Assembly: GCA_019359395.1 (NCBI GenBank)
Contig: JAHHHK010000001.1
Location: 124,001-188,000, forward strand
From: Komarekiella atlantica HA4396-MV6
GTDB taxonomy: Bacteria > Cyanobacteriota > Cyanobacteriia > Cyanobacteriales > Nostocaceae
DNA length: 64,000 nt
Direction of reading: 5' to 3'
A program made the translations under genes and the position numbers. The notes beneath the pieces are model-generated. The model was not told the DNA's origin. It made no database searches and was given only the letters and a program-made list of their open reading frames with translations. Below, piece after piece: positions 1 to 64,000 of the stretch (positions are counted from its first letter, which is position 1; each line of letters starts with the position of its first letter).

Positions 1-711
1 GGCTTTATTTATTTTTTGTTGTTCATCTTATCATTTTGTATCGCTAACCAAATCATTGGCATAGATGAGGATCGGATTAATAAGCCTGATCGCCCACTTG
101 TAACTGGAGCTGTTTCATATCATGGAGCTTTAGTTAGGTTGGCTTGTAGCCAGATTGCATTCTCGTTGATCGGGCTGTGGTTTGGAGTTTTAGAATGGGC
201 ATTGTTATGGCAACTATTTACTTTTCTATATCACTTTGCTGGTTGGGATAAGAATTGGTTTACCAAAGGTCTTGTAATCGGAGTTGGTGCAGTTGCAGAA
301 CTTGCCGCAGCATGGGAAATAGTCACACCAATTACACCGATCGCTTGGCGTTGGATATTCATGATGGGAGTTTTCTGGACTACACTAGTCGCTGTTCAGG
401 ATTTTCGTGACATGGAAGGCGATCGCGCTATTGGTCGCAAGACATTGCCGATGGTGATTGGGGAAACAGCAAGCCGAGTGATACTAAGTGTGGGCTTTAC
501 ATTTTTACCACTCGTAATTCATTTAGTACTGATGATGCCTGCGGGAAATACTTTGAATGTCTTGGCATGTGAACTTGGACTTACAGTACTGTGCTGGATT
601 ATTGCCGCTAGAATTATGCTTTATCGCAATCCCCAAGCAGATCATCATACATACATGCTGTTAACCTACTGGTTTTGCCTTGTTTTAGCTAGCGCGATCG
701 TTATTCTTTAA
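1..711 (+). CDS. UbiA-superfamily membrane prenyltransferase or terpene cyclase (5' partial)
   Basis: The reading frame is open from the first base, so the N-terminus lies outside the window. The visible 236 residues are mostly hydrophobic helices with two acidic clusters. The first has the form NQ-x4-DEDRINKPDRP. The second is DFRDMEGDRAIGRKTLP. Both match the Mg-diphosphate binding loops of UbiA enzymes. The NQ...EDxINKPxRP form of the first loop is, from memory, more like the branch that includes fungal-type UbiA enzymes and UbiA-related terpene cyclases than like menaquinone or heme O enzymes. A cytochrome P450 starts 49 bp downstream on the same strand, so I infer a small terpenoid or meroterpenoid pair. 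Superfamily assignment is firm; the substrate is unknown. Confidence 0.85.
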   Translation, partial: GFIYFLLFILSFCIANQIIGIDEDRINKPDRPLVTGAVSYHGALVRLACSQIAFSLIGLWFGVLEWALLWQLFTFLYHFAGWDKNWFTKGLVIGVGAVAELAAAWEIVTPITPIAWRWIFMMGVFWTTLVAVQDFRDMEGDRAIGRKTLPMVIGETASRVILSVGFTFLPLVIHLVLMMPAGNTLNVLACELGLTVLCWIIAARIMLYRNPQADHHTYMLLTYWFCLVLASAIVIL

Positions 712-760
712 ATTTCTTGCAGAATTCTCTAACAGTAGTGTTACGCAATCAAAGATTTAG

Positions 761-2170
761 ATGAAACTACCAAATACTCTCAAAACCCCTTCTTTTGTAC
801 AGAAACTTCAGTGGGTTTTTGATCCAGTAGGATATTTAGAAAGCGCAGTTCAGGAATATCCTGACATTTTCACTGCTGAGATCGTTGGTTTTGGGGATAC
901 TGTAGTATTCATTAACAATCCCCAAGCAATCCAAAAACTTTTAACCAATGATCGCAAAAAATTTGCCGCCCTCGGTGAGGCGAACAGTGTCATGCATCCC
1001 TTAGTCGGTGACAATTCAATGCTGTTACTGAACGGCGAGCAACACAAACGGCAACGACAACTTGTGACACCCTCCCTTCATGGAGAGCGGATGCAAGTTT
1101 ACGGGCAGCAAATCTGTAATTTGACTGAAAAAGTCTTGAGTCAGTTACCCAAAAATCAACCCTTCTTAGCTCGTGATGTCACACAGGAGATATCCCTGCA
1201 AGTCATGTTACAAACCGTATTTGGTTTGTATGCAGGAGAACGTTATCAAAAACTCAAGCATCTATTTAAAGTGTTGATGTCGGATGTATTTCAGTCGCCG
1301 CTCACGTCTAGCTTACTCTTGTTCTCCTTTATGCAAAAAGATTTAGGAGCTTGGAGTCCTTGGGGAAAGTTTCTACATGATCGACGAATACTTGATGAAC
1401 TGCTCTATGCAGAAATTGCCGAACGCCGAGAGCATCCCGATTTAGAGCGGATCGATATCCTCTCGTTGCTGATGTTCGCTCAAGATGAAGCAGGTAACAC
1501 AATGACGGATCGAGAGTTGCGCGATGAGTTGATGACTTTAATGCTTGCCGGAAATGAAACTACAGCCACAGCGATCGCCTGGGCTTTGTATTGGATTCAT
1601 CATTTGCCAGAAGTAGGTGAAAAACTGTTCCAAGAACTAGATACTCTGGGTGATTCAAAAGACCCTATGAGCATTTATCGGCTGCCTTATCTCACCGCTG
1701 TCTGCAATGAAACCTTGCGGATTCACCCCGTGGCTATGTTCACATTGCCCAGGGTAGTACAAGAATCTGTTGAACTACTGGGATATTCGTTAGAACCTGG
1801 TACGGTAATGCAAGGTTGCATTTATCTCACTCATCACCGTGAAGATTTATATCCACAGCCGAAGCAGTTTAAACCAGAGCGCTTTCTAGAACGTCAATTT
1901 TCTCCTTATGAATTTCTGCCTTTTGGTGGCGGTGTCCGACGCTGTATTGGTGAGGCTTTAGCTGTCTTTGAAATGAAGCTAGTATTAGCAACTATCTTGT
2001 CAAACTATCAACTAAGGTTGGCAGATCACAAACCAGAGCGACCCCAGCGCCGAGGTATGACCCTTGCACCTGGCAATGGAGTCAAGATGGTCATTACAGA
2101 ACAGCGTGTGCGTCAAGATTCTCTAGAGCATCGATTCAGTAATCGCAAAAACCCGATTTTTTTTCGATAA
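761..2170 (+). CDS. Cytochrome P450, CYP110-like
   Basis: This is a 469-residue soluble-type P450 without an obvious membrane anchor. The oxygen-activation I-helix is LMLAGNETTATAIAW near residue 260. The ExxR pair is E317 and R320 (ETLRIHP). The heme-thiolate loop is FLPFGGGVRRCIGEA, with the cysteine ligand at residue 395. Length and motif spacing are normal for bacterial class I P450s, which receive electrons from ferredoxin. The sequence style resembles the CYP110 family that is widespread in filamentous cyanobacteria; that subfamily call is from memory. It follows the UbiA-type gene closely and may oxidise its product. The gene ends just before a perfect palindrome shared with the convergent kinase gene. 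Confidence 0.93.
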   Translation: MKLPNTLKTPSFVQKLQWVFDPVGYLESAVQEYPDIFTAEIVGFGDTVVFINNPQAIQKLLTNDRKKFAALGEANSVMHPLVGDNSMLLLNGEQHKRQRQLVTPSLHGERMQVYGQQICNLTEKVLSQLPKNQPFLARDVTQEISLQVMLQTVFGLYAGERYQKLKHLFKVLMSDVFQSPLTSSLLLFSFMQKDLGAWSPWGKFLHDRRILDELLYAEIAERREHPDLERIDILSLLMFAQDEAGNTMTDRELRDELMTLMLAGNETTATAIAWALYWIHHLPEVGEKLFQELDTLGDSKDPMSIYRLPYLTAVCNETLRIHPVAMFTLPRVVQESVELLGYSLEPGTVMQGCIYLTHHREDLYPQPKQFKPERFLERQFSPYEFLPFGGGVRRCIGEALAVFEMKLVLATILSNYQLRLADHKPERPQRRGMTLAPGNGVKMVITEQRVRQDSLEHRFSNRKNPIFFR

Positions 2171-2187
2171 AACGACCAATTTTCGTT

Positions 2188-2224
2188 GACAGTAGAGACG
2201 TTGCATTGCAACGTCTCTACTGTC
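2188..2224. repeat. Perfect dispersed palindrome, shared convergent gene end
   Basis: Two 18-bp arms (gacagtagagacgttgca and its complement) surround a single central base. A shorter copy of the same element (gagacgttgca arms) is at 39203-39225, so this is a dispersed repeat rather than a local hairpin. It overlaps the stop codon of the minus-strand multi-kinase gene, whose last codons and TAG lie inside the right arm. It lies just after the P450 stop and could act as a bidirectional transcript end, although it has no clear T-tract. Confidence 0.8.
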
Positions 2225-5200
2225 GCATCGGTATTTCAACCACAAATTCAGTCCCCCTTCCTAATGTGGAATCACAAGTTAAACTACCCTTGTGCTTATC
2301 CACAACAATCTGATAGCTAATTGACAACCCTAATCCCGTACCACTTCCTATCGACTTAGTGGTAAAAAATGGGTCAAAGATTTTCTGCTTCACTTCTTGT
2401 GTCATGCCAGAACCGTTATCAGCAAACCGAATTATTACAGTATTTGAATTTGTTAATTCAGTAAAAATACGAATTGTAGGATTATCAATTGTCTGTTGTT
2501 CATTGTCAGTTGTTTTTCTATTGACTGTTGACCACCGACTACTAACTGCTGAATTCTCCAAAGCGTCGATCGCATTGCTTAAGATATTCATAAACACCTG
2601 ATTGAGCTGACCAGCGTAGCAAGTAACTTCTGGCAGTTGTCTGTATTCTTTGATGACTTCAATTTCTGGATAATCGCTTTTTTCCTTGAGTCGGTGTTGC
2701 AAAATCATCAAGGTATTATCGATACCTTCATGAATATCTACAGGTTTCATTTCAGATTCGTCTAGGCGCGAGAAGTTGCGTAAGCCCAAAACAATATTTC
2801 GGATGCGCGAACTGCCAAGCTTCATTGAAGTTAGAGTTTTTGGCAAGTCTTCTGCTAAAAAATCCATGTCTATTTCCTCCGCTTTATCTTCAACTAGAGG
2901 TGAAGGATGGGGGTATTCTTGCTGATAAACAGTAATCAAATCCAGCAAATCTTGGACATATTCATTAGCATGAGCAATATTGCCATGAATAAAGTTGATG
3001 GGATTATTGATTTCATGGGCAATTCCCGCTACCATCTGCCCCAAGGAAGACATTTTTTCACTTTGAATCAATTGAGTTTGGGTGCGTTGCAATTCCTCTA
3101 AGGCTTGTTGTAAGCGTTGATTTTTATCGTTGAGTTCTTGGGTTCTTACCTCAACTTTTTCCTCTAGCGTATGGTTATATTCTTCTAAGCTTTCCTTAGC
3201 TTGTGCCAAATTTCCATAGAGGATGGCATTCTCTAAAGATATTGCAGCTTGAGTAGTGAGAAGTTTAATAACTTCAACGCGATCGCGTGTAAATGCTCCT
3301 GTAGTTAGATTATTTTCTAGGTAAAGAATCCCAATCAATTTCCCTTGATTCATAATAGGTATAGACAACAAGCTTTTGGGTGATTCTCGAATAATGTAGC
3401 TATCAGTTGCTAAAGAGGCGACAGCTGTTGCATCATCAATAACTAATATTTCTCTGGTGCGTTTGACGTAGTTGATTAAAGTAATAGGAACATCGTCACT
3501 TGACTCCAAACAAATTGATGGAAACTCTGTAGAAGTTGAATTTGAACTAACTACAGTAATGGTTAAATCTAAGTTCTTACCTTTACTCAAAATCAGAGCG
3601 CATTTAGAAGCTCCGGCATTTTCCATCACCACTTTCATTAAAGTAGAAAGCAGTCGTTCAAGCTCAATTTCTCCAGAGAGTGCTTGAGATGCCTTGACGA
3701 ATGCTGCTAAATCCAGCGAATCAGAAATGCTTGTCTTAGAACCAATAATAGTTTGTTGATTACTTAGAGTAGTAGATAAGGATAGGCTATCGAGAGAAGT
3801 ACTTTTATCGCTGGAATGGAAACTTAGGTTTTCTTGCTGGAGTATGGAAGCAAGTAACTGGGGATAACGTTTTGCCAAATCGTCAACTTTGGCTTTTGCT
3901 CCCCAATGAACGTAGCTATAGTAGGCATCAATTAGATATATTTGTGCAATCTTCTGTTTGCCCCACTCTAGATAGAATTTACCAGCAAGTTCGTTAGCTA
4001 GAGCTTCTTCATTAATATACTCATGTTCTTGAGCAAGGGAAATAGCGCGATCGTACAATTCCATTGCCTCCACATATTTACCAATAACCCGATGTCGTTC
4101 TGCCTCCACTAAATAAAACTTGTGCAAATAATTCATCGAAGCATGATTTGCCCAATGCTGCATCTTCTCCTGACTAGTAGCTACCTTTGTCAAGATTTGT
4201 TTTTGTTCAACTTCATCGCAATTATGGTAAACCGCTAGCCAAATCAAAGAATTATAAAAATGGAAAAGAGGAACAACTAGTTGTCCTGTGCCAGCATCTA
4301 AATACTTTTCTGCCAGGATAGCAATTTCAACTGCTTGAGAAAAATCCTGAAATAGGTAACAAAGATGTAGTTTGCTGAAATATAAATATAAAAGTCCGAC
4401 TCCATCCTTGGCTTGAAGTTGAATCGGTAGCATTTTCTCCTCGTCGTAGGCTTCACCAATTAAACGACAGGGGTCTTCTACATTTCCTAGCAAATTTAAA
4501 ACGCTCTGCCAATAAATAGCAAGCCAATTAAGCATTCTCTCTTGCTTGGTTTTAGCAATAGCATTGCTGTAAATTGTTAGCTCCTGTGTTAGCTCTGTCA
4601 GTTCTCTACCGATAAAATATGAATAGTAAGAATAAGCCAGAAGAGAAAAGGCTGCAAATTCTAAATCTCCCGTTTCCAATCCAGCCGAATAAGCTTCATG
4701 TAAAGGCTTTAATGCCTCTCTGGTATGCTCCTTCCAAGGTCTAATATTGGCATTAAATGTCGTCAGTATTTTAGCTGTAACAGTTTTAGTATGGAACTTA
4801 GACAAAAGACTTTCAGACAGTTTGCCAAATTTATAACCAGTTTCAATATCTCCCATCACCCCGCAGAGTATTGATCCATAAACAACATATCCAAAAGCAG
4901 ATAAGGGAGCATTACCATGTTTAACAGATAAAATGATTTGTTTAAGGACAATCAGTGGTAAAAACTCAGGAGAAACTGCATAGGCAAAAACAGTTGCATT
5001 GCTTAGGATATGCATCACTGCCAGTGGTTGCGCTTGTGTCATCTCTGGCAGATTAATTAAGTCTTCAATACGTCTACCAGTCAGATTTGATGTGATTTCG
5101 GCTATTGCTAGCTGAACATCAGACTGGCTAGGATTATCAGAGAAATCCACCTCCAACAACTTTAGAAAGGCTAATGCAGTATTAACTGCTTTAAGTGCTT

Positions 5201-7856
5201 GGTTTTGTGCTCCGTAGGCTTTAAGTTTGACTTCATAAACTTTCACTTTCTCCAGCAGTGTTTTCGCTCGTACTAGCACTACCTCCACTAATTTCTCAGT
5301 CTGCTCAAAGTCGCCAGCCAAGTATGCCGCTTCTGCTGCTGTCTCGTGCAAAGCTAGGGTTAGCTCATATTTACTCTCCCAGCTATTACCACCTGTTAAT
5401 AGTTCTATTCCAGTAGTTAAATACTTAATTGCAGCTGGATAAGCCGTTGATGCTAAAGCTTTACGTCCAGCAATCAAATTCATCGCAGCCAGTTCATCAC
5501 GTTTATCCTGATTAGGAATGAATTCCACTGCGATATTGAACTGATTTACAAGCTCAAAAATATTTTCTTCCCGTTCTACAACTGAGACATTACTTAACAG
5601 CATTAGCCCAATTTTTAAATGAATTGGCTTTTTTTGGTCTTCTGGAATCAAGGAATAAGCGGCTTGCTGCACTCGGTCATGTACAAATTTATATTTAGGT
5701 AATTGTAAATTGGAACTTGGAAATGGTGTAGAATCTTTACTGTTAACTAATGAATGTTGCTCATTAATATTTTCTGGAAATGTTTTATAAACATCACTCT
5801 CAGGTAAAATTAGCCCCTCAAGTAATGCTTGCCATAAGTCTGATGCTGTATCTACTACAGATTTTTCATGTATTATTGCGAGAGTTTTTAAGTCAAAATG
5901 ATTACCAATACAAGCAGCGAGTTTCAAAACTTTTTGAGTAGTTATTGGTAGTTTCTCTATTTGAATTGCCAAAAATTCCACTACATCATCTGTAAGGGCT
6001 AATTCCTTAATTTTTGTAATATCATACTGCCAATGTCCAACATCAAAGTTTAATGTAATTAGTTTGTCATCGGATAAAGACTTAAGGAATTGCAGAGAAA
6101 AGAATGGGTTGCCTTTAGTTTTGGCGAATACCATTTGGGTGAGAGAAACAGCAAATACTTCAGGGCAACGAAGGGTATCAGCAATCAGATGGTTTAAATC
6201 ACCCTGATTTAAAGGTGATAGGGTAATAGTATTAATAGTTGCTCCGGTTTTTTCAATCTCCTGTAGTGTCAAATAAAATGGATGTATTTTTGAGACTTCA
6301 TTATCCCGATACGCACCAACAAGCAGTAAACCTCCCTTAGCTTCATCTAGTTTATCTATTTCATTTGCGAGAGAAGACGACGAATTTTCACTCATTAATA
6401 ATTGAATTAATTTCAAGGAAGTTGCATCTGCCCATTGCAAGTCATCCAGAAAGATAACTAAGGGATGTCCTTTAGCAGTAAACACCTGGAGAAATCTTTG
6501 GAACAACAAATTGAAACGATTTTGAGCAGCAACGCCAGAGAGTTCTGCAACTGGGGGTTGCTTGCCAATAATCTGTTCTAGTTCAGGTATTACATCAGTA
6601 ATTACCTGAGTTTGTGTACCCAATGCTGACAGAATCTTGACTTTCCACTGCTCAATTTTGGCATCAGTTTCCGAGAGTATTTGCCCAATTAAGTCACGGA
6701 AAGCTTGTACCAATCCTGACAAAGGAATATCACGTTGGAACTGGTCAAATTTACCTTTGATAAAGTAACTACGCTGCCGCACAATCGGTTTGTGGATTTC
6801 ATTGACTACCGCAGTCTTGCCAATACCAGAAAAACCTGCTACCAATATCATTTCTGTGACTCCGCTTGTCACACGCCCAAAAGCAGCAAGTAGGGTTTCT
6901 ACTTCACGTTGGCGACCATAAAGTTTTTCGGGAATAACGAAACGGTCTGAGATGTCCCGGAATCCCAACTCAAAGAGAGCAATATTTCCAGTCTCTTGCC
7001 ATTGGTTTTGGCACACTTCCAAGTCATGCTTTAACCCCAAGGCGCTCTGATAGCGGTCTTCGGCATTTTTTGCCATCAGCTTGCTGATGATGTTGGACAA
7101 AACGGGGGGAATATTAGAGCTAATCAAGCTTGCTTTGAGCGGTTCTTTGGCAATGTGACAATAAACTAACTCCATCGGGTCAGTGGGGGTGAAGGGTAAC
7201 TGTCCGGTGAGAAGTTCAAAGAAGGTAACACCAAGAGAATAAAAGTCGGTGCGGTAGTCTATGCCTCGGTTCATTCTGCCGGTTTGTTCGGGAGAAATGT
7301 AAGCTAACGTCCCTTCTAAGACGTTGGGATTCGTGAGAAATTGAATTTCTCTTGGCAAGAGGGTGGCGATACTAAAGTCGATGAGCCTGATTTCACCTGT
7401 GGTAGGGTTAATTAGGATATTGGCAGGTTTGATGTCTTTGTGAATGATGCGATCACGATGCAATTGCTCAAGGGTAAAAGCAACTTTAATGGCTATGTAG
7501 AAAAACTCACTCAAGGAAACAGGATTGCCTTCCTTTGCCTTATCTCCCAGTCGCCAGTCTTGAAGAGAAATACCGCCAAAGTCTTCCATCACTAGCGCAT
7601 AGCCGTTGCGGTAGTTTTCTAAACTATAGGGTTTGACTATGCCAGGAAGATCAAGGTTTTTGGTTATTGTGTATTGATTGCGGAACTGGGCGATTTCCAC
7701 AAACGTAGGATATTCATTTCGCATCAGTTTGATGATGACCGATTTTTGGTCTTGTTCTCTGATGCCTCGATAAACTAAGGTTTTGCTACCTGAGTAGATT
7801 TGCTCAGTAATGCGATAACCAGGAAGCACATATAATGTATCGAATACTACTGACAT
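2217..7856 (-). CDS. Multi-sensor Ser/Thr protein kinase - AAA/NACHT-like ATPase - GAF - histidine kinase
   Basis: This 1879-residue signalling protein joins two kinase types. Residues 13-280 form a Ser/Thr kinase with [11 protein letters not shown] (catalytic loop) and DFS in place of DFG at 160-162, a variant I recall as common in this cyanobacterial family. An ATPase of the predicted AAA_16 type follows, with Walker A GFSGIGKT at 341-348 and a Walker B-like [13 protein letters not shown] long helical TPR-like region covers roughly 700-1350. A GAF domain lies near 1395-1540, then a coiled coil, then HisKA with H1614 ([10 protein letters not shown]) and a HATPase end with [14 protein letters not shown] and GTGLGLSI. 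There is no receiver domain. The response regulator encoded upstream on the same strand is the natural partner, although a terminator separates the two genes. Confidence 0.95.
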
Positions 7857-8363
7857 CGCAGCCTATGCTCATAATTTATATTTCTATCGCTTAGTATTCC
7901 CATGATCAGGCTGTTGTTATCAGGAAATAGTAGATTTATTTTGTTTAACTTGTATTTCAAAATGCATCTTTTTTAAGAAAAATCTCATATTAAATTATGT
8001 AATTACAAAAATACCAATGCTGAAGTCAAAGAATATTATTATTTACATATGAAAAGCTAAAATCTTATCTTAAATTCAATTACGTATGCTTATTTAGGAT
8101 ATTTGTGAACTAATTACTTTAGATAATTCCAAACAAAAAAAAAGCCTGCCGTTACCTTAGCTCAGAAGTAAATTGCGGCAGGTTTATTGTATTTGTGGTT
8201 GTTTTCTAGAATAGAAACTAAGATTATTTCTACCCTAAAAAGTCAGTATTTGGTTTTGAAATCTACCTAAAGAGGGTAAACTGACATATCAATTTTAAGT
8301 GTTGAAAAACTTTTCTTCTTACTTTATTAGCTCAAGAGAACATTGAAAATAGAGAGCGCAAAG
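7857..8363. other. Intergenic region between response regulator and multi-kinase
   Basis: About 500 bp of AT-rich sequence has no credible ORF. It must contain the promoter of the minus-strand multi-kinase gene. The only strong element I see is the terminator-like hairpin at 8132-8185. Confidence 0.6.
8132..8185 (-). terminator. Rho-independent terminator of the response-regulator gene
   Basis: On the minus strand the arms cctgccg and cggcagg enclose a 24-nt loop and are followed by a run of nine T. It lies about 180 bp beyond the stop codon of the response regulator and before the multi-kinase gene. The two signalling genes therefore probably have separate promoters. Confidence 0.75.
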
Positions 8364-8996
8364 CTACTTAATTTTCTGTTTAATAAAAGTCACCACTTGA
8401 GCTAACTGTTTCTTCAAACCATCAATTTCCCCTTGCATTTTGATAATTTTCTCATTTAGCGCATTTATTTCTGCGGAGGAAGCTGCTTCGGTATTAGAGG
8501 CTGCTGGTGTACTGTTTTCAGTACTAAAAGTTACTGCTGTAACTCCATCAATAGAGGTTGCTACAGGGCTACTTCTAGCTCCAACACCTGCCCCTACCAA
8601 AACTGGCTCTGGACGAGGCTGTTTAGCCTTTGTCATGGCTAACTTAATCGCGCCAATTAGTTGTTTCTGGTCAAAAGGCTTTCCTAGAAATTCAAAATAT
8701 TCAAAGGGTTCTGTGATTTTCTCCGTTACCTCTTCCTTACGACCAGACATAATTACCAAAGGAATCTTTCGTAATTCAGGCTGGGCTTGAATTTGCTGGA
8801 AAACTTCCCAACCACTCATTTTTGGCAACAGAAAATCCAACATGATGAGGCTGAGTTTTTCTTGAAGGATGAAATTTAATCCTTCCATCCCATCTTTTGC
8901 TTCCAGTACCTCGAAATTGCCTGGAGGCAACATTTCTCGTACTTTTACCCTGACAACTGTAGTGTCATCGATAACTAAAATTTTGTTACTTGCCAC
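8364..8996 (-). CDS. Response regulator with single receiver domain and C-terminal coiled coil
   Basis: The 210-residue protein has an N-terminal receiver domain with acidic pair D10/D11, phospho-acceptor D54 (IMLDFLLPKMSGW), conserved S84 (VIMSGR) and K106 (FLGKPFD). Residues 125-170 are a low-complexity Ala/Ser/Thr/Pro linker. Residues 172-210 form a predicted coiled coil. There is no DNA-binding or enzymatic output domain, so the output is probably a protein-protein interaction through the coiled coil. It is encoded just upstream of the giant hybrid kinase, on the same strand, and is a plausible phosphorylation target of its histidine-kinase end. Confidence 0.92.
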   Translation of the reverse strand: MASNKILVIDDTTVVRVKVREMLPPGNFEVLEAKDGMEGLNFILQEKLSLIMLDFLLPKMSGWEVFQQIQAQPELRKIPLVIMSGRKEEVTEKITEPFEYFEFLGKPFDQKQLIGAIKLAMTKAKQPRPEPVLVGAGVGARSSPVATSIDGVTAVTFSTENSTPAASNTEAASSAEINALNEKIIKMQGEIDGLKKQLAQVVTFIKQKIK

Positions 8997-9246
8997 GGCT
9001 GATTGCTCTAAACAGAAACTTTAAGTGTAAATAGCGGCTTTGCCGATTGACCTTGAGAATGCTCCCACTATATCCAAAATTTTTGTTGATTGGGGGACAG
9101 TATATTTCGGTATAAATCACATTGCTGGAGGTATTTTGCAAAACTTTTGCTTTTGTGTTTTGCAATTTGTGTCATGGTGATATTTAAGGCTCTTACCTTG
9201 CTCAACAGCAGAGGAAAGCCTTACTCTATCTCTGCATCTTGCTTGG

Positions 9247-10152
9247 ATGTCTATGACTTCGTTACAACCAGCCCAACTCAAATCTGAAATTACAGCAATG
9301 CCTAGCTGGTTACGTCGCCCTATTGGCAAAGCTAGTGAACTTTCCACCGTACAGCGCGTTATTAAGCAGCGCCAAATTCATACGATTTGCGAAGAAGGAC
9401 GTTGCCCCAATAGAGGGGAGTGCTACGCCCAAAAAACTGCAACCTTCTTATTAATGGGCCCTACTTGTACACGTTCTTGTGCCTTTTGTCAAGTTGATAA
9501 AGGTCATGCACCGATGCCTGTTGATCTAGAGGAACCACAAAAGGTGGCAGAGGCGGTGCAGCTTTTGGGATTACGTTATGTAGTGCTGACTTCTGTCGCC
9601 CGTGATGACTTGCTCGATCAGGGAGCAGGCCACTTTGTAAAAACGATCGCCACTATCCGCCAGTTGAACCCAGCAACTCAAATTGAAGTACTGACCCCAG
9701 ATTTTTGGGGTGGTACGGGTTCTGGAGAGTCAGGTCAACGCCAGCGAATAGCGATGGTTGTCCAAGCCTTGCCAGCTTGTTTTAACCACAATATCGAAAC
9801 GGTGCGACGGTTAACTGGGCCAGTGCGTCGAGGAGCAAAGTACGATCGCTCGCTGCGAGTGCTGGCTATGGTCAAAGAAATCGAGCCGACTATTCCCACT
9901 AAATCAGGTTTGATGCTGGGACATGGAGAAACCCTAGATGAAGTGATCGAAACAATGGCTGATTTGAGGGCTGTGGGATGCGATCGCCTAACTATTGGTC
10001 AGTATATGCGTCCTTCCTTAGATCATCTGCCAGTCCAAAAATACTGGACTCCAGAGGAATTTGATCAACTCGGCAGCTTAGCATGGGAAATGGGATTCAA
10101 CCACGTCCGTTCTGGGCCTCTAGTTCGTAGTTCCTACCACGCAGGTGATTAG
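9247..10152 (+). CDS. lipA: Lipoyl synthase
   Basis: This is a radical-SAM enzyme that inserts two sulfurs into protein-bound octanoyl groups to make the lipoyl cofactor of 2-oxoacid dehydrogenases and the glycine cleavage system. The 301 residues contain the auxiliary cluster cysteines C48, C53 and C59 ([12 protein letters not shown]). The radical-SAM cluster cysteines are C74, C78 and C81 (CTRSCAFC). The conserved C-terminal RSSYHA is present, with the serine that ligates the auxiliary cluster. Length is normal. The ATG at 9247 gives the usual short N-terminal extension. A heptanucleotide-repeat tract follows the stop. Confidence 0.97.
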
Positions 10153-10290
10153 GGATTGGGTATTAAGGATTGGGGACAAGGAAGACAAGGGGGACAAGGG
10201 GGGCAAAGCGGGCAAGGAGGAATTATTACTCTCCTTTATTTATCTTGTTTCCTCCCAGTCCCCAATCCCCAGTCCCCAATTCCCAAGCTA
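10153..10290. repeat. Heptanucleotide repeat tract (STRR type) with inverted halves
   Basis: The left half is rich in ggattgggga and ggggacaag units. The right half carries ccccagt and ccccaat units, so the two halves can pair as a large imperfect hairpin. CCCCAGT/CCCCAAT heptamers are known short tandem repeats of heterocystous cyanobacteria. The tract follows lipA and may serve as its transcript end. Confidence 0.7.
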
Positions 10291-10373
10291 CACAAATATT
10301 TTTAAAGAATTTGGGTAATGGGTACACCTGTTTGGTATTTCTTAAAAAGTCCTGACATTAAGGAGAACCGTTT

Positions 10374-10511
10374 ATGACTGCTAAAAGTAAAGATTTACCA
10401 GTTGCCGACAGTGGAGCTAAACCTCCCTACGCCTTTCGCACAGGCTGGGCACTGCTGCTGTTAGCCATCAACTTTCTGGTAGCAGCGTACTATTTCCACA
10501 TTATTCAATAG
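10374..10511 (+). CDS. 45-residue single-pass membrane protein, probable thylakoid small subunit
   Basis: A short ORF is preceded by a good ribosome-binding site (aaggag, 10359-10364). It encodes a polar N-terminal segment of about 22 residues (MTAKSKDLPVADSGAKPPYA...), one hydrophobic helix (WALLLLAINFLVAAYYF) and a very short tail (HIIQ). The size and layout match the small single-helix subunits of cyanobacterial photosystems, cytochrome b6f and NDH-1. NDH-1 small subunits such as NdhP or NdhQ are possible, but I cannot assign one. It ends 21 bp before the convergent LivH gene. Confidence 0.75.
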   Translation: MTAKSKDLPVADSGAKPPYAFRTGWALLLLAINFLVAAYYFHIIQ

Positions 10512-10532
10512 TTAGAAGTGGAATGGTGCTGC

Positions 10533-11399
10533 TCAAATCGTGCCTTTGAATAAACCTTTGGGACGAATGAGCAGCACCAAAATCATAATTAACAGTGCGA
10601 CACCTTGTTTATACTGAGAACCCAGCCAAGGGGTGCTAATTTCCTGAACAATGCCAATGATAAAAGCTGCGGCGATCGCACCGTAGGGGTTGCCAATCCC
10701 TCCTAAAATCACGGAGGCAAATAATGGTAAAATTAAGAACCACCCCATGTTTGGACGAACAGCTGTAATTAACCCATACATACTGCCCCCCAAGGATGTG
10801 AGAGTGCCAGCAATTAGCCAAGTCCACAGAATCACTCTGTCAACATTAATACCAGAAACCCTGGCTAAATCCAAATCGTCAGCAACAGCTCGCATCGCCT
10901 TACCAATTTTGGTATTTTGCAAAAGGTAGTGCAGCGCCAAAATTGCTAACACCGCTAAACCCAATACCAATAATTGATTTTGTGGTACTTTTAAGCCCAA
11001 GATATCTAGAGCAGTAGTTACAGGTACATCGTAATTTTGGTTTCTACCGCCCCAAATAAAAATAATTCCATTGCGAATAAATAAAGCCAGTCCTATGGAA
11101 ATAATAATCAGCGTAGTGGAAGTAGCACGGATAGAGCGCATTCTTGACCATAGTAACTTTTCGGATAAAAGCATCGCCGCTACTGTTCCTGTAGCCGCCA
11201 GTATCATCGACAGCCAAATATTGACTCCAAAGGTATTCACCAGCCAAGTAAGATAGGCTCCTAAAGTCAGAAAGTCACCATGAGCAAAGTTAGATAACCG
11301 CAAAATCCCATAAGTAAGCGTCAATCCGACTGCTGCTAGAGCAATAATGCTTCCCACAGCAATTCCGTTGACGATCAGTTGAGCGAATTGTGTATCCAT
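10533..11399 (-). CDS. livH: Branched-chain/neutral amino acid ABC transporter permease, LivH type
   Basis: The 288-residue protein has about eight hydrophobic helices and the LivH signatures GLTLTYGILRLSNFAHGDFLTLGAYL near the N-terminus and GMRAV-like KAMRAVADDLDLARVSGIN in the cytoplasmic loop. The coupling segment is followed by GGSMYGL and SVILGGIGNPYGA. Family members form the inner-membrane channel with a LivM-type partner, two ATPases and a periplasmic binding protein. None of these partners is adjacent here. In Anabaena, scattered genes encode the neutral amino acid system Nat, and this protein is most like its LivH-type permease (NatD); that identity is an inference. Confidence 0.9.
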   Translation of the reverse strand: MDTQFAQLIVNGIAVGSIIALAAVGLTLTYGILRLSNFAHGDFLTLGAYLTWLVNTFGVNIWLSMILAATGTVAAMLLSEKLLWSRMRSIRATSTTLIIISIGLALFIRNGIIFIWGGRNQNYDVPVTTALDILGLKVPQNQLLVLGLAVLAILALHYLLQNTKIGKAMRAVADDLDLARVSGINVDRVILWTWLIAGTLTSLGGSMYGLITAVRPNMGWFLILPLFASVILGGIGNPYGAIAAAFIIGIVQEISTPWLGSQYKQGVALLIMILVLLIRPKGLFKGTI

Positions 11400-11570
11400 A
11401 GTTTTAAGTTGCTATCAAAAAATTTTAAATGAGTAATTTCATACAATAATTTTTGGACTGGCTGCTACATAAGTTATGGTTTATAAATATAAAAGAGTTG
11501 TCCGCTAATTTACATAGAATCCTGTTCGCATTTTTATGCGAAGCTAACTTGTTCACCGGTCTAGTTGACC

Positions 11571-13478
11571 ATGCAGCAGTATTCAAGCTTACCAGAACAG
11601 AACTCACAGATAGATGCAACGCCAACACTTTTGAAAACAATTCAGCAACTTCGTGCCGAGTTGTGGCTGGAGAGCAGCTTGAACCAGTTGCAAAGTCGCC
11701 TTAATGATTGCCTGCTTTCTGCGTGTATCACTGTCTCACACGCAAGAGCAGCAGAAACAGAAATTTTCCAAATCGTGGTTAACGAGCTAAACAGTGCTGT
11801 GGATACCAATAGAGTGGCGCTCACGCACTGTGCCGTAGGTATCGCTTTGTTTCAACCGCAAGAAACAGTTGGCACAGTTTGCTACATTTCTAGTTCCTCA
11901 TCCCCAGCTTCACAATCTCCACTCTTGGAAGTTACGCCCAAAAAACGCAAAAAACTGCGGTTAAAGTTGCAAGAGGTCATAGAACTCAAAGATTTGCAGC
12001 AGCTTGAAAATAAACAACCACCAAGTGCTTGGCGGTTAGTCGATACTTTTGGCGAGGTTATGGGCTGGCTAATTATCGCCACATCACCCCTCGTCGAGTC
12101 TGGTGACTCACTCATAGCATCACAAGCTCAACTCACCTCGCAATTGATGGCAAGGTCTGCCAAGCAATGTGCTACAGCTTTGACACAGCTTAGGCAAATA
12201 TTATCTTGGCAGCAAGGATACCAACAATTAGGTAGCTCTAATCAAGAACTGGAACGCACCAATCAACTCAAAAACCAGTTTTTGGCAAATACCAGTCACG
12301 AAATTCGCACACCGCTGAGTTCGATTATCGGGTTTACCCACCTACTCTTAGCTCAGGGCTACGATCCCACCAGAGAACGCCACCAAGAATATTTGACTAT
12401 TATTCAGTCAAGTGGTAGACACCTGCTAGCTCTAATTAATGATATTTTGGATCTCTCTAAAATTGAAGCAAACCAGCTAGAAGTGCAGTGGGAAACCGTG
12501 GATGTGCCAGTGTTGTGTAGCAATGTTTTGGCGTTGGTCAAAGAGAAAGCCGCTAATAAAGGTTTGCAACTACGCCTAGAGCTAGATCCTGATGTCACAA
12601 CTTTAGTAGCTGATCCCTTGCGACTCAAGCAAATGCTGTTGAATTTACTTTTCAACGCTCTCAAGTTTACCAGTAAGGGAAGTGTTGGCTTACAGGTCGC
12701 CCCCAAAGGTGCGTTTGTGCATTTTACAGTTTGGGATACTGGCATTGGCATCTCTCAAGCAGACCAAGCTCACCTGTTTCAACCTTATTTTCAAATTCTC
12801 AACGCTGTAGCTGACGGTATCGAAGGTACTGGATTGGGTTTAACAGTAACTCGGAAACTTGCGGAAATTCATGGTGGTTGCGTAGAAGTCGAATCTGAAG
12901 TGAATCAAGGCTCTCGTTTTACTCTTGTACTTCCCCTTAAGCCTGTGGGATTAAATGAGGGAGATGAGGGAGTAGGGGAAGCACGAAGAGAAGTTGCCAG
13001 GAGGGTTTCCCTCCAAGCAAACTTCGGGGGAGCAGAGGAAGCAGAGGAAGTAACATCTTTTTCATCTCTTATGCCCATCAACCTTAGCTCTAAGTTGGAG
13101 ATTTTGCTGGTGGAAGATGACTTACCTAACGCTGAGTTGATGCAAATTTATTTAAGTAAGTTGGGATATCAGGTGACTTGGGTAAAGACTGCTGCCGAAA
13201 TGTGGGAAGCTCTAACACAGTTAAACCCAGCAGTGATTCTAATGGATGTCTACCTGCCAGATGGAAATGGTCTTAAATTGGTGCAACAACTGCGAGAAAA
13301 TCCCCAGTATTGTAATATTCCAATAATTGCCCAAACAGCAATGGCGATGAAAGGCGATCGCGAAACCTGTCTAGCAGCCGGAGTCAATGAATATACTTCT
13401 AAACCGATTGATTTACCACTTTTAGTAAGTCTGATAGCTAAATATAGCAAACCATCAACTGCAACTGACAAGAGATGA
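11571..13478 (+). CDS. Hybrid sensor histidine kinase with C-terminal receiver
   Basis: Residues 1-200 form a degenerate GAF-like sensor region without membrane segments. HisKA follows with H243 in NTSHEIRTPLSS, then a HATPase with NLLFNALKFTS, DTGIGIS and GTGLGLTV. The receiver near 505-625 has acidic pair EDD, phospho-acceptor D559 (VILMDVYLPDG) and the KP lysine (TSKPID). The protein is cytoplasmic and should run His-to-Asp phosphorelay within one chain. The ATG at 11571 is chosen; a TTG two codons upstream is possible. The linker between ATPase and receiver (about 462-500) is unusual: it is encoded by a low-complexity purine tract that includes a dispersed palindromic repeat. Confidence 0.93.
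   Translation: MQQYSSLPEQNSQIDATPTLLKTIQQLRAELWLESSLNQLQSRLNDCLLSACITVSHARAAETEIFQIVVNELNSAVDTNRVALTHCAVGIALFQPQETVGTVCYISSSSSPASQSPLLEVTPKKRKKLRLKLQEVIELKDLQQLENKQPPSAWRLVDTFGEVMGWLIIATSPLVESGDSLIASQAQLTSQLMARSAKQCATALTQLRQILSWQQGYQQLGSSNQELERTNQLKNQFLANTSHEIRTPLSSIIGFTHLLLAQGYDPTRERHQEYLTIIQSSGRHLLALINDILDLSKIEANQLEVQWETVDVPVLCSNVLALVKEKAANKGLQLRLELDPDVTTLVADPLRLKQMLLNLLFNALKFTSKGSVGLQVAPKGAFVHFTVWDTGIGISQADQAHLFQPYFQILNAVADGIEGTGLGLTVTRKLAEIHGGCVEVESEVNQGSRFTLVLPLKPVGLNEGDEGVGEARREVARRVSLQANFGGAEEAEEVTSFSSLMPINLSSKLEILLVEDDLPNAELMQIYLSKLGYQVTWVKTAAEMWEALTQLNPAVILMDVYLPDGNGLKLVQQLRENPQYCNIPIIAQTAMAMKGDRETCLAAGVNEYTSKPIDLPLLVSLIAKYSKPSTATDKR
12991..13024. repeat. Dispersed palindromic repeat inserted in frame in a coding sequence
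   Basis: The core runs aagttgcc-agg-agggtttccct-cc-a-agcaaactt and is an imperfect palindrome centred on gggtttccc. Its plan matches the 45-bp intergenic insert at 39938-39982, which has aagtttgcg...gggtttccc...gcaaaactt. Here it is translated as EVARRVSLQANF within the linker of the hybrid histidine kinase. The flanks (12955-13060) are purine-rich gaggaagcagagg units that also look like intergenic repeat. Confidence 0.65.
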
Positions 13479-13580
13479 GCAAGTGGGAGAGTCGGGGAGC
13501 AGTGTTTCGACTACGCTCAACAACCGGAGTAGGGGACAAGGGAAAAATACTGACTCTTGACCCTTGTACAGACGCGATTA

Positions 13581-14815
13581 TGGAAGTTAAGGAATTATGT
13601 CGGTAATAACCCAACGTAGTGGAGGAGGTCTAAAGACCCTTGACGGAACTGTTCAAGGAAATCCCCCACTCTTTGTTTGAGCGTATTCCAATCATCGCTC
13701 AAACGATGTAAATGAATCACCTGTTGCCTTAACCACCGCCAAAGCTTTTCAATCGGGTTGAGCCAAGGGGCATAAGTGGGCAAGTTGAGTAGGGTAATTG
13801 GTAATGGGTCGCTTGGGCGTTCTGGCATCTTCAACTGAGACCAACTGTTGGGTAATTTGGGGGAATAAGCAAAGTCCTGGGCTTGCAACTGAGCCAGTAG
13901 GTTAGGGTGAAAATGCACTGGCCAGTTATCCTCTACGAGATAAATTTGTTCAACTGTTGGATAGTCCGCTCGAATCATGCCATAAAACTTGGACAGTACC
14001 GAGACACTGATTTGGGATCGCAACAAGTACGTCAGTTGTCCGCTAACTGGATTGAGTGCGCCAACACCCCGATAGCAGGTGTCGCTTTTGTGAGAACGAC
14101 GGGCTAAGGGTTGAGAGGAACCAACTGCTTCCCAATCTGGCGCCAAACTCGGCTGGCGATAGAACCCAAACTCATCGAGATAGACCAGAACATAGCGTTG
14201 TGGGTCATACCAAGCTCGCAATAAGGCTAATTCAATTTGACTGCACTTGTCCTCATAAAAACGGTCTGGGCTATGCACATAGTCTCGCCCTCGCTTATAA
14301 CTGATACCCAAACGTTCCAGTAGTTGTGATCAGCCCGCTTTGGTTGTAACTCGTAGCCACGGACTGCAATGAGCGATCGCTTGCAAACTCCACCGACTTT
14401 GAGCATATCCCAACACTTGTGGGTCACGCCGAACCACAGATATGAGTTTTGCTTTAGCTGTAGTGCTATCCTCACACTGAGGGAAAAAAAGCGGGCTTGC
14501 GTCCTCGTCCTGAGCGAATTTTTAATCCAGCTATCCCTTCGCGCTGATAGCGTTTCACCCATCCATATATTGTATCGGGGTCACGAGGTTTCAGTAAGCC
14601 TGTGGTAGCAACTTCCAATCCAGATTGTCCGGCTGCTATTTTCAGTAAACCTGCCGCACGTTCTCGAATGTAAGGACGGGAATCACGATCTCGCAGAAAC
14701 TCTAATTCATCTTTTTGCTCAGCCTTGAGAGCCAAGCTGATGGGTTTTCGACTCATGCTAGGAAACCTGCTGATCTCTCCTCTTTTAAATTACCGAATTA
14801 TTTTCTTTACTTCCA
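13581..14815 (-). mobile_element. IS630-type insertion sequence, 1235 bp, inactive
   Basis: The element begins tggaagttaagg and ends as the imperfect complement of that (ctttacttcca). Matching positions include tggaagt and the inner tcggtaat. It is flanked on both sides by TA, the target typical of IS630/Tc1 elements. The outer flanks join to gacgcgat-TA-atcgcgtc, which is the same palindrome found intact at 14847-14864. The insertion is therefore exactly at the centre of a dispersed palindromic repeat. The transposase inside is disrupted. Confidence 0.88.
13595..14756 (-). pseudogene. IS630-family transposase, disrupted by a frameshift and a stop
   Basis: Three overlapping reading frames reassemble into one transposase. 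The N-terminal part (14756-14472) is a helix-turn-helix domain (MSRKPISLALKAEQ...GRGRKPAFF). In a run of seven A/T at 14484-14490 the frame shifts; one base fewer restores PQCEDSTTAKAKL. The frame then continues to an in-frame TGA at 14330-14332. After this comes a DDE domain from about 14311 with YLDEFGFYRQP, LVEDNWPVH and LPTYAPWLNPIEKLWRWLRQ. The homopolymer shift could be translational slippage, but the extra stop argues for a dead copy. Confidence 0.88.
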
Positions 14816-14846
14816 TAATCGCGTCTCTACTCTTGACCCTTTTACA

Positions 14847-14864
14847 GACGCGATTAATCGCGTC
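14847..14864. repeat. Intact 18-bp palindrome, dispersed repeat
   Basis: The sequence is gacgcgattaatcgcgtc, a perfect palindrome set within tacag...tctctact. Related copies are at 25049-25066, at 33755-33772 and, split by the IS element, at 13571-13580 plus 14816-14825. Each sits in similar ttgacccttgtacag... context, which indicates a mobile or amplified intergenic repeat. Confidence 0.8.
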
Positions 14865-14966
14865 TCTACTTCTTGACTTTTGAACCTTGACCCTTAACTC
14901 CTATATCCTGACTGCTGACTACAATAGTATTGATTGGGTGCTATAAGGTTTTAGCAGGATGGGGAA

Positions 14967-15797
14967 ATGATGCTGACAGAAAAGTTGGAGCAACTAAAAG
15001 CTTTATTTTTAGAAATGGAGCAGGCATTGATTGCTTACTCTGGAGGTGTTGATAGTACTTTGGTTGCTAAGATTGCTTATGATGTGTTGGGCGATCGCGC
15101 TTTGGCTGTTACAGCTGTCTCTCCTTCGCTGTTACCCGAAGAGTTGGAAGATGCCAAAATTCAAGCTGCAACGATAGGGATTCCTCATAAAGTCGTCCAG
15201 ACTCACGAGATGGAAAATCCTAATTACACATCTAACCCAGTCAACCGCTGTTATTTTTGCAAAAGTGAATTGCACGATACTCTCAAACCTTTAGCTTGGG
15301 AATTGGGTTATCCCTATGTGGTGGATGGGGTTAACGCTAACGATTTGCATGATTATCGCCCAGGAATTCAGGCGGCTAAGGAAAGAGGTGCGCGATCGCC
15401 TCTAGCAGAAGTAGGTGTTACTAAAGCAGAAGTTCGTCAACTTTCGCAACAACTCGGTTTACCTTGGTGGGATAAACCTGCTCAACCTTGTCTGAGTTCT
15501 CGCTTTCCTTACGGGGAAGAGATTACTGTAGCCAAATTACAACGAGTTGGTAGGGCAGAAATTTTCTTACGAAAACTGGGTTGGCAAAATTTGCGTGTGC
15601 GTTCAGAAGGCGATACAGCACGCATTGAATTGTCACCAGAACAAATCAAAGAGTTTGTGTTGACTACGGATTTACAAACATTAGTTTCCACTTTTCAAGC
15701 TTTTGGATTTGTCTATGTAACCCTAGATTTAGAGGGTTATCGTAGCGGTAAGTTAAATCAGGTTTTAAATCGGGAAGCCTTGGGCGTTAAACTATAG
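14967..15797 (+). CDS. larE: LarE-like ATP-dependent sacrificial sulfur transferase
   Basis: LarE proteins adenylate a pyridinium carboxylate and transfer sulfur from their own cysteine during synthesis of the nickel-pincer cofactor of lactate racemase. The 276 residues begin with a PP-loop ATP pyrophosphatase motif, AYSGGVDST (residues 23-31). The cluster NRCYFCKSELH lies near residue 91. C175 in PAQPCLSSRFPYG corresponds to the sacrificial cysteine region of characterised LarE. No larB, larC or larA is nearby, so the physiological target here is open. Two in-frame ATG codons are adjacent; the first, at 14967, follows a ggatggggaa purine stretch. Confidence 0.92.
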   Translation: MMLTEKLEQLKALFLEMEQALIAYSGGVDSTLVAKIAYDVLGDRALAVTAVSPSLLPEELEDAKIQAATIGIPHKVVQTHEMENPNYTSNPVNRCYFCKSELHDTLKPLAWELGYPYVVDGVNANDLHDYRPGIQAAKERGARSPLAEVGVTKAEVRQLSQQLGLPWWDKPAQPCLSSRFPYGEEITVAKLQRVGRAEIFLRKLGWQNLRVRSEGDTARIELSPEQIKEFVLTTDLQTLVSTFQAFGFVYVTLDLEGYRSGKLNQVLNREALGVKL

Positions 15798-15831
15798 CTT
15801 GCGATCGCCAACCAAAGCTTCTGGCGATTGC

Positions 15832-16884
15832 TCAGTTCTCACGCTGAGTCAGCCTGAATTCTATCTGCTGTAGTACTGAGCGCCACACATCATATCCCTC
15901 TTGAGATAGATGCAATCCATCTGTGGTCAACTCTGGACGCAGATTACCTTGAATATCCGTAAACCAACCATAAATATTTAGATAATTAGCTCCTTGTTGT
16001 TTAGCGATTAGCGCAAGTTGTTCGTTGATTTGACGAATGCGGCTATTAGAAATTGTTGATAGGCGAGTCGGTAAAATTGATTGGACAATTATCTGAGCTT
16101 TTGGATGATTCTGCCGTAAGATGCGGATAATCCGGCGGTGATTACGTAAAATGGCTTGATCATTAACGCCTTTGCGTAAGTCATTAATTCCAGCCATGAC
16201 GTAAATTACATTCGGTCGTGTTGCCGAAAATGCCCCCAGTCTCTTTAAAATGCCACTAGAAGTATCTCCAGATATGCCCTGATTTAGCCACAATTTGCCA
16301 GTAGGCAGTTTTTCTAAGGGAAACCACATGCTTAAAGAATCACCAACCAAAATACTCAGATGATTCGCACCTTGACCTTGGGCGATCGCTTTGGCTTCCA
16401 AAGCTAATAATCTTTTCCAGTCCTCATAAGTCAGTTGGTGGTTTTTGGCGGACTCCCATAATGACTGCAAGCTATCATCATCTGCACGTTTGTAAATCTG
16501 ACCTGTTTTTAGAGCCGCTAATCTTTGGTGGTAAAGTTGACTTCCAGACAAAAATGTGCTGTTAGCTGCTGAAAAATTCGGATTAAGTGATGGCTCCGTC
16601 TGATTACTGAATTCTGGAGAGGAGATATCAACACTGGGGGGGATTTTCTCACCTACTGTTGGCTGTACGTGCTCTAGTGGTTGTAAAGCCTGGTTACTCA
16701 ATTCTGGAGAAAAGAGGTTAACGCTAGGGATGACTTTCTCATTTACTGTTGGCTGCGAACCCTGTTTTAAGTCCCACAGGAATCTAGAATTGCTTGGCAG
16801 GATCATCGATAACTGTGGAAGAGTCGACGCTGGTATTGCCAATCCTGTTAACAAGCCTGCTGCCAACAGATAAGGTTCCCTCAT
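15832..16884 (-). CDS. Exported SGNH/GDSL hydrolase with duplicated linker
   Basis: The N-terminus (MREPYLLAAGLLTGLAIPAS) looks like a signal peptide or anchor. Residues 40-100 are a low-complexity linker with an internal duplication: QPTVNEKVIPSVNLFSPEL recurs as QPTVGEKIPPSVDISSPEF about 30 residues later. The C-terminal 200 residues hold an SGNH hydrolase with GDSLSMW (nucleophile serine), GISGDTSSG, MAGINDLRKG (block III N) and DGLHLSQEGY (block V Asp-His). Such enzymes remove acyl groups from lipids or polysaccharides, and the signal suggests a periplasmic or envelope site. The substrate is not predictable. Confidence 0.88.
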   Translation of the reverse strand: MREPYLLAAGLLTGLAIPASTLPQLSMILPSNSRFLWDLKQGSQPTVNEKVIPSVNLFSPELSNQALQPLEHVQPTVGEKIPPSVDISSPEFSNQTEPSLNPNFSAANSTFLSGSQLYHQRLAALKTGQIYKRADDDSLQSLWESAKNHQLTYEDWKRLLALEAKAIAQGQGANHLSILVGDSLSMWFPLEKLPTGKLWLNQGISGDTSSGILKRLGAFSATRPNVIYVMAGINDLRKGVNDQAILRNHRRIIRILRQNHPKAQIIVQSILPTRLSTISNSRIRQINEQLALIAKQQGANYLNIYGWFTDIQGNLRPELTTDGLHLSQEGYDVWRSVLQQIEFRLTQREN

Positions 16885-17332
16885 CCTTCTACCTCTTTGC
16901 TACTCACTGTTTTTCCCTATGACAACATTTACTGGCTGGATTCAGGAAAATTTTACTTCGGTTAGATTATTATTCTTATTTACCCTGTGTAGTTCTGTAA
17001 AGTGGGTTAACGGGATTATATTGGACAATTTACAATCTCTTCAAAGCAAATTTTTCTTGGTATTAAATTACAGTCTTCAACATTACTCTTACTGCTTGTT
17101 GTGTCACAAATTTTGCTAGTAGGGCAGAATTGGCGATTTGTGCGTAATTTTTGATTATCTAACGGCAGATGTTTTTGCCTTTGATGTTGGTAATATGGTA
17201 AATGTTTACCTGATTTTAGGCTTTCTAAAATCAGGTAGCTATGTGATCGCCTTGAGATTGATAGACCAGGGGCGATCGCTTTTTAATATTCTCATATAAA
17301 ATTAAACGATGCGATCGCATCAACAGTCAAGT
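16885..17332. other. Intergenic region with a 13-bp perfect hairpin
   Basis: No convincing gene is present. The clearest structure is at 17207-17237, where arms tacctgattttag and ctaaaatcaggta enclose a 5-base loop. It lacks a downstream T-run and lies about 100 bp before the XRE gene, so it may be an operator or RNA structure. Two HIP1-type GCGATCGC sites follow. Confidence 0.55.
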
Positions 17333-17545
17333 ATGGGATTAGTCAGATTAAAGATTAGAGAACTGGCACAAGAAAAAGGTTGGACGTTGAAAGAGGTTTC
17401 TGACCGTTCTGGAGTAATTTACAGCACAGTTAGAAGTTATGCTCGTCGTTCTGGAATGACAACAGTTGATTTTACTGCTATCCATAAATTAGCTCGTACC
17501 TTTGATGTGATGATTGAAGACTTAGTAGAAATTCTAGAGGAATAA
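17333..17545 (+). CDS. Small XRE/Cro-type helix-turn-helix regulator
   Basis: The product is about 70 residues and almost entirely one Cro/CI-type DNA-binding domain. It contains IRELAQEKGWTLKEVSDRSGVIYSTVRSYAR (helices 2-3) followed by IHKLARTFDVMIEDLVEIL. An upstream ATG at 17309 would add eight residues partly encoded by a HIP1 site, so I prefer the ATG at 17333, which begins MGLVRLKIRELA. Single-domain regulators of this size often control a neighbouring plasmid-like, toxin-antitoxin or restriction gene. Here the neighbours are a 70-residue unknown and a DNA methylase. Confidence 0.85.
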   Translation: MGLVRLKIRELAQEKGWTLKEVSDRSGVIYSTVRSYARRSGMTTVDFTAIHKLARTFDVMIEDLVEILEE

Positions 17546-17690
17546 ACTAAAAGCTACTATTGAGGGTGTTGATATAATACGATGCTATGTCATAAATACG
17601 CAAGCATTATGTATTTAAACACATTTAAATTAAGTTTTAAATATATAGAACAAGTTTATGGGAAATGCTAATATTTAGGCTAAGTCATTA

Positions 17691-17903
17691 GTGTTTCCCT
17701 ATTATTCTGTGGCTAGAGCTAGTACAGCGATCGGTGTTAGTCCAATTATTAAGGAGATTGTGCAAAAACAGGCACATTCAACACGTTTAACCTTAAAAGA
17801 GGTTATTCTCATGGGTATGTTAGCGATTGACAAGATGGATGATCAAAGTCGTCAAGAGCTAGCGGATCAAGTTCATCAAATGCAGGTAAATCGAGAGATT
17901 TAA
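17691..17903 (+). CDS. Small conserved-looking protein of unknown function
   Basis: The 70-residue ORF starts with GTG (MFPYYSVARASTAIGVSP). It continues with an amphipathic helical region (IIKEIVQKQAHSTRLTLKEVILMGMLAIDKMDDQSRQEL). No family is recognised. The alternating charged and hydrophobic pattern is protein-like and the composition matches real genes. It lies 145 bp after the XRE regulator and ends at a hairpin shared with the convergent DNA methylase. It could be an antitoxin-like or accessory regulator, but nothing in the sequence proves this. Confidence 0.55.
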   Translation: MFPYYSVARASTAIGVSPIIKEIVQKQAHSTRLTLKEVILMGMLAIDKMDDQSRQELADQVHQMQVNREI

Positions 17904-17910
17904 GTGATTT

Positions 17911-17953
17911 GTCATTAGTCATTTGTTCTTTATTCTTACTAATGACTAATGAC
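17911..17953. terminator. Bidirectional hairpin between convergent genes
   Basis: Perfect 13-bp arms gtcattagtcatt and aatgactaatgac surround a T-rich loop of 17 nt. The element overlaps the end of the minus-strand methylase gene and follows the plus-strand small ORF by 8 bp. The tcattagtcatt unit is also a common cyanobacterial dispersed repeat type. Confidence 0.6.
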
Positions 17954-18848
17954 TAAATCGATAGCGGCTTCCGACAACATAATCCTGATTAATTTCAAAA
18001 GATAGCCATTGACGTTGCAAAGTTTCAGCGACAAATCCGGTTGTGTTTGAACCTGCAAATGGGTCTAAAACTATATCACCTTCATCAGTTAAGAATTTGA
18101 TGAAAAACTCGGCGAACCCTTGAGGAAAACGTGCTGGATGAGGCTTAACTCCTGCTGATTTACATTGACGTAAATAAGCACTATTTGATTCAGTATTGGC
18201 AATTTCTAGTAAATTTGGCGGAATTGCACCCTGGTTATCTTTTTGAAACTTATCAGAAATATCATGTCCGCTAGGACGTATTTTAGCTTTATAGCCATTT
18301 TTGAGTAATTGTTTCATACTTTGGCTATATGGCTTTAAAACTTTTCGATTGTCAGCTTTAGGATTTGGTGTTTTAGCCAACCACCAAACTATATTTACTG
18401 AATCTTTCACCCGAATTCGCCTGATTGTTACCCACTCAGCAGGGGTTGGTAGTCGAGCAGGATTGTAGTGGTAAAATTCTTGAGCAAGAGAAAAACCTAC
18501 TTCCTTGCATAATTTAACTAAAAGTTCGTATTGATAGATACTCCGCACAGGATTACCAGGAAGATAAGCACCACCTAAATCCAAAATGAATGAGCCATTA
18601 TCTGCCAATACTCTTTTAAATTCATAGGCAAAAGGTAGAAACCACTCGATATATTTTTCGGCGCTTTCGTTCCCGTATTCTTTTTTTCGAGTCAAAGCAA
18701 AAGGAGGCGAAGTCAGGATTAAATTAATACTATTATCAGCAATAAATTTAATAAGTTGAAGGCTATCACCTAAATATGCTGCTCCTTTTTGCTGGACATA
18801 ATAGGGATGAAAAATTTTTTCTTTGTGTTGCGTTATTGGTTCTTGCAA
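17946..18848 (-). CDS. Orphan DNA methyltransferase, beta class (probable N4-cytosine type)
   Basis: The 300-residue protein carries the catalytic motif TSPPF at residues 46-50 and the SAM-binding motif DPFAGSNTTG at 262-271. The order catalytic motif, target-recognition region, SAM motif defines the beta class. The S/T-P-P-F form is typical of N4-cytosine enzymes, although N6-adenine specificity is not excluded. No endonuclease gene is adjacent, so it is probably a solitary genome methylase like the Dmt enzymes known in Anabaena. It may be related to the cyanobacterial GGCC N4-cytosine enzymes; that is a guess from memory. Its position next to an XRE gene may reflect an old restriction-modification cassette. 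Confidence 0.88.
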   Translation of the reverse strand: MQEPITQHKEKIFHPYYVQQKGAAYLGDSLQLIKFIADNSINLILTSPPFALTRKKEYGNESAEKYIEWFLPFAYEFKRVLADNGSFILDLGGAYLPGNPVRSIYQYELLVKLCKEVGFSLAQEFYHYNPARLPTPAEWVTIRRIRVKDSVNIVWWLAKTPNPKADNRKVLKPYSQSMKQLLKNGYKAKIRPSGHDISDKFQKDNQGAIPPNLLEIANTESNSAYLRQCKSAGVKPHPARFPQGFAEFFIKFLTDEGDIVLDPFAGSNTTGFVAETLQRQWLSFEINQDYVVGSRYRFSH

Positions 18849-18989
18849 GAGCTATTAAATTACTTTAACTTTATAGTTATAACTTGTTTTGATATTATTC
18901 AGATATTAAATTTTAAAAATTATTATTTTAATGCAAATGAAAGCGCAAATTAATATAGAGAATGTATATTTATTTTACATAGCTCTATG

Positions 18990-19118
18990 TAAGTAAGTAG
19001 GTATAGAAAATATAAAACAAAGTTCTAGTTCGTAGTGAGCAATTCATTGCTCAAAACAAATATCATCAGGACTAAAGTCCTGACTACAAACTTGAATTTA
19101 TTTACACCTAGCTACTTA
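18990..19118. repeat. MITE-like element with imperfect 17-bp terminal inverted repeats
   Basis: The left end, taagtaagtaggtatag, and the complement of the right end, taagtagctaggtgtaa, agree at 13 of 17 positions. Internally there are two small stem-loops: gagcaattcattgctc and aggactaaagtcct. The second resembles a dispersed motif I recall from Nostoc intergenic regions. There is no coding potential in the 129 bp. It fills most of the gap between the DNA methylase and cyanase. Confidence 0.6.
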
Positions 19119-19180
19119 CTATAAGCCTAAAACATTTCTTGATATTGTTAGTGAAAAAGCTGGTATAACTGACTAAAATA

Positions 19181-19666
19181 CTACCACTTTTTGTATGAAA
19201 GAAATTTACCAGACATAATAATTTTAACGCGATCGCCTTTGGGGTCTTCTTCTTTTTCCACATCTAAAGTAAAGTCAATGGCGCTCATAATTCCATCACC
19301 AAATTTCTCATGAATTACGGCTTTAATTGGTAATCCGTACACCTGGATAATCTCGTAGAAACGATAAATTAGTGGGTCGGTTGGGACAATTGGGCCCAAT
19401 CCTTTCACAGGGTATTCAATCAATTCTTGAATATAACTCGCATCTAGTTCTAATGCTTCAACTAGTAACTTGGCCTCTTCCTCAGAAGCACTAGCTTGAC
19501 GGTAGAATAAAGCAGCAATCCATACTTCATCACGTCCGAGAATTTTTTCTAAATCGGCAAAGCTTAGTCCTTTGTTTTGTTTGGCAGCTAATAGTTTTTG
19601 AGTAATTTCGGGAATAGACACCTGATAACTCCTCCAAATCTGTAATAATTCTGATTTAATAGTCAC
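19181..19666 (-). CDS. cynS: Cyanate hydratase (cyanase)
   Basis: Cyanase converts cyanate and bicarbonate to ammonia and CO2. The 161 residues match the family over the full length: an N-terminal helix-turn-helix-like oligomerisation domain (residues 1-85) and the catalytic C-terminal domain. The catalytic triad is visible as R102 and E105 ([11 protein letters not shown]) and S128 ([10 protein letters not shown]), displaced by six from the Escherichia coli R96/E99/S122. The cyanate transporter genes that accompany cynS in some cyanobacteria are absent here. It may serve nitrogen scavenging or detoxification of cyanate formed from carbamoyl phosphate or urea. Confidence 0.97.
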
Positions 19667-19921
19667 TAAAGTTAAGGCGATCGCTCTTTTTTGCTGAGCT
19701 CGACTTTATTCAAATCCAATAACGTAACCTTTGAAATCTAGTAAAAGTTTTAGCTTTGTGGTAAAAACTTTACCTTACGTGATTAGTTTGGATGAAATCA
19801 AAAAAGACAAAAGCTAATTTGCATAAGGGTTTTAACTTATGCGTAGATGCTTTTTAGGGTCTTGCCGCAGGCATCACAGAACGCGAAAATTGATAAAACA
19901 ATAAATTTTACTTTGCTTGTA

Positions 19922-20776
19922 CTATTGCTTTGGCATCACAAATGTACCAGCCGGTAAATACAACATTTTGCGACCATTCTGCTCAATTGCCACTTCGTCA
20001 ACTAGAGAAAGTAGCTGCTGATTCAATTCAGGGGAAGCGTCACGTAAGTTAGCTTGGAAGAGGAAATTCATCAACACTTTACCTTCTTCCGAATTCTGCT
20101 CAAAACAAGCAGAAACATCCAAATATTCGGGATAGGTTTCAAATTTATACGACAGACCGATATCGTCGATGATTTCACGTAACTTATTCGATTCCATCAT
20201 TTGGGAAGATCCTTCTTGCCAATATTGATCATTCCCAACGACCTCCGCGTATTTCGTAATCAATTTAAATATCACTGCTTCTTCTGTGTCTAGAGTGATC
20301 AAAAGAACTCCTGTGTCTTTGAGCATATCAAGCGACTCAAGAATTAAGCGCCTCTCTTGACCAGGCATGTGGTAGATTGAATGCGTGTAATGGATACAGT
20401 CAAATTTTTCATTTGTCTGAAAATCCTCAATAGTCATCGGATGCATCTCGAAATGCACTTTGCTAACATTAGCAGACTGCATCGTTGCTTCAAAGATCTG
20501 CCGATGAATATGATTAGGCTCCACGACTACATACTTTAATGGTTGCCCCTCAGAGATATTTTGCTGGAGGAGGTGGATAAATTGCTTATCGAACTCTCCA
20601 GGGCCAGGGCCAACACTTAACACTGAAACTATTTGCTCAGAAAGACTGCTTTTAAAATGCTTCTCAAGCATCTCTAAAGCTCTTTGTCGGTTAGCTTGCC
20701 AATTTTTTAAAAAAATGGTGTACGAGGAGGCATAAGCCTCATACATCTGCTTCTGTGTATCACTTGATGTTGACAT
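19922..20776 (-). CDS. Class I SAM-dependent methyltransferase, histamine N-methyltransferase-like
   Basis: This 284-residue soluble protein has a Rossmann SAM-binding loop VLSVGPGPGEFD near residues 52-63, an acidic strand-2 end (VVVEPNHIH) and the post-motif FDCIHYTHSIYHMPGQERRLI. The GPGPGEFD loop and overall layout recall the histamine N-methyltransferase group, which methylates small amines. No substrate is implied by the neighbours, cyanase and an ABM-type protein. The family call is moderate; the general methyltransferase call is strong. Confidence 0.85.
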   Translation of the reverse strand: MSTSSDTQKQMYEAYASSYTIFLKNWQANRQRALEMLEKHFKSSLSEQIVSVLSVGPGPGEFDKQFIHLLQQNISEGQPLKYVVVEPNHIHRQIFEATMQSANVSKVHFEMHPMTIEDFQTNEKFDCIHYTHSIYHMPGQERRLILESLDMLKDTGVLLITLDTEEAVIFKLITKYAEVVGNDQYWQEGSSQMMESNKLREIIDDIGLSYKFETYPEYLDVSACFEQNSEEGKVLMNFLFQANLRDASPELNQQLLSLVDEVAIEQNGRKMLYLPAGTFVMPKQ

Positions 20777-20930
20777 TGTAAATTTATTAAAAACTTTACT
20801 ACAGGAAAAACTGGAAAAAGTATAGCAGGATTGCAGTAAAGAATTTACGTAATGCTTGCATTGGCTTTAGCTAAAGGAAGTCGCTTCCAGAACTGCGACT
20901 GCCTCAACACTGCATATCTACGCATTACCG

Positions 20931-21239
20931 TCAAATATGGGGGAATTTCCGTACTTGATACTCCGCTGATTCCACAATCGGATGAGATTTTCCCATTGCT
21001 TGGGCGAATTTGTCTTCAATCGACTGCAAATCTTCTTGGGGTATGGCTTTCCACTGTTCTCGCGTTGCCCAACGAATGATTAGGATAACTTCTTTGGAAC
21101 CGTCGGGATTGATCCAAACTTCTTTGCCGAGAAACCCAGGATACTTGGCCAGCGCTGCTGTCCAAATTTCCGCATCCTGATGAATAAAATTTTCCCGTAA
21201 ATCGGGGGCAACATGAAACTTGAGAAGTTCTATAACCAC
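20931..21239 (-). CDS. TIGR03792-type cyanobacterial ABM-fold protein
   Basis: The product is about 102 residues, starting at a GTG (MVIELLKFHVAPDLRENFI). It continues AEIWTAALAKYPGFLGKEVWINPDGSKEVILIIRW and ends SAEYQVRKFPHI. This matches my memory of the uncharacterised cyanobacterial family TIGR03792, a ferredoxin-like fold related to antibiotic biosynthesis monooxygenases. The same frame runs open to 21428, but those upstream residues lack family character and overlap the divergent gene's control region, so I use the internal GTG. The function is unknown. Confidence 0.82.
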   Translation of the reverse strand: MVIELLKFHVAPDLRENFIHQDAEIWTAALAKYPGFLGKEVWINPDGSKEVILIIRWATREQWKAIPQEDLQSIEDKFAQAMGKSHPIVESAEYQVRKFPHI

Positions 21240-21373
21240 GCCCTTTGATCCCTGTGCTTGCCAATTTGCCAAAATAGAGCTGTAGGCTAGAATAACTACG
21301 CTTCCAGCATAGCTTGATTGCGTATATTCAGTAGCAAGGGTCGGTTGGTTTGAAACAAGAAGAGGAAGGGAGT

Positions 21374-21697
21374 ATGGATAGCAACAACTGGTTGCAACAA
21401 TTAATGATGGTAGGTCTTGGTACAACATCTATAGTTGCAGAAAAACTACGGCAAGTTAGCGATGACTTAGTTAAAGATGGTAAGCTCAATCCTGAACAAG
21501 CCAAGGCTGTGATCGATGATATTGCACAGCAGTTAAAGTCGGAGCAGGGAAACTGGGATACCCAAATGCAAAGACAAATGCGAAATATGATGCAGGATTT
21601 GGGAGTAGCTCGCCAGTCTGAAGTGGACGAACTGCGGGGTAGAATTGACCGTTTAGAACGTCAAGTACGCGATTTAGAAAATAAGCTTTGGCGTTAG
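21374..21697 (+). CDS. Phasin-like small helical protein
   Basis: The 107-residue protein is rich in amphipathic helices. Its N-terminal segment is MDSNNWLQQLMMVGLGTTSIVAEKLRQVSDDLV. Its C-terminal part is a coiled coil, SEVDELRGRIDRLERQVRDLENKLW. This pattern is shared with proteins annotated as phasin-like or polyhydroxyalkanoate-regulator-like, but no granule function can be read from sequence. The ATG at 21374 has a good ribosome-binding site (aggaaggg), which decides the start over an upstream in-frame TTG at 21350. It is divergent from the ABM-fold gene. Confidence 0.82.
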   Translation: MDSNNWLQQLMMVGLGTTSIVAEKLRQVSDDLVKDGKLNPEQAKAVIDDIAQQLKSEQGNWDTQMQRQMRNMMQDLGVARQSEVDELRGRIDRLERQVRDLENKLWR

Positions 21698-21775
21698 AAT
21701 GTCCTTTGTGATTTAAACTAAATGTGTTCTGTTGGTAATCCTTTTGCCAGACTACCTAAGTAGGGAGAACTGAAT

Positions 21776-22297
21776 TTGAAAGCAATTTTCCTCAGCGTGG
21801 TGTTCATGCTGGCATGTGTTGTGCTTTTGGTGTTGGCGCAAGTTGGCGGTAGACAGGATACTGCCATTGCTACCCAATTGACTCAAACACTACCAGCGCC
21901 TACGACTGTAACTGAAAACAATACTCTAATTGCGAGCAATACTATGTCTGATACCAATGCTGTAACCACCCCTTCTGGATTGAAGTATGTCGAATTAAAA
22001 GAAGGGACTGGGGCGACTCCTAAAACCGGACAAAAAGTTGTGGTGCATTACACCGGCACTTTAGAAGATGGTACTAAGTTTGATAGCTCACGCGATCGCG
22101 GTCAACCCTTCGACTTTAAAATCGGCGTCGGACAGGTAATCAAAGGTTGGGATGAAGGAGTTGGCACAATGAAAGTCGGTGGTCAACGCCAGTTAATCAT
22201 CCCCCCTGAGTTAGGTTATGGCTCTCGCGGTGCTGGTGGTGTGATTCCACCTAACGCTACTCTGTTGTTTGATGTCGAATTACTGGACGTTAAGTAG
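21776..22297 (+). CDS. Exported FKBP-type peptidyl-prolyl cis-trans isomerase
   Basis: Residues 1-22 are a signal peptide or membrane anchor (MKAIFLSVVFMLACVVLLVLAQ). A Thr/Asn-rich linker follows to about residue 60. The FKBP domain starts at TPSGLKYVELKEGTG and contains VVVHYTGTLEDGTKFDSS, GQVIKGWDEGV, PPELGYGSRG and IPPNATLLFDVELL, so all usual active-site aromatic and hydrophobic residues are present. It should act as a folding catalyst in the periplasm or thylakoid lumen. The apparent start is TTG at 21776, which gives a coherent signal sequence. A heptamer-repeat tract follows the stop. Confidence 0.93.
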   Translation: MKAIFLSVVFMLACVVLLVLAQVGGRQDTAIATQLTQTLPAPTTVTENNTLIASNTMSDTNAVTTPSGLKYVELKEGTGATPKTGQKVVVHYTGTLEDGTKFDSSRDRGQPFDFKIGVGQVIKGWDEGVGTMKVGGQRQLIIPPELGYGSRGAGGVIPPNATLLFDVELLDVK

Positions 22298-22336
22298 GGA
22301 CTGGGGATTGGGGATTGGGGACTGGGGACTGGGAAA
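22298..22336. repeat. Short heptamer tract (ggggact/ggggatt)
   Basis: Five tandem units of the type ggggatt or ggggact follow the FKBP stop codon directly. They are complementary to the ccccagt/ccccaat units seen at 10250-10285 and 58480-58540. This is an STRR-type repeat and has no coding role. Confidence 0.75.
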
Positions 22337-22390
22337 TAGTTACCTAATACCCAACACCTCATCCTCAATGTCTAATTAAAGCAATTATTA

Positions 22391-25021
22391 TTAAAGTTTA
22401 AGATTTTGAAACTTTGTAAACTGTGGATTGAATAGAAGTTTTACAGTACCAGTTGGCCCGTTGCGGTGTTTAGCTACGATCGCTTCTGCAATTCCGCGAT
22501 CTGGAGTATCTGGAGAGTAGTATTCATCGCGGTACAACATTATTACTAAATCCGCATCTTGTTCAATCGAATTGTGAACTATGATGTTATTTGCAATAAA
22601 ATTGTGGAAATTAGGAACTGTTAAATCGTAAACTTCCTCTTCGCCGTCAGACTCTATGGAGGCAATTTCATCCCAGTAAATATCGCTCTTACCTAAGAGG
22701 GTTATTTTCTCAGATTTTACAACAGTAGCTAGTCTTGAAGCTCTTTCTCGACTCACATTCTGTTCATAAAGCGTTGTACCGCAATGAGCAACACCAAGTA
22801 AAGTCTGCATTTTGCGTATCGTTATCCCATACTGCTGCATTGATGGAACAGCGTATAGTTTCCATACATCATAAGGTATTACATCTCTGTTAGTGTTAGC
22901 AGAACGTAGTTGAAGATATTTGGCAATTTCTCCAAGAGCTAGTTTTTTATAACTACCAACTGCACCAATCATTTCAATAAACTTTTCTAAATCAGATTTA
23001 CCAGTTACCCAAACTTGATGTTGATCCCGTCCTTTATTCTCTTGAGAAACTATAGATAGTTTGGCATTAATATCAAACCTTAGTAAAAGTGACTGGACAT
23101 CTCTGGCCAATTTTCCACTACTGGAAGTGTAATAGACAGCAGGATAAAGGCATTTACCCTTGCTAGATTTAATGCAGCCGTCAATACTCCAGAGGTGTCG
23201 CAAGAAAAGAGCTATGGATTCTTGGGGTTGCTCAAAAATTTGATTGGGAATAAATTTTTCATGGGATCTCAAACCAAAAACATCAAGAGAATCTAGCCAT
23301 TCAGCTATAGGATTTCTGACGTTATGTGTTAAGTTGTATCCTGCTGTCAGATAGATTTGATACCAGTCTCGCTCTTGGCTAATACGAGGAATCACTGAAT
23401 TTCCAAAGGCCTCAGTTGCTAAGGATACCACAATATTAGCTAAATCGTTTTCTCTTGTGGTGTATTGAATAACGTGCCGAGGTAGAGTACAGCCATCTCC
23501 TATCAAATGTCCTAGCAAAGCAATTTCAGCCTTGCTCATAGTCTCGATATAAGAGCTGGGTAAGCATCTAGGCAAAGCAAGGCGATCGCCTATTCTTAAC
23601 TCGTCAAGTTGACGCCAGCCGTGAATTGTTAAAAACTTGTGATTTCCAGTTGCCCTAATTGTACGTCCTAGACGAGTTTTTAACAAAAATACGGGCTTTA
23701 CACCTGTAGAAAAAGCGTTGCTGACAATTGCTTTTTTAAGAAGCATTGTGGCTTCATCTAGCGCCCAAACTGCAAAACCAGATTTGCCTATTAATTTCTG
23801 AATTGGCACTTGTACGCCAGTATCCGCTAATGTCACTAAGCTATCACCTGTCAAGCAACCCGATTCTCTCAAATCCGACAACATTGGGCGCTTATTGGTA
23901 CGTGCTTCTACCCCTCGACTCAACTGAGATAAAGCAATAACTGGTACAGATAATTCACGCGCTAAACCTTTGAGTTGACGCGTAATTTTTGATAATTCTT
24001 GGACGCGGTTATCACCTCCTCCTTCCATTAATTGCAAGTAATCTATAACAATTAATCCTAGTTCAGTTCCTTGTTCTGCTTGCAGTCGCCGCGCCTGACT
24101 ACGCATTTGTGTGACTGTAATATTCGGCGTGTCGTCGATATAAATTGGCATTTCCGAGAGGATACCAATAGCACGGCTTAAAGGTTCCCACTGTGTTTGA
24201 CTGAGGCGTCCACTCCGCAGATAACTACTTTCAATTTGCGCTTCGCTAGCTAATAAACGTTGCGTTAGTTGCTCTTTAGACATTTCCAAGCTGAAAACAG
24301 CAACCGGTAATTTATAAGTAGCGGCAATGTTATGAGCAAGATTCAAACAAAAAGCCGTTTTTCCCATTGATGGCCTGCCAGCGACAATAATCAAATCAGA
24401 ACGCTGAAAGCCACTGGTCATGGCATCTAAATCGTAAAATCCGCAGGGAATACCAGGTAAGGCAATACCTTGATTGCGATCTTCAATATCCTGGAAATTA
24501 TTAATCAGGGTATCAGAAATGTGAATTAAACCTGATTGCGGACGTTCTTGAGTAACACCGAAAACTTTCTGTTCCGCTTGATCGAGGACGATTGGTAACT
24601 CGGTTTCTGTCTCGTAACCGAGATGTACAATTTCATTGCCTGCTTTGATTAACTGTCGCCGCAGGTATTTTTCCATCACCAACCCTGCCAAGGAGTCGAT
24701 GTTTACTGCTGACACTGTACGGTCTACCAGAGTTGCTAATTTATTTCTGCCACCAATGCGGGTAAGGATATCATGGTCAGCCAACCAACTTGTAACGGCG
24801 AGTAAGTCTGTGGGTTTACCTTGAGTGTGGAGCCTCACAGCTGCTTGATAAATATCTTTATGAGCGCTAATGTAAAAAGCTTCGGGAAGGAGGCGATCGC
24901 TAACTCGACTGATCGCTTCTGGATCTAGTAAAATTCCCCCCAAAATCGCTTCTTCAGCCTCAATATTTTGGGGTGGTAAGCGGTCAATACCATCGCCTTG
25001 AAAACGCAATTCTTCAGCCAT
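22391..25021 (-). CDS. dnaB: Replicative DNA helicase DnaB with in-frame intein
   Basis: The 876-residue precursor contains a normal DnaB split by an intein. Residues 1-150 are the primase-interacting N-terminal domain (LPPQNIEAEEAILGGILLDP). The RecA-like domain has Walker A GRPSMGKTAF (215-224), Walker B LIVIDYLQLM and SQLSRGVE. The intein follows LSDLRESG and covers residues 389-817. The helicase resumes at S818 with SIEQDADLVIMLYRDEYY and ends normally. After splicing the helicase would be 447 residues, the family's usual length. It unwinds DNA at the replication fork. The gene lies downstream of rplI on the same strand, a common bacterial order. Confidence 0.97.
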   Translation of the reverse strand: MAEELRFQGDGIDRLPPQNIEAEEAILGGILLDPEAISRVSDRLLPEAFYISAHKDIYQAAVRLHTQGKPTDLLAVTSWLADHDILTRIGGRNKLATLVDRTVSAVNIDSLAGLVMEKYLRRQLIKAGNEIVHLGYETETELPIVLDQAEQKVFGVTQERPQSGLIHISDTLINNFQDIEDRNQGIALPGIPCGFYDLDAMTSGFQRSDLIIVAGRPSMGKTAFCLNLAHNIAATYKLPVAVFSLEMSKEQLTQRLLASEAQIESSYLRSGRLSQTQWEPLSRAIGILSEMPIYIDDTPNITVTQMRSQARRLQAEQGTELGLIVIDYLQLMEGGGDNRVQELSKITRQLKGLARELSVPVIALSQLSRGVEARTNKRPMLSDLRESGCLTGDSLVTLADTGVQVPIQKLIGKSGFAVWALDEATMLLKKAIVSNAFSTGVKPVFLLKTRLGRTIRATGNHKFLTIHGWRQLDELRIGDRLALPRCLPSSYIETMSKAEIALLGHLIGDGCTLPRHVIQYTTRENDLANIVVSLATEAFGNSVIPRISQERDWYQIYLTAGYNLTHNVRNPIAEWLDSLDVFGLRSHEKFIPNQIFEQPQESIALFLRHLWSIDGCIKSSKGKCLYPAVYYTSSSGKLARDVQSLLLRFDINAKLSIVSQENKGRDQHQVWVTGKSDLEKFIEMIGAVGSYKKLALGEIAKYLQLRSANTNRDVIPYDVWKLYAVPSMQQYGITIRKMQTLLGVAHCGTTLYEQNVSRERASRLATVVKSEKITLLGKSDIYWDEIASIESDGEEEVYDLTVPNFHNFIANNIIVHNSIEQDADLVIMLYRDEYYSPDTPDRGIAEAIVAKHRNGPTGTVKLLFNPQFTKFQNLKL
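22571..23857 (-). other. DnaB intein (429 aa) with LAGLIDADG homing endonuclease
   Basis: The intein starts at C389 (CLTGDSLVTLAD, block A) and ends VPNFHNFIANNIIVHN, with catalytic His-Asn before S818 as the +1 nucleophile. Block B is GNHKFLTIHGW (TxxH replaced by GNHK). Two endonuclease motifs are visible: ALLGHLIGDGC and FLRHLWSIDGC. The insertion point and length equal those of the well-known Synechocystis DnaB intein, which is 429 residues at the same LRESG/SIEQD site. All splicing residues and both endonuclease motif acids are present, so it looks active. Confidence 0.95.
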
Positions 25022-25048
25022 AATGAAACATTAGGAGTCAGGAGTAGA

Positions 25049-25066
25049 GACGCGATTAACCGCATC
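25049..25066. repeat. Degenerate copy of the gacgcgattaatcgcgtc palindrome
   Basis: The copy reads gacgcgattaaccgcatc within gagtagaga...tgtacag. It is in the opposite orientation relative to the copy at 14847. It lies in the short gap between rplI and dnaB with two flanking aggagtcagg units. Confidence 0.65.
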
Positions 25067-25229
25067 TGTACAGGAGTCAGGAGACAAAAGCTATAAGGAG
25101 TGGAGTTTAAACATGATGATTTCTTTTTTGATTCTGCTTACAAGTGCCAGATTTTAAACCCAAACTCAAGGCACTCACCCAGAAACCATTTGTCTTTTGT
25201 TTCCTGTCTTTTGTCTCCTTACTTTGCCG

Positions 25230-25688
25230 TTAGCTAGCTACAACTTGAATATCGACTTGCGCCGTTACTTCAGAATGCAGCTTAATTTCGGCTTTATAAG
25301 TACCAAGGTGGTTAATATCGGGGATGGTAATACCACGCCGATCAACTTCTTGATTAGTAGCTGCTTGGATTGCCTCTGCAACTTCTTGAGTGGTGACAGT
25401 ACCGAAAATTGCTTCGTTTTCACCAACCTGCTTAGCAATTGTCAAGCTACTAATTTTTTCCAAAGCTGCTTTTTGCTCTAGAGCTTGTTCTCTAAGTTCT
25501 AATTGCCGTTGACGTTCTTGTTCACGACGGCGTTCTACTTGCTTGAGAATACCGGGAGTGGCATGGGTTGCCAATTTTTGGGGAAGCAAATAATTACGAG
25601 CATAGCCGGGAGCTACGTCCACTAAGTCGCCAGATTTGCCCAGCTTGCTGATATCCTGATTTAAAACTAACTGTACGCGTTTCACCAT
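25230..25688 (-). CDS. rplI: Ribosomal protein bL9
   Basis: The 152 residues start [20 protein letters not shown] and include the N-terminal signature [18 protein letters not shown]. They then have the long connecting helix ([18 protein letters not shown]) and the C-terminal domain ending [11 protein letters not shown]9 binds 23S rRNA at the base of the L1 stalk. It lies directly upstream of dnaB with a 208-bp repeat-containing gap, so the two may be co-transcribed. Confidence 0.98.
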
Positions 25689-25867
25689 CGTTTTCCGTTT
25701 TTCCTGTAAAATCTCATTAACTTAGGTTTGGGCAGGATAGCTCATGTGAGTGTAGCTGTATTCCAAGCGGCTTTGCCTATACCCTAAAGCTTACAGATCG
25801 TAGCGAAAGGTAGGGTGCGATCGCAACTATTAGCGCCACAAAAATCACAAAGCGTGTTAACTCTTGA

Positions 25868-26638
25868 CTAAAACCTGTCTTTCATTCCTCGTATCCGAGC
25901 AAAGGTTTGCACAGGATCACTGCTTTTAGCTGCTGATTGTAATGACGGCTGCTCCCAACGTAAAAAGGGATTAGTGCGCTTCTCAACTCCCAACAGCGAG
26001 GGAATTGTCGCTTCTTTTCGACTACGGTAAGCCTTGACTTCATCGTAGCGCTTCTTGAGATCGGCATTGTCGCCATCCACAGTCAAAGCAAATTGCAGAT
26101 TTTTTAAGGTGTATTCGTGGGCGCACCAGACGCGGGTATCGTCAGGCAAAGAGCGCAGTTTGCTTAAAGAGTCTACCATTTGCGTCGGTGTCCCTTCAAA
26201 TAAACGACCGCAACCCCCAGAAAACAGGGTATCACCACAGAATAAATCCCCAAAACCTGCTTGTTCTGGAGGAAAGTAGTAAGCAATGTGAGCGCGAGTA
26301 TGTCCGGGAACGAAGACTACTTCAGCTATTCGGTCTGCAAACTCAACGCGATCGCCTTGTTGCAAAAACACCTGTTGTCCAGGAATTCGCCCGCGATCCT
26401 CAGCTCCGCCATAAACTCTCACTTGCGGAAATTGTTCGATTAACTGCTTATTACCACCCACATGATCGTTATGGTGATGCGTATTGAAAATCGCTACCAA
26501 ATCAGCTTTTAATTCTGCCAGTTTCTCTAATACTGGTTCCGCCTCCGCTGGATCAACAACGGCGGCAATATTATGTTTGCTGTCGTGCAGTAAGAATATG
26601 TAGTTGTCTGAGAGTGCCTCAAGACGTATTACCTGCAT
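25868..26638 (-). CDS. gloB: Hydroxyacylglutathione hydrolase (glyoxalase II)
   Basis: The 256-residue metallo-beta-lactamase-fold enzyme hydrolyses S-lactoylglutathione to lactate and glutathione. The metal motif is [13 protein letters not shown]. Further ligands are in [26 protein letters not shown] and [12 protein letters not shown], and the C-terminal domain carries the substrate-binding KRTNPFLR. I chose the ATG at 26638 ([15 protein letters not shown]), where family members begin. The longer frame to 26683 adds 15 residues without homology. Confidence 0.96.
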
Positions 26639-27015
26639 TACCTCTGCCTCCCTCGCAAATAAATGTTTGGTATTGATTAGCAATCCTACGCCTCAGTAAT
26701 TAACAGCGTTACTTGCACAAGCTACATCAACTATTTATACTTTCACTATTATAGCTGTAGTACTTCATAAATCATGATAGTATACAACCGTACTTTCACG
26801 GTAAATATACTGACTAATAATAAAACTTACCTAGATTTATCAGTGAATTTTCTATAGGAATAACCATAATTATAAAGTTAAATTTATCATATTATTTTAT
26901 CTTTTAAAGATACAAAATAATTTCAGGATCAAAATTAGATTTTCGATGTTAAGCATAATACTACTGTACTGTGTATTTAAAATTCCATTCCATTATTTAG
27001 ATAAAATAAAAATGG
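26639..27015. other. AT-rich intergenic region before the first glycan operon
   Basis: About 375 bp separates the divergent gloB gene and the first glycosyltransferase. It is strongly AT-rich and has no ORF or clear hairpin. It must hold the promoter of the 27-37.7 kb operon, but I cannot pinpoint it. Confidence 0.5.
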
Positions 27016-28062
27016 ATGAAAAAAATGCATTTTTTAGATAAGCCATTAATTACAAATATATTTTTTAAACTTTTAAGTATTTCTAAAATAGAAGAATATA
27101 AATATCCTTATATTTTCGGAAAAGCTAAATCGAAACTTAGCAATTTAATCAAAAATAATCTAGATGATAAGCTATATGATCTAGTTTTTGTAATTCACGA
27201 TGCTAAAGGCTGGATACTCGAAGCAATATGCAGAGAAATTGCTACGTATTTTCCAGGTAATTATTTTTTTGCATATTCTTTGACCGATCTACCTCAAGCT
27301 AAAGCATACTTTTTTGCTCACTACTCTTTTTTACCCATAGCTTTGAAGCAAAACCCGATTCTTTGGCAAAGCAAGCTACTCGTTTGGTATACCCATCCAA
27401 AAGATATTGGTAGAAGTAATGAAGAACTTGTTTATACACTAAATCAAAGTACTAAAGTTATATGTACCTGTTCCCAATTTGTAGAGCTACTTCAAAACCA
27501 AGGAGTAAACAGTAAAAAAACAACATTTATTCTGGGTGGTGCTGACCCTGCAATTTTTCAACCTCATCAACGCTCAAATGGCGCTGTCGGTTTTTGTACA
27601 GCATATTATGCCAGAAAATCTCCAGAATTAATATTTAATATTATCAAATCAATGCCCCATAGAAAATTTATTATTCTGGGGAGAAATTGGGATGAATACG
27701 AAAGATTTGAAGAACTAATTGCTTTACCAAACCTATCTTATATTCAAGCTCCTTATTCTGATTACCCTAAGTACTATGCTGAGATGGATGTTTTTGTTTC
27801 ACCTGCGAAATTAGAAGGCGGCCCTATACCTTTAGTTGAAGCGATGATGTGTAACATTGTGCCTGTGGCGAGTAGAACAGGATTTGCTCCTGATATAATT
27901 AATCATGGAGATAATGGCTTTATCTTTGATATTGATAGTCCCTGTGAAGTGGTATGTAAATTAATCGATCAGGCTTTTAATATTCAAGCTAATATCAGTC
28001 AAACTGTTGAACATTTGAGTTGGAAAAACTTTTCTTTAGAAGTGCAAGAACTTTTAAAATAA
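27016..28062 (+). CDS. Glycosyltransferase, GT4-like (GT-B fold)
   Basis: The 348-residue protein has a C-terminal GT-B half with FIILGRNWDEYERFEEL and YAEMDVFVSPAKLEGGPIPLVEAMMCNIVPVASRTG. The EGGPIPLVEAM block is the donor-binding E-x7-E motif of GT4 enzymes. The N-terminal half is divergent and gives no acceptor clue. It opens an operon-like plus-strand run; the next gene starts 7 bp after its stop. It lacks a signal peptide and membrane segment, as expected for a cytoplasmic enzyme acting on lipid-linked sugars. Confidence 0.85.
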   Translation: MKKMHFLDKPLITNIFFKLLSISKIEEYKYPYIFGKAKSKLSNLIKNNLDDKLYDLVFVIHDAKGWILEAICREIATYFPGNYFFAYSLTDLPQAKAYFFAHYSFLPIALKQNPILWQSKLLVWYTHPKDIGRSNEELVYTLNQSTKVICTCSQFVELLQNQGVNSKKTTFILGGADPAIFQPHQRSNGAVGFCTAYYARKSPELIFNIIKSMPHRKFIILGRNWDEYERFEELIALPNLSYIQAPYSDYPKYYAEMDVFVSPAKLEGGPIPLVEAMMCNIVPVASRTGFAPDIINHGDNGFIFDIDSPCEVVCKLIDQAFNIQANISQTVEHLSWKNFSLEVQELLK

Positions 28063-28069
28063 CTATTAT

Positions 28070-28909
28070 ATGAACTCAAAAAGAGGCTTTATAACAATTC
28101 TGACAGGTCTTTACTCTTTTCAAGATTGTATTCACTTTTTAGCGGCAATTAGAAAATTTCATCAGGAACCAATAATTATTCTCATTGATCAGGTTCCCAC
28201 AATTCTCTACCCTTTACTCAAAGCTTTCAAAAATGTAATTTTAAAGCCAGCCCCGGCAAATGAAAATACGGTTTTAGCATCACGACAAGCAAAACTCGCT
28301 CTATATGAAGCCTCTGAGTTTGAGCAAACAATTTATCTAGATTCAGATATTTGCTTACTTTGTGATATCAATGATGTGTTTGAGTATTTAGATGAGTATG
28401 ATTTTTTATTAACTGAAGATGTGCAACCTTATATTGTTAAAGCCACAAATTTATTGCGAGGAAAACAACAAGAGCTTTTGCCCAATGTTTTGCCAATACT
28501 GCAATCTGTAGGTTTGCCTTTACAAGAAGATAGTGTGCAGTATAACGGCGGTTTTATGGCTTTCCGTAAAACAGAGGTAACTAAGGTATTTTTTGATAAA
28601 TTTAAATACTATTTTGAAATTGTTAAAAACAATCAAGATAAATTACTTTTAAAAGACCAAGGAGCTTTTGCTTCTGCGATCGCATCTGTACACCCTAAGA
28701 TGAAAATACTACCACCTACCTACAATTATCTCAGTAAATGGCAGGACGCTTATAATATTCAAGATGAAATTAAAGTACTTCACTGTACGTATCCTTACCG
28801 CCCTCAATATGCTAAAAATATTACTCGTTCTTTGTATACAAGGGTTTTTGACAGATTCGCTAAAGTATTTTTGCCGAATCAAGTTACAAATCCTTGGCGC
28901 ACTAAATAA
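28070..28909 (+). CDS. Glycosyltransferase, GT-A fold, GT8-like
   Basis: The 279-residue protein has a nucleotide-sugar GT-A core: an N-terminal MNSKRGFITILTGLYSF strand, then AKLALYEASEFEQTIYLDSDICLL with the DSD metal motif near residue 97. QYNGGFMAFRKTEV and KDQGAFASAI form the acceptor-side motifs, and a late HC (VLHCTYP) may be a further metal or diphosphate contact. It resembles GT8 or the NTP-transferase-like enzymes of surface glycan loci. It is tightly spaced with both neighbours (7 and 17 bp). Confidence 0.8.
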   Translation: MNSKRGFITILTGLYSFQDCIHFLAAIRKFHQEPIIILIDQVPTILYPLLKAFKNVILKPAPANENTVLASRQAKLALYEASEFEQTIYLDSDICLLCDINDVFEYLDEYDFLLTEDVQPYIVKATNLLRGKQQELLPNVLPILQSVGLPLQEDSVQYNGGFMAFRKTEVTKVFFDKFKYYFEIVKNNQDKLLLKDQGAFASAIASVHPKMKILPPTYNYLSKWQDAYNIQDEIKVLHCTYPYRPQYAKNITRSLYTRVFDRFAKVFLPNQVTNPWRTK

Positions 28910-28926
28910 AAACCAGTGAAAAAATA

Positions 28927-30090
28927 GTGAAAAAAATTTCAAAAATATCACTGTTGGTTTCAGACTTATCAAGTGCGGCTATTTTGCGTGCATACTTGAT
29001 AGCAGCAGCCCTGAAAACTTTAGGGCTGGAAGTTGAAATTATGGGGTTTTTATTTGGGAAAAACTTATATCGAAATTTACCATCAGAGTTAAATGTTTAT
29101 CATTTACCTGGCAAAAATTTTCCAGATTTTTTTGGCGAAATGAGGAAACTTTTACCAAAAATCAATGGAGATATAATTTATGCAATCAAACCACAAATAG
29201 CAAGTTTTGGAGTTGCATTACTCAAAAAACTATCTAGCCAAAAACTAGTAATTTTAGATATCGATGATTGGGAACTCAGCTGGCATGGTGGTGATGATTG
29301 GTATTATCGTCCTACACTCAAACAATTAGCTAGAGAATTATTAAAATCAGACGGCGCACTCAGAAATCCTTATCATCCTCTATACGTTAAATGGATGGAA
29401 GGTTTAGTAAATCGCGCTGACGCTGTGACTGTACATACTACATTTTTACAAAAGCGTTTTGGCGGTACATTTGTTCCCAACGGTAAAGATATTTGCTTAT
29501 TTGATCCTGCTCAATATGATCCTGAATCGAGTCGAATTCGCTATGGTTTATCTGAATATCGTATTTTAATGTTTCCTGGTGCACCAAGACCTTATAAAGG
29601 TTTAGAAGATGTTCTAATAGCGTTAGATAAAATTAATCAGCCAGACTTAAAACTGGTGATTGTGGGTGGCAGTCCTTATGATGATTATGATCAGCAACTT
29701 CAACAACAGTGGGGACGCTGGATTATCAAACTGCCAAAGTATCCAGCTGATATTATGCCTGATTTAGTAACTGCTGCTCATATTGTTGTTGTTCCTCAGC
29801 GAGATACTCTTGAAACTCGCGCTCAATTCCCCCTTAAGTTGACAGATGGGATGGCAATGGCTAAACCTGTATTGTCAACTCGCGTAGGAGATATTCCCAA
29901 AATTTTAGGTAATACTGGTTATTTAGTTGAGCCTGCTTGTCCTGAACAAATTGCTGAACAAATTCAATCGATATTTCAAGATTTAGAGTCAGCGAATCAG
30001 CTAGCTCTCAAGGCAAGAGAAAGATGTGTGGAGCACTATAGCATAGAAGCTATGGCTTCTACGCTTAAGTCAATAATTTCTCGGTTATAA
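28927..30090 (+). CDS. Glycosyltransferase, GT4 family
   Basis: The 387 residues start at GTG (MKKISKISLLVSDLSSAAILRAYLI). The C-terminal half has the GT4 signs MFPGAPRPYKGLEDVLIAL, LVIVGGSPYDDYDQQLQQ, RAQFPLKLTDGMAMAKPVLSTRVGDIPKIL and GYLVEP. The usual EGxPxxxxEAM block is modified to PLKLTDGMAMAKPVL, which occurs in some GT4 subfamilies. An acidic-aromatic stretch in the middle (DIDDWELSWHGGDDWYYRP) probably binds the acceptor. Confidence 0.85.
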   Translation: MKKISKISLLVSDLSSAAILRAYLIAAALKTLGLEVEIMGFLFGKNLYRNLPSELNVYHLPGKNFPDFFGEMRKLLPKINGDIIYAIKPQIASFGVALLKKLSSQKLVILDIDDWELSWHGGDDWYYRPTLKQLARELLKSDGALRNPYHPLYVKWMEGLVNRADAVTVHTTFLQKRFGGTFVPNGKDICLFDPAQYDPESSRIRYGLSEYRILMFPGAPRPYKGLEDVLIALDKINQPDLKLVIVGGSPYDDYDQQLQQQWGRWIIKLPKYPADIMPDLVTAAHIVVVPQRDTLETRAQFPLKLTDGMAMAKPVLSTRVGDIPKILGNTGYLVEPACPEQIAEQIQSIFQDLESANQLALKARERCVEHYSIEAMASTLKSIISRL

Positions 30091-30229
30091 ATTGGAGGTA
30101 ATTTATATGTGGAAATAATAAAAGATATGGATAAGGGTGTACTTGTGTTTTCCATAATTTAAAGCATGAACATTATTTAGTTTTATTTATTTAATGATTA
30201 GCTAATTAATGAATAATTTTAATTAATAA

Positions 30230-32500
30230 GTGAATAGTAAAGAATATCCCATGTCTACCAGAAAACTACTACTAAGATTTGCTAAACCATATCCAGGTTT
30301 GATTCTGTTAACAATATTATTAGGATTTTCTGGAGCTTTATTTAATGGAGTCAGCACGGCTTTAATTGTGCCAGTGGTTTTAAGAATTGTGGGGCAAGAA
30401 GTAGATTTAAGTAGTGCCCCTACTATTCTCAAAGCAATAATGTCTCCCTTTGAAAATATTCCAGTGAACTACCGCACAGGAGTAATGGCTGGAGCAATTA
30501 TATTCATAATTATTTTAAAAAATTTAGCGGCTTATGCCAGTGCTTTAGCATCAAGCTCTTTAACACGAGCACTGACAGCAGATATGCGAGAAGCCGGACT
30601 AAGATTATTACTAGAAATTGATATAGATTATTATGCCAAGACAAAAGTTGGTGATTTAATTAATCGACTTGGTGGTGAAATTGGTCGTGCAGCCGGTGCT
30701 GTAGGTAGTACAGTCAAGTTAGGTATTTTAGGGATTACTATTTTAGTTTTTGTTGGGTTGTTATTGTCAATTTCTTGGCAGTTAACGATTGCTTCAACGA
30801 TTTTGCTTTCGTTGGTAACTTTAATCAATCAGTATGCTATTTATCGTTCTAAAAAGTTTGGTAAACAGCTTAGTGATATGTCTAAAGCATATTCAATTAC
30901 TGTGCTGGAAACTCTGAACGGAGTTCGGTTAGTCAAGGCGACTGGAAATGAAGAAAAAGAATATCAACGAATTAAAAAGCTAATCCGCGATCGCGAAAAA
31001 GCAGATTTTCAATCTCAGGTTAATTCGGGAGCGATTACACCCCTGAGTGAAGTCATGGGTATTACAGCTTTACTGCTGATTATACTTTTGAGCAAAATTT
31101 TCTTTGCAGACCAAATTACTTCCCTGGCCCCTGTACTTCTAACATATCTATTCTTACTGCTGCGAGTACTGCCATTAATTTCTGAGTTAAATACTATTCG
31201 CAGCAACTTTGCAAGTACTGCTACTAGTGTGGATGTAGCTAGTGAATTTTTGAGCTTGGATGATAAGCCATTCATGGGTAACGGTAAGCTTCCCTACACG
31301 AAATTGCAAGAGGGAGTGCGATTTAATTCCCTTTCCTTTGCTTACCCCAGTCATGAAAAGTTGGTGCTCAAAGATGTGAATTTATACTTACCACACGGCA
31401 CAACGTTAGCATTGGTAGGCGGTTCCGGCGCTGGTAAATCTACTTTGGCAGACCTGTTACCCAGATTTTATGACCCAACATCTGGCTGCATAACCATTGA
31501 TGGCACTGATTTGCGCGAGTTTGATGCTGTATCCCTGCGAAAGCGGATGGGAATTGTTAGCCAAGATACTTTTCTGTTCAATGACTCGGTAGGGAACAAC
31601 ATTGCTTATGGACGGCCAGAGGCTACCCAAGATGAAATTATCGCAGCGGCAAAGCGGGCAAATGCTTATGAATTTATCAGTAAATTACCCCAAGATTTTG
31701 ATACCCTAATTGGCGATCGCGGCGTCATGTTGTCTGGTGGACAAAGACAAAGATTAGCGATCGCTCGCGCCCTGCTACAAAATCCAGACATTCTCATACT
31801 TGATGAAGCCACCAGTGCTTTAGATACCGTTTCTGAACGCTTAGTACAAGCTGCGCTTGATGATCTTAGTCGCGATCGGACAACTCTAGTAATTGCTCAC
31901 CGTCTTTCTACAGTTCAAAAAGCCGATCAAATTGCTGTATTAGATCAAGGACGTGTGGTAGAGGTGGGAACCCATGAAGAACTTTTGCAAAAGGGTGGTT
32001 ACTACTCACGCCTCTATTCAATGCAATTTGCTGAACGTCCAGAAGCTATTGTTAAACGCAATCAAAGCTTACTCCGTATCTCTCACGAAATTCGGACGCA
32101 GTTGAACTCAATGATTGGGTTTTTACGCTTATTACTTGATGAAATGGTAGACAATTCTCAAGAGCGGCAAGAATTAATTGAAGAATCCTACAAATCAGCC
32201 TGGAGAATTCTCAACACAATTGATGTTTTCGACGATGTTGTTAATATGCAATTGAAAGGAAAATTCCTCTCAATTTCTCAGCAAAATCAGAATATTGCCA
32301 CCAGTCAATATGAAACCTTTAATCATATTTCCGTTGAGTTTAGAACTTGTCTTAATCCTATACTTAGCTCTCTCCGCTCTCTAGCCGATAATTTAATATA
32401 TACCCATAAAGAACAAAATAAATTAGTTACAGAAACTTATGAATCTGCTATATATCTGCTAGATAACTTAGAAAAATTTGAGGATAGTATTACCGCCTAA
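30230..32500 (+). CDS. ABC exporter (MsbA/HepA type) with C-terminal tandem HisKA-like repeats
   Basis: The 756-residue protein is a half-size ABC exporter with six membrane helices in residues 15-330. The ATPase domain follows with Walker A GGSGAGKST, signature LSGGQRQRLAIARAL and Walker B ILILDEATSALD, ending near residue 600. It resembles HepA, the exporter of heterocyst envelope polysaccharide. The unusual part is residues 610-756. The first repeat is a HisKA-like hairpin with H619 in RISHEIRTQLNSMIGFL. The second repeat, NHISVEFRTCLNPILSSL, has valine at the histidine position (V702). No HATPase domain follows. The start may be the ATG at 30251. It sits in the middle of the glycosyltransferase operon. 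Confidence 0.93.
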   Translation: MNSKEYPMSTRKLLLRFAKPYPGLILLTILLGFSGALFNGVSTALIVPVVLRIVGQEVDLSSAPTILKAIMSPFENIPVNYRTGVMAGAIIFIIILKNLAAYASALASSSLTRALTADMREAGLRLLLEIDIDYYAKTKVGDLINRLGGEIGRAAGAVGSTVKLGILGITILVFVGLLLSISWQLTIASTILLSLVTLINQYAIYRSKKFGKQLSDMSKAYSITVLETLNGVRLVKATGNEEKEYQRIKKLIRDREKADFQSQVNSGAITPLSEVMGITALLLIILLSKIFFADQITSLAPVLLTYLFLLLRVLPLISELNTIRSNFASTATSVDVASEFLSLDDKPFMGNGKLPYTKLQEGVRFNSLSFAYPSHEKLVLKDVNLYLPHGTTLALVGGSGAGKSTLADLLPRFYDPTSGCITIDGTDLREFDAVSLRKRMGIVSQDTFLFNDSVGNNIAYGRPEATQDEIIAAAKRANAYEFISKLPQDFDTLIGDRGVMLSGGQRQRLAIARALLQNPDILILDEATSALDTVSERLVQAALDDLSRDRTTLVIAHRLSTVQKADQIAVLDQGRVVEVGTHEELLQKGGYYSRLYSMQFAERPEAIVKRNQSLLRISHEIRTQLNSMIGFLRLLLDEMVDNSQERQELIEESYKSAWRILNTIDVFDDVVNMQLKGKFLSISQQNQNIATSQYETFNHISVEFRTCLNPILSSLRSLADNLIYTHKEQNKLVTETYESAIYLLDNLEKFEDSITA

Positions 32501-32504
32501 AATC

Positions 32505-33713
32505 ATGAACAATGCTAATTCAAAAAAACATTACGTTTTTTTCATTGGTGAAGAATTACCTAAGCCAGAGGCTCACTTAGTACAGTCCACAAATGCAGCT
32601 AACGCCGCCGCTAATTTGGGATATTCAACAGTTTTGGTATACCCTAACAAAGAATCGAGAGCTATTAAACTAGCTAAGTTTTTTCGTCCTTTTCAACCTC
32701 AAAAAACTCCAATAGAACTGATTAAATATTATAACCTTCATGACAAATTAAAGGTTGCTCCCTTACCAATGCCTTGGCCGATTGATCATTTTCAAAGAAA
32801 ATTTACTGACTCTAATACCATTGCTACTAAATACTATTTACCATTTCATATACTTCCTACTACCAAACTTGTCCACAGTCGCAACTGGAATTTTGTCAAA
32901 GCTGCTATTAAAAATGGCGTTCCTGCAATTTACGAACATCATCATCACGAAGATAAGTTATTCGAGCCAGAAATTGTTAAAAGTCCGCTATTCCAAATTG
33001 CTGTCACCGTTGTAGACACCATCCGTGAAACCATGATTAAAAATGGCATTCCACCAGAAAAAGTAATTAAGTTGCACAACGGTTTTAACCGCTTATTTAT
33101 GCAGAGACAGCCAGAAAAAGCGGCGGAATGGCGCAAAAAACTATTGAAAGAGCGATCGCATTTGGTAGTGTATGCAGGAGCGCTACAACAATTTAAAGGT
33201 ATTGATGTACTAATTAATGTAGCTAGTGAAATGCCAAATGTGCAATTTGCTTGTGCAGGTGGTAAGTCAACAGAAGTCGAATACTATCAGCAATTAGCGA
33301 ACGAAAAGCAAGTTCACAACATTACATTTTTGGGCTATGTTTTGCATGATGAGTTAGTATCTTTGCTGCAAGCAGCCGATATTTTAGCTCATCCTCATTG
33401 TTCAGGAAAAGCAGCAACTTTTACATCTCCCCTAAAGCTATTTGACTACTTCGCCTCTGGAACTCCCATTGTAGCTACAGAAATTCCCTCACTAATAGAG
33501 TTTCAAGATACTAAAGCCATCGCTGCTTGGTGTGAGTCAGATAATCCTACCAAATTCGCCGAATGTCTCAAGCAAGTTCTACAAACTCATCCCAAAAAAG
33601 TAGATGGTTATCCAGATAGTGTTGAGTTTGTCAAGCAATTTTCTTGGGAAAATAGAGCGGCAAAAATCCTTAGTTACGTCGATGCATCTCTACTCCCTCC
33701 ACTTATTGCTTAA
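32505..33713 (+). CDS. Glycosyltransferase, GT4 family
   Basis: The 402-residue product starts MNNANSKKHYVFFIGEELPKPEAHLVQSTNAANAAANLGY, typical of a GT-B N-terminal domain. IYEHHHHEDKLF lies in the acceptor half. Donor-half motifs are LVVYAGALQQFKGIDVLINVA, QFACAGGKSTEVEYYQQL, ADILAHPHCSGKAATFTSPLKLFDYFASGTPIVATEIPSL and FSWENRAAKIL. The ATG at 32505 lies 4 bp after the exporter stop. An upstream TTG start would overlap that gene. Confidence 0.87.
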   Translation: MNNANSKKHYVFFIGEELPKPEAHLVQSTNAANAAANLGYSTVLVYPNKESRAIKLAKFFRPFQPQKTPIELIKYYNLHDKLKVAPLPMPWPIDHFQRKFTDSNTIATKYYLPFHILPTTKLVHSRNWNFVKAAIKNGVPAIYEHHHHEDKLFEPEIVKSPLFQIAVTVVDTIRETMIKNGIPPEKVIKLHNGFNRLFMQRQPEKAAEWRKKLLKERSHLVVYAGALQQFKGIDVLINVASEMPNVQFACAGGKSTEVEYYQQLANEKQVHNITFLGYVLHDELVSLLQAADILAHPHCSGKAATFTSPLKLFDYFASGTPIVATEIPSLIEFQDTKAIAAWCESDNPTKFAECLKQVLQTHPKKVDGYPDSVEFVKQFSWENRAAKILSYVDASLLPPLIA

Positions 33714-33754
33714 TTAAAAATGGGGACTAATTCTTGACTTTTGACCCTTGTACA

Positions 33755-33772
33755 GACGCTATTCATCGCGTC
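33755..33772. repeat. Degenerate copy of the gacgcgattaatcgcgtc palindrome
   Basis: The copy reads gacgctattcatcgcgtc, preceded by cttgacttttgacccttgtaca and followed by tctactcctgac, as at 13550-13580 and 14847. It sits in the 96-bp gap inside the glycosyltransferase operon. Confidence 0.7.
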
Positions 33773-33809
33773 TCTACTCCTGACAAATAACTAATAACTA
33801 ATAAATAAA

Positions 33810-34769
33810 ATGAATATAAAAACTGTAGGCATGATTAGCAGCTATCGAGGTTTAGAAACTAGAGCCGATTGGCTGTGGCAGCAAACCCCCAATCAATTTG
33901 GAATTTGGGGAAATATGCAAATGTTAGCACTAGCGCCAAAACCAGATTTTTTAATAATGTATCAGTTCGATTTTCCCCAGAAATTGCCACATAAATCTTG
34001 GCTAGATAGTTTTCGCAAACCGCAACAAACATCAGAATTAAACATCGATTCTCTATTGCGTAATGTCAATAAAGAGCGCATTATTTATTTACTCAGAGAA
34101 CCACCCTTAAATGAAATTGTCGAAATAAACAATCATAACTATCAACAAGCCCAGAAGTATTGTGGCTACGTTTCTGGCCCTGATGATTTTGCTCCCACTC
34201 CCGACTATATGCCTGCTATTTGGTATCACTCAAATACCTTTCAGGATTTAAATGAAATGCCATGTCCCCAAAAAGTTGCCCCATGCAGTTGGATTACTTC
34301 TGGAATTAGCCGCACAGCTAACCACCGCCAGCGTTTAGACTTCTTGCAGTCCTTAGAATCTAGTGAAATTAAGTTTGATTTATATGGGCGTAACTTACCC
34401 ACATGGGCGAAAACATTAGGAGAACTTAGTAACAAGTGGTACGGGATAGCTCCTTACTATTACAATCTATCAATTGAAAACTATGCTGATAATAATTGGT
34501 ATGTGAGTGAAAAACTTTGGGATAGTTTGCTTGCTTGGTGTCTACCAATTTACTATGGTGGCCCGGCTGCTGATAAATTATTGCCACCGGGTAGTTTTTT
34601 AAGATTGCCTAGTTTGGATGAAAAAGGCATTGCCTACATCAAAGAAGTCACTGCTACACCTGATGCTTGGTATGCTGCCAAGGATGCGATCGCAGAAGCA
34701 CGTCAAATTATATTACACAAATTAAATCTGCTCAACTGGTTATCAAATTTTGTTATTCAACACTCATAA
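33810..34769 (+). CDS. Glycosyltransferase family 10-like (alpha-1,3-fucosyltransferase type)
   Basis: The 319-residue protein carries the GT10 signature in its C-terminal half (about residues 215-262): YYYNLSIENYADNNWYVSEKLWDSLL followed by WCLPIYYGGPAADKLLPPGSFLRL. The E-N-x7-Y-V-S/T-E-K core binds the GDP-sugar. KFDLYGRNL and RQRLDFLQSL precede it, as in bacterial family members. It probably adds a fucose-like or other GDP-linked sugar to the glycan made by this operon. No GDP-fucose synthesis genes are in the window. The next gene starts 3 bp after its stop. Confidence 0.85.
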   Translation: MNIKTVGMISSYRGLETRADWLWQQTPNQFGIWGNMQMLALAPKPDFLIMYQFDFPQKLPHKSWLDSFRKPQQTSELNIDSLLRNVNKERIIYLLREPPLNEIVEINNHNYQQAQKYCGYVSGPDDFAPTPDYMPAIWYHSNTFQDLNEMPCPQKVAPCSWITSGISRTANHRQRLDFLQSLESSEIKFDLYGRNLPTWAKTLGELSNKWYGIAPYYYNLSIENYADNNWYVSEKLWDSLLAWCLPIYYGGPAADKLLPPGSFLRLPSLDEKGIAYIKEVTATPDAWYAAKDAIAEARQIILHKLNLLNWLSNFVIQHS

Positions 34770-34772
34770 ACT

Positions 34773-35747
34773 ATGGATGGTATTTGTACGCTTGGCAATG
34801 ATTATGTTTTTGATCAACTGGTGGCTTTGCTCAACAGTATTGATGTGATATTGGGTAAAGAAACTCCTGTTTGTATCTATCCTTTTGATAACCAAACACA
34901 GCGGATTGCTGATGAAATAGCTAAGCGCCCTAATGTATTTATTTACGATAATCAAGAATCAATTACCCGCTGGGATAAATTTATGCTAGAGGCTAGTCCT
35001 GCTAGTATGAACAAAAATAAATATAGAATTTATGGCGGTCATCGCCGCTTTTGTGCATTTGATGGCCCTTTTGATAGGTTTGTTTATCTGGATGCCGATA
35101 CTCTAGTGATGAATTCACTAGATTTTATTTTTGAAAAATTAGATGAATACAACTGTGTTGTCTACGATTTCCAGTTTAAATACCCAGATAAAGTTTATAA
35201 CGTCAATTCAGATAAATTACTCCAAGTCTTTCCAGAAAATCGTCTAAAAACTGAAATTTTTTGCTCAGGATTTTACGCTTCTAAAAAAGGTTTATTTGAC
35301 CAATCTAAACTAGAAGAATTGTTATGTTATCTGAGAGTAGGTGAGAGAGAAATACTCTATCCCACTGGAGATCAGCCAGTTCTCAACTATATGTTTATGA
35401 GGTCTGGCATACCAGTTTACAATCTTGCTCATCACTTACCAAATAATCAAGTTACAGGCTGCTCTGTTACTTCTAAACATTTTGAAGAACAAAATAAAAT
35501 TCTTTATGATAAAGGTAATCGACTAACTTATCTGCATTATATTGGTATTCCTCCTAATATTAATCAAGCAGTATGTGCCGGAGAAAATATTGAGTTTCCC
35601 TATCGAGATTTGTTTCTTCACTATCGTTACCTACACGAACCAGATAAGCGTCCAATTTTTAACAATTCTTCTAAGCGTTATGACGCTCCACCACCAAGTT
35701 TACTTACAAGAGCTTTGCGAAAATTAAAGTTAATTAATCAAGGTTAA
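34773..35747 (+). CDS. GT-A type glycosyltransferase, paralogue 1 of 3
   Basis: The 324-residue protein starts MDGICTLGNDYVFDQLVALLNSID. It has a central motif HRRFCAFDGPFDRFVYLDADTLV with the DAD metal triad, then FCSGFYASKKGLF, GDQPVLNYMFMRSG and RLTYLHYIG. The same blocks in the same order occur in the next two genes, so the three arose by tandem duplication. The DxD and the late tyrosine-leucine-histidine block fit a GT8-like retaining fold, but I do not know a characterised homologue. It may add sequential similar residues to a chain. Confidence 0.8.
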   Translation: MDGICTLGNDYVFDQLVALLNSIDVILGKETPVCIYPFDNQTQRIADEIAKRPNVFIYDNQESITRWDKFMLEASPASMNKNKYRIYGGHRRFCAFDGPFDRFVYLDADTLVMNSLDFIFEKLDEYNCVVYDFQFKYPDKVYNVNSDKLLQVFPENRLKTEIFCSGFYASKKGLFDQSKLEELLCYLRVGEREILYPTGDQPVLNYMFMRSGIPVYNLAHHLPNNQVTGCSVTSKHFEEQNKILYDKGNRLTYLHYIGIPPNINQAVCAGENIEFPYRDLFLHYRYLHEPDKRPIFNNSSKRYDAPPPSLLTRALRKLKLINQG

Positions 35748-35751
35748 TCCT

Positions 35752-36642
35752 ATGAGTCGGGGAATTTATATAGTTGCCAATGACCGCGTAATAGATAATG
35801 CGATCGCTTTACTCAATAGCATTCGTCACTATGATCAAGAAGTGACTGTTTATCTCATTCCTTTTAATGACAACTATCACAAGGTAGCAGAGCAACTTGC
35901 CAGTTTACATAATGTGCAAGTTTTCCCAGACCTAGAACTTCTTGAGAGCTTAACTAAACGCATAGGGGAAATTTTTGACAGAGATTTTCTCGCATTACCT
36001 AATAAAATGCGTAAACTTGTGGCATGGTTTGGGCCTTTAGATGAGTTTATTTATATTGATACTGACATTGTCGTTTTTGAAAAAATCGTAGACAATCTAG
36101 ACAAGCTTTCAGAAGTTGATTTCTTCTGTTGCGATTATCATTATGCCAATGACAAGCTACGAAATGTCTTTTCCCCATTCGTAATAGAGCATCAAATTTT
36201 TTCAAATACCCAATTAGAAGACGTTTTTAACAGCGGCTTTTGGGCTTCGAGAAAGGGAGTTATTACCGAGCAACAGATGGATGAAGCTTTACGCGAGTGT
36301 GCAATGCACCGTGAATATTTTGATTTTTCTGAAGGAGTTACAGACCAACCTATTCTGAATTATCTTGTTCTGAAGCTGATTGCTAAACGTGGTAATCTCG
36401 TCAAAATTCCTGGGGGCGGGCCTGGTAGTTGGGCAGGTTCGCAAAATTTTCAACAGCAAGATTACGCTCTCTATGACCGAGGACAACGACTAAAATATCT
36501 CCACTGGGCTGGTACGCGGATTAAAAATGGTAGTCCCTATTGGCAATTGTGGGAACACTATCGTTACCTTCATGAAGGTAAATTTGCTTTCATTCCAAAA
36601 TTGACTCGTCGTTTATTTCCCTTTGTTTCTGCTCGTATTTAA
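35752..36642 (+). CDS. GT-A type glycosyltransferase, paralogue 2 of 3 (most divergent)
   Basis: The 296-residue protein has the same plan as its neighbours. MSRGIYIVANDRVIDNAIALLNSIR replaces the first block. MRKLVAWFGPLDEFIYIDTDIVV carries DTD instead of DAD. DVFNSGFWASRKGVI, TDQPILNYLVL and RLKYLHWAGTR follow. The CAFDGPFD motif of the other two is changed to VAWFGPLD, so its donor may differ. It starts 4 bp after the previous stop. Confidence 0.8.
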   Translation: MSRGIYIVANDRVIDNAIALLNSIRHYDQEVTVYLIPFNDNYHKVAEQLASLHNVQVFPDLELLESLTKRIGEIFDRDFLALPNKMRKLVAWFGPLDEFIYIDTDIVVFEKIVDNLDKLSEVDFFCCDYHYANDKLRNVFSPFVIEHQIFSNTQLEDVFNSGFWASRKGVITEQQMDEALRECAMHREYFDFSEGVTDQPILNYLVLKLIAKRGNLVKIPGGGPGSWAGSQNFQQQDYALYDRGQRLKYLHWAGTRIKNGSPYWQLWEHYRYLHEGKFAFIPKLTRRLFPFVSARI

Positions 36643-36658
36643 TATTAGGAGTATCCCA

Positions 36659-37693
36659 ATGACTGATGGTATTTACATCCTAGGTAATGATGTGGTCTAT
36701 GACCAAGTAGTTGCATTACTCAACAGTATAGAGGCTAATGCTGGTAGAAAAATTCCTGTTTGTATAATTCCATATAATGAACGGTTAGACAAAATACGAG
36801 AAGAGATTGCAGCTAGAGATAATGTCACTTTATTTGAAAACTCCGCTGCTATTACTTACTGGGATAACTTTGCAACTCAGATATGGAAAAATTATCCAAG
36901 AGCACAAAAAACTTGGCGAGAATGGGGTTTTTCTGATTTATATGAATTACCCATGCACCGTAAATTTTGTGCATTTGATGGCCCCTTTGATAAATTTATT
37001 TATTTTGATGCAGATACCTTATTAATGGGGCCTGTAGATTATGTATATGAAAAGTTAGATAGTTATGATTGGGTAGTAAATGATTTTCAGTATAAGTCTG
37101 ACTTAAAGTACATTTTTGATGGTTCATCAGAACTTTTACAGCAAGTTTTCAATCAAGAAAAATTACAGTCTCAAATCTTCTGTGCTGGTTGGTTTGCATC
37201 TAAAAAACATATTTTTTCTCAAGATATGTTAGTAGATATCCTCAACAAATTAGAGGCTGGTGAAGCTGATGTAATGGCTTTAGTAGCACCTGACCAATCT
37301 TTATTTAACTACATGGTATTGAGGAGTGGAATTTCATATTATAACTTTGCTTGCCATGACTCGGAGAAAGCGACTGGTAATCATTGGAGTTCTAAATTTT
37401 ATGTGGTAGATAATGTCCTCTACGACCAAGGACGGCGGCTGACATATCTGCACTATATGAGCATTGGTGCATCAACATTTACTCAACTTTGCTCTGGTGA
37501 GGATGTCAATATTCCATACAGAGACGTATTTTTGCATTATCGGTATTTAACTTCGCCAGAACAAAGACCCCAAAGTTTTAGGGTTGAGAGTCCGTTAATG
37601 CGTCTGCAAAAGACTACCAGTAGTTTTATTCAGCAAAAAGTTAACAACATTAAGCTCAACTATCGCAATTTCAAAGATAAAATTACTCAATAA
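36659..37693 (+). CDS. GT-A type glycosyltransferase, paralogue 3 of 3
   Basis: The 344 residues begin MTDGIYILGNDVVYDQVVALLNSIE. MHRKFCAFDGPFDKFIYFDADTLL, FCAGWFASKKHIF, DQSLFNYMVLRSG and RLTYLHYMS closely match paralogue 1. An insertion near residue 70-95 (YWDNFATQIWKNYPRAQKTWREW) is partly shared with it. The ATG at 36659 follows a ribosome-binding site (taggag); the longer frame from 36623 overlaps the preceding gene. It is the last gene of the plus-strand glycan operon. Confidence 0.82.
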   Translation: MTDGIYILGNDVVYDQVVALLNSIEANAGRKIPVCIIPYNERLDKIREEIAARDNVTLFENSAAITYWDNFATQIWKNYPRAQKTWREWGFSDLYELPMHRKFCAFDGPFDKFIYFDADTLLMGPVDYVYEKLDSYDWVVNDFQYKSDLKYIFDGSSELLQQVFNQEKLQSQIFCAGWFASKKHIFSQDMLVDILNKLEAGEADVMALVAPDQSLFNYMVLRSGISYYNFACHDSEKATGNHWSSKFYVVDNVLYDQGRRLTYLHYMSIGASTFTQLCSGEDVNIPYRDVFLHYRYLTSPEQRPQSFRVESPLMRLQKTTSSFIQQKVNNIKLNYRNFKDKITQ

Positions 37694-37795
37694 AATTCCT
37701 AAATAGAATGCTTGAAGTGTTTTAGCCTAGTTTATGATGTGTTGCTTAGTTTACAAGAGTTCGTATTTTTTCTCTAGCGATCGCCAGAATTTAAA

Positions 37796-39145
37796 TCAAC
37801 GCGACTTTTGGAAAACATCTAACGTTGCTTTTGGAAGCACTTGGCGGTTTTGAATGCCAACGTCTTTAGTGGACAGAATCAAGCGAACGGCGCGATCGCG
37901 CAATAAATAAGTATGAAGCCAGGTAAATAATACCAGCGAACGACTGCGGTAGCCAGGAAGATATACTAAGTGAACTCCCAGCCACATCAGCCAAGCTAAA
38001 AAACCTGTAAATACAAACGCGCCAATTTTTCCAACACCTGAATAACAACCAATAATCGCTAATCTTCCGTTGTTAAAGTAGCTAAAGGGTTTTGGCAATT
38101 TACCTCGAAGCTGCCTTTTGATATTTTGTGCTACAGTAACGCCCTGTTGTAGTGCCTCTGGCGCAATCCCAGCTAAGGGTTTACCGTTTTTCTCCACATA
38201 CGCAAGATCCCCAATGGCATAAACATTAAGTTGTTCTAACAATTGCAAGGTGGGATGAACAATTAATTTTCCTTTGTTTGCTAAAGATACCTCCTCTGAT
38301 GTCGCGGGAGAGTTAGCTTCTAAACCTGCTGTCCAAATTACGGTTGCAGTTGGAATTATTTGGTTGTTTTGAAGATGCACAGCTCCTAGAGTTACTTGAT
38401 TGACTCTTGTTTGCAAATAAACTTCCACTCCCAAATGACGTAATCGCTTGTAGGTATAAATTCCCAACTTCTCTGGAAGATCAGCCAATAAGCGATCGCC
38501 TGATTGCACGAGAATCAGCCTTACTTGCCTTAAATCCAACGTTGGATAATCCTGACGCAAGTGGCCTCGAAGCATTTCAACAAAGGCCCCTACCATCTCA
38601 ACACCTGTTGGGCCACCACCCACAATAGTAAACGTCAGCAGTTGTTGACGTCGTGATGAATCAGATTCCTGGATAGCTCTTTCAAAACAAGAGAAAATAT
38701 GGTTTCGTAATGCTATTGCCTCTTCTAATGTTCTCATTGAAAAGGCATATTCTGACGCTCCAGGAACTCCCAAAAACTGCGTTTGGCTTCCAGTTGCAAG
38801 CACGAGAAAGTCATAGTTGATTACACAATCATCTGTTTCAATGATCTGCGCTGAAAAATCAATTTGCTGAACCTCAGCCATCAAAAATTGAACTTTGGGT
38901 ATTCGATGCCGTTTCCTCCCCATAGCATTCCGCAGAAAAGAGAATCGCCGTAAAATTGTGCGGATAGGGTAAGCAATGTACTCAGGTTCTAATTGACCTG
39001 TTGCAACTTGATACAGCAGTGGTATGAAGGTGTGATAGTTGTTGCGATCAATTAACAATACATCTGCACCAGAATCAGCTAAAGATTGAGCAGCTTGCAA
39101 CCCACCGAATCCAGCGCCAACAATGACAACGCGGCTATTCTTCAT
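37796..39145 (-). CDS. Type II NADH dehydrogenase-like FAD oxidoreductase (NDH-2)
   Basis: The 449-residue flavoprotein has an N-terminal FAD motif RVVIVGAGFGGLQAAQSLA and NYHTFIPLLYQVATGQLEPEYIAYPIR. The NAD(P) motif is FTIVGGGPTGVEMVGAFVEML and the second FAD motif is NVYAIGDLAYV. The C-terminal AWLMWLGVHLVYLPGYRSR is a probable membrane-associating amphipathic region. NDH-2 enzymes pass electrons from NAD(P)H to quinone without pumping protons. One Synechocystis homologue (NdbB) instead reduces demethylphylloquinone. I cannot tell which role applies here. Confidence 0.92.
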   Translation of the reverse strand: MKNSRVVIVGAGFGGLQAAQSLADSGADVLLIDRNNYHTFIPLLYQVATGQLEPEYIAYPIRTILRRFSFLRNAMGRKRHRIPKVQFLMAEVQQIDFSAQIIETDDCVINYDFLVLATGSQTQFLGVPGASEYAFSMRTLEEAIALRNHIFSCFERAIQESDSSRRQQLLTFTIVGGGPTGVEMVGAFVEMLRGHLRQDYPTLDLRQVRLILVQSGDRLLADLPEKLGIYTYKRLRHLGVEVYLQTRVNQVTLGAVHLQNNQIIPTATVIWTAGLEANSPATSEEVSLANKGKLIVHPTLQLLEQLNVYAIGDLAYVEKNGKPLAGIAPEALQQGVTVAQNIKRQLRGKLPKPFSYFNNGRLAIIGCYSGVGKIGAFVFTGFLAWLMWLGVHLVYLPGYRSRSLVLFTWLHTYLLRDRAVRLILSTKDVGIQNRQVLPKATLDVFQKSR

Positions 39146-39483
39146 CCATCCCCTCTTGATTTAACTAGCGGGTCAAGTTATACCAATTTAAAAAATCATG
39201 TAGAGACGTTGCAATGCAACGTCTCATTAATTGGATCGGTATTATTAATTATTTATCAGTAGACCTCCTACAAAAATAGAGGCTGAAACCATGCAAAATC
39301 GTTCCAACCTCATTTTTATTATTCCCCGTGAACGCATCTAATGATGTCTTAATTCATCGGTGTTTATCGGTGTTTATGGGTGTTTATCTGTGGTTATTTT
39401 TTCGCTTATTCGCATTTTTGCAATAAGCCTAGTTAACAGTGAGTATTTATATTAACTCATCTTTCAGCAATGCGTCTTATCTT
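39146..39483. other. Intergenic region made largely of dispersed repeats
   Basis: No gene is present. At 39203-39225 lies gagacgttgca-a-tgcaacgtctc, a copy of the palindrome at 2188. At 39351-39400 there are four roughly 10-bp tandem units related to cggtgtttat, ending ctgtggttat. The tandem unit recurs in inverted orientation at 39927-40014, on the other side of the small membrane-protein gene. Confidence 0.7.
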
Positions 39484-39858
39484 TTAAGAGAAAGAATCTA
39501 AATCTAAAGATTGCATTCCTCTGCGTTCGGCAAAGGTCAACATACTTCCCAACTGCAACCAAACTAACAAACAAGTAAGCAGACTAACAGGCAGACCAAC
39601 TCCTAAAGCTAGCAAGGAGGGAAAGCCAAATATTTCTAACCCTGAAGAAAGAAATAGGCAAACACCGCCAGTTATGCCAATAAATGGCACAAACAATTGT
39701 TTTAATGAGGAACTTGGTTTAGTAGTTTCGGTGCGATCGCTTGACCATTTCTGCACAATTACTTTCAAAGTCCCAGATAACGCTAGACCAGAAGTTAATG
39801 CTGCTAAAAAGCCAACAAGTAATAGAAAATAGGGGGGTTGCAGAGGGAAATAGTACAT
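39484..39858 (-). CDS. Small multi-pass membrane protein of unknown function
   Basis: The 124-residue protein has three predicted hydrophobic helices: PYFLLLVGFLAALTSGLAL, LFVPFIGITGGVCLFLSSGL and ALGVGLPVSLLTCLLVWLQL. A short basic loop (KVIVQKWSSDRTETTKPSSS) separates the first two. The tail is polar (ERRGMQSLDLDSFS). No family is recognised. The gene is bracketed by inverted tgtttatctg-type repeats, which could reflect past insertion or simply repeat-rich intergenic DNA. Confidence 0.72.
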   Translation of the reverse strand: MYYFPLQPPYFLLLVGFLAALTSGLALSGTLKVIVQKWSSDRTETTKPSSSLKQLFVPFIGITGGVCLFLSSGLEIFGFPSLLALGVGLPVSLLTCLLVWLQLGSMLTFAERRGMQSLDLDSFS

Positions 39859-39937
39859 TAAAACTCCTGATTGATATTAAAACAAGATATAGCGGTTCTC
39901 ACTTGAGTGAGGTACAAGAAGAAGTAATTAACCACAG

Positions 39938-39982
39938 CGAAAAGTTTGCGCGTCCGGGTTTCCCGGCGCAAAACTTTTTAAG
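39938..39982. mobile_element. 45-bp palindromic miniature insert with 4-bp target duplication
   Basis: The insert runs from cgaaaagtttgcgc through gtccgggtttcccg to gcgcaaaactttttaag and folds into a long hairpin. It is flanked by acag on both sides (39934-39937 and 39983-39986). Removing the insert and one acag restores aaccacagataaacac, complementary to the uninterrupted tgtttatctgtggttat copy at 39381-39397. The same palindrome type occurs in frame at 12991-13024. Confidence 0.75.
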
Positions 39983-40063
39983 ACAGATAAACACAGATAA
40001 ACACTGATAAATTTGTACGATAGCCAACTAGGAAACGTTATATGCTGTGCAAATTTTGATGTT

Positions 40064-41785
40064 TTACTTTTTACTTGCTGACTGTCCTGCAAAAGGCACA
40101 AGGAAATTAGCTTTTGGTAAAATAGCTGCTGCGCCTTCTCTAGATAAATCACCTAAAAGCCCGATCGCTAAATTGAATAAACGATTTGGCTGTAGGTCAT
40201 CTTTAACCAGATTCCACAGACGTTGGACTTCTTCGGTGTGGAGGCGGTCATCTTCAGTAATCGCAAGCACCAACTGACGCCGGAGAAACTTGCCTTCATC
40301 CGACAGCAGATATTGAAATCCCATTTGTGCTGTGGGCAATACATCAAAGTTGCCATCAGTACGAGCGATCGCAATTAAATTTTCTAAACGCTGCCACTGG
40401 AATTTACCATCTTTAAATAACACATTGAGTAAGCGCCGCCGCAATTCTGGCGATTCCCCTGTTAGCAACCGTCGTGCTATGTATGGATAACCTACCTCGA
40501 CAATTTTAAAATTCGGGTTGAGGCTCAGAGCGATACCTTCTTGTGTTACCAGCGAACGAATAATCAAAGCAAACTTTGCCGGAACTCGGAAAGGATATTC
40601 GTACATCAACTCCGAGAATTCATCGGTAATAGTTTTGAAGTTAAAATCCTTGACATTTTTACCAATGGCGTTTCCTAGCACCGCTTCTAATGCTGGCACA
40701 ATTGGGCAAATATTCGTGTCTGGCGTTAAAAAACCCAATTTTACAAAGTCTTCGGCTAAATCCATGTAGTCTTTATTTACAAGATGCACTAAGGCATCCA
40801 CCAGCGTTTCTTTGGTGTTTTCCTCTAATTGATCCATCATGCCGAAGTCAATGTAAGCCATCCGACCATCGGGTATGGCGAATAAATTGCCGGGATGGGG
40901 ATCAGCATGGAAGAAGCCGTGTTCTAACAACTGTTGCAAACCCGAAGTAACACCAATTTGGATAATTGCTTCTGGGTCTAAACCTGCTTCTCTGATGCGT
41001 TGAGTATCTGTTAGCTTGAAGCCGTTAATCCATTCCAGGGTTAAAACGTGAGTATTGGTGTAACGCCAGTAAATAGCTGGAACTTTGACTTGCGGGTCGT
41101 TGCGGAAGTTACTAGCAAATTTTTCGGCGTTGCGACCTTCATTGATATAGTCGATTTCTTCAAATAATTTAGTCCCGAACTCGTCCACAATTAAAGTTAG
41201 GTCGTGACCGAGATTCAGGGGCAACCAGGGAGCTAGCCAACCTGCTGCCCAACGCATTAAATACAGGTCGCGTGTCAGAACTGGGCGTAAGTTGGGGCGT
41301 TGTACTTTTACAGCGACTTCTTCGCCACTCACCAAACGACCTCGGTAGACTTGACCCAAACTCGCAGCCGCTACTGGCGTCGGAGAAAGTTCGCTAAAAC
41401 TTTCGTGAATTGGGCGGTCTAGTTCAGTTTCGATCATCTGGTAGGCGATCGCACTATCAAAAGGTGGCAGCTGATCTTGCAGCTTCACCAATTCCTCTAA
41501 AAAATCTTTACGTATCAGGTCAGGCCGAGTAGAGAGGGCTTGACCAACTTTAATAAAAGTAGGGCCGAGGCGGGTGAGCAGTTCTCGCAACTGGATAGCT
41601 CGTTTTACCTTGTTCTGCTCAACTTGATCTTGCCATTCGTCCCACTTAAGACTGATTATAAATCCTGCAAAAGACCAGATAATTCTCAGCAGTCGCCCCC
41701 AAGCTTGCCAGGGACGGTAACGATAGTAACGAGCGATCGTGTCTGGATTATACTGCTTTAGCTGAGCAGGTTGATACTGACCCAC
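40064..41785 (-). CDS. ABC1/UbiB family atypical protein kinase
   Basis: The 573-residue protein belongs to the UbiB/AarF/ADCK family. The family KxGQ motif appears as FIKVGQALSTRPDLI near residue 75. The A-rich nucleotide loop is AAASLGQVYRG, the lysine is in VAVKVQRP, the catalytic region is FFHADPHPGNLF, and the metal motif is AYIDFGMM. Members support quinone synthesis or lipid handling in membranes; in cyanobacteria and plants they associate with plastoglobule or thylakoid functions. Several paralogues are usual per genome, so I give no specific name. Confidence 0.93.
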   Translation of the reverse strand: MGQYQPAQLKQYNPDTIARYYRYRPWQAWGRLLRIIWSFAGFIISLKWDEWQDQVEQNKVKRAIQLRELLTRLGPTFIKVGQALSTRPDLIRKDFLEELVKLQDQLPPFDSAIAYQMIETELDRPIHESFSELSPTPVAAASLGQVYRGRLVSGEEVAVKVQRPNLRPVLTRDLYLMRWAAGWLAPWLPLNLGHDLTLIVDEFGTKLFEEIDYINEGRNAEKFASNFRNDPQVKVPAIYWRYTNTHVLTLEWINGFKLTDTQRIREAGLDPEAIIQIGVTSGLQQLLEHGFFHADPHPGNLFAIPDGRMAYIDFGMMDQLEENTKETLVDALVHLVNKDYMDLAEDFVKLGFLTPDTNICPIVPALEAVLGNAIGKNVKDFNFKTITDEFSELMYEYPFRVPAKFALIIRSLVTQEGIALSLNPNFKIVEVGYPYIARRLLTGESPELRRRLLNVLFKDGKFQWQRLENLIAIARTDGNFDVLPTAQMGFQYLLSDEGKFLRRQLVLAITEDDRLHTEEVQRLWNLVKDDLQPNRLFNLAIGLLGDLSREGAAAILPKANFLVPFAGQSASKK

Positions 41786-42277
41786 GCCTTTTTTTGCCTC
41801 TTTGACTGGGAATTTTACAATTTTGTTCGTTTATCTCCCGACTAGCAAGCTGTTTGCAAGTGCAGGAGCACAGTAGTCTTTTATCTAAAACAATTAAAAC
41901 CTAACCTTTTAAAGGAAAGTATTTGAGCAATTTTTGCCTACTTATTTTAACTGCTTAGATTTGTCTATCTTTTTCTTAATTATACTTTATAAAACTACAC
42001 CTACTTATCTAAGTTTTTGAGGATTTTATCTTTTCTTAACCATTATTCATATAAATATAAATATTACCTATGTAACCAGGATGCAACAACTAAGTACTAG
42101 TGATGAGCATCAGCTACATAGGGCAACAGTACTATTACTATCTACTCAAAGAATGATTAACCAATCAAGCTTTGATTGCAGCAGTAAATGAGCGATCGCA
42201 AACAGAGCGCCAAAAAAATCCATAGTTGTAGTTGTTAATCAGAATGCTAATTCAGGATTAATCTACCTTGATTAACT
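41786..42277. other. Intergenic region, no gene seen
   Basis: About 490 bp of AT-rich DNA lies between the ABC1 kinase gene and the end of the flippase gene. I see no coding frame, clear hairpin or repeat longer than 12 bp. It should contain the promoter of the ABC1 kinase gene. Confidence 0.5.
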
Positions 42278-43669
42278 TTAAGATTTTAATATTTTAAAAT
42301 AGCCAACCAGATTGTTTCTCTCTTTAGTTGATGTTAGTGGAAGCAGTAATAACAAACAAGATAGATAACGGACTGAACCGCTGAATGCACTCAAAATCAA
42401 AACAGTAACCGAGATAATGTACCAAACAAGTGGTTCAGTATAATTTAGATTACCTACTTCTCTAACAGTGTATAGATGAAGAATAAAATAGCTAGCTAAC
42501 GCACAAATTTCAGCCAAGCCATAACCAATCATCCCTAAACGCGGCACTAGCAAAAACGCACTTCCCGCAAACAGTGCTACGTGAACTAGATGAAACCAAG
42601 TCACCTGAAGATTTTTACACTCTAAATATAGTACTGAGCGATGTAAGTTGAAAATGGCATGTGAGAGATAGCTAATGGCAATAAACGGAAGTACTTGCAG
42701 CACCGGATACCAATTTTTACCAAAAACGAGCGTTAAAACCACAGGAGCCACCAGAGAAAACCCCGCCATTGGTAGCCCAACTGCCAGCACTTGCAGACGC
42801 ATTCCCTCTTGAATACTCTTGCGTATACGAGTTTTGTCATCTCCTAATTTAGGAAGTGCCACCATAGCCAGTCGCCAAGTTACTGTTTTAGCAAAAGAAA
42901 GCATCTCAACCAGGCGAACGCATAGAGCCACAAAGGCAACGGCTTCAGCCCCAGCAAAACGTCCCACAATCACTGGATTGACTAACGTACGCAATTCCCA
43001 AACCCAAATCGAACTGGCATAGCTTAGTCCATACTCAAGCATTGTCCGAATTAAATCTGGATTCCAGGATAAGCGCAGCCGCAGCTTGCTACTAAAGTAA
43101 TTTAGTGATAACTGGCAAGCTTGCTGTGTGAATAAGCCAAGAACGGGCGACCAAGCACCATATCCATGTAGTGCTAATGGCACTGCTACGAGATAGTAGC
43201 TAATTTGGCTAAGTAACTCAATGTATGCTATGCGCTGATAGTTTAGGTCACGTTCCAGCTTTACTACCCAAGGCAGATTTAAAGTACTCAGAGGTATAGT
43301 TAAAGCCAAAATTCCCACAAGCGGTGCAACTTCTGGAAGCCTGAGCAATTGAGCAATCATCTGTCTTCCCAGCACAAGACCGAGGACACAGATGAGATTT
43401 ATGCATAGCAACAGAGTAAAAACTTGATTGTATTCATGTTGCTCAGGATTAGCCTTTTTGCGAAGTAGATAAGCATCCAAACCCGATGGAGCTAAACGGT
43501 AAAAGAAGATGACAATACCACTACTTGCTCCAAAAAGTCCGTATTCAGTTGGGCCGATTACTCTAGTAATTAATATCACGCCTACTAAACTGAGCAATAT
43601 ACCCAAACCTTGACGGATAAGCATGATAAATCCGCCTTTTAAGGCTTGATGGCGTAGTCCCATAATCAC
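42278..43669 (-). CDS. Wzx-type polysaccharide repeat-unit flippase
   Basis: The 463-residue protein has about 12-14 hydrophobic helices. Its N-terminus is typical of the oligosaccharide flippase family of the MOP superfamily: LRHQALKGGFIMLIRQGLGILLSLVGVILITRVIGPTEYGLFG. It moves lipid-linked repeat units across the plasma membrane. It lies at the promoter-distal end of a minus-strand polysaccharide locus that also encodes a polymerase/ligase and a Wzc-like co-polymerase, which supports the role. A 376-bp gap separates it from the GT2 gene upstream, so it may have its own promoter. Confidence 0.9.
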   Translation of the reverse strand: MIMGLRHQALKGGFIMLIRQGLGILLSLVGVILITRVIGPTEYGLFGASSGIVIFFYRLAPSGLDAYLLRKKANPEQHEYNQVFTLLLCINLICVLGLVLGRQMIAQLLRLPEVAPLVGILALTIPLSTLNLPWVVKLERDLNYQRIAYIELLSQISYYLVAVPLALHGYGAWSPVLGLFTQQACQLSLNYFSSKLRLRLSWNPDLIRTMLEYGLSYASSIWVWELRTLVNPVIVGRFAGAEAVAFVALCVRLVEMLSFAKTVTWRLAMVALPKLGDDKTRIRKSIQEGMRLQVLAVGLPMAGFSLVAPVVLTLVFGKNWYPVLQVLPFIAISYLSHAIFNLHRSVLYLECKNLQVTWFHLVHVALFAGSAFLLVPRLGMIGYGLAEICALASYFILHLYTVREVGNLNYTEPLVWYIISVTVLILSAFSGSVRYLSCLLLLLPLTSTKERNNLVGYFKILKS

Positions 43670-43714
43670 TTCCTATATCGAGGGAAATTTTTCCGGTGAT
43701 TGTGTCATATTTAA

Positions 43715-43898
43715 CAGTGAACAGTTAACAGTAAACGGTAAACAGTCAAGATAATTGGGTTTAAGGGGAACCAGTAAGGAAGCGCTCACTTGCAACTTAA
43801 AACTAATAACCCAAAGCCGATTAATGGCAGGCGCTATCTGGCGGGTTTAAATCCCCACCATACCCCTTGATAACTGTTTACTGTTAACTGTTTACTGA
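43715..43898. repeat. Element bounded by 31-bp inverted repeats
   Basis: The left arm is built from units cagttaacagtaaac. The right arm is the near-exact complement, gtttactgttaactg, continuing on both sides. The 120-bp interior is not coding. It includes a gcgggtttaaatcccc stretch that looks superficially like a tRNA T-arm but does not pair properly. This is MITE-like or a dispersed-repeat pair. It lies in the gap between the GT2 and flippase genes. Confidence 0.65.
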
Positions 43899-44045
43899 TT
43901 CAAAATTAGCCAGATATCTCTAATTTTTTAATACCAAACGAGTAAGGAAGTAGAAAAATGAGCATCGCAGACTTTGAAGCATTTATTTGACTCAAACGTA
44001 GCCTTCAAGTCTTAACCAGCAGACGATCGCCTTTTTTTGAGAAGA

Positions 44046-44999
44046 TCACTGGGCAATAATTGATACAAATCGCCGACGCAGGGCGTAGATTAGTGCCAGC
44101 ACTTTGTTAAAACCATCAGCTCCTAAACATTGCATAATTGCGATCGCTACACTCAAACGAATGCACCCAGAAGAGTAGCTTAGCTGAGGATAATGAGCGA
44201 TCGCTTGGTTGCGAAAATATATTGCCTGTTGGCGATCGCCATTTTGTAGAGCTTTCCAAGCTAAATAGATACTCGCATAACCATAGCTGCGGTTTTTTAA
44301 ATACAGTAGCTCCTGTGAAACTGATTGGAATAATTTCTCAATCATTCCAAAATTTTGTTCCAACATCTGCCAGTTTTTTGTGGCGTTATTGGGATGCTGT
44401 CGATAGTAAACTAGAGGTTCTTTAATAATAGCGAAGGGATAGCGAGCCGCAATCCGAACCCACATATCCCAATCTTGAGAGTAGCGTAAGTTCCGATCAA
44501 ATTCGCCAACAGTTTTCAGGCAATCATTGCGGACGATCACCGAAGAAGTAACTATAGTATTTTGCTTCAGTAATTGTTTTAAAGCATCTCCTTCTGCATT
44601 GGATTTCATGACTCTACCTGAAGACTGACCTTGCCAATCAATTAATAACATATTCGTATGTACCAAGCCGACTGTTGGGTTATTTTCTAGATAGCGTACT
44701 TGTTTTTCTAGCTTAGTTGGCTCCCACAGATCATCGGCGTCTAAAAATGCTATGTACTCACCTTTTGCCTGAGCAATTCCTGTGTTGCGTGCCACCGAAG
44801 CACCTTGATTTTTTTGCACAATCAATTTGACTCGTGAGTCTACTAAGTCATTTGCCCATTGCCCAATATTGTCTGTACTACCATCATCAATAATTAACAC
44901 TTCAAAATCTGTAAAAGTCTGCTTCAAAACACTTTTTAAAGTTTCCGGCAGATAAGTCATCGCATTATAGGCGGGAATAATTACAGAAACTTTTGGCAT
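44046..44999 (-). CDS. Glycosyltransferase family 2
   Basis: The 317-residue protein has a classical GT2 N-terminal domain. It includes VSVIIPAYNAMTYLPETLKSVLKQTF, VLIIDDGSTDNIGQW, KGEYIAFLDADDLWEPTKL (DxD as DADD) and a catalytic-region RYSQDWDMWVRIAARYPFAII. The C-terminal 100 residues are helical and poorly conserved. It is an inverting cytoplasmic transferase using a UDP- or GDP-sugar. It lies 18 bp downstream of the GT4 gene, so the two are co-transcribed. Confidence 0.92.
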   Translation of the reverse strand: MPKVSVIIPAYNAMTYLPETLKSVLKQTFTDFEVLIIDDGSTDNIGQWANDLVDSRVKLIVQKNQGASVARNTGIAQAKGEYIAFLDADDLWEPTKLEKQVRYLENNPTVGLVHTNMLLIDWQGQSSGRVMKSNAEGDALKQLLKQNTIVTSSVIVRNDCLKTVGEFDRNLRYSQDWDMWVRIAARYPFAIIKEPLVYYRQHPNNATKNWQMLEQNFGMIEKLFQSVSQELLYLKNRSYGYASIYLAWKALQNGDRQQAIYFRNQAIAHYPQLSYSSGCIRLSVAIAIMQCLGADGFNKVLALIYALRRRFVSIIAQ

Positions 45000-45017
45000 A
45001 TTACCAAGCTCATAAAA

Positions 45018-46193
45018 CTAAGATTTTTTAGACTGAAGAATTGTCTTTAAAATGACATCGCGATAGCGCAAAGCAACAGCGTCCCAGCTAAAACGCGAGC
45101 CAATCCGTCTGGCTTTCTGCTGCCAATTTCCACTCAAGACTTTGGCAATAGCAGCAGCATAGCTATCTATATCTGTGACATCGCAGAGAATTCCACCATC
45201 TGCAACAACATAGCGACGCATTTCATCATCTGTGGCAACTACTGGTAAACCACTAGCCATTGCTTCCAGATAAGAAAGCGCACATGGTTCATTAACAGAA
45301 GGTAGAGTGAACGCATTTGCACTGCGATAAACTTTGGGCATTTGCTCAGCAGGAAAAGTTTTGATGGCAAAGCGATCGCTTCCTAATAATTTCTCACCTA
45401 AAGATTGAAAATATTCTCGGTCAGGGCCATCTCCACAAATCAGAAAACTGACTTGCGCTAAAGAAGCAACTGCCCGCATTGCTAGTTCAACTCGCTTATG
45501 TCCGTTACGATTGAGAGAAGCTACACACAAAACCAGAGGTTTGTTTAAACCCAAAGCCATCTTTTCGCCTTCAGGTGTAAAGCGGTTAGTATCTACGCCG
45601 TTGAGAATAATGCTGGTAGCTTGGGAAGGTTGTAAAGTCCGCGCATAATCAGCCATCGTTTCTGAAAAGACTACAAGATGATCCGGCTGAAATAGCAAGT
45701 TGCGTGCAAGCGATCGCCCTTGATTTAGCAATCCAGTATGTTCGGTATAAACAATCGGCGTACCAATTAGGGCACGCACAAAAGCTGCCATTGCTAAACC
45801 CCCATAATCATTACAAGGAAAAATCAGATCAGCTGGCTGTTTTAGCAATCGCATCGCACAAGGCAAAAAGCTAGTCAGGTGTTCAATAACGATGTCAGGA
45901 TGAGGAGAAAACCGTCTCATTACAGAAGCGATCGATAAATAATTGAGAATCTGACGTGCCTTTGTGCGAGGAATACCACCAGCCGGATAATAAAAAGGGC
46001 TACAGGGTGCGCCTGCTAATAATTCCACCTCAAAGTCAGTATTGAGGCTACGAGCAAGCTCAATGGCAAATATTTCTGAGCCACCACTCCAGTTAACCCC
46101 TGCACTTGGATGCACCAAAACTACCCGATAGGGTCGTTGATGTCGTGCTTTTAGTTGGGTGTAATTGCTAGAGTCAATCAAGCGCTGGGTCAT
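45018..46193 (-). CDS. Glycosyltransferase, GT4 family
   Basis: The 391-residue product begins at the ATG at 46193 (MTQRLIDSSNYTQLKARHQRP). The longer frame to 46283 would run into the preceding gene. GT-B features are HPSAGVNWSGGSEIFAIELARSL, LVLCVASLNRNGHKRVELAMRAV, FLICGDGPDREYFQSLG and ANAFTLPSVNEPCALSYLEAMASGLPVVATDD. The NEPCALSYLEAM block is the donor E-x7-E motif. It probably adds one sugar of the repeat unit. Confidence 0.88.
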   Translation of the reverse strand: MTQRLIDSSNYTQLKARHQRPYRVVLVHPSAGVNWSGGSEIFAIELARSLNTDFEVELLAGAPCSPFYYPAGGIPRTKARQILNYLSIASVMRRFSPHPDIVIEHLTSFLPCAMRLLKQPADLIFPCNDYGGLAMAAFVRALIGTPIVYTEHTGLLNQGRSLARNLLFQPDHLVVFSETMADYARTLQPSQATSIILNGVDTNRFTPEGEKMALGLNKPLVLCVASLNRNGHKRVELAMRAVASLAQVSFLICGDGPDREYFQSLGEKLLGSDRFAIKTFPAEQMPKVYRSANAFTLPSVNEPCALSYLEAMASGLPVVATDDEMRRYVVADGGILCDVTDIDSYAAAIAKVLSGNWQQKARRIGSRFSWDAVALRYRDVILKTILQSKKS

Positions 46194-46221
46194 TATTGCG
46201 AATGTAATTGCTATAGAGGTC

Positions 46222-47655
46222 TTACTCAGCCACAGAGTTGTCCAGAAGCTTTGGTTGATTCCAGTCCCAAGCAGTAATTGCAAACAGAGTCCACCAATAA
46301 AAAAAGAAGGTTGTGTGAGTCCAAATATTCTCAGTAATCATGCCGACCATGATAGATAGAAGCATCGCTAACAATACCCAGCACAGTTTTTGCTGAGCAA
46401 TGTTCTGGGAAGTGCGCTGGAGTAATTTAATGAAATGTGTAATTTGAGTACCGAGAAAGGCTAGAAAAACTAAAAGACCTACAACTCCACCTTCTGCTAG
46501 AGCCATCAGATAATCGTTGTGAGCATAGTTCCTATGAATAGTTAAATGGCGGCTAGTCGCCAGACCATGACCAAAGATTGGAGACTGTTCCCAAGCCTTT
46601 ATTAGATAACTCCACTGTGATAATCGCCAGTTAAAACTGTTGTAATCTCCCTGTGCTAAAAGAATTGCTCGTGATATATCCATATCTGGATTAAACAGCG
46701 GTGTTTGCAGCAACGAGCTCAGACGTTGTTGTCCGAATTCTGTACTTGCAAATAGGGCTATAACTATGCCAAATAAAAACACTCCACCAATTAGATTAAT
46801 GATGCTCAATCTTGGTGCAATCAAAATCAGAATAAAAATGCCCAATATCATCAAGCCAAATAGGGCTTTAGTACTCACATAAAAAAAGCAGAGTAAGCCA
46901 AGCAATATTAGCCAAGGCCAACGCTGCTGGGACTGACTTAACTTCCAATAAGTTAAACCAATAAACAGTAACAGAAAAGTGACGAAGGTATTAGAAAGAC
47001 CAAGAGTACCGTTAATCCGGGAAATCTCTCCCAGAATTGGGTCTTGAGTTCCTCGGAGTATGGCTGGTAGGAGTGAAACGGGAAGGATCGTCTGCATCAA
47101 TGCTGCCGTTAAAGGTATAACGAGGGCAAAAAATAATGCAGAGATAATCTTTTGTGGATGAACTCGATCTTTAAGCTGCATTACCAGCAAGTAGACCATC
47201 AGCCAGGAAAAAAGACGCACCCACTCACGGACGCCATCTCGCCAAACACCAGTGTGATGCCACTGTCCTCCCATAGGTATGAGTATTACCCATAAGCCCT
47301 GTAAGGCTACCCAGCCTGCAAACAACCACCAGAACCGATCAGTACGGACTGGCCGACCGACCAGTAATGTTGCCACCACATAAAGTAGAGTTAGGATATT
47401 AATTCCAATAGCAAACGCTGCTGGTATTTGTTGATCAGAGAAAGGATCAAGAGCGCTACGCACGATTAATAGACCAATAACCGCTTGCTCAAATCTGGTA
47501 AAGAAGTAGAAAACTAAGGGGACTGCGATCGCCACCAAGCCCAAGTAAGCAGGCCGAACGCTGGCAAGGAAGCCTGCAAATATACCAATTCCCAGACCTG
47601 CCAACACAATCCATGTCATGAAGAAACTTGCGCGTTGATTAGTCAACATCGTCAT
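46222..47655 (-). CDS. O-antigen ligase/polymerase-like membrane protein (Wzy type)
   Basis: The 477-residue protein has about 11-12 membrane helices and one large periplasmic loop. That loop contains RAILLAQGDYNSFNWRLSQWSYLIKAWEQSPIFGHGLATSRHL, followed by YAHNDYLMALAEGGVVGLLVFLAFLG. The HGLATS...HNDYL...EGG pattern is the Wzy_C signature shared by polymerases and ligases. It joins repeat units outside the membrane. Its start overlaps the stop of the Wzc-like gene by 4 bp, so the two are translationally coupled. Confidence 0.88.
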   Translation of the reverse strand: MTMLTNQRASFFMTWIVLAGLGIGIFAGFLASVRPAYLGLVAIAVPLVFYFFTRFEQAVIGLLIVRSALDPFSDQQIPAAFAIGINILTLLYVVATLLVGRPVRTDRFWWLFAGWVALQGLWVILIPMGGQWHHTGVWRDGVREWVRLFSWLMVYLLVMQLKDRVHPQKIISALFFALVIPLTAALMQTILPVSLLPAILRGTQDPILGEISRINGTLGLSNTFVTFLLLFIGLTYWKLSQSQQRWPWLILLGLLCFFYVSTKALFGLMILGIFILILIAPRLSIINLIGGVFLFGIVIALFASTEFGQQRLSSLLQTPLFNPDMDISRAILLAQGDYNSFNWRLSQWSYLIKAWEQSPIFGHGLATSRHLTIHRNYAHNDYLMALAEGGVVGLLVFLAFLGTQITHFIKLLQRTSQNIAQQKLCWVLLAMLLSIMVGMITENIWTHTTFFFYWWTLFAITAWDWNQPKLLDNSVAE

Positions 47656-49799
47656 TTAGACCTCGAACCGTTAAACGAATTGGCAGTACTTCCTAAAGTA
47701 GTTAAACGTTTGAGAGGTCGGGAGAAATAGCGGTAAGACTTTTCAGTTTGCTCTGTTGTGCCATTGACCACCACTCCCAGAATCGGTATGCGATTTTGTG
47801 TAAGTTCGGATATGGCTTTTTGCAGTGATTCCTTAAGTGTGAAACTTGGACGTGTAACCATGATAATTCCGTCGCTGTACCGACTTAAAGTAGCAGCATC
47901 AGCACTGGCGCTAAGTGAAGGAGTATCTATAATCACAAAATCGTATTTAGCGGTAGCTTCTGCTATCAGTGACTTCATTGCATCTGACTCTAGTAACTGC
48001 GAAGGGCGTTCATACAGTTCACCACCAGTTAATACTGAGAGATTTTTGATATTATTTATTGGTTGGACTGCCTCTAACAAAGATTGACGCCCGTCAAGTA
48101 CATCGGTAATTCCTGGCTTAGGAGCTAAATTGAATAGTTTGTGTTGCATGGGGCGATGCAAGTCTGCATCCACTATCAATGTCCGCCGAGATAACATGGC
48201 ACAGACAGCAGCTAGGTGCGAAACCACTATTGATTTACCCTCTCCCGATTGAGTGCTACTAATCACAATGCTCCGCAACTTCTTAGAACTACGAAACTCT
48301 AAGGTTTTCAGCAGCATCCGGTAAGGCTCAACTAAAGCAATATCATCCAGGAAGCTTTCTGAACCTTGCAGGCTAAGCGTTGATTTGGGTAGGGTGGGTA
48401 ATGCCCCTAATAAAGGTGTTTTCAGTAGTTCCTCGGCTTCGGAAGCATCATGGAGTGTGTTATCCATCGCCTCTAATAGCAGTACTACAATAATGGCTAA
48501 AATAGCTGCCAATACGGCGGCTAATACCAATACGATCGCCCGGTTGGGGGAAGTGGCAGAAGTCGCTGGTTTCGCCTCTTCGATAATTCGGATGTTGCCA
48601 ATTAGTTGGGCTTCCGCAATTCGTGCTTCTTCTAGTTTGCTTTGCAGCAACTTTAGGGATGCAGCTGCTTCTTCCCGTTGGCGGGTGAGTGCAGTCAGTG
48701 GTTGCTGTTGAATTGGCAGTTGTGTTAGACGAGCCTGGAGGTTAGCTTTCACAGACTGGACAACTCGTAGGTTATTTGCTATTGTCAAACGTTCAATTTC
48801 ATTATTAATCAGTTCAGAAGTGAGATTCTGACTTAAGGAATCGGATGCGATCGTGCTGGGGGAGATAGCTGGATTTCCAGGTGAGAGGCGAGCTAGTTCC
48901 TTCGTGTACAAAGCACGGACATCTCGCTGGTTCTCAAGCAGTGTGATTACAGTGGGATGATTCTCTGTAAAGCGCAAACGAGCATCAATGAGTTGCGTCC
49001 CTAAGTCTGCCAATTTGGCACGTAACTTCTGGAGTTGTTCATCTTGACCACCGCGTACAGATGCATAAGCATTGTTGAGGTTTGTGGTAGAGGTAATTTG
49101 TCGTAGGGATGCGCCGCGTGATCGCGCCCCTTGAAGTTGACCAGCTAAAGTCCGCTCCTGATCCTCCAGATTGGCTAAACTATTGACTAAACTTTTGCTT
49201 TGGTCTTCAAAGGAGACAATACCACTAGCTTGTCTATATCTGTTTTCTACAACTTCTGCCTGTTTCAGTCGTAGCCGAGCTGTTGGTACTTCTTTTGCCA
49301 AGAAATTCCGTACGCTTGCAGCTTCTTTGCGGATCTGTTCTGCACTTTCCTCAACCATTGTCTGGGAAACCGCATTGACAAGTTTTGCAGCCAGAATTGG
49401 GTCTTGAGCTTGGTAGCTCAAAACCAAGATATTCGTAGCTGGGACAATTTTCACTCGCAAATCTTTACTGAATTGCTTAATTGTCCGCTGGCTTTGAGGT
49501 TCAGGAAAAACCTTCGCTAGCGATCGCTCTAAAACAGGTTGCGATTTGACTAATTCTGCTGCATCGGCCAGTGGGCTAGGGCCGCCAGGTATACCTACAG
49601 GCACTTGAGTGAGGTCACGCCCCAAATCGGAAACACTTACCCGCTTGTCATCAAGCATCAGTCGTGCTGATGATTGATACAAACGTGGGGCAAAGGTTAG
49701 ATAGATAACTGCACCCCCAATTACGGCAGCAAATGTAGCCAAAGCTGGCAAACTTCGCCGCTTTAAAACTGCTGGTAAAGATGAAAAGCCTTTCTCCAT
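47652..49799 (-). CDS. Polysaccharide co-polymerase with tyrosine-kinase domain (Wzc type)
   Basis: The 715-residue protein has a membrane helix near residue 20 (ALATFAAVIGGAVIYLTFAPRLYQSSARLML) and a long periplasmic coiled-coil region. A second helix lies near 425 (AIVLVLAAVLAAILAIIVVLLLEAM). The cytoplasmic BY-kinase domain has Walker A SSTQSGEGKS near 515, Walker A' TLIVDADLHRP and Walker B YDFVIIDTPSL. The C-terminus has only two tyrosines close together (SYRYF), a weak tyrosine cluster. It controls chain length and export with the Wzy protein encoded directly downstream. Confidence 0.92.
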   Translation of the reverse strand: MEKGFSSLPAVLKRRSLPALATFAAVIGGAVIYLTFAPRLYQSSARLMLDDKRVSVSDLGRDLTQVPVGIPGGPSPLADAAELVKSQPVLERSLAKVFPEPQSQRTIKQFSKDLRVKIVPATNILVLSYQAQDPILAAKLVNAVSQTMVEESAEQIRKEAASVRNFLAKEVPTARLRLKQAEVVENRYRQASGIVSFEDQSKSLVNSLANLEDQERTLAGQLQGARSRGASLRQITSTTNLNNAYASVRGGQDEQLQKLRAKLADLGTQLIDARLRFTENHPTVITLLENQRDVRALYTKELARLSPGNPAISPSTIASDSLSQNLTSELINNEIERLTIANNLRVVQSVKANLQARLTQLPIQQQPLTALTRQREEAAASLKLLQSKLEEARIAEAQLIGNIRIIEEAKPATSATSPNRAIVLVLAAVLAAILAIIVVLLLEAMDNTLHDASEAEELLKTPLLGALPTLPKSTLSLQGSESFLDDIALVEPYRMLLKTLEFRSSKKLRSIVISSTQSGEGKSIVVSHLAAVCAMLSRRTLIVDADLHRPMQHKLFNLAPKPGITDVLDGRQSLLEAVQPINNIKNLSVLTGGELYERPSQLLESDAMKSLIAEATAKYDFVIIDTPSLSASADAATLSRYSDGIIMVTRPSFTLKESLQKAISELTQNRIPILGVVVNGTTEQTEKSYRYFSRPLKRLTTLGSTANSFNGSRSK

Positions 49800-49957
49800 T
49801 ACATATACCTTGATGATTGGGCATTAGCGACAAATGGGTAGGGGCGGCACTGCCGTGCCCCTACGAAGAATTTATGTGTCGCAAACATTATTTGAATTGG
49901 TATAGTCATTGGTTAATCATCCTTTACAGCTGCAATTAACAAATGACAAATAACAAC

Positions 49958-51145
49958 CTATTTTTTACCGATAAACCCAACAAGTCTGCTATTAGGTTCC
50001 GATATACCTATCGGCTCAGATGAATTCAGAATTGTTGTGTATAGTTTTAAAGTTTCAGAAGTAATGTGATCCCAACTATATTGAAGCTGCACGTATTTTT
50101 GTGCATTCTTAGCCATTGCCGCCATTTCAATCGGGTGATTAATCGCCCAGTCTAGGGAAGTAATACAAGAGTCTAGGTTTCCTGCTGTAAAAAGCATTCC
50201 GTGGCGATCGCTAATTAGTTGTTGGTGAGCTGGGATATTGCTTGCCAGAACGGGTATACCTTCGCGCATCGCCTCTAACATTGCTAGAGGTAGTCCTTCC
50301 ACATCAGAAGGTAAGACAAATAATCCTGCTCCCCGGACGATTTCCCAGAGACGAGAACGCTGGAGTTCACCCGCAAATAAGATATCTTGATCGTTGGCAA
50401 CTGTTTCTAATAGCTTTGCTGCAAAGGATCTAGTATCGCTGACACCTCCAGCTAGAACAAGTTTCCATCCAGCTGGTTTCAAAGCACGAAAAGCTTCAAT
50501 TAGCAAATCGGGACGCTTTTCTGGTACTAGTCTGCCCAAAAATAAAATGTAGCGCCCCTTTGTCAAACCGAGGGCTGTACCGTAGGAAAAGTTGGGGTCT
50601 GATGCACTATAACTAGCGGGAGCATTGGGGATGTAAACTGTATCCCGTTCATAGGTTTGGAGAAAGTAAGATTTGAGGTCTTTTGATACCACAATTAGCC
50701 CGTGGGCAAAGCGTACTGCTGCTTTCTCTCCCATCAGAATCAGGCGACTGGAAAAATTGCCCCATTTGGCGCGTTGCCAGTCTAATCCCTGACAGCTAAC
50801 TACAACCTTTGCAGAAGTGGTAATTTTGGGTAAACAAGTAAATAAAGATGGGCCGAGAGCGTGAAAATGAACAATATCATATTGCTGGGCACAAGAAGCG
50901 ATCGCTCCTAATGCCGAAGTCATCAAAGCATCAAGACCACGTAAACGCCAATCTGGTAAAGAGATGACTCGCACACCCCAATAATCATAATGGTCAAACC
51001 AAGAACAGTTAGTATATGAAGACCGGGCGAATAAATCAACACAATGACCCTGCGCGGCCATGCGGGGATATACTTCTGCACAATAATGCTCAATTCCTCC
51101 TTGTTTGGGAGGCAAACCTTTCGCACCAATGACGGCTATTTTCAT
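49958..51145 (-). CDS. Glycosyltransferase, GT4 family
   Basis: The product is about 395 residues, starting MKIAVIGAKGLPPKQGGIEHYCAEVYPRMAAQGH, the usual start of this GT4 subgroup. An ATG ten codons upstream (51175) is possible. Donor motifs are ILFLGRLVPEKRPDLLIEAF, KLVLAGGVSD and AGLFVLPSDVEGLPLAMLEAMREGIPVLASNIPAH. The K-G-L-P-P-K-Q-G-G-I-E loop recurs in rhamnosyl- and related transferases. It lies 42 bp from the next GT4 gene upstream. Confidence 0.9.
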   Translation of the reverse strand: MKIAVIGAKGLPPKQGGIEHYCAEVYPRMAAQGHCVDLFARSSYTNCSWFDHYDYWGVRVISLPDWRLRGLDALMTSALGAIASCAQQYDIVHFHALGPSLFTCLPKITTSAKVVVSCQGLDWQRAKWGNFSSRLILMGEKAAVRFAHGLIVVSKDLKSYFLQTYERDTVYIPNAPASYSASDPNFSYGTALGLTKGRYILFLGRLVPEKRPDLLIEAFRALKPAGWKLVLAGGVSDTRSFAAKLLETVANDQDILFAGELQRSRLWEIVRGAGLFVLPSDVEGLPLAMLEAMREGIPVLASNIPAHQQLISDRHGMLFTAGNLDSCITSLDWAINHPIEMAAMAKNAQKYVQLQYSWDHITSETLKLYTTILNSSEPIGISEPNSRLVGFIGKK

Positions 51146-51187
51146 GGGATCAGTTCTTTTCTCAAAATGGTTCATCTAGTCTAGTGA

Positions 51188-52399
51188 TCAGCTAACAGCC
51201 GAGTTGCTAGGCAACTCCCAACGATTTAGCATTTTGCTATAAAAACCCTGGATAACAGTGCGGGCGGCGTAGGGCTGTGCAGTTCCTATACAGGATGCAC
51301 TTGGATAATTTTCAGGATGCAGTATTACTTGGCGTAAGGCATCTGCTACACTTTCTGGTGTACGCTGCTCACACACAACCCCACTGTCAGCAGTTAACAA
51401 TTTTGGAGTTTCACCGCATCTAGTTGTCACTACTGGCGTCCCGCTGGCTAGCGCTTCCAAAACCACCAAGGGTAGTCCTTCATAAGCACTACTGAGAGCA
51501 AAGATATTGCAAATACGATGTAACTTTGCCAGTTCCTCTATCGCTATTGCTCCTAACATCGTCACTCGACCAGACAATCCCAACCGACCAATTTCCGCGC
51601 GTATTTCTGTCGCTAATTCTCCATCACCCACTATCAAAAGATGAGTCTGCGGTTGATTTAAAGCAGCAAACCCACGTACTAATAGCACCGGATCTTTTTG
51701 CGGATGCAGCCGACCTGCAAACAGAATAAAACGTGTTTCTTCATCCAAACCCAGCTTGAGAGCTAGTTCGCGCCGATAGGCTTGCCGTTGTGCCTGACTC
51801 AAGGGGTAGAAAATCTCGTTGTCAAACGAATTTTTGATGTATGCAACACGGTCTTGTACCAAGGGATAACGCTGTTTGTAAAATTCTGCTGCATCGGTAT
51901 TGCATGAAAGAATTTGGCTAAACTGGCGAACTAATAAACTTTCCAAAACAAAATATGCCGCGGGGAATTTTCGCCAGAGAATCGCCTTTTGATCACCCGC
52001 AGCTTGCATCTGCGTGTGAATATCATTATGGATAAACAGAGTTTTTTCTCCATGCCAATTCCAGGCTGCCAAGCTTGGTTCTAGTCTATGAAAGTGCATA
52101 AAATCTGAGGACAAGCAACGTCCTAAAAGGGCAGCCGTATACTTGAGTGTGGTGGGTATCAGACTTCTAAAATTATCGTTTTTCAAGGAAAATAAAGGGA
52201 GAAAGCTAATTTCTCTACCTGCAATTTCTGCTGCTTGCCATTTGAAAGTAGGCTGATTTTCATCTCCTGTTCCGACAAGCCGCACTTCAAATTCGTTGGG
52301 TGCGTACTTGATAAAAGTCTTAATTAGTGTCTGAATTCCTCCAATACTGCTGTTCCAAGGATTGAATTGGTAAAAAATTGTTAGAACCGGTTTACGCAT
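51188..52399 (-). CDS. Glycosyltransferase, GT4 family
   Basis: The product is about 403 residues from the ATG at 52399 (MRKPVLTIFYQFNPWNSSIGGIQTLIKTF). A frame extending to 52531 adds 44 residues without GT character. GT-B motifs are FILFAGRLHPQKDPVLLVRGF, HLLIVGDGELATEIRAEIGRL and CNIFALSSAYEGLPLVVLEALASGTPVVTTRCGETPKLL. It is the first gene of the minus-strand Wzx/Wzy locus and should be closest to the promoter in the 52.4-53.2 kb gap. Confidence 0.88.
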   Translation of the reverse strand: MRKPVLTIFYQFNPWNSSIGGIQTLIKTFIKYAPNEFEVRLVGTGDENQPTFKWQAAEIAGREISFLPLFSLKNDNFRSLIPTTLKYTAALLGRCLSSDFMHFHRLEPSLAAWNWHGEKTLFIHNDIHTQMQAAGDQKAILWRKFPAAYFVLESLLVRQFSQILSCNTDAAEFYKQRYPLVQDRVAYIKNSFDNEIFYPLSQAQRQAYRRELALKLGLDEETRFILFAGRLHPQKDPVLLVRGFAALNQPQTHLLIVGDGELATEIRAEIGRLGLSGRVTMLGAIAIEELAKLHRICNIFALSSAYEGLPLVVLEALASGTPVVTTRCGETPKLLTADSGVVCEQRTPESVADALRQVILHPENYPSASCIGTAQPYAARTVIQGFYSKMLNRWELPSNSAVS

Positions 52400-53198
52400 G
52401 AAGACAACCCTACAAAACTTGCGTACAAACACTTCAGATGTATTTCCATAGTCAACAATGTGATGATGACTACAATAGCCTTCAAACTTTCGTAAAATCT
52501 TCTTTAGCGTTGATGTAAACGCGTATTGCAAAGCACAACCCTTACTCTAAAGGAGAACCCGTAGACCAACAGATACTTGCTTCAACTCTAAAAGAGCAAC
52601 GCAGTATCCAACCAAGGGTAACTTTTTGATAAGTAGGGTAATGGCTTGTGGTGTGGTCAGACATCACACATTTCCAGTCAAAAAGGTTGAACTATTGAGT
52701 TTATTCTCAATAATTTAACTTATTGACACTAATGTGCAATCTGAATATAGGAATTCTTTTCAGAAAAGCCTTTTGGCTTTGATTCGTCGAACTCAGGTTC
52801 AATAAAGACCGAGATAATCTTTGTTGTATCTACATCGGAATTTAATTACCTCTTCAATTTGTTGTATTTCTAAAGATAGATACCAGGTAGAAAAATAAAT
52901 ATTCTCTGTGTTCACAATAACTATTAAACAAAATGCCACAGCGGGTCTGAAGCCAAACTGCAAAGCTCAAACGTTCGCCAGGTGTAGCAAAACTTGCATT
53001 CAGGAAAAAACATAAATGTAGTTTTTTTTACTTTACAATTGCAATAATTCGGTAATAAAGTATTTAATCTGATAAATTTGAAAATATTTTTATTTAGGAA
53101 AAGCGTAACTATAGTAATTGGTAACTATGATAAAAATTACAAATTACCAATTACTAAATAGCTACTTTCAATTACGTCTATCTACTTATGATGTCGTG
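52400..53198. other. Long intergenic region upstream of the Wzx/Wzy locus
   Basis: About 800 bp contains no convincing gene. It should contain the promoter of the minus-strand polysaccharide genes, but no clear promoter could be assigned. The only strong hairpin is the one at 53113-53155 next to the aminopeptidase stop. Confidence 0.55.
53113..53155 (-). terminator. Hairpin downstream of the M1 aminopeptidase gene
   Basis: Perfect 12-bp arms agtaattggtaa and ttaccaattact enclose a 19-nt AT-rich loop, about 45 bp past the aminopeptidase stop. There is no strict T-tract. The ttaccaattac unit also resembles a common cyanobacterial dispersed repeat. Confidence 0.5.
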
Positions 53199-55790
53199 CT
53201 ACTTAGATTTGGCTTCTAAGTTTTCTAAACGACTTCTAAGTTCCTGGTTTTGTTGTTTAAGTTGGTCAAATTCCTCACGCAACTGACGCAGTGTTTGTTC
53301 TGAACCAATGTTTTTTTGCACTCTGGAAATCTCTTCTTCAGCATAGCGACGTACACGTCCATCTGCTGTTTGAGCGGCTAGCGATCGCAAAATTCCAAAC
53401 GCTTTAGGAGTTTCCATTTGTCCTAATCCTGCGGCTACAGCCACTTGCGTTAAAAAGAAGGTTTCCTTGGCAAGTTCTGATAATCTTTCTAAAATCCGTT
53501 CCAAATTGACCGGACTTTGACCTCCAGAAATCTTTCCTAAAGCGCGAATTGCAGCTAGACGCAGGGGTTGCGGTACGCCAAGTTTGGTGTATTCTATCAG
53601 CAGATTTAAAGCTGCTTCCGAGGTTTTGAATTCAGCTAAGCCAGCGATCGCTCCACTCCGCACTACTTCATTCCAACCCGCTTTTTCTTCTAAAACTGAT
53701 TTCAGCAGCTTTAGCACCTTGTCTTCCTTGGGTTTTTCTTCCAAATTAGCAGATGCGATTACCCCAATACTGCGAGATGCCATTGCTTCTACGTAGTGGC
53801 TGGGATCGCCCTTCTGTACTAGATTTTTCACAGCTTTATAGCTTTCAGCGGTTTTGATTTGAGCAAGTGCTTCTACTACAGATCGTCGCACAATTGCATT
53901 TTGATCTTTCAACCCAGGAATTAACCCATCAAAAGCCTGATCTAACTTGATTTCTGCCAATTGTTTAGCCACTTCAACCCGCACACCCCACAATGGCTCA
54001 TTTTTTAGTGACGCAGATAATGCCTTTGTTGCTTCTAACCCACCTTTTTTAGCTAAAGCTTCCGCTGCATAGATGCGAGAAATCGGGTTGGGATCAAGTT
54101 CTAACTGTGCTTTTAACTCTGGTACTGGATACTCCAAAGATACTGTTTTCAGGTAGTTATTTCCAACATCAAAGCTGATAAATTGAGGTTTGTTTTCTAG
54201 TGGGAAGTAGAAGCTTTGGTCGCGTTCATTCACTCGCACTGTGAAAGTTTTCAGGCTCACGGCTTCTTGCTGTTGGGTGTAGCCAAAACCTATAGGTATT
54301 CTCAGATCAAATAAATCCTTACTACCATTTTTATCCGCTGCCGCTTGGGTTTGAGTTATTGTAACTTTTGCTAAGTTAGCATCTCCATCCCAAGAATAAA
54401 CAACTTTAAAATCGGGATGACCGCCACGATAAACGTATTGGTCAAAAAGAAACAACAAATTACGTCCGGTTGCTTTTTCAATTGCTCGGAGTAAGTCTAT
54501 TGTTTCTACAGTTTTGTGAGCATTATCTTGAACAAATGTTTGAATTGCTTGCCAAAACAATTCATCTCCTAATTCCGCCCGAATCATGTGATAAACACAA
54601 GATCCTTTTTCGTAGATGTGGCGATCGTAAAGTTCAATGGCTTCTCGGTAAACGTGCGTTACCATTGGACGGCGGTAGCGACTGCTATCTTCATTTAAGT
54701 AACGGCGAGCTTCTAATAAACGATAGTAAGCTGCTTCTTGTAGACTATATTCATGTTCTGTCCACATCACTTCAGAGTAAGAAGCCATTCCTTCCTTAAT
54801 CCAAGCATGAGACCAATGCTTAATTATCACCAAATCACCAAACCACTGGTGTGCGAGTTCGTGAACGACTAAACTTTCTGTATTGCGGTTATCTAAGGCT
54901 GCGCGTTCATCTAACAAGCATCTATCTGTTAGCAGAGTTGCTGAGGTATTTTCCATCCCGCCAAAGATGAAGTCATCGACACAAACTTGGGCATATTTCG
55001 GAAAAGCATAGGGATAACCATACTTTTCACTCAAAAATTCAATCATGCGGGGAGTTTTGCCCATGCTGCGTTTGGCATCTTCCTCCCGTCCTTTTTCCAC
55101 GTAGTAGGTAACGGGTTTACCCTGCCACTCATCCCGAATTTCAGCAAAGTCTCCTACTGCTAGAGTCATCAAGTAGGTAGGATGAACTTGCTGTTGTGAC
55201 CAATGGTAGATTTTATGGTTACCATCGTCCTTGGTGTCAATAAGTTCGCCGTTAGAAATGGCAATGAGAGGTTTAGGAACGCGGACGCGAATTTCTGAAG
55301 TTGACAGTTGTCCTGGGTAATCAAAGCAAGGAAACCAGAAGCGAGAGTCCTCATCTTCTCCTTGAGTCCAGACTTGGGTGGGCTTGTTCGGGTAGTGCTT
55401 GTCTGGTTGAATAAAGTAAATACCGCGTTGCGGTTTTGTTACTGAGTAGGCGATCGCAATTAACAAGCGTTTATCAATTTGCGTCGCTTCAGAAAGTCTG
55501 ATGGAAAGCTGCTCTCCATCGTAATCAAAATTTTGCGGCACTTCGTCCACCTGCACAGATTCGATATTCAGGTTGACAGCATCCAAAGTCAAACGCTCAA
55601 TCCCATTACGGATTGGCAAGAGACGAATGCTACAATTGCCGTGGTAGCTTTGGTTAGGAATATCCAACCTAAGATCTAAAAAAATGTGCTCTACTTGTCC
55701 GGGGCGATCAGGGTTGTAGTGTGGTCTTGCTCCCGGTAACTCAAAAGATTTGTGTCCGTTATTCTCTGTATCAAAATAATACTGCGACAT
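53199..55790 (-). CDS. M1 family zinc aminopeptidase with C-terminal HEAT repeats
   Basis: The 863-residue protein has the M1 exopeptidase motif FGGMENTSA and the zinc site H310-E-L-A-H314 followed by E333 (VVHELAHQWFGDLV...WIKEGMASY). A tyrosine of the transition-state site is in YEKGSCVYHM. Residues 580-810 are HEAT-like helical repeats (ARRSVVEALAQIKTAESYKAVKNLV and similar). The last 40 residues are a coiled coil (LRQLREEFDQLKQQNQELRSRLENLEAKSK). There is no signal peptide, so it is probably cytoplasmic, trimming N-terminal residues. The coiled-coil tail suggests oligomerisation. Confidence 0.95.
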   Translation of the reverse strand: MSQYYFDTENNGHKSFELPGARPHYNPDRPGQVEHIFLDLRLDIPNQSYHGNCSIRLLPIRNGIERLTLDAVNLNIESVQVDEVPQNFDYDGEQLSIRLSEATQIDKRLLIAIAYSVTKPQRGIYFIQPDKHYPNKPTQVWTQGEDEDSRFWFPCFDYPGQLSTSEIRVRVPKPLIAISNGELIDTKDDGNHKIYHWSQQQVHPTYLMTLAVGDFAEIRDEWQGKPVTYYVEKGREEDAKRSMGKTPRMIEFLSEKYGYPYAFPKYAQVCVDDFIFGGMENTSATLLTDRCLLDERAALDNRNTESLVVHELAHQWFGDLVIIKHWSHAWIKEGMASYSEVMWTEHEYSLQEAAYYRLLEARRYLNEDSSRYRRPMVTHVYREAIELYDRHIYEKGSCVYHMIRAELGDELFWQAIQTFVQDNAHKTVETIDLLRAIEKATGRNLLFLFDQYVYRGGHPDFKVVYSWDGDANLAKVTITQTQAAADKNGSKDLFDLRIPIGFGYTQQQEAVSLKTFTVRVNERDQSFYFPLENKPQFISFDVGNNYLKTVSLEYPVPELKAQLELDPNPISRIYAAEALAKKGGLEATKALSASLKNEPLWGVRVEVAKQLAEIKLDQAFDGLIPGLKDQNAIVRRSVVEALAQIKTAESYKAVKNLVQKGDPSHYVEAMASRSIGVIASANLEEKPKEDKVLKLLKSVLEEKAGWNEVVRSGAIAGLAEFKTSEAALNLLIEYTKLGVPQPLRLAAIRALGKISGGQSPVNLERILERLSELAKETFFLTQVAVAAGLGQMETPKAFGILRSLAAQTADGRVRRYAEEEISRVQKNIGSEQTLRQLREEFDQLKQQNQELRSRLENLEAKSK

Positions 55791-56750
55791 TGATCCTTAC
55801 TGACCTACCTTGTAATCCTGAAAAGTCTGGCTGGATGTAATTAAGAACAATAGCTGTTATTGGGTGTATTTCTCAAATCAACAGGACGTGTGAGGACAAT
55901 AACTCCTCGCTGGGGCTAGGGGATTTGAATCAATCTCTCCCGAAGTTGCCATGTCTGACAACAAGACGTTTCTCTACGCAATTAAGGCGTAGCTTGCTTC
56001 TTTGTAGGATTATGCGTCTACAGAGAAAGCCTCTGTTACTCCTTCGGGGTGATGCCTCCGGCACGCCTGCCGTAGGATGCCCAAAGGGCTGTAAGGCGAA
56101 CGCCAGTCTACTCGGCGGCAGAGCCCTTACGGGTTCAGCAGTCCCTCTACTTGGGGAGACCCCAAGATCGGGCTGCTTCACCGCACGTGTGGCTGGTTTC
56201 ACAAAGTTGAGCCAGTCGCAAGGGAAAGGGTTAAGAGACTTGTGCATTAGCGTAGCGGTAGCGACGCAGGAGCGTCACTGGCGTCTGTTCACCCTTCTTT
56301 ACGAAACACTTAGAGCGACTGTGCGTAGCGTCGGAAACCTCTGCTCTAACGAGAGCGCTCCGCTCAGACTTCTCTCCATATCCCTCCCACATTTACTTTT
56401 CCTGATGTAAGCTGTTATTTTGCACTTTTGTGTAATCGGGTCAAGAATTTCTTGCACCTCGATAAATTTTTATTAAGTACAAATGTTCCTAAGTATGCTT
56501 ATAGCTTAGGATAACTTGCCGCTGTTGAGCTTGCTATTTTTTTTGAGATGAACAACATATCATTTGCGGATTCGCTCCTCATCCCATTGAAGTATTTTTT
56601 AGAGTAATCGCATACTGCTAGTTTGTAGGACTACTAATTTTATCAGTAAATACCGATCAATTAGTAGAAATTATTAATAAATCAAAAAACTTTCCAATAA
56701 CGCTTGTATAAATGTCGGTGACAATTTGAGGAAAAGAGGATAACAAAAAA
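55791..56750. other. Intergenic region, 960 bp, mostly a repeat island
   Basis: ORFs of 161 and 105 codons occur here on opposite strands, but their translations are low-complexity and overlap the repeat island at 55925-56400. I treat them as spurious. The 3' part (56400-56750) is AT-rich and carries the promoter and ribosome-binding site (gaggaaaagagga, ending about 56741) of the DUF3352 gene. Confidence 0.6.
55925..56400. repeat. GC-rich island of nested palindromic repeats
   Basis: This stretch is clearly richer in G+C than its surroundings. It contains packed inverted units: cttggggagaccccaag (56150-56166), aagggct...agccctt around 56090-56127, cctccggcacgcctgccgtagg, and gcgtagcggtagcgacgcaggagcgtc near 56250-56275. 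Motifs of this kind are dispersed in Nostoc genomes and tend to insert into each other. No conserved RNA family such as RNase P RNA, tmRNA or 6S RNA is recognisable. Confidence 0.6.
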
Positions 56751-58439
56751 ATGCCTGAAAGTAAATCAAAGTTTTTAATTCCTGCTGTTGGCGCTGCTGT
56801 AGTTGTGGCAGGAAGTGTAGCAGCTTATATGTATTTTAAAGGCCCGTTAGGGGATAGCTCTGGCGCTCTAGGCAGCGCTAAAGTGATACCTTCAACAGCA
56901 TTATTCGCAACTTATATTACCACTGATTCTCAAGCTTGGGCAAAGTTACAGCAGTTTGGTACTCCAGAAGCACAAAAGTTAGTGGCAAAAGGTCTGGAAG
57001 ACTTTAATAAAAGTGTGTTCAGTGACAGTAACATTTCCTACGAAAAAGACATTAAGCCTTGGGTTGGTGGTGTAATGATTGCTGTGCTGCCACCAAATCC
57101 AACCAAACCAGCGCAGCAAAAAGTACCTTCTGGCGCACCTAATACACCAATAAACATACAGCAGGAACCCAATATCCTGATGGTTGTAGGTATTAAAGAC
57201 AAACTCAGTGCCTTGAATTTTGCTAATAAATTAAAGGCACAAAAAGGGGTCAAAATCCAGGAATCTGACTATCAAGGTCAAAAAATTACAGAAACTATAG
57301 AAAATGGCAAACCGACATACAGCGTTGTTTTGAATAATAGCCATGTAGCATTTTCTCCCGAAAAGCAAGCTGTAGAAAAGGCAATTGACACCTTTAAAGG
57401 ACAGCCATCCTTTGCAAGTAAAGAAGGCGCAAGTAGCATTATTGCTAAAAGTGTTGATGTCAAAAACACGCTGGCTCAAATCTATGTGCCTGACTATGCA
57501 GGCATGGTACAGCAATTGCTAGCCACAAATCCCCAGGCGACAAAGTTACCACCACAAACCCTGACGCAACTAAAGCAGGTGAAATCTATGGTAGCGGGTG
57601 TTGGTGTTGATGATGGAGGAGTACGGGTCAAAGCGATCGCCAATTTAGATCCACAACTGAGCAAATTCCAATATCAAACGACTCCCGCGACGATAGTGGG
57701 GCAATTTCCCGCTGAGACTTTTGCTTTAGTTAGTGGACAGGGTATCAGTCAGGGCTGGCAAACGCTAGTAGAACAATCAAAGGATTACCCGGAATTTAAG
57801 CAAGTAGTTGAACAGGCGCGTGGACAATTGAAGTTGGTCAATATTGACCTCGATAGAGAGGTTTTTGGGTGGATGAATGGGGAATTTGGCTTCGGTGCGA
57901 TTCCATCCGATCAAGGTGTGTTGAAGAGTGTTGGTTTTGGGGGAGCTTTAGTATTTGATACCAGCGATCGCAAAACGGCAGAAGGCACTTTCACAAAATT
58001 GGATACCCTCGCCAAAACACAACAAATCAATATCACCAAAAGAAATATTGCTGGTAAAGATGTCACTGAATGGCAGATCCCCCAACAAGGAGCTTTATTA
58101 GCGCATGGTTGGCTTGATCAAGATACCTTATTTGTGGCTATTGGTGGCCCTGTTGCTGAATCAGTAGCAGATCGTAAGAGTCAACCTCTCGACGGTAGCG
58201 ACGCCTTCAAAGCTATTACTGGTTCTTTACAAAAGCCCAACGGTGGCTATTTCTACTTGGACATGGACACAACTGTGTCTCTAGTAAATCGTTTTGCGGC
58301 ACAAGGTCAACCTATCCCGCCTGAAGCCAATGCTATTCTGAGTTCCATTCGTGGTCTTGGTGTTACTGCTACTAGCCCAGATAAATCTACTAGTGAATTG
58401 GAGATGTTGTTAGCTCTTAAACCGAATACTGCAAAGTAA
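56751..58439 (+). CDS. DUF3352 protein with N-terminal membrane anchor
   Basis: The 562-residue protein begins with a single hydrophobic segment (FLIPAVGAAVVVAGSVAAYMYF, residues 9-30). The rest is a long extracytoplasmic region containing IPSTALFATYITTDSQAWAKLQQFGTPEAQKL and DIKPWVGGVMIAVLPPNP, typical of the cyanobacterial DUF3352 family. The repeated alpha/beta segments with ALLAHGWLDQDTLFVAIGGPVAE look like tandem folds of one domain. The function is unknown; the anchor suggests a lumen or periplasmic role. A strong ribosome-binding site precedes the ATG. Confidence 0.88.
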   Translation: MPESKSKFLIPAVGAAVVVAGSVAAYMYFKGPLGDSSGALGSAKVIPSTALFATYITTDSQAWAKLQQFGTPEAQKLVAKGLEDFNKSVFSDSNISYEKDIKPWVGGVMIAVLPPNPTKPAQQKVPSGAPNTPINIQQEPNILMVVGIKDKLSALNFANKLKAQKGVKIQESDYQGQKITETIENGKPTYSVVLNNSHVAFSPEKQAVEKAIDTFKGQPSFASKEGASSIIAKSVDVKNTLAQIYVPDYAGMVQQLLATNPQATKLPPQTLTQLKQVKSMVAGVGVDDGGVRVKAIANLDPQLSKFQYQTTPATIVGQFPAETFALVSGQGISQGWQTLVEQSKDYPEFKQVVEQARGQLKLVNIDLDREVFGWMNGEFGFGAIPSDQGVLKSVGFGGALVFDTSDRKTAEGTFTKLDTLAKTQQINITKRNIAGKDVTEWQIPQQGALLAHGWLDQDTLFVAIGGPVAESVADRKSQPLDGSDAFKAITGSLQKPNGGYFYLDMDTTVSLVNRFAAQGQPIPPEANAILSSIRGLGVTATSPDKSTSELEMLLALKPNTAK

Positions 58440-58445
58440 GGTACT

Positions 58446-58540
58446 GGGGATTAGCTATTAGGGATCAAGTATTGGGTATTAATTTCTCCCCATTCCCCAA
58501 TACCCAGTCCCCATTCCCCAATCCCCAGTCCCCAGTCCCA
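58446..58540. repeat. STRR-type heptamer tract forming an inverted repeat between convergent genes
   Basis: The left part carries ggggatt, ggtatt and tattggg units. The right part carries ccccattccccaataccc and ccccagt units. They are complementary over about 20 bp and can form a hairpin. It fills the gap between the DUF3352 gene and the convergent mscL and probably ends both transcripts. Confidence 0.72.
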
Positions 58541-58541
58541 T

Positions 58542-58973
58542 TTACAAGACCTGATTATTCCGAGATTCCAAAGTTTGGGTCAGCCTATCCAACGCACCAG
58601 TTAGTCTTTCCTGAGCTACAAGGTTAGGGTCTGGTGGGGAATTATCAGCAACTTCTTCTTGTCTCTTGAATCTTTGTAAGGCTTGAATTGCTAAAAATAA
58701 AATTAAAGCAATGATTAAAAAGTCAACTATTGCGCCGAGAAACTTCCCAATAGCGATTCCTGGCCCAATAGTGATTGTTCTCCAGTCTTTACCACTCAAA
58801 CTCACCAGGGGGTTAATTAATGGCATAATCACATCTTCAACAAAAGAGGTGATAATCCTGCCAAAGGCAGTACCAATAATGACAGCGATCGCTAAATCAA
58901 CTACATTGCCTTTGAGGGCAAAATCTTGAAAATCTCTTAAAAAGCCACTTGCTCTTCTTCTTGCTCTTGCCAT
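58542..58973 (-). CDS. mscL: Large-conductance mechanosensitive channel
   Basis: The 143 residues show the family start RDFQDFALKGNVVDLAIAVIIGTAFGRIITSFVEDVIMPLINPL (pore helix TM1). TM2 is FLGAIVDFLIIALILFLAIQALQRFKRQEE. The C-terminal bundle helix is ALDRLTQTLESR. The channel opens under membrane tension to release solutes during hypo-osmotic shock. Size and topology are normal. Confidence 0.97.
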   Translation of the reverse strand: MARARRRASGFLRDFQDFALKGNVVDLAIAVIIGTAFGRIITSFVEDVIMPLINPLVSLSGKDWRTITIGPGIAIGKFLGAIVDFLIIALILFLAIQALQRFKRQEEVADNSPPDPNLVAQERLTGALDRLTQTLESRNNQVL

Positions 58974-59275
58974 AATTTTCTATTGAGAAGTTTATAGTAG
59001 TTTTCTTTTAAATGACACCTGAGCTTTTGCCATCTCTGTTGAGATAGATTTTGCTAAGTATCGAAATTTTACCAGTCTTGAATAAATTTCTCTGACAAAG
59101 ATAAATTAAATACCAGCATTACTTGCATCTTTTAAGAACCTTGGTGATTTGTAAATGTCAAGTTTCTATGATAATTAGGGAAGGCAAACTGTCGTTATAT
59201 AATTAAATTTGCTTCTAGACTGGTTTGCAGCAAGTATGTCATAAGTAGAAAAGGCTATTCAACTCAAACTGACTT
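58974..59275. other. Intergenic region between divergent mscL and methyltransferase genes
   Basis: Roughly 300 bp of AT-rich DNA carries promoters for two divergent genes. I see no ORF, repeat or clear operator in it. Confidence 0.45.
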
Positions 59276-60199
59276 ATGACCGCTGCTGTAAACACTGCTC
59301 CTGGCTTAGCTTCCCGCTTGGTGAATGGCATACTGGCAATTAAGCCTTTAGCCAACCTAGCCAAGCATCAAGCTAGACAAATGATGATTAAACGCGCTGA
59401 GAAAATTGGCGTGCCTTGGACACAAGAAGTTGAAACACTACAGGCACGTGATTGGCAAACTGATCTAGCTCAAGTAGAAAATCCTCAACTTTCCTATCCC
59501 GATTACTACCTCACTTCATTCCATGCCTATGAAACCGGCAATCTCAACTGGCAAGCTGCTTTTGAAGTAGAGTCAGCTGCTCACGCTGTCCACGCTAAAA
59601 TTTGGCAAGGTGCTGAAGTGCAAGGCGATCCAATGCTGCGCCAAAGTTACCACAATATTCTCAAAAGCCAAATTCCTAAAGAGCCACAAGATATTTTAGA
59701 TGTAGGGTGCAGCGTCGGCTTAAGTACCTTCGCCCTACAAGCAGTTTATCCTCACGCTCAAATCACAGGCTTAGATTTATCTCCCTACTTCTTAGCCGTT
59801 GCTCACTACCGCGCCCAACAACGTCAATCTAAAATAATTAACTGGGTTCATGCCCAAGCTGAATCTAGTGGACTACCAGATAACTCATTTGATCTAGTCT
59901 CTATTTTTTTGATGTGCCACGAATTACCCCAGTCAGCAACCCGACAGATTTTTGCTGAAATGCGGCGAGTGTTGCGTCCAGGTGGCTACTTGGCAATTAT
60001 GGACATGAATCCCAAGTCTGAAATTTACAAAAAAATGCCAGCATATATTTTGACATTGCTCAAAAGTACAGAACCGTATTTAGATGAATATTTCACTTTG
60101 GACATTGAGCAAGCTATTGTTGAGGCGGGTTTCCAAGCCCCTACTATCAGTAGCAATAGCCCCCGTCACCGCACAATAATTGCTCAGGTGAGTGGCTGA
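59276..60199 (+). CDS. Class I SAM-dependent methyltransferase
   Basis: The 307-residue protein has SAM motif I ILDVGCSVGLSTFALQAVYP at about 142-161, the acidic strand-2 end ITGLDLSPYFLAVAHYRAQQ and post-motif SSGLPDNSFDLVSIFLMCHELPQ. RVLRPGGYLAIMDMNP completes a Methyltransf_11/25 domain. The N-terminal 130 residues are helical and contain YPDYYLTSFHAYETGNLNWQAAFE. This is a Nostoc-typical form whose substrate is unknown. Its stop overlaps the start of the PrsW gene by 8 bp, which implies co-translation. Confidence 0.9.
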   Translation: MTAAVNTAPGLASRLVNGILAIKPLANLAKHQARQMMIKRAEKIGVPWTQEVETLQARDWQTDLAQVENPQLSYPDYYLTSFHAYETGNLNWQAAFEVESAAHAVHAKIWQGAEVQGDPMLRQSYHNILKSQIPKEPQDILDVGCSVGLSTFALQAVYPHAQITGLDLSPYFLAVAHYRAQQRQSKIINWVHAQAESSGLPDNSFDLVSIFLMCHELPQSATRQIFAEMRRVLRPGGYLAIMDMNPKSEIYKKMPAYILTLLKSTEPYLDEYFTLDIEQAIVEAGFQAPTISSNSPRHRTIIAQVSG

Positions 60200-61184
60200 T
60201 TTATTCCTACTACTTTGGGCAGTAATGCCCCCGACACTGCTGCTGGGCTATTACTATTTCCGTGTCCCAAATTCCCCACCTCTGTTACGCTTGCTATTGT
60301 TCTTTATCATTGGGGCAATATCTGGTTTCTGCGCTCTTAGTCTCGAATGGATTTTTGAAACTGTATTCAACTGGCTTGTAGACTCGCAGCACCAGGGATG
60401 TTTAGTAACAAGACGCTGTACATTTGGGCTGGTTGGTGTAGCCTTGCGGCAGCTTGTGGAAATAGGGCCAATTGAAGAAGGTTGCAAGTTGATAGGGGTT
60501 GTAGTCCCAACCTTCTATCTGCAACGTAGGTATCGATTACTTCCTGCTACCATTTTTCTCTTCACCATAGCTGTTGCCCTTGGATTCACCGCCCAAGAGA
60601 ACTGGATTTACCTTTTCCACGGTACAGCATCAATTCTTGACCGTAGTATCGGTACGCCAGTCCACGCAATGTTTTCTGCTCCTTGGGGATATGCTCTGGG
60701 AATATATATTTCCTCCAGGATACGCTTGCATCGACATAGGAAGCTTGTTCCTTGGGCTTGGCTTAATTCTGTAATTTGTCATGCTCTAGTCAATGTCTTA
60801 TCTAGTGCTTGGCGTTACTCACCACCCCTACGTTACCTTAGCTATGGTTTATTTCCGTTGCTGCTGTGGATGTTTTGGCGACTGGAGCAATTATTGCGAA
60901 GAGTGCAAGGCAAACCCCCTATTACTTTGATATCAGGCTATACACCCCAGCATCGTTACTGGCAGCGAGGTTTAGTGCTGTTTGCTCTTATACTGGGTGG
61001 AAATGCTATTTTTGGGCTGTTTCTCTTAGCAAGACAACTTAGCCCTTTGCGTTTCTCACAAATTTTTGACACTGAGATCATGTGGTTTATAGTTAAACAA
61101 GTTTCGCTAAATCTCTTTTTTGGAATTCTAGCCTGGGTAATTTATCATTATTTGCGACATTCCGCACGTCGTCGATATTTTTAA
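60192..61184 (+). CDS. PrsW-family intramembrane glutamic protease
   Basis: The 330-residue protein has about nine hydrophobic helices. The family catalytic motifs are EEGCK (E95-E96), FTAQENW (E136) and PVHAMF (H158). PrsW-type enzymes cut transmembrane substrates such as anti-sigma factors or, in related members, are CAAX-type processing proteases. The GTG start overlaps the methyltransferase stop codon, so the two genes are coupled. No anti-sigma factor gene is in the vicinity, so the target is unknown. Confidence 0.88.
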   Translation: MADLFLLLWAVMPPTLLLGYYYFRVPNSPPLLRLLLFFIIGAISGFCALSLEWIFETVFNWLVDSQHQGCLVTRRCTFGLVGVALRQLVEIGPIEEGCKLIGVVVPTFYLQRRYRLLPATIFLFTIAVALGFTAQENWIYLFHGTASILDRSIGTPVHAMFSAPWGYALGIYISSRIRLHRHRKLVPWAWLNSVICHALVNVLSSAWRYSPPLRYLSYGLFPLLLWMFWRLEQLLRRVQGKPPITLISGYTPQHRYWQRGLVLFALILGGNAIFGLFLLARQLSPLRFSQIFDTEIMWFIVKQVSLNLFFGILAWVIYHYLRHSARRRYF

Positions 61185-61216
61185 AATATGATTAGGAAAA
61201 ATGCTAAGGGGTTTTT

Positions 61217-61798
61217 ATGCAAACAACTCCAGTGCGTTGGACGACTGCTGACCTAGAGCTATTTGCAGGCGATTCTCGTTCCGAGACACTTCGTGAACGC
61301 AGAAATCGCTATGAGATTATTGATGGAGAATTATTTGTGACTAAAGCAACTCACTGGGATCATCAATCGAGTTGCGCCAATATTGTTACAGTTCTGAAGA
61401 TTTGGTCAGATGAAACTGGTCTGGGTAAGGCTGCGATTGCCCCAGGAATTATTTTATCAGATGCCGACAATGTGATCCCTGATGTGGTGTGGGCGAGTTA
61501 TGAACGCTTAGAACGCTTGCTAAATTAGGCTGGACACCTGACGGGCGCACCAGAGTTAATAGTAGAAGTTCTGTCGCCTGGTGAAAAAAACGAAAAACGT
61601 GACAGGGAATCAAAGTTAAAGCTTTACTCAGTGCAAGGGGTTCAAGAATATTGGATTTACGATGGCATACAGAAGAAAGTTGAGGTTTATCATCGCCAAC
61701 AGGCTACCTTAAAGCTAGCAGTTACTCTATTTAGTCAAGATGAATTGACAAGTCCTTTGCTACTTAGTTTTAACTGCTTGGTGAGTAAACTTTTCTAG
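61217..61798 (+). pseudogene. Uma2/DUF820-family nuclease-like gene interrupted by one stop codon
   Basis: The frame encodes MQTTPVRWTTADLELFAGDS... and YEIIDGELFVTKATHWDHQS... up to RLERLLN, then a TAG at 61526-61528. The same frame continues without further stops for another 90 codons (AGHLTGAPELIVEVLSPGEKN...VQEYWIYD). Both halves fit one Uma2 (DUF820) protein of about 193 residues, including PD-(D/E)XK motifs IPDVVW and ELIVEVLSP. A single base change could restore the usual DEAGHL-type junction. It is either a recent nonsense mutation or a sequencing error. Confidence 0.85.
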
Positions 61799-61850
61799 CC
61801 TTGAATTCTTTTCGTTTGAGGCTGGCAAACTAAAGCAATGAAATGCTAGT

Positions 61851-61888
61851 AAATAATAGGTAATAGTAAAAATAATTACCTATTATTT
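61851..61888. terminator. Perfect 14-bp hairpin between convergent genes
   Basis: Arms aaataataggtaat and attacctattattt enclose a 10-nt loop. The AT-rich composition gives a modest stem, but symmetry and position between the Uma2 pseudogene and the convergent pterin-synthase-like gene fit a bidirectional terminator. Confidence 0.6.
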
Positions 61889-61893
61889 ATTAA

Positions 61894-62766
61894 TTAAACT
61901 CTTGCCAAAACAGGCTCATTCATGACGTTATTGACTAAGTTGGATTCTGACCCAGTACAGTAGATTTCGCAGGAATTATTAGGACTTTCGATCAGTTTAA
62001 TTTTGTAAAGCTTGGCTCCCAATTCTTGAATAGGCGATCGCAGTAAATTACTAATGTAAAGTGCGATATTCTCAGCAGTGGGCACAACTTCGGCAAAGTA
62101 AGCAATGTCTTTATTTAGAAAAGTGTGATCGAACGGCTCAAGCACATGATCTTCTATCACCTGATTCAGAGCACCTAAATCAACAATCATGCCAGTGCGC
62201 GAATCAATTTCCCCTTTCACAGTGACTTCTAAATGGTAGTTGTGTCCGTGACCGTGGGGACGGGCACACTTCCCGTAAATCTCAGTGTTTTCTTCGTTAC
62301 TCAGTTTAGGGTGAGCCAGCCGATGGGCGGCGCTAAAGTGAGTGCTAATGGTCAGGTAGGCTTCCATTCCGTTTCCCATATAATCTGCCCAGAGTTCAGG
62401 GTGTTCAAACAACTGCACACGGACTAAAGGCAAGTGGGGTGCTAGTCGCTGCCAAATAACCCGTGCAATATTCTCAGTGGTGGGTAGAGTTTGTTGAAAT
62501 TCTGTCCACACGTCGTTGAGATAAGAGAAGTCCAATTGGCTGGTAACTTCCCGTTTAATTACGTGTTTCACGTCGGACAAGTTCAGCACCATGCCATATT
62601 TATCTAGTTCCCCGGCTAGGGAGATAAATAATACATAGTTATGTCCATGTCCGGGAAATCTAGAGCAAGCACCAAATTTTTCAATATTCTCGGCTTCACT
62701 TAGTTCTGGCAACCAATAGCGATGACTTGCTGAAAACTGAGCACGGCGATTAACAATGCATTGCAT
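61894..62766 (-). CDS. Tandem 6-pyruvoyl-tetrahydropterin/6-carboxytetrahydropterin synthase-like protein
   Basis: The 290-residue protein is a fusion of two PTPS/QueD domains. Domain 1 (1-140) has the zinc site in ASHRYWL and FPGHGHNY and retains the cysteine in FGACSRF. Domain 2 (137-275) has AAHRLAHP, KCARPHGHGHNYHLEV with cysteine, the pattern DLGALNQVIEDHVLEPFDHTFLN and PTAENIAL. Both keep zinc histidines, so both sites may work, although the second is more canonical. Single-domain relatives make tetrahydrobiopterin precursors or the queuosine intermediate. The fusion is typical of cyanobacteria in my memory. Confidence 0.9.
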   Translation of the reverse strand: MQCIVNRRAQFSASHRYWLPELSEAENIEKFGACSRFPGHGHNYVLFISLAGELDKYGMVLNLSDVKHVIKREVTSQLDFSYLNDVWTEFQQTLPTTENIARVIWQRLAPHLPLVRVQLFEHPELWADYMGNGMEAYLTISTHFSAAHRLAHPKLSNEENTEIYGKCARPHGHGHNYHLEVTVKGEIDSRTGMIVDLGALNQVIEDHVLEPFDHTFLNKDIAYFAEVVPTAENIALYISNLLRSPIQELGAKLYKIKLIESPNNSCEIYCTGSESNLVNNVMNEPVLARV

Positions 62767-62900
62767 GAGTATACTGAGAGCAAAAATTAAAATTTCTTAA
62801 CCTTTCACTGCTTCCAGCATAAACTAATTTCAGCCGCTTCGCGGAGTCTAAGTTCAAACTCCAAAGTCCAAAAAATTTAATTTTGACTCTTGACTATTAA

Positions 62901-63590
62901 CTACTCAACCGATGCTTGTGCCTCGCAATGCAATCTTTCAGCTATGCGGAATAGTTCTAGACCTGTGTGTAAATAACGATCATCGTAGCTCAAAGGGAAG
63001 TAAGCTAACTCTTCTAGCCCATCCCCTACTTGACTGAGGCTGTAGTAGAGGTGAGCTGCTGCTCTTGCTAAACTAGGAGGATTCGGTAGAGAGCGAAGAG
63101 TTGTTTGTGCCTGCTTGAACTCATCTCGGCAAGTTTGTAAGTATTCCTGAAATTCTTCTAGTAACTCATCATCAAAGGGATCAGCAGCTAATTGCTCCAT
63201 TTGTTCCTCTAGGGAATAGAGAATGCTACAAAGCAGGCGATTGACTGGTTGATAAACTCGGCGCAGCCATTCATCGACTTGTTCATCAGCATCCCGTCCG
63301 GTTTGGCGTGTTGCCTTGTAACGCTTTTGAGCAGAAGCAGTACGTTGTTGCCGATCGCTATTTAATTTTTGAGAGCTATCCCGCAGTTGTTGGTCATAAT
63401 TGAGACGATTATGAGTGTCGCCTAAGACTTCATACGCGGCATTGATGTGGATAATTCGCTCGTTATCTGCTGTTTCCTGATTGCTGTCAGGATGAAATAA
63501 CTTCACCAAGCGGCGATAAGCTTGCTTAATCTCCGCTTGGCTGGCATTTTGACTAACTTTGAGTGTTTCGTAGTGGTTAGAATTGGCCAT
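62901..63590 (-). CDS. DnaJ-domain co-chaperone, short form
   Basis: The 229-residue protein has an N-terminal J domain (NHYETLKVSQNASQAEIKQAYRRLVKLFHPDSNQ) with the HPD motif at 33-35. It lacks the Gly/Phe and zinc-finger regions of full DnaJ. Its C-terminal 120 residues are helical and acidic (LEEQMEQLAADPFDDELLEEFQEYLQTC) and not recognised. It should recruit an Hsp70 to a specific client. It follows the cysteine synthase gene by 15 bp on the same strand. Confidence 0.92.
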   Translation of the reverse strand: MANSNHYETLKVSQNASQAEIKQAYRRLVKLFHPDSNQETADNERIIHINAAYEVLGDTHNRLNYDQQLRDSSQKLNSDRQQRTASAQKRYKATRQTGRDADEQVDEWLRRVYQPVNRLLCSILYSLEEQMEQLAADPFDDELLEEFQEYLQTCRDEFKQAQTTLRSLPNPPSLARAAAHLYYSLSQVGDGLEELAYFPLSYDDRYLHTGLELFRIAERLHCEAQASVE

Positions 63591-63605
63591 TCATCTAATT
63601 TATCG

Positions 63606-64000
63606 TTAGCTGACGCTAGCTGCTACCCTTGCCTCTAGGTCTTGGAACAATGGTGTACTTAAATATCTCTCCCCAAAACTGGGCTGAATCATTACAATTA
63701 AGCGTCCTTTGTTTTCTTGACGCTGGGCAACTTGAATTGCCGCACACAATGCGGCTCCACTGGAAATACCAGATAGTAGCCCTTCTTCTCTTGCCAAACG
63801 CCGACCAAATGCGATCGCTTCTTCATCGGTGACGGCAATCACTTCATCAATCAATTTTACCTTGAGTACTTGGGGAATAAACCCAGCGCCAATTCCTTGA
63901 ATTTTGTGCGGCCCAGGTCGTCCGCCAGACAAGATTGCACTATTGGCAGGTTCAACGGCGATCGCCTGAAAACTCGGCTTACGTGTTTTAATTACTTCTG
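63606..64000 (-). CDS. cysK: Cysteine synthase (O-acetylserine sulfhydrylase), partial
   Basis: The gene runs off the right edge; the frame stays open to the last base. The visible 130 C-terminal residues include [39 protein letters not shown]. This holds the conserved [12 protein letters not shown] loop and the PLP-phosphate-side [18 protein letters not shown] and SFGERYLST follow, and both are characteristic of CysK. It makes cysteine from O-acetylserine and sulfide. It probably shares a transcript with the DnaJ-domain gene downstream. Confidence 0.95.

Follow-up and report, generated by a model that had tools for sequence, protein, structure and literature searches.

Histidine kinase-like hairpins at the C terminus of a cyanobacterial ABC exporter: homology, distribution, and a putative docking role

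In the window, i.e., the whole 64,000-nucleotide stretch of Komarekiella atlantica HA4396-MV6 DNA that was analyzed, a gene placed between glycosyltransferase genes encodes an ABC exporter whose chain runs on behind the ATPase domain into a tail resembling the H-box hairpin of histidine kinases. Additional C-terminal domains are known from other ABC exporters; the question raised by this locus is what a piece of a signaling protein does on a transporter. A sequence-only reading had recognized two HisKA-like units and had suggested that the tail might receive phosphate or tie export to a phosphorelay. No description of a HisKA-derived exporter tail with alternating histidine and tyrosine was found in literature searches (titles and abstract beginnings), and the passages of PMC1183210 on these terms make no mention of an exporter-HisKA fusion.

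Domains of the exporter and predicted fold of its tail

Judged by its sequence, the window protein is an ABC exporter of the HepA/MsbA type, a single chain comprising both the membrane and the ATPase domain. PF00664 and PF00005 were both found above their Pfam cutoffs, the translation contains Walker and signature motifs (GGSGAGKST, LSGGQ, and LDEATSALD), and the protein aligns to MsbA, Sav1866, and P-glycoprotein chains. The closest curated exporter model, likewise cyanobacterial, is that of the heterocyst envelope exporter HepA (NF045513), which aligned to residues 11 to 600 with 566 bits, a score below the equivalog cutoff of 725, and whose match stops at the start of the tail. L017, the next exporter in this genome, is 40% identical, comprises 617 residues, and has no tail. 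Residues are numbered here from the GTG at 30230 (756 residues); comparison of ORFs favors the ATG at 30251 as the start, because those of relatives begin at its column in 102 of the 116 Nostocaceae-clade proteins described below and a stop codon lies between the GTG and ATG positions in the near-identical L011. The features of the gene are the following:

30251..32500, + strand: ABC exporter including its pseudo-DHp tail, 749 aa counted from the ATG (756 aa from the GTG at 30230)
30422..31150, + strand: transmembrane domain, ABC_membrane PF00664, residues 65-307, E 8.1e-21
31367..31816, + strand: nucleotide-binding domain, ABC_tran PF00005, residues 380-529, E 4.3e-35
32039..32263, + strand: unit 1, HisKA/DHp-like hairpin, residues 604-678, with helices predicted at 604-636 and 643-678
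32084..32086, + strand: H619 codon CAC, phosphoacceptor position of unit 1, tyrosine in many relatives
32282..32494, + strand: unit 2, homologous second hairpin, residues 685-755, with helices predicted at 685-719 and 726-755
32333..32335, + strand: V702, unit 2 equivalent of the phosphoacceptor histidine, unconstrained among relatives

HisKA (PF00512) matched residues 611 to 665 with an E value of 1.9e-10 and 41.1 bits against a cutoff of 26.9, whereas unit 2 alone matched no Pfam family. A Pfam search of the ORF 30230-32500 detected no HATPase domain, and the next gene encodes a glycosyltransferase. The earlier assignments of the histidine codon to 32084-32086 and of a valine to the equivalent position of unit 2 were thus confirmed, as was the lack of a histidine kinase ATPase behind the tail.

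Profiles of the two units, built from 36 relatives and compared with hhalign, aligned without gaps over 64 columns (probability, 99.5%; score, 107.7), whereas 30 column shuffles of unit 2 scored 16.3 or less and the reversed unit 2 profile scored 10.0. The profile comparison together with these controls shows the tail to be a tandem of two homologous hairpins, as the sequence-only reading had it, and the shuffled and reversed profiles rule out a chance likeness of two helical units.

AlphaFold2 was run once, as a monomer, on the alignment of the tail, in which residue 1 corresponds to residue 601 of the protein. The model features helices at tail residues 4 to 36, 43 to 78, 85 to 119, and 126 to 155, i.e., two helical hairpins (mean pLDDT, 85.2; pTM, 0.79), and the tandem is accordingly predicted to fold as the four-helix bundle that had been suggested as a check. 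With VIA-align, the best structural matches along the whole tail were mostly designed four-helix bundles and other helical proteins; the tail also matches 1tqg, such bundle matches being common for helical proteins. DHp entries are absent from these VIA-align rows, an absence that carries no weight. Generic bundles yield similar fold matches to the tail model, and Foldseek returned no match to it at E ≤ 0.001. The sequence search of solved structures revealed few relatives of the tail, among them RetS of Pseudomonas (Regulator of Exopolysaccharide and Type III Secretion; 6dk7, E 0.0094), to which the similarity is as with any HisKA; the spike glycoprotein entries in the same search look like chance matches of coiled coils. 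RetS is a membrane hybrid kinase whose kinase region acts by contacting a second kinase.

Distribution and origin of the hairpins

Within the genus of the window, the whole exporter with its tail was present in 5/5 genomes searched, including the genome itself. In the family Nostocaceae, 204 of 217 genomes contained a tail match at E ≤ 1e-8, and in 188 of the 217 the best match was 2e-20 or better; in the remaining 16 of the 204 it was 4e-13 or weaker, and these were taken as kinases. The search for the same fusion in relatives gave tail matches of this strength in 188/217 family genomes and was extended to order and class. A frameshift or single-genome artefact is ruled out by the frame being open in relatives throughout the Nostocaceae. 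At one locus, L308, both the glycosyltransferase gene and the exporter gene are broken into two frames.

A search of the order with the tail profile gave matches at 1e-12 in 328/388 genomes, kinases included. Outside the Nostocaceae, many matches comprised unit 1 only and ended at the stop codon of ORFs of about 670 to 720 residues. Forty such single-hairpin places were fetched, of which 38 encode an exporter whose ATPase domain is followed by a single hairpin (L227 being cut by a contig end, and L234 and L250 having extra residues past the hairpin); the other two (L247 and L255) encode histidine kinases. The tandem recurs in a different family of the class (three genomes, L287 to L289). A pattern scan of genome contigs, not limited to cyanobacteria, gave 115 relatives, and the 80 among them that were listed are all cyanobacterial by record title.

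In a sample of the phylum, the whole protein matched 75/386 genomes at 1e-150, and the tail was kept in 70 of these 75, one of them with a degenerate tail (L340), a proportion that may be somewhat high because tailless, weakly similar exporters could fall below 1e-150. Five genomes lacked the tail (L309, L336, L337, L338, and L339); in the other 69 its presence was judged from the range of the match, except in G155, G119, and G150, where it was judged from ORF length together with the family tail matches. The exporters of L338 and L339 are perhaps paralogues, since they are only 46 to 47% identical to that of the window. Those of L309, L336, and L337, about 61% identical to it and ending soon after the ATPase domain, look like natural tail losses and would be useful as comparison strains. 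As the tail is missing in 5/75 genomes and degenerate in one more, the exporter can probably function without it. Going by these matches, the fusion is not confined to the genus of the window: it spans the Nostocaceae and extends, usually with a single hairpin, to much of the order and to a few families in the class.

Concerning the origin of the tail, its best match in the same genome outside the exporter was the HisKA domain of a GAF-HisKA-HATPase kinase (L002; E 7e-13, about 33 to 34% identity over 101 residues), and the next match had an E value of 1.6e-6. Unit 1 profiles, both single-hairpin and family-derived, gave 54 to 75 bits for L002 and for the kinases at L247, L255, and L299, and 41 bits or less for the six other loci of the same genome that were scored. 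GAF, HisKA, and HATPase occur together in L002, in L299, and in one ORF each of L247 and L255. At the latter two loci (L247:7093-9756, + strand; L255:5396-8050, + strand), two kinase genes with very similar HisKA segments adjoin each other, the second ORF having about 300 residues with HisKA and HATPase and without the GAF domain of the first. Capture of the hairpin from a GAF-type histidine kinase is the simplest account of these similarities.

How the tandem arose was addressed with a hairpin tree of 59 columns, from which the acceptor column was left out. The tree placed unit 1 of the Nostocaceae on the kinase side (95/99.9) and grouped unit 2 with the hairpins of single-hairpin proteins from other families, a placement that would fit a second capture for the tandem. 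Duplication within the lineage was not rejected (AU p 0.346), nor was a grouping of unit 1 with the single hairpins (AU p 0.311). For the tandem of L287 to L289 versus that of the Nostocaceae, the AU p value was 0.366 with all unit 2 hairpins together and 0.253 with the four hairpins of L287 and L289 together.

Acceptor column, H-box, and selection

For the analysis of single residues, 201 loci were taken, which gave 197 exporter ORFs (none from L200, L247, L255, and L299); after the partial ORF of L227 had been dropped, 196 proteins remained, 168 of them distinct. These comprise 116 proteins of the Nostocaceae clade (65 from family genomes and 51 named records placed by the tree) and 52 from outside it, and were gathered by likeness to the tail, so that they are not a sample for tail presence. 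In the column of residue 619, the 168 proteins have histidine in 93, tyrosine in 69, glycine in 2, and glutamine, asparagine, phenylalanine, and arginine in 1 each; a ring residue (histidine or tyrosine) thus occupies the unit 1 acceptor in 162/168. Inside the Nostocaceae clade the counts are H 91, Y 21, and others 4, and outside it Y 48, H 2, F 1, and R 1. The window exporter itself has histidine (H619).

The codons of the two residues (CAC, CAT, TAC, and TAT) are one transition apart. On a FastTree phylogeny of the exporter core (residues 8 to 600, the tail left out), at least 12 H/Y changes were required, and 17 when the other letters were counted as one extra state. In a two-state likelihood model, the midpoint root was reconstructed as tyrosine (0.998) and the ancestor of the Nostocaceae clade as histidine (0.999), with nine changes from H to Y and three from Y to H, a result that depends on the fast tree and the midpoint root.

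The surroundings of the acceptor are nearly fixed. R622 (H+3) is arginine in 167/168 proteins, E645 is kept in 162, N626 in 161, and E620, G630, and D637 in 160 each, residue 620 being aspartate in 5. The H+5 proline of kinases is absent in all 168, its place being taken mostly by arginine (100) or glutamine (59). By entropy, position 619 ranks 26th of the 62 positions of unit 1, and many of the top-conserved ones are polar (R622, E645, N626, S618, E620, D637, and E648), next to core hydrophobics. The alignment thus shows conservation of the H-box along with loss of the acceptor in many relatives: where the sequence-only reading had turned on whether the H-box is conserved, the motif is kept and the histidine itself is not. 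In unit 2, position 702 is occupied by 11 different residues among the 116 Nostocaceae-clade proteins (D in 28, V in 20, N in 15, E in 14, I in 10, and six other letters), and E703 (88/116) and R705 (104/116) are kept.

These differences bear on how such proteins are counted. The single-hairpin Tyr form of L218 scored 16.8 bits with PF00512, below the cutoff of 26.9, and L287 was not listed for this family at E 0.01. Counts of PF00512 as kinases would therefore miscount such exporters, the window protein passing the cutoff and Tyr forms such as L218 falling below it.

Five pairs of relatives gave dN/dS values for unit 1 of 0.00, 0.01, 0.01, 0.07, and 0.09, compared with 0.03 to 0.10 for the ATPase domain, 0.00 to 0.32 for unit 2, and 0.14 to 0.55 for the linker; the values are rough because the pairs share members (four include the window protein), the regions compared are not long, and some dS values are above 1. 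Estimated in this way, the tail is maintained by selection, unit 1 most strictly. It is very improbable that the tail is a functionless, drifting remnant of a fusion: the loss of the tail in some lineages and the faster evolution of unit 2 and the linker would agree with such a fate, but unit 1 is under purifying selection comparable to that on the ATPase domain and has been kept across families and orders.

A HisKA fold that has tyrosine at the acceptor and from which no phosphotransfer is expected is known from the pseudo-histidine-kinase DivL of Caulobacter and other alphaproteobacteria, which shares Arg at H+3 with the tail and is likewise a kinase part put to a new use. According to excerpts of the DivL study (PMC4211667), Tyr550 replaces the H-box histidine, and Y550H left the binding of DivK~P unchanged and nevertheless harmed growth and cell shape, whereas R553A (H+3) and T557N (H+7) disrupted binding; Pro555 (H+5) is named there as the reason for helix bending. 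In these excerpts (PMC4211667), DivL differs from the tail in having PAS and CA (ATPase) domains, a proline at H+5, and a threonine at H+7. The exporter tail, in turn, sits on an ABC exporter without a CA domain, lacks the H+5 proline, has mostly asparagine at H+7, and alternates between histidine and tyrosine. Tyrosine stands at the acceptor in 69/168 proteins (48/52 outside the family) and arginine at H+3 in 167/168, but the window copy has histidine and the H+5 proline is lost. Since T557N broke binding in DivL and H+7 is asparagine here, the docking face is not that of DivL in detail.

Genomic context and role of the tail

The exporter gene is part of a glycosyltransferase locus with the following neighbors:

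28927..30090, + strand: glycosyltransferase immediately upstream of the exporter, cluster directly upstream in 113/118 loci
32505..33713, + strand: glycosyltransferase immediately downstream of the exporter
33810..34769, + strand: GT10-type (fucosyltransferase-like) gene, same locus, PF00852 E 2.2e-10
34773..35747, + strand: GT8-type glycosyltransferase gene, same locus, PF01501 E 1.4e-06

The upstream glycosyltransferase cluster adjoins the exporter in all 65 Nostocaceae loci and in 48/53 others. The GT10-like cluster is present in 61/65 Nostocaceae loci and 17/53 others, the GT8-like cluster in 62/65 and 14/53, and gloB within the fetched stretch in 56/65 and 36/53. From this gene position and the exporter family, the cargo is likely a glycan or lipid-linked glycan.

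Two-component genes were searched for in 118 loci with one kinase catalytic and one receiver query (phmmer at 1e-6), a search that misses loci cut by contig ends, ORFs below 110 aa, and distant kinases. No histidine kinase was found near the exporter in the 118 loci with this search; receiver matches occurred in 12 loci and lay within three genes of the exporter in only 3. The idea that the tail receives phosphate as part of a phosphorelay did not hold as a general reading: with histidine replaced by tyrosine or another residue in 75/168 distinct proteins, at least 12 H/Y changes, and no kinase in the 118 loci, a general phosphoacceptor role is not supported, and the phosphorelay was rejected as a general role on the acceptor counts (H 93, Y 69, other 6 of 168).

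More restricted forms of phosphotransfer have to be considered for the lineages with histidine. The tail resembles HPt domains and DHp-type phosphotransferases (CheA P1, Spo0B, and ChpT) in that it is predicted to form a four-helix bundle of two hairpins, with one histidine per tandem in most Nostocaceae proteins. It is unlike HPt domains in that the acceptor is not conserved, unit 2 lacks the histidine, and the protein is an exporter. That the Nostocaceae tandem is a monomeric HPt-like bundle, phosphorylated in trans on its one histidine and coupled to export, appears improbable; this possibility is retained because the tail is absent in 5/75 genomes, most Nostocaceae-clade proteins keep the histidine, and the docking partner assumed below is putative. 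A broader version, which we hold to be quite improbable, is that tandem duplication produced a monomeric HPt-like bundle whose acceptor switches between tyrosine and histidine, phosphate on the tail setting export through a two-component relay in the His forms and perhaps through a polysaccharide-export tyrosine kinase in the Tyr forms.

The reading that we prefer, with a probability of roughly 0.58, is that a DHp hairpin captured from a GAF-type kinase now acts as a noncatalytic bundle and docking module on the ATPase domain of the exporter, the nearest experimentally tested parallel being the Tyr-type pseudo-DHp of DivL. Specifically, the DHp (HisKA) hairpin of a GAF-type cyanobacterial histidine kinase would have been fused to the end of the nucleotide-binding domain in a homodimer-type exporter of glycans. 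Kinase function would have been given up, as an ATPase is missing, all copies examined have lost the hinge proline, and tyrosine often takes the acceptor position; the parts retained would be the hairpin of two helices and the polar side of the H-box. DHp hairpins pair into four-helix bundles and are dimerizing by nature, and exporters of this type act as dimers whose ATPase domains close on ATP. A single hairpin might dimerize in trans to form a four-helix bundle between the two subunits, and the tandem might form such a bundle within each chain; in either form, the bundle might hold or gate the two ATPase domains, bias how these meet, and in this way affect export. The conserved H-box face around R622 may serve as a docking site for a response regulator, the DHp domain of a kinase, or another part of the exporter, and a fixed H+3 residue combined with a never-proline H+5 would fit a contact made without the helix bending that switches kinases.

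The docking part of this reading is what sets it apart from a mechanical clamp, in which the hairpins would only tie or stabilize the nucleotide-binding domains and bind no signaling partner. Such a clamp is conceivable, though on balance unlikely: a DHp hairpin dimerizes by nature, the single-hairpin form needs a second chain for a bundle, and hardly any two-component genes lie near the exporter, but many polar positions of unit 1 are conserved, and fixation of the H-box face is not what one would expect of a clamp alone. The histidine kept in 91/116 Nostocaceae-clade proteins counts against pure docking, which needs no histidine. By analogy with the growth defect of DivL Y550H, the acceptor letter may matter for other reasons.

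An indication of regulation at this end of the exporter comes from the three genomes with the L287 to L289 tandem, which also encode a second ABC exporter (L333:7166-9757, - strand; L334:7277-9868, - strand; L335:8392-11010, - strand). In these proteins, a ComFB domain (Pfam E 6e-13, 7.6e-13, and 4.2e-15, respectively), which is absent from the window exporter, is located between the ATPase domain and Tyr-type HisKA-like hairpins. PMC12313861 describes ComFB as binding c-di-AMP and c-di-GMP, which suggests that the L333 to L335 exporters are cyclic-dinucleotide-regulated. Because ComFB sits there in the sister exporter, the C-terminal end is suggested to be a place where regulation attaches.

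If the preferred reading, docking of a partner to a noncatalytic bundle, is correct, the tail would represent a signaling hairpin that passed from a sensor kinase to a transporter, where its shape and contacts were preserved and its chemistry was abandoned. With its recurrent exchanges of H and Y, the near-fixed H-box amounts to a natural mutagenesis series that can separate phosphotransfer from docking. Should a partner indeed bind, glycan export in a large cyanobacterial group would be under posttranslational control by a two-component piece.

As a minor observation on the surroundings of the locus, the stretch with the glycosyltransferase and exporter genes (window positions 25230-37693) has rplI, dnaB, and a gene for hydroxyacylglutathione hydrolase beside it at many of the 118 loci, a recurrent neighborhood that has no named product. 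The dnaB gene of the window (22391-25021, - strand), read by eye, appears to carry an intein extending from CLTGDSLV to VVHNS, and the dnaB ORFs of relatives are long in some cases (867 aa in L074) and short in others (452 aa in L302).
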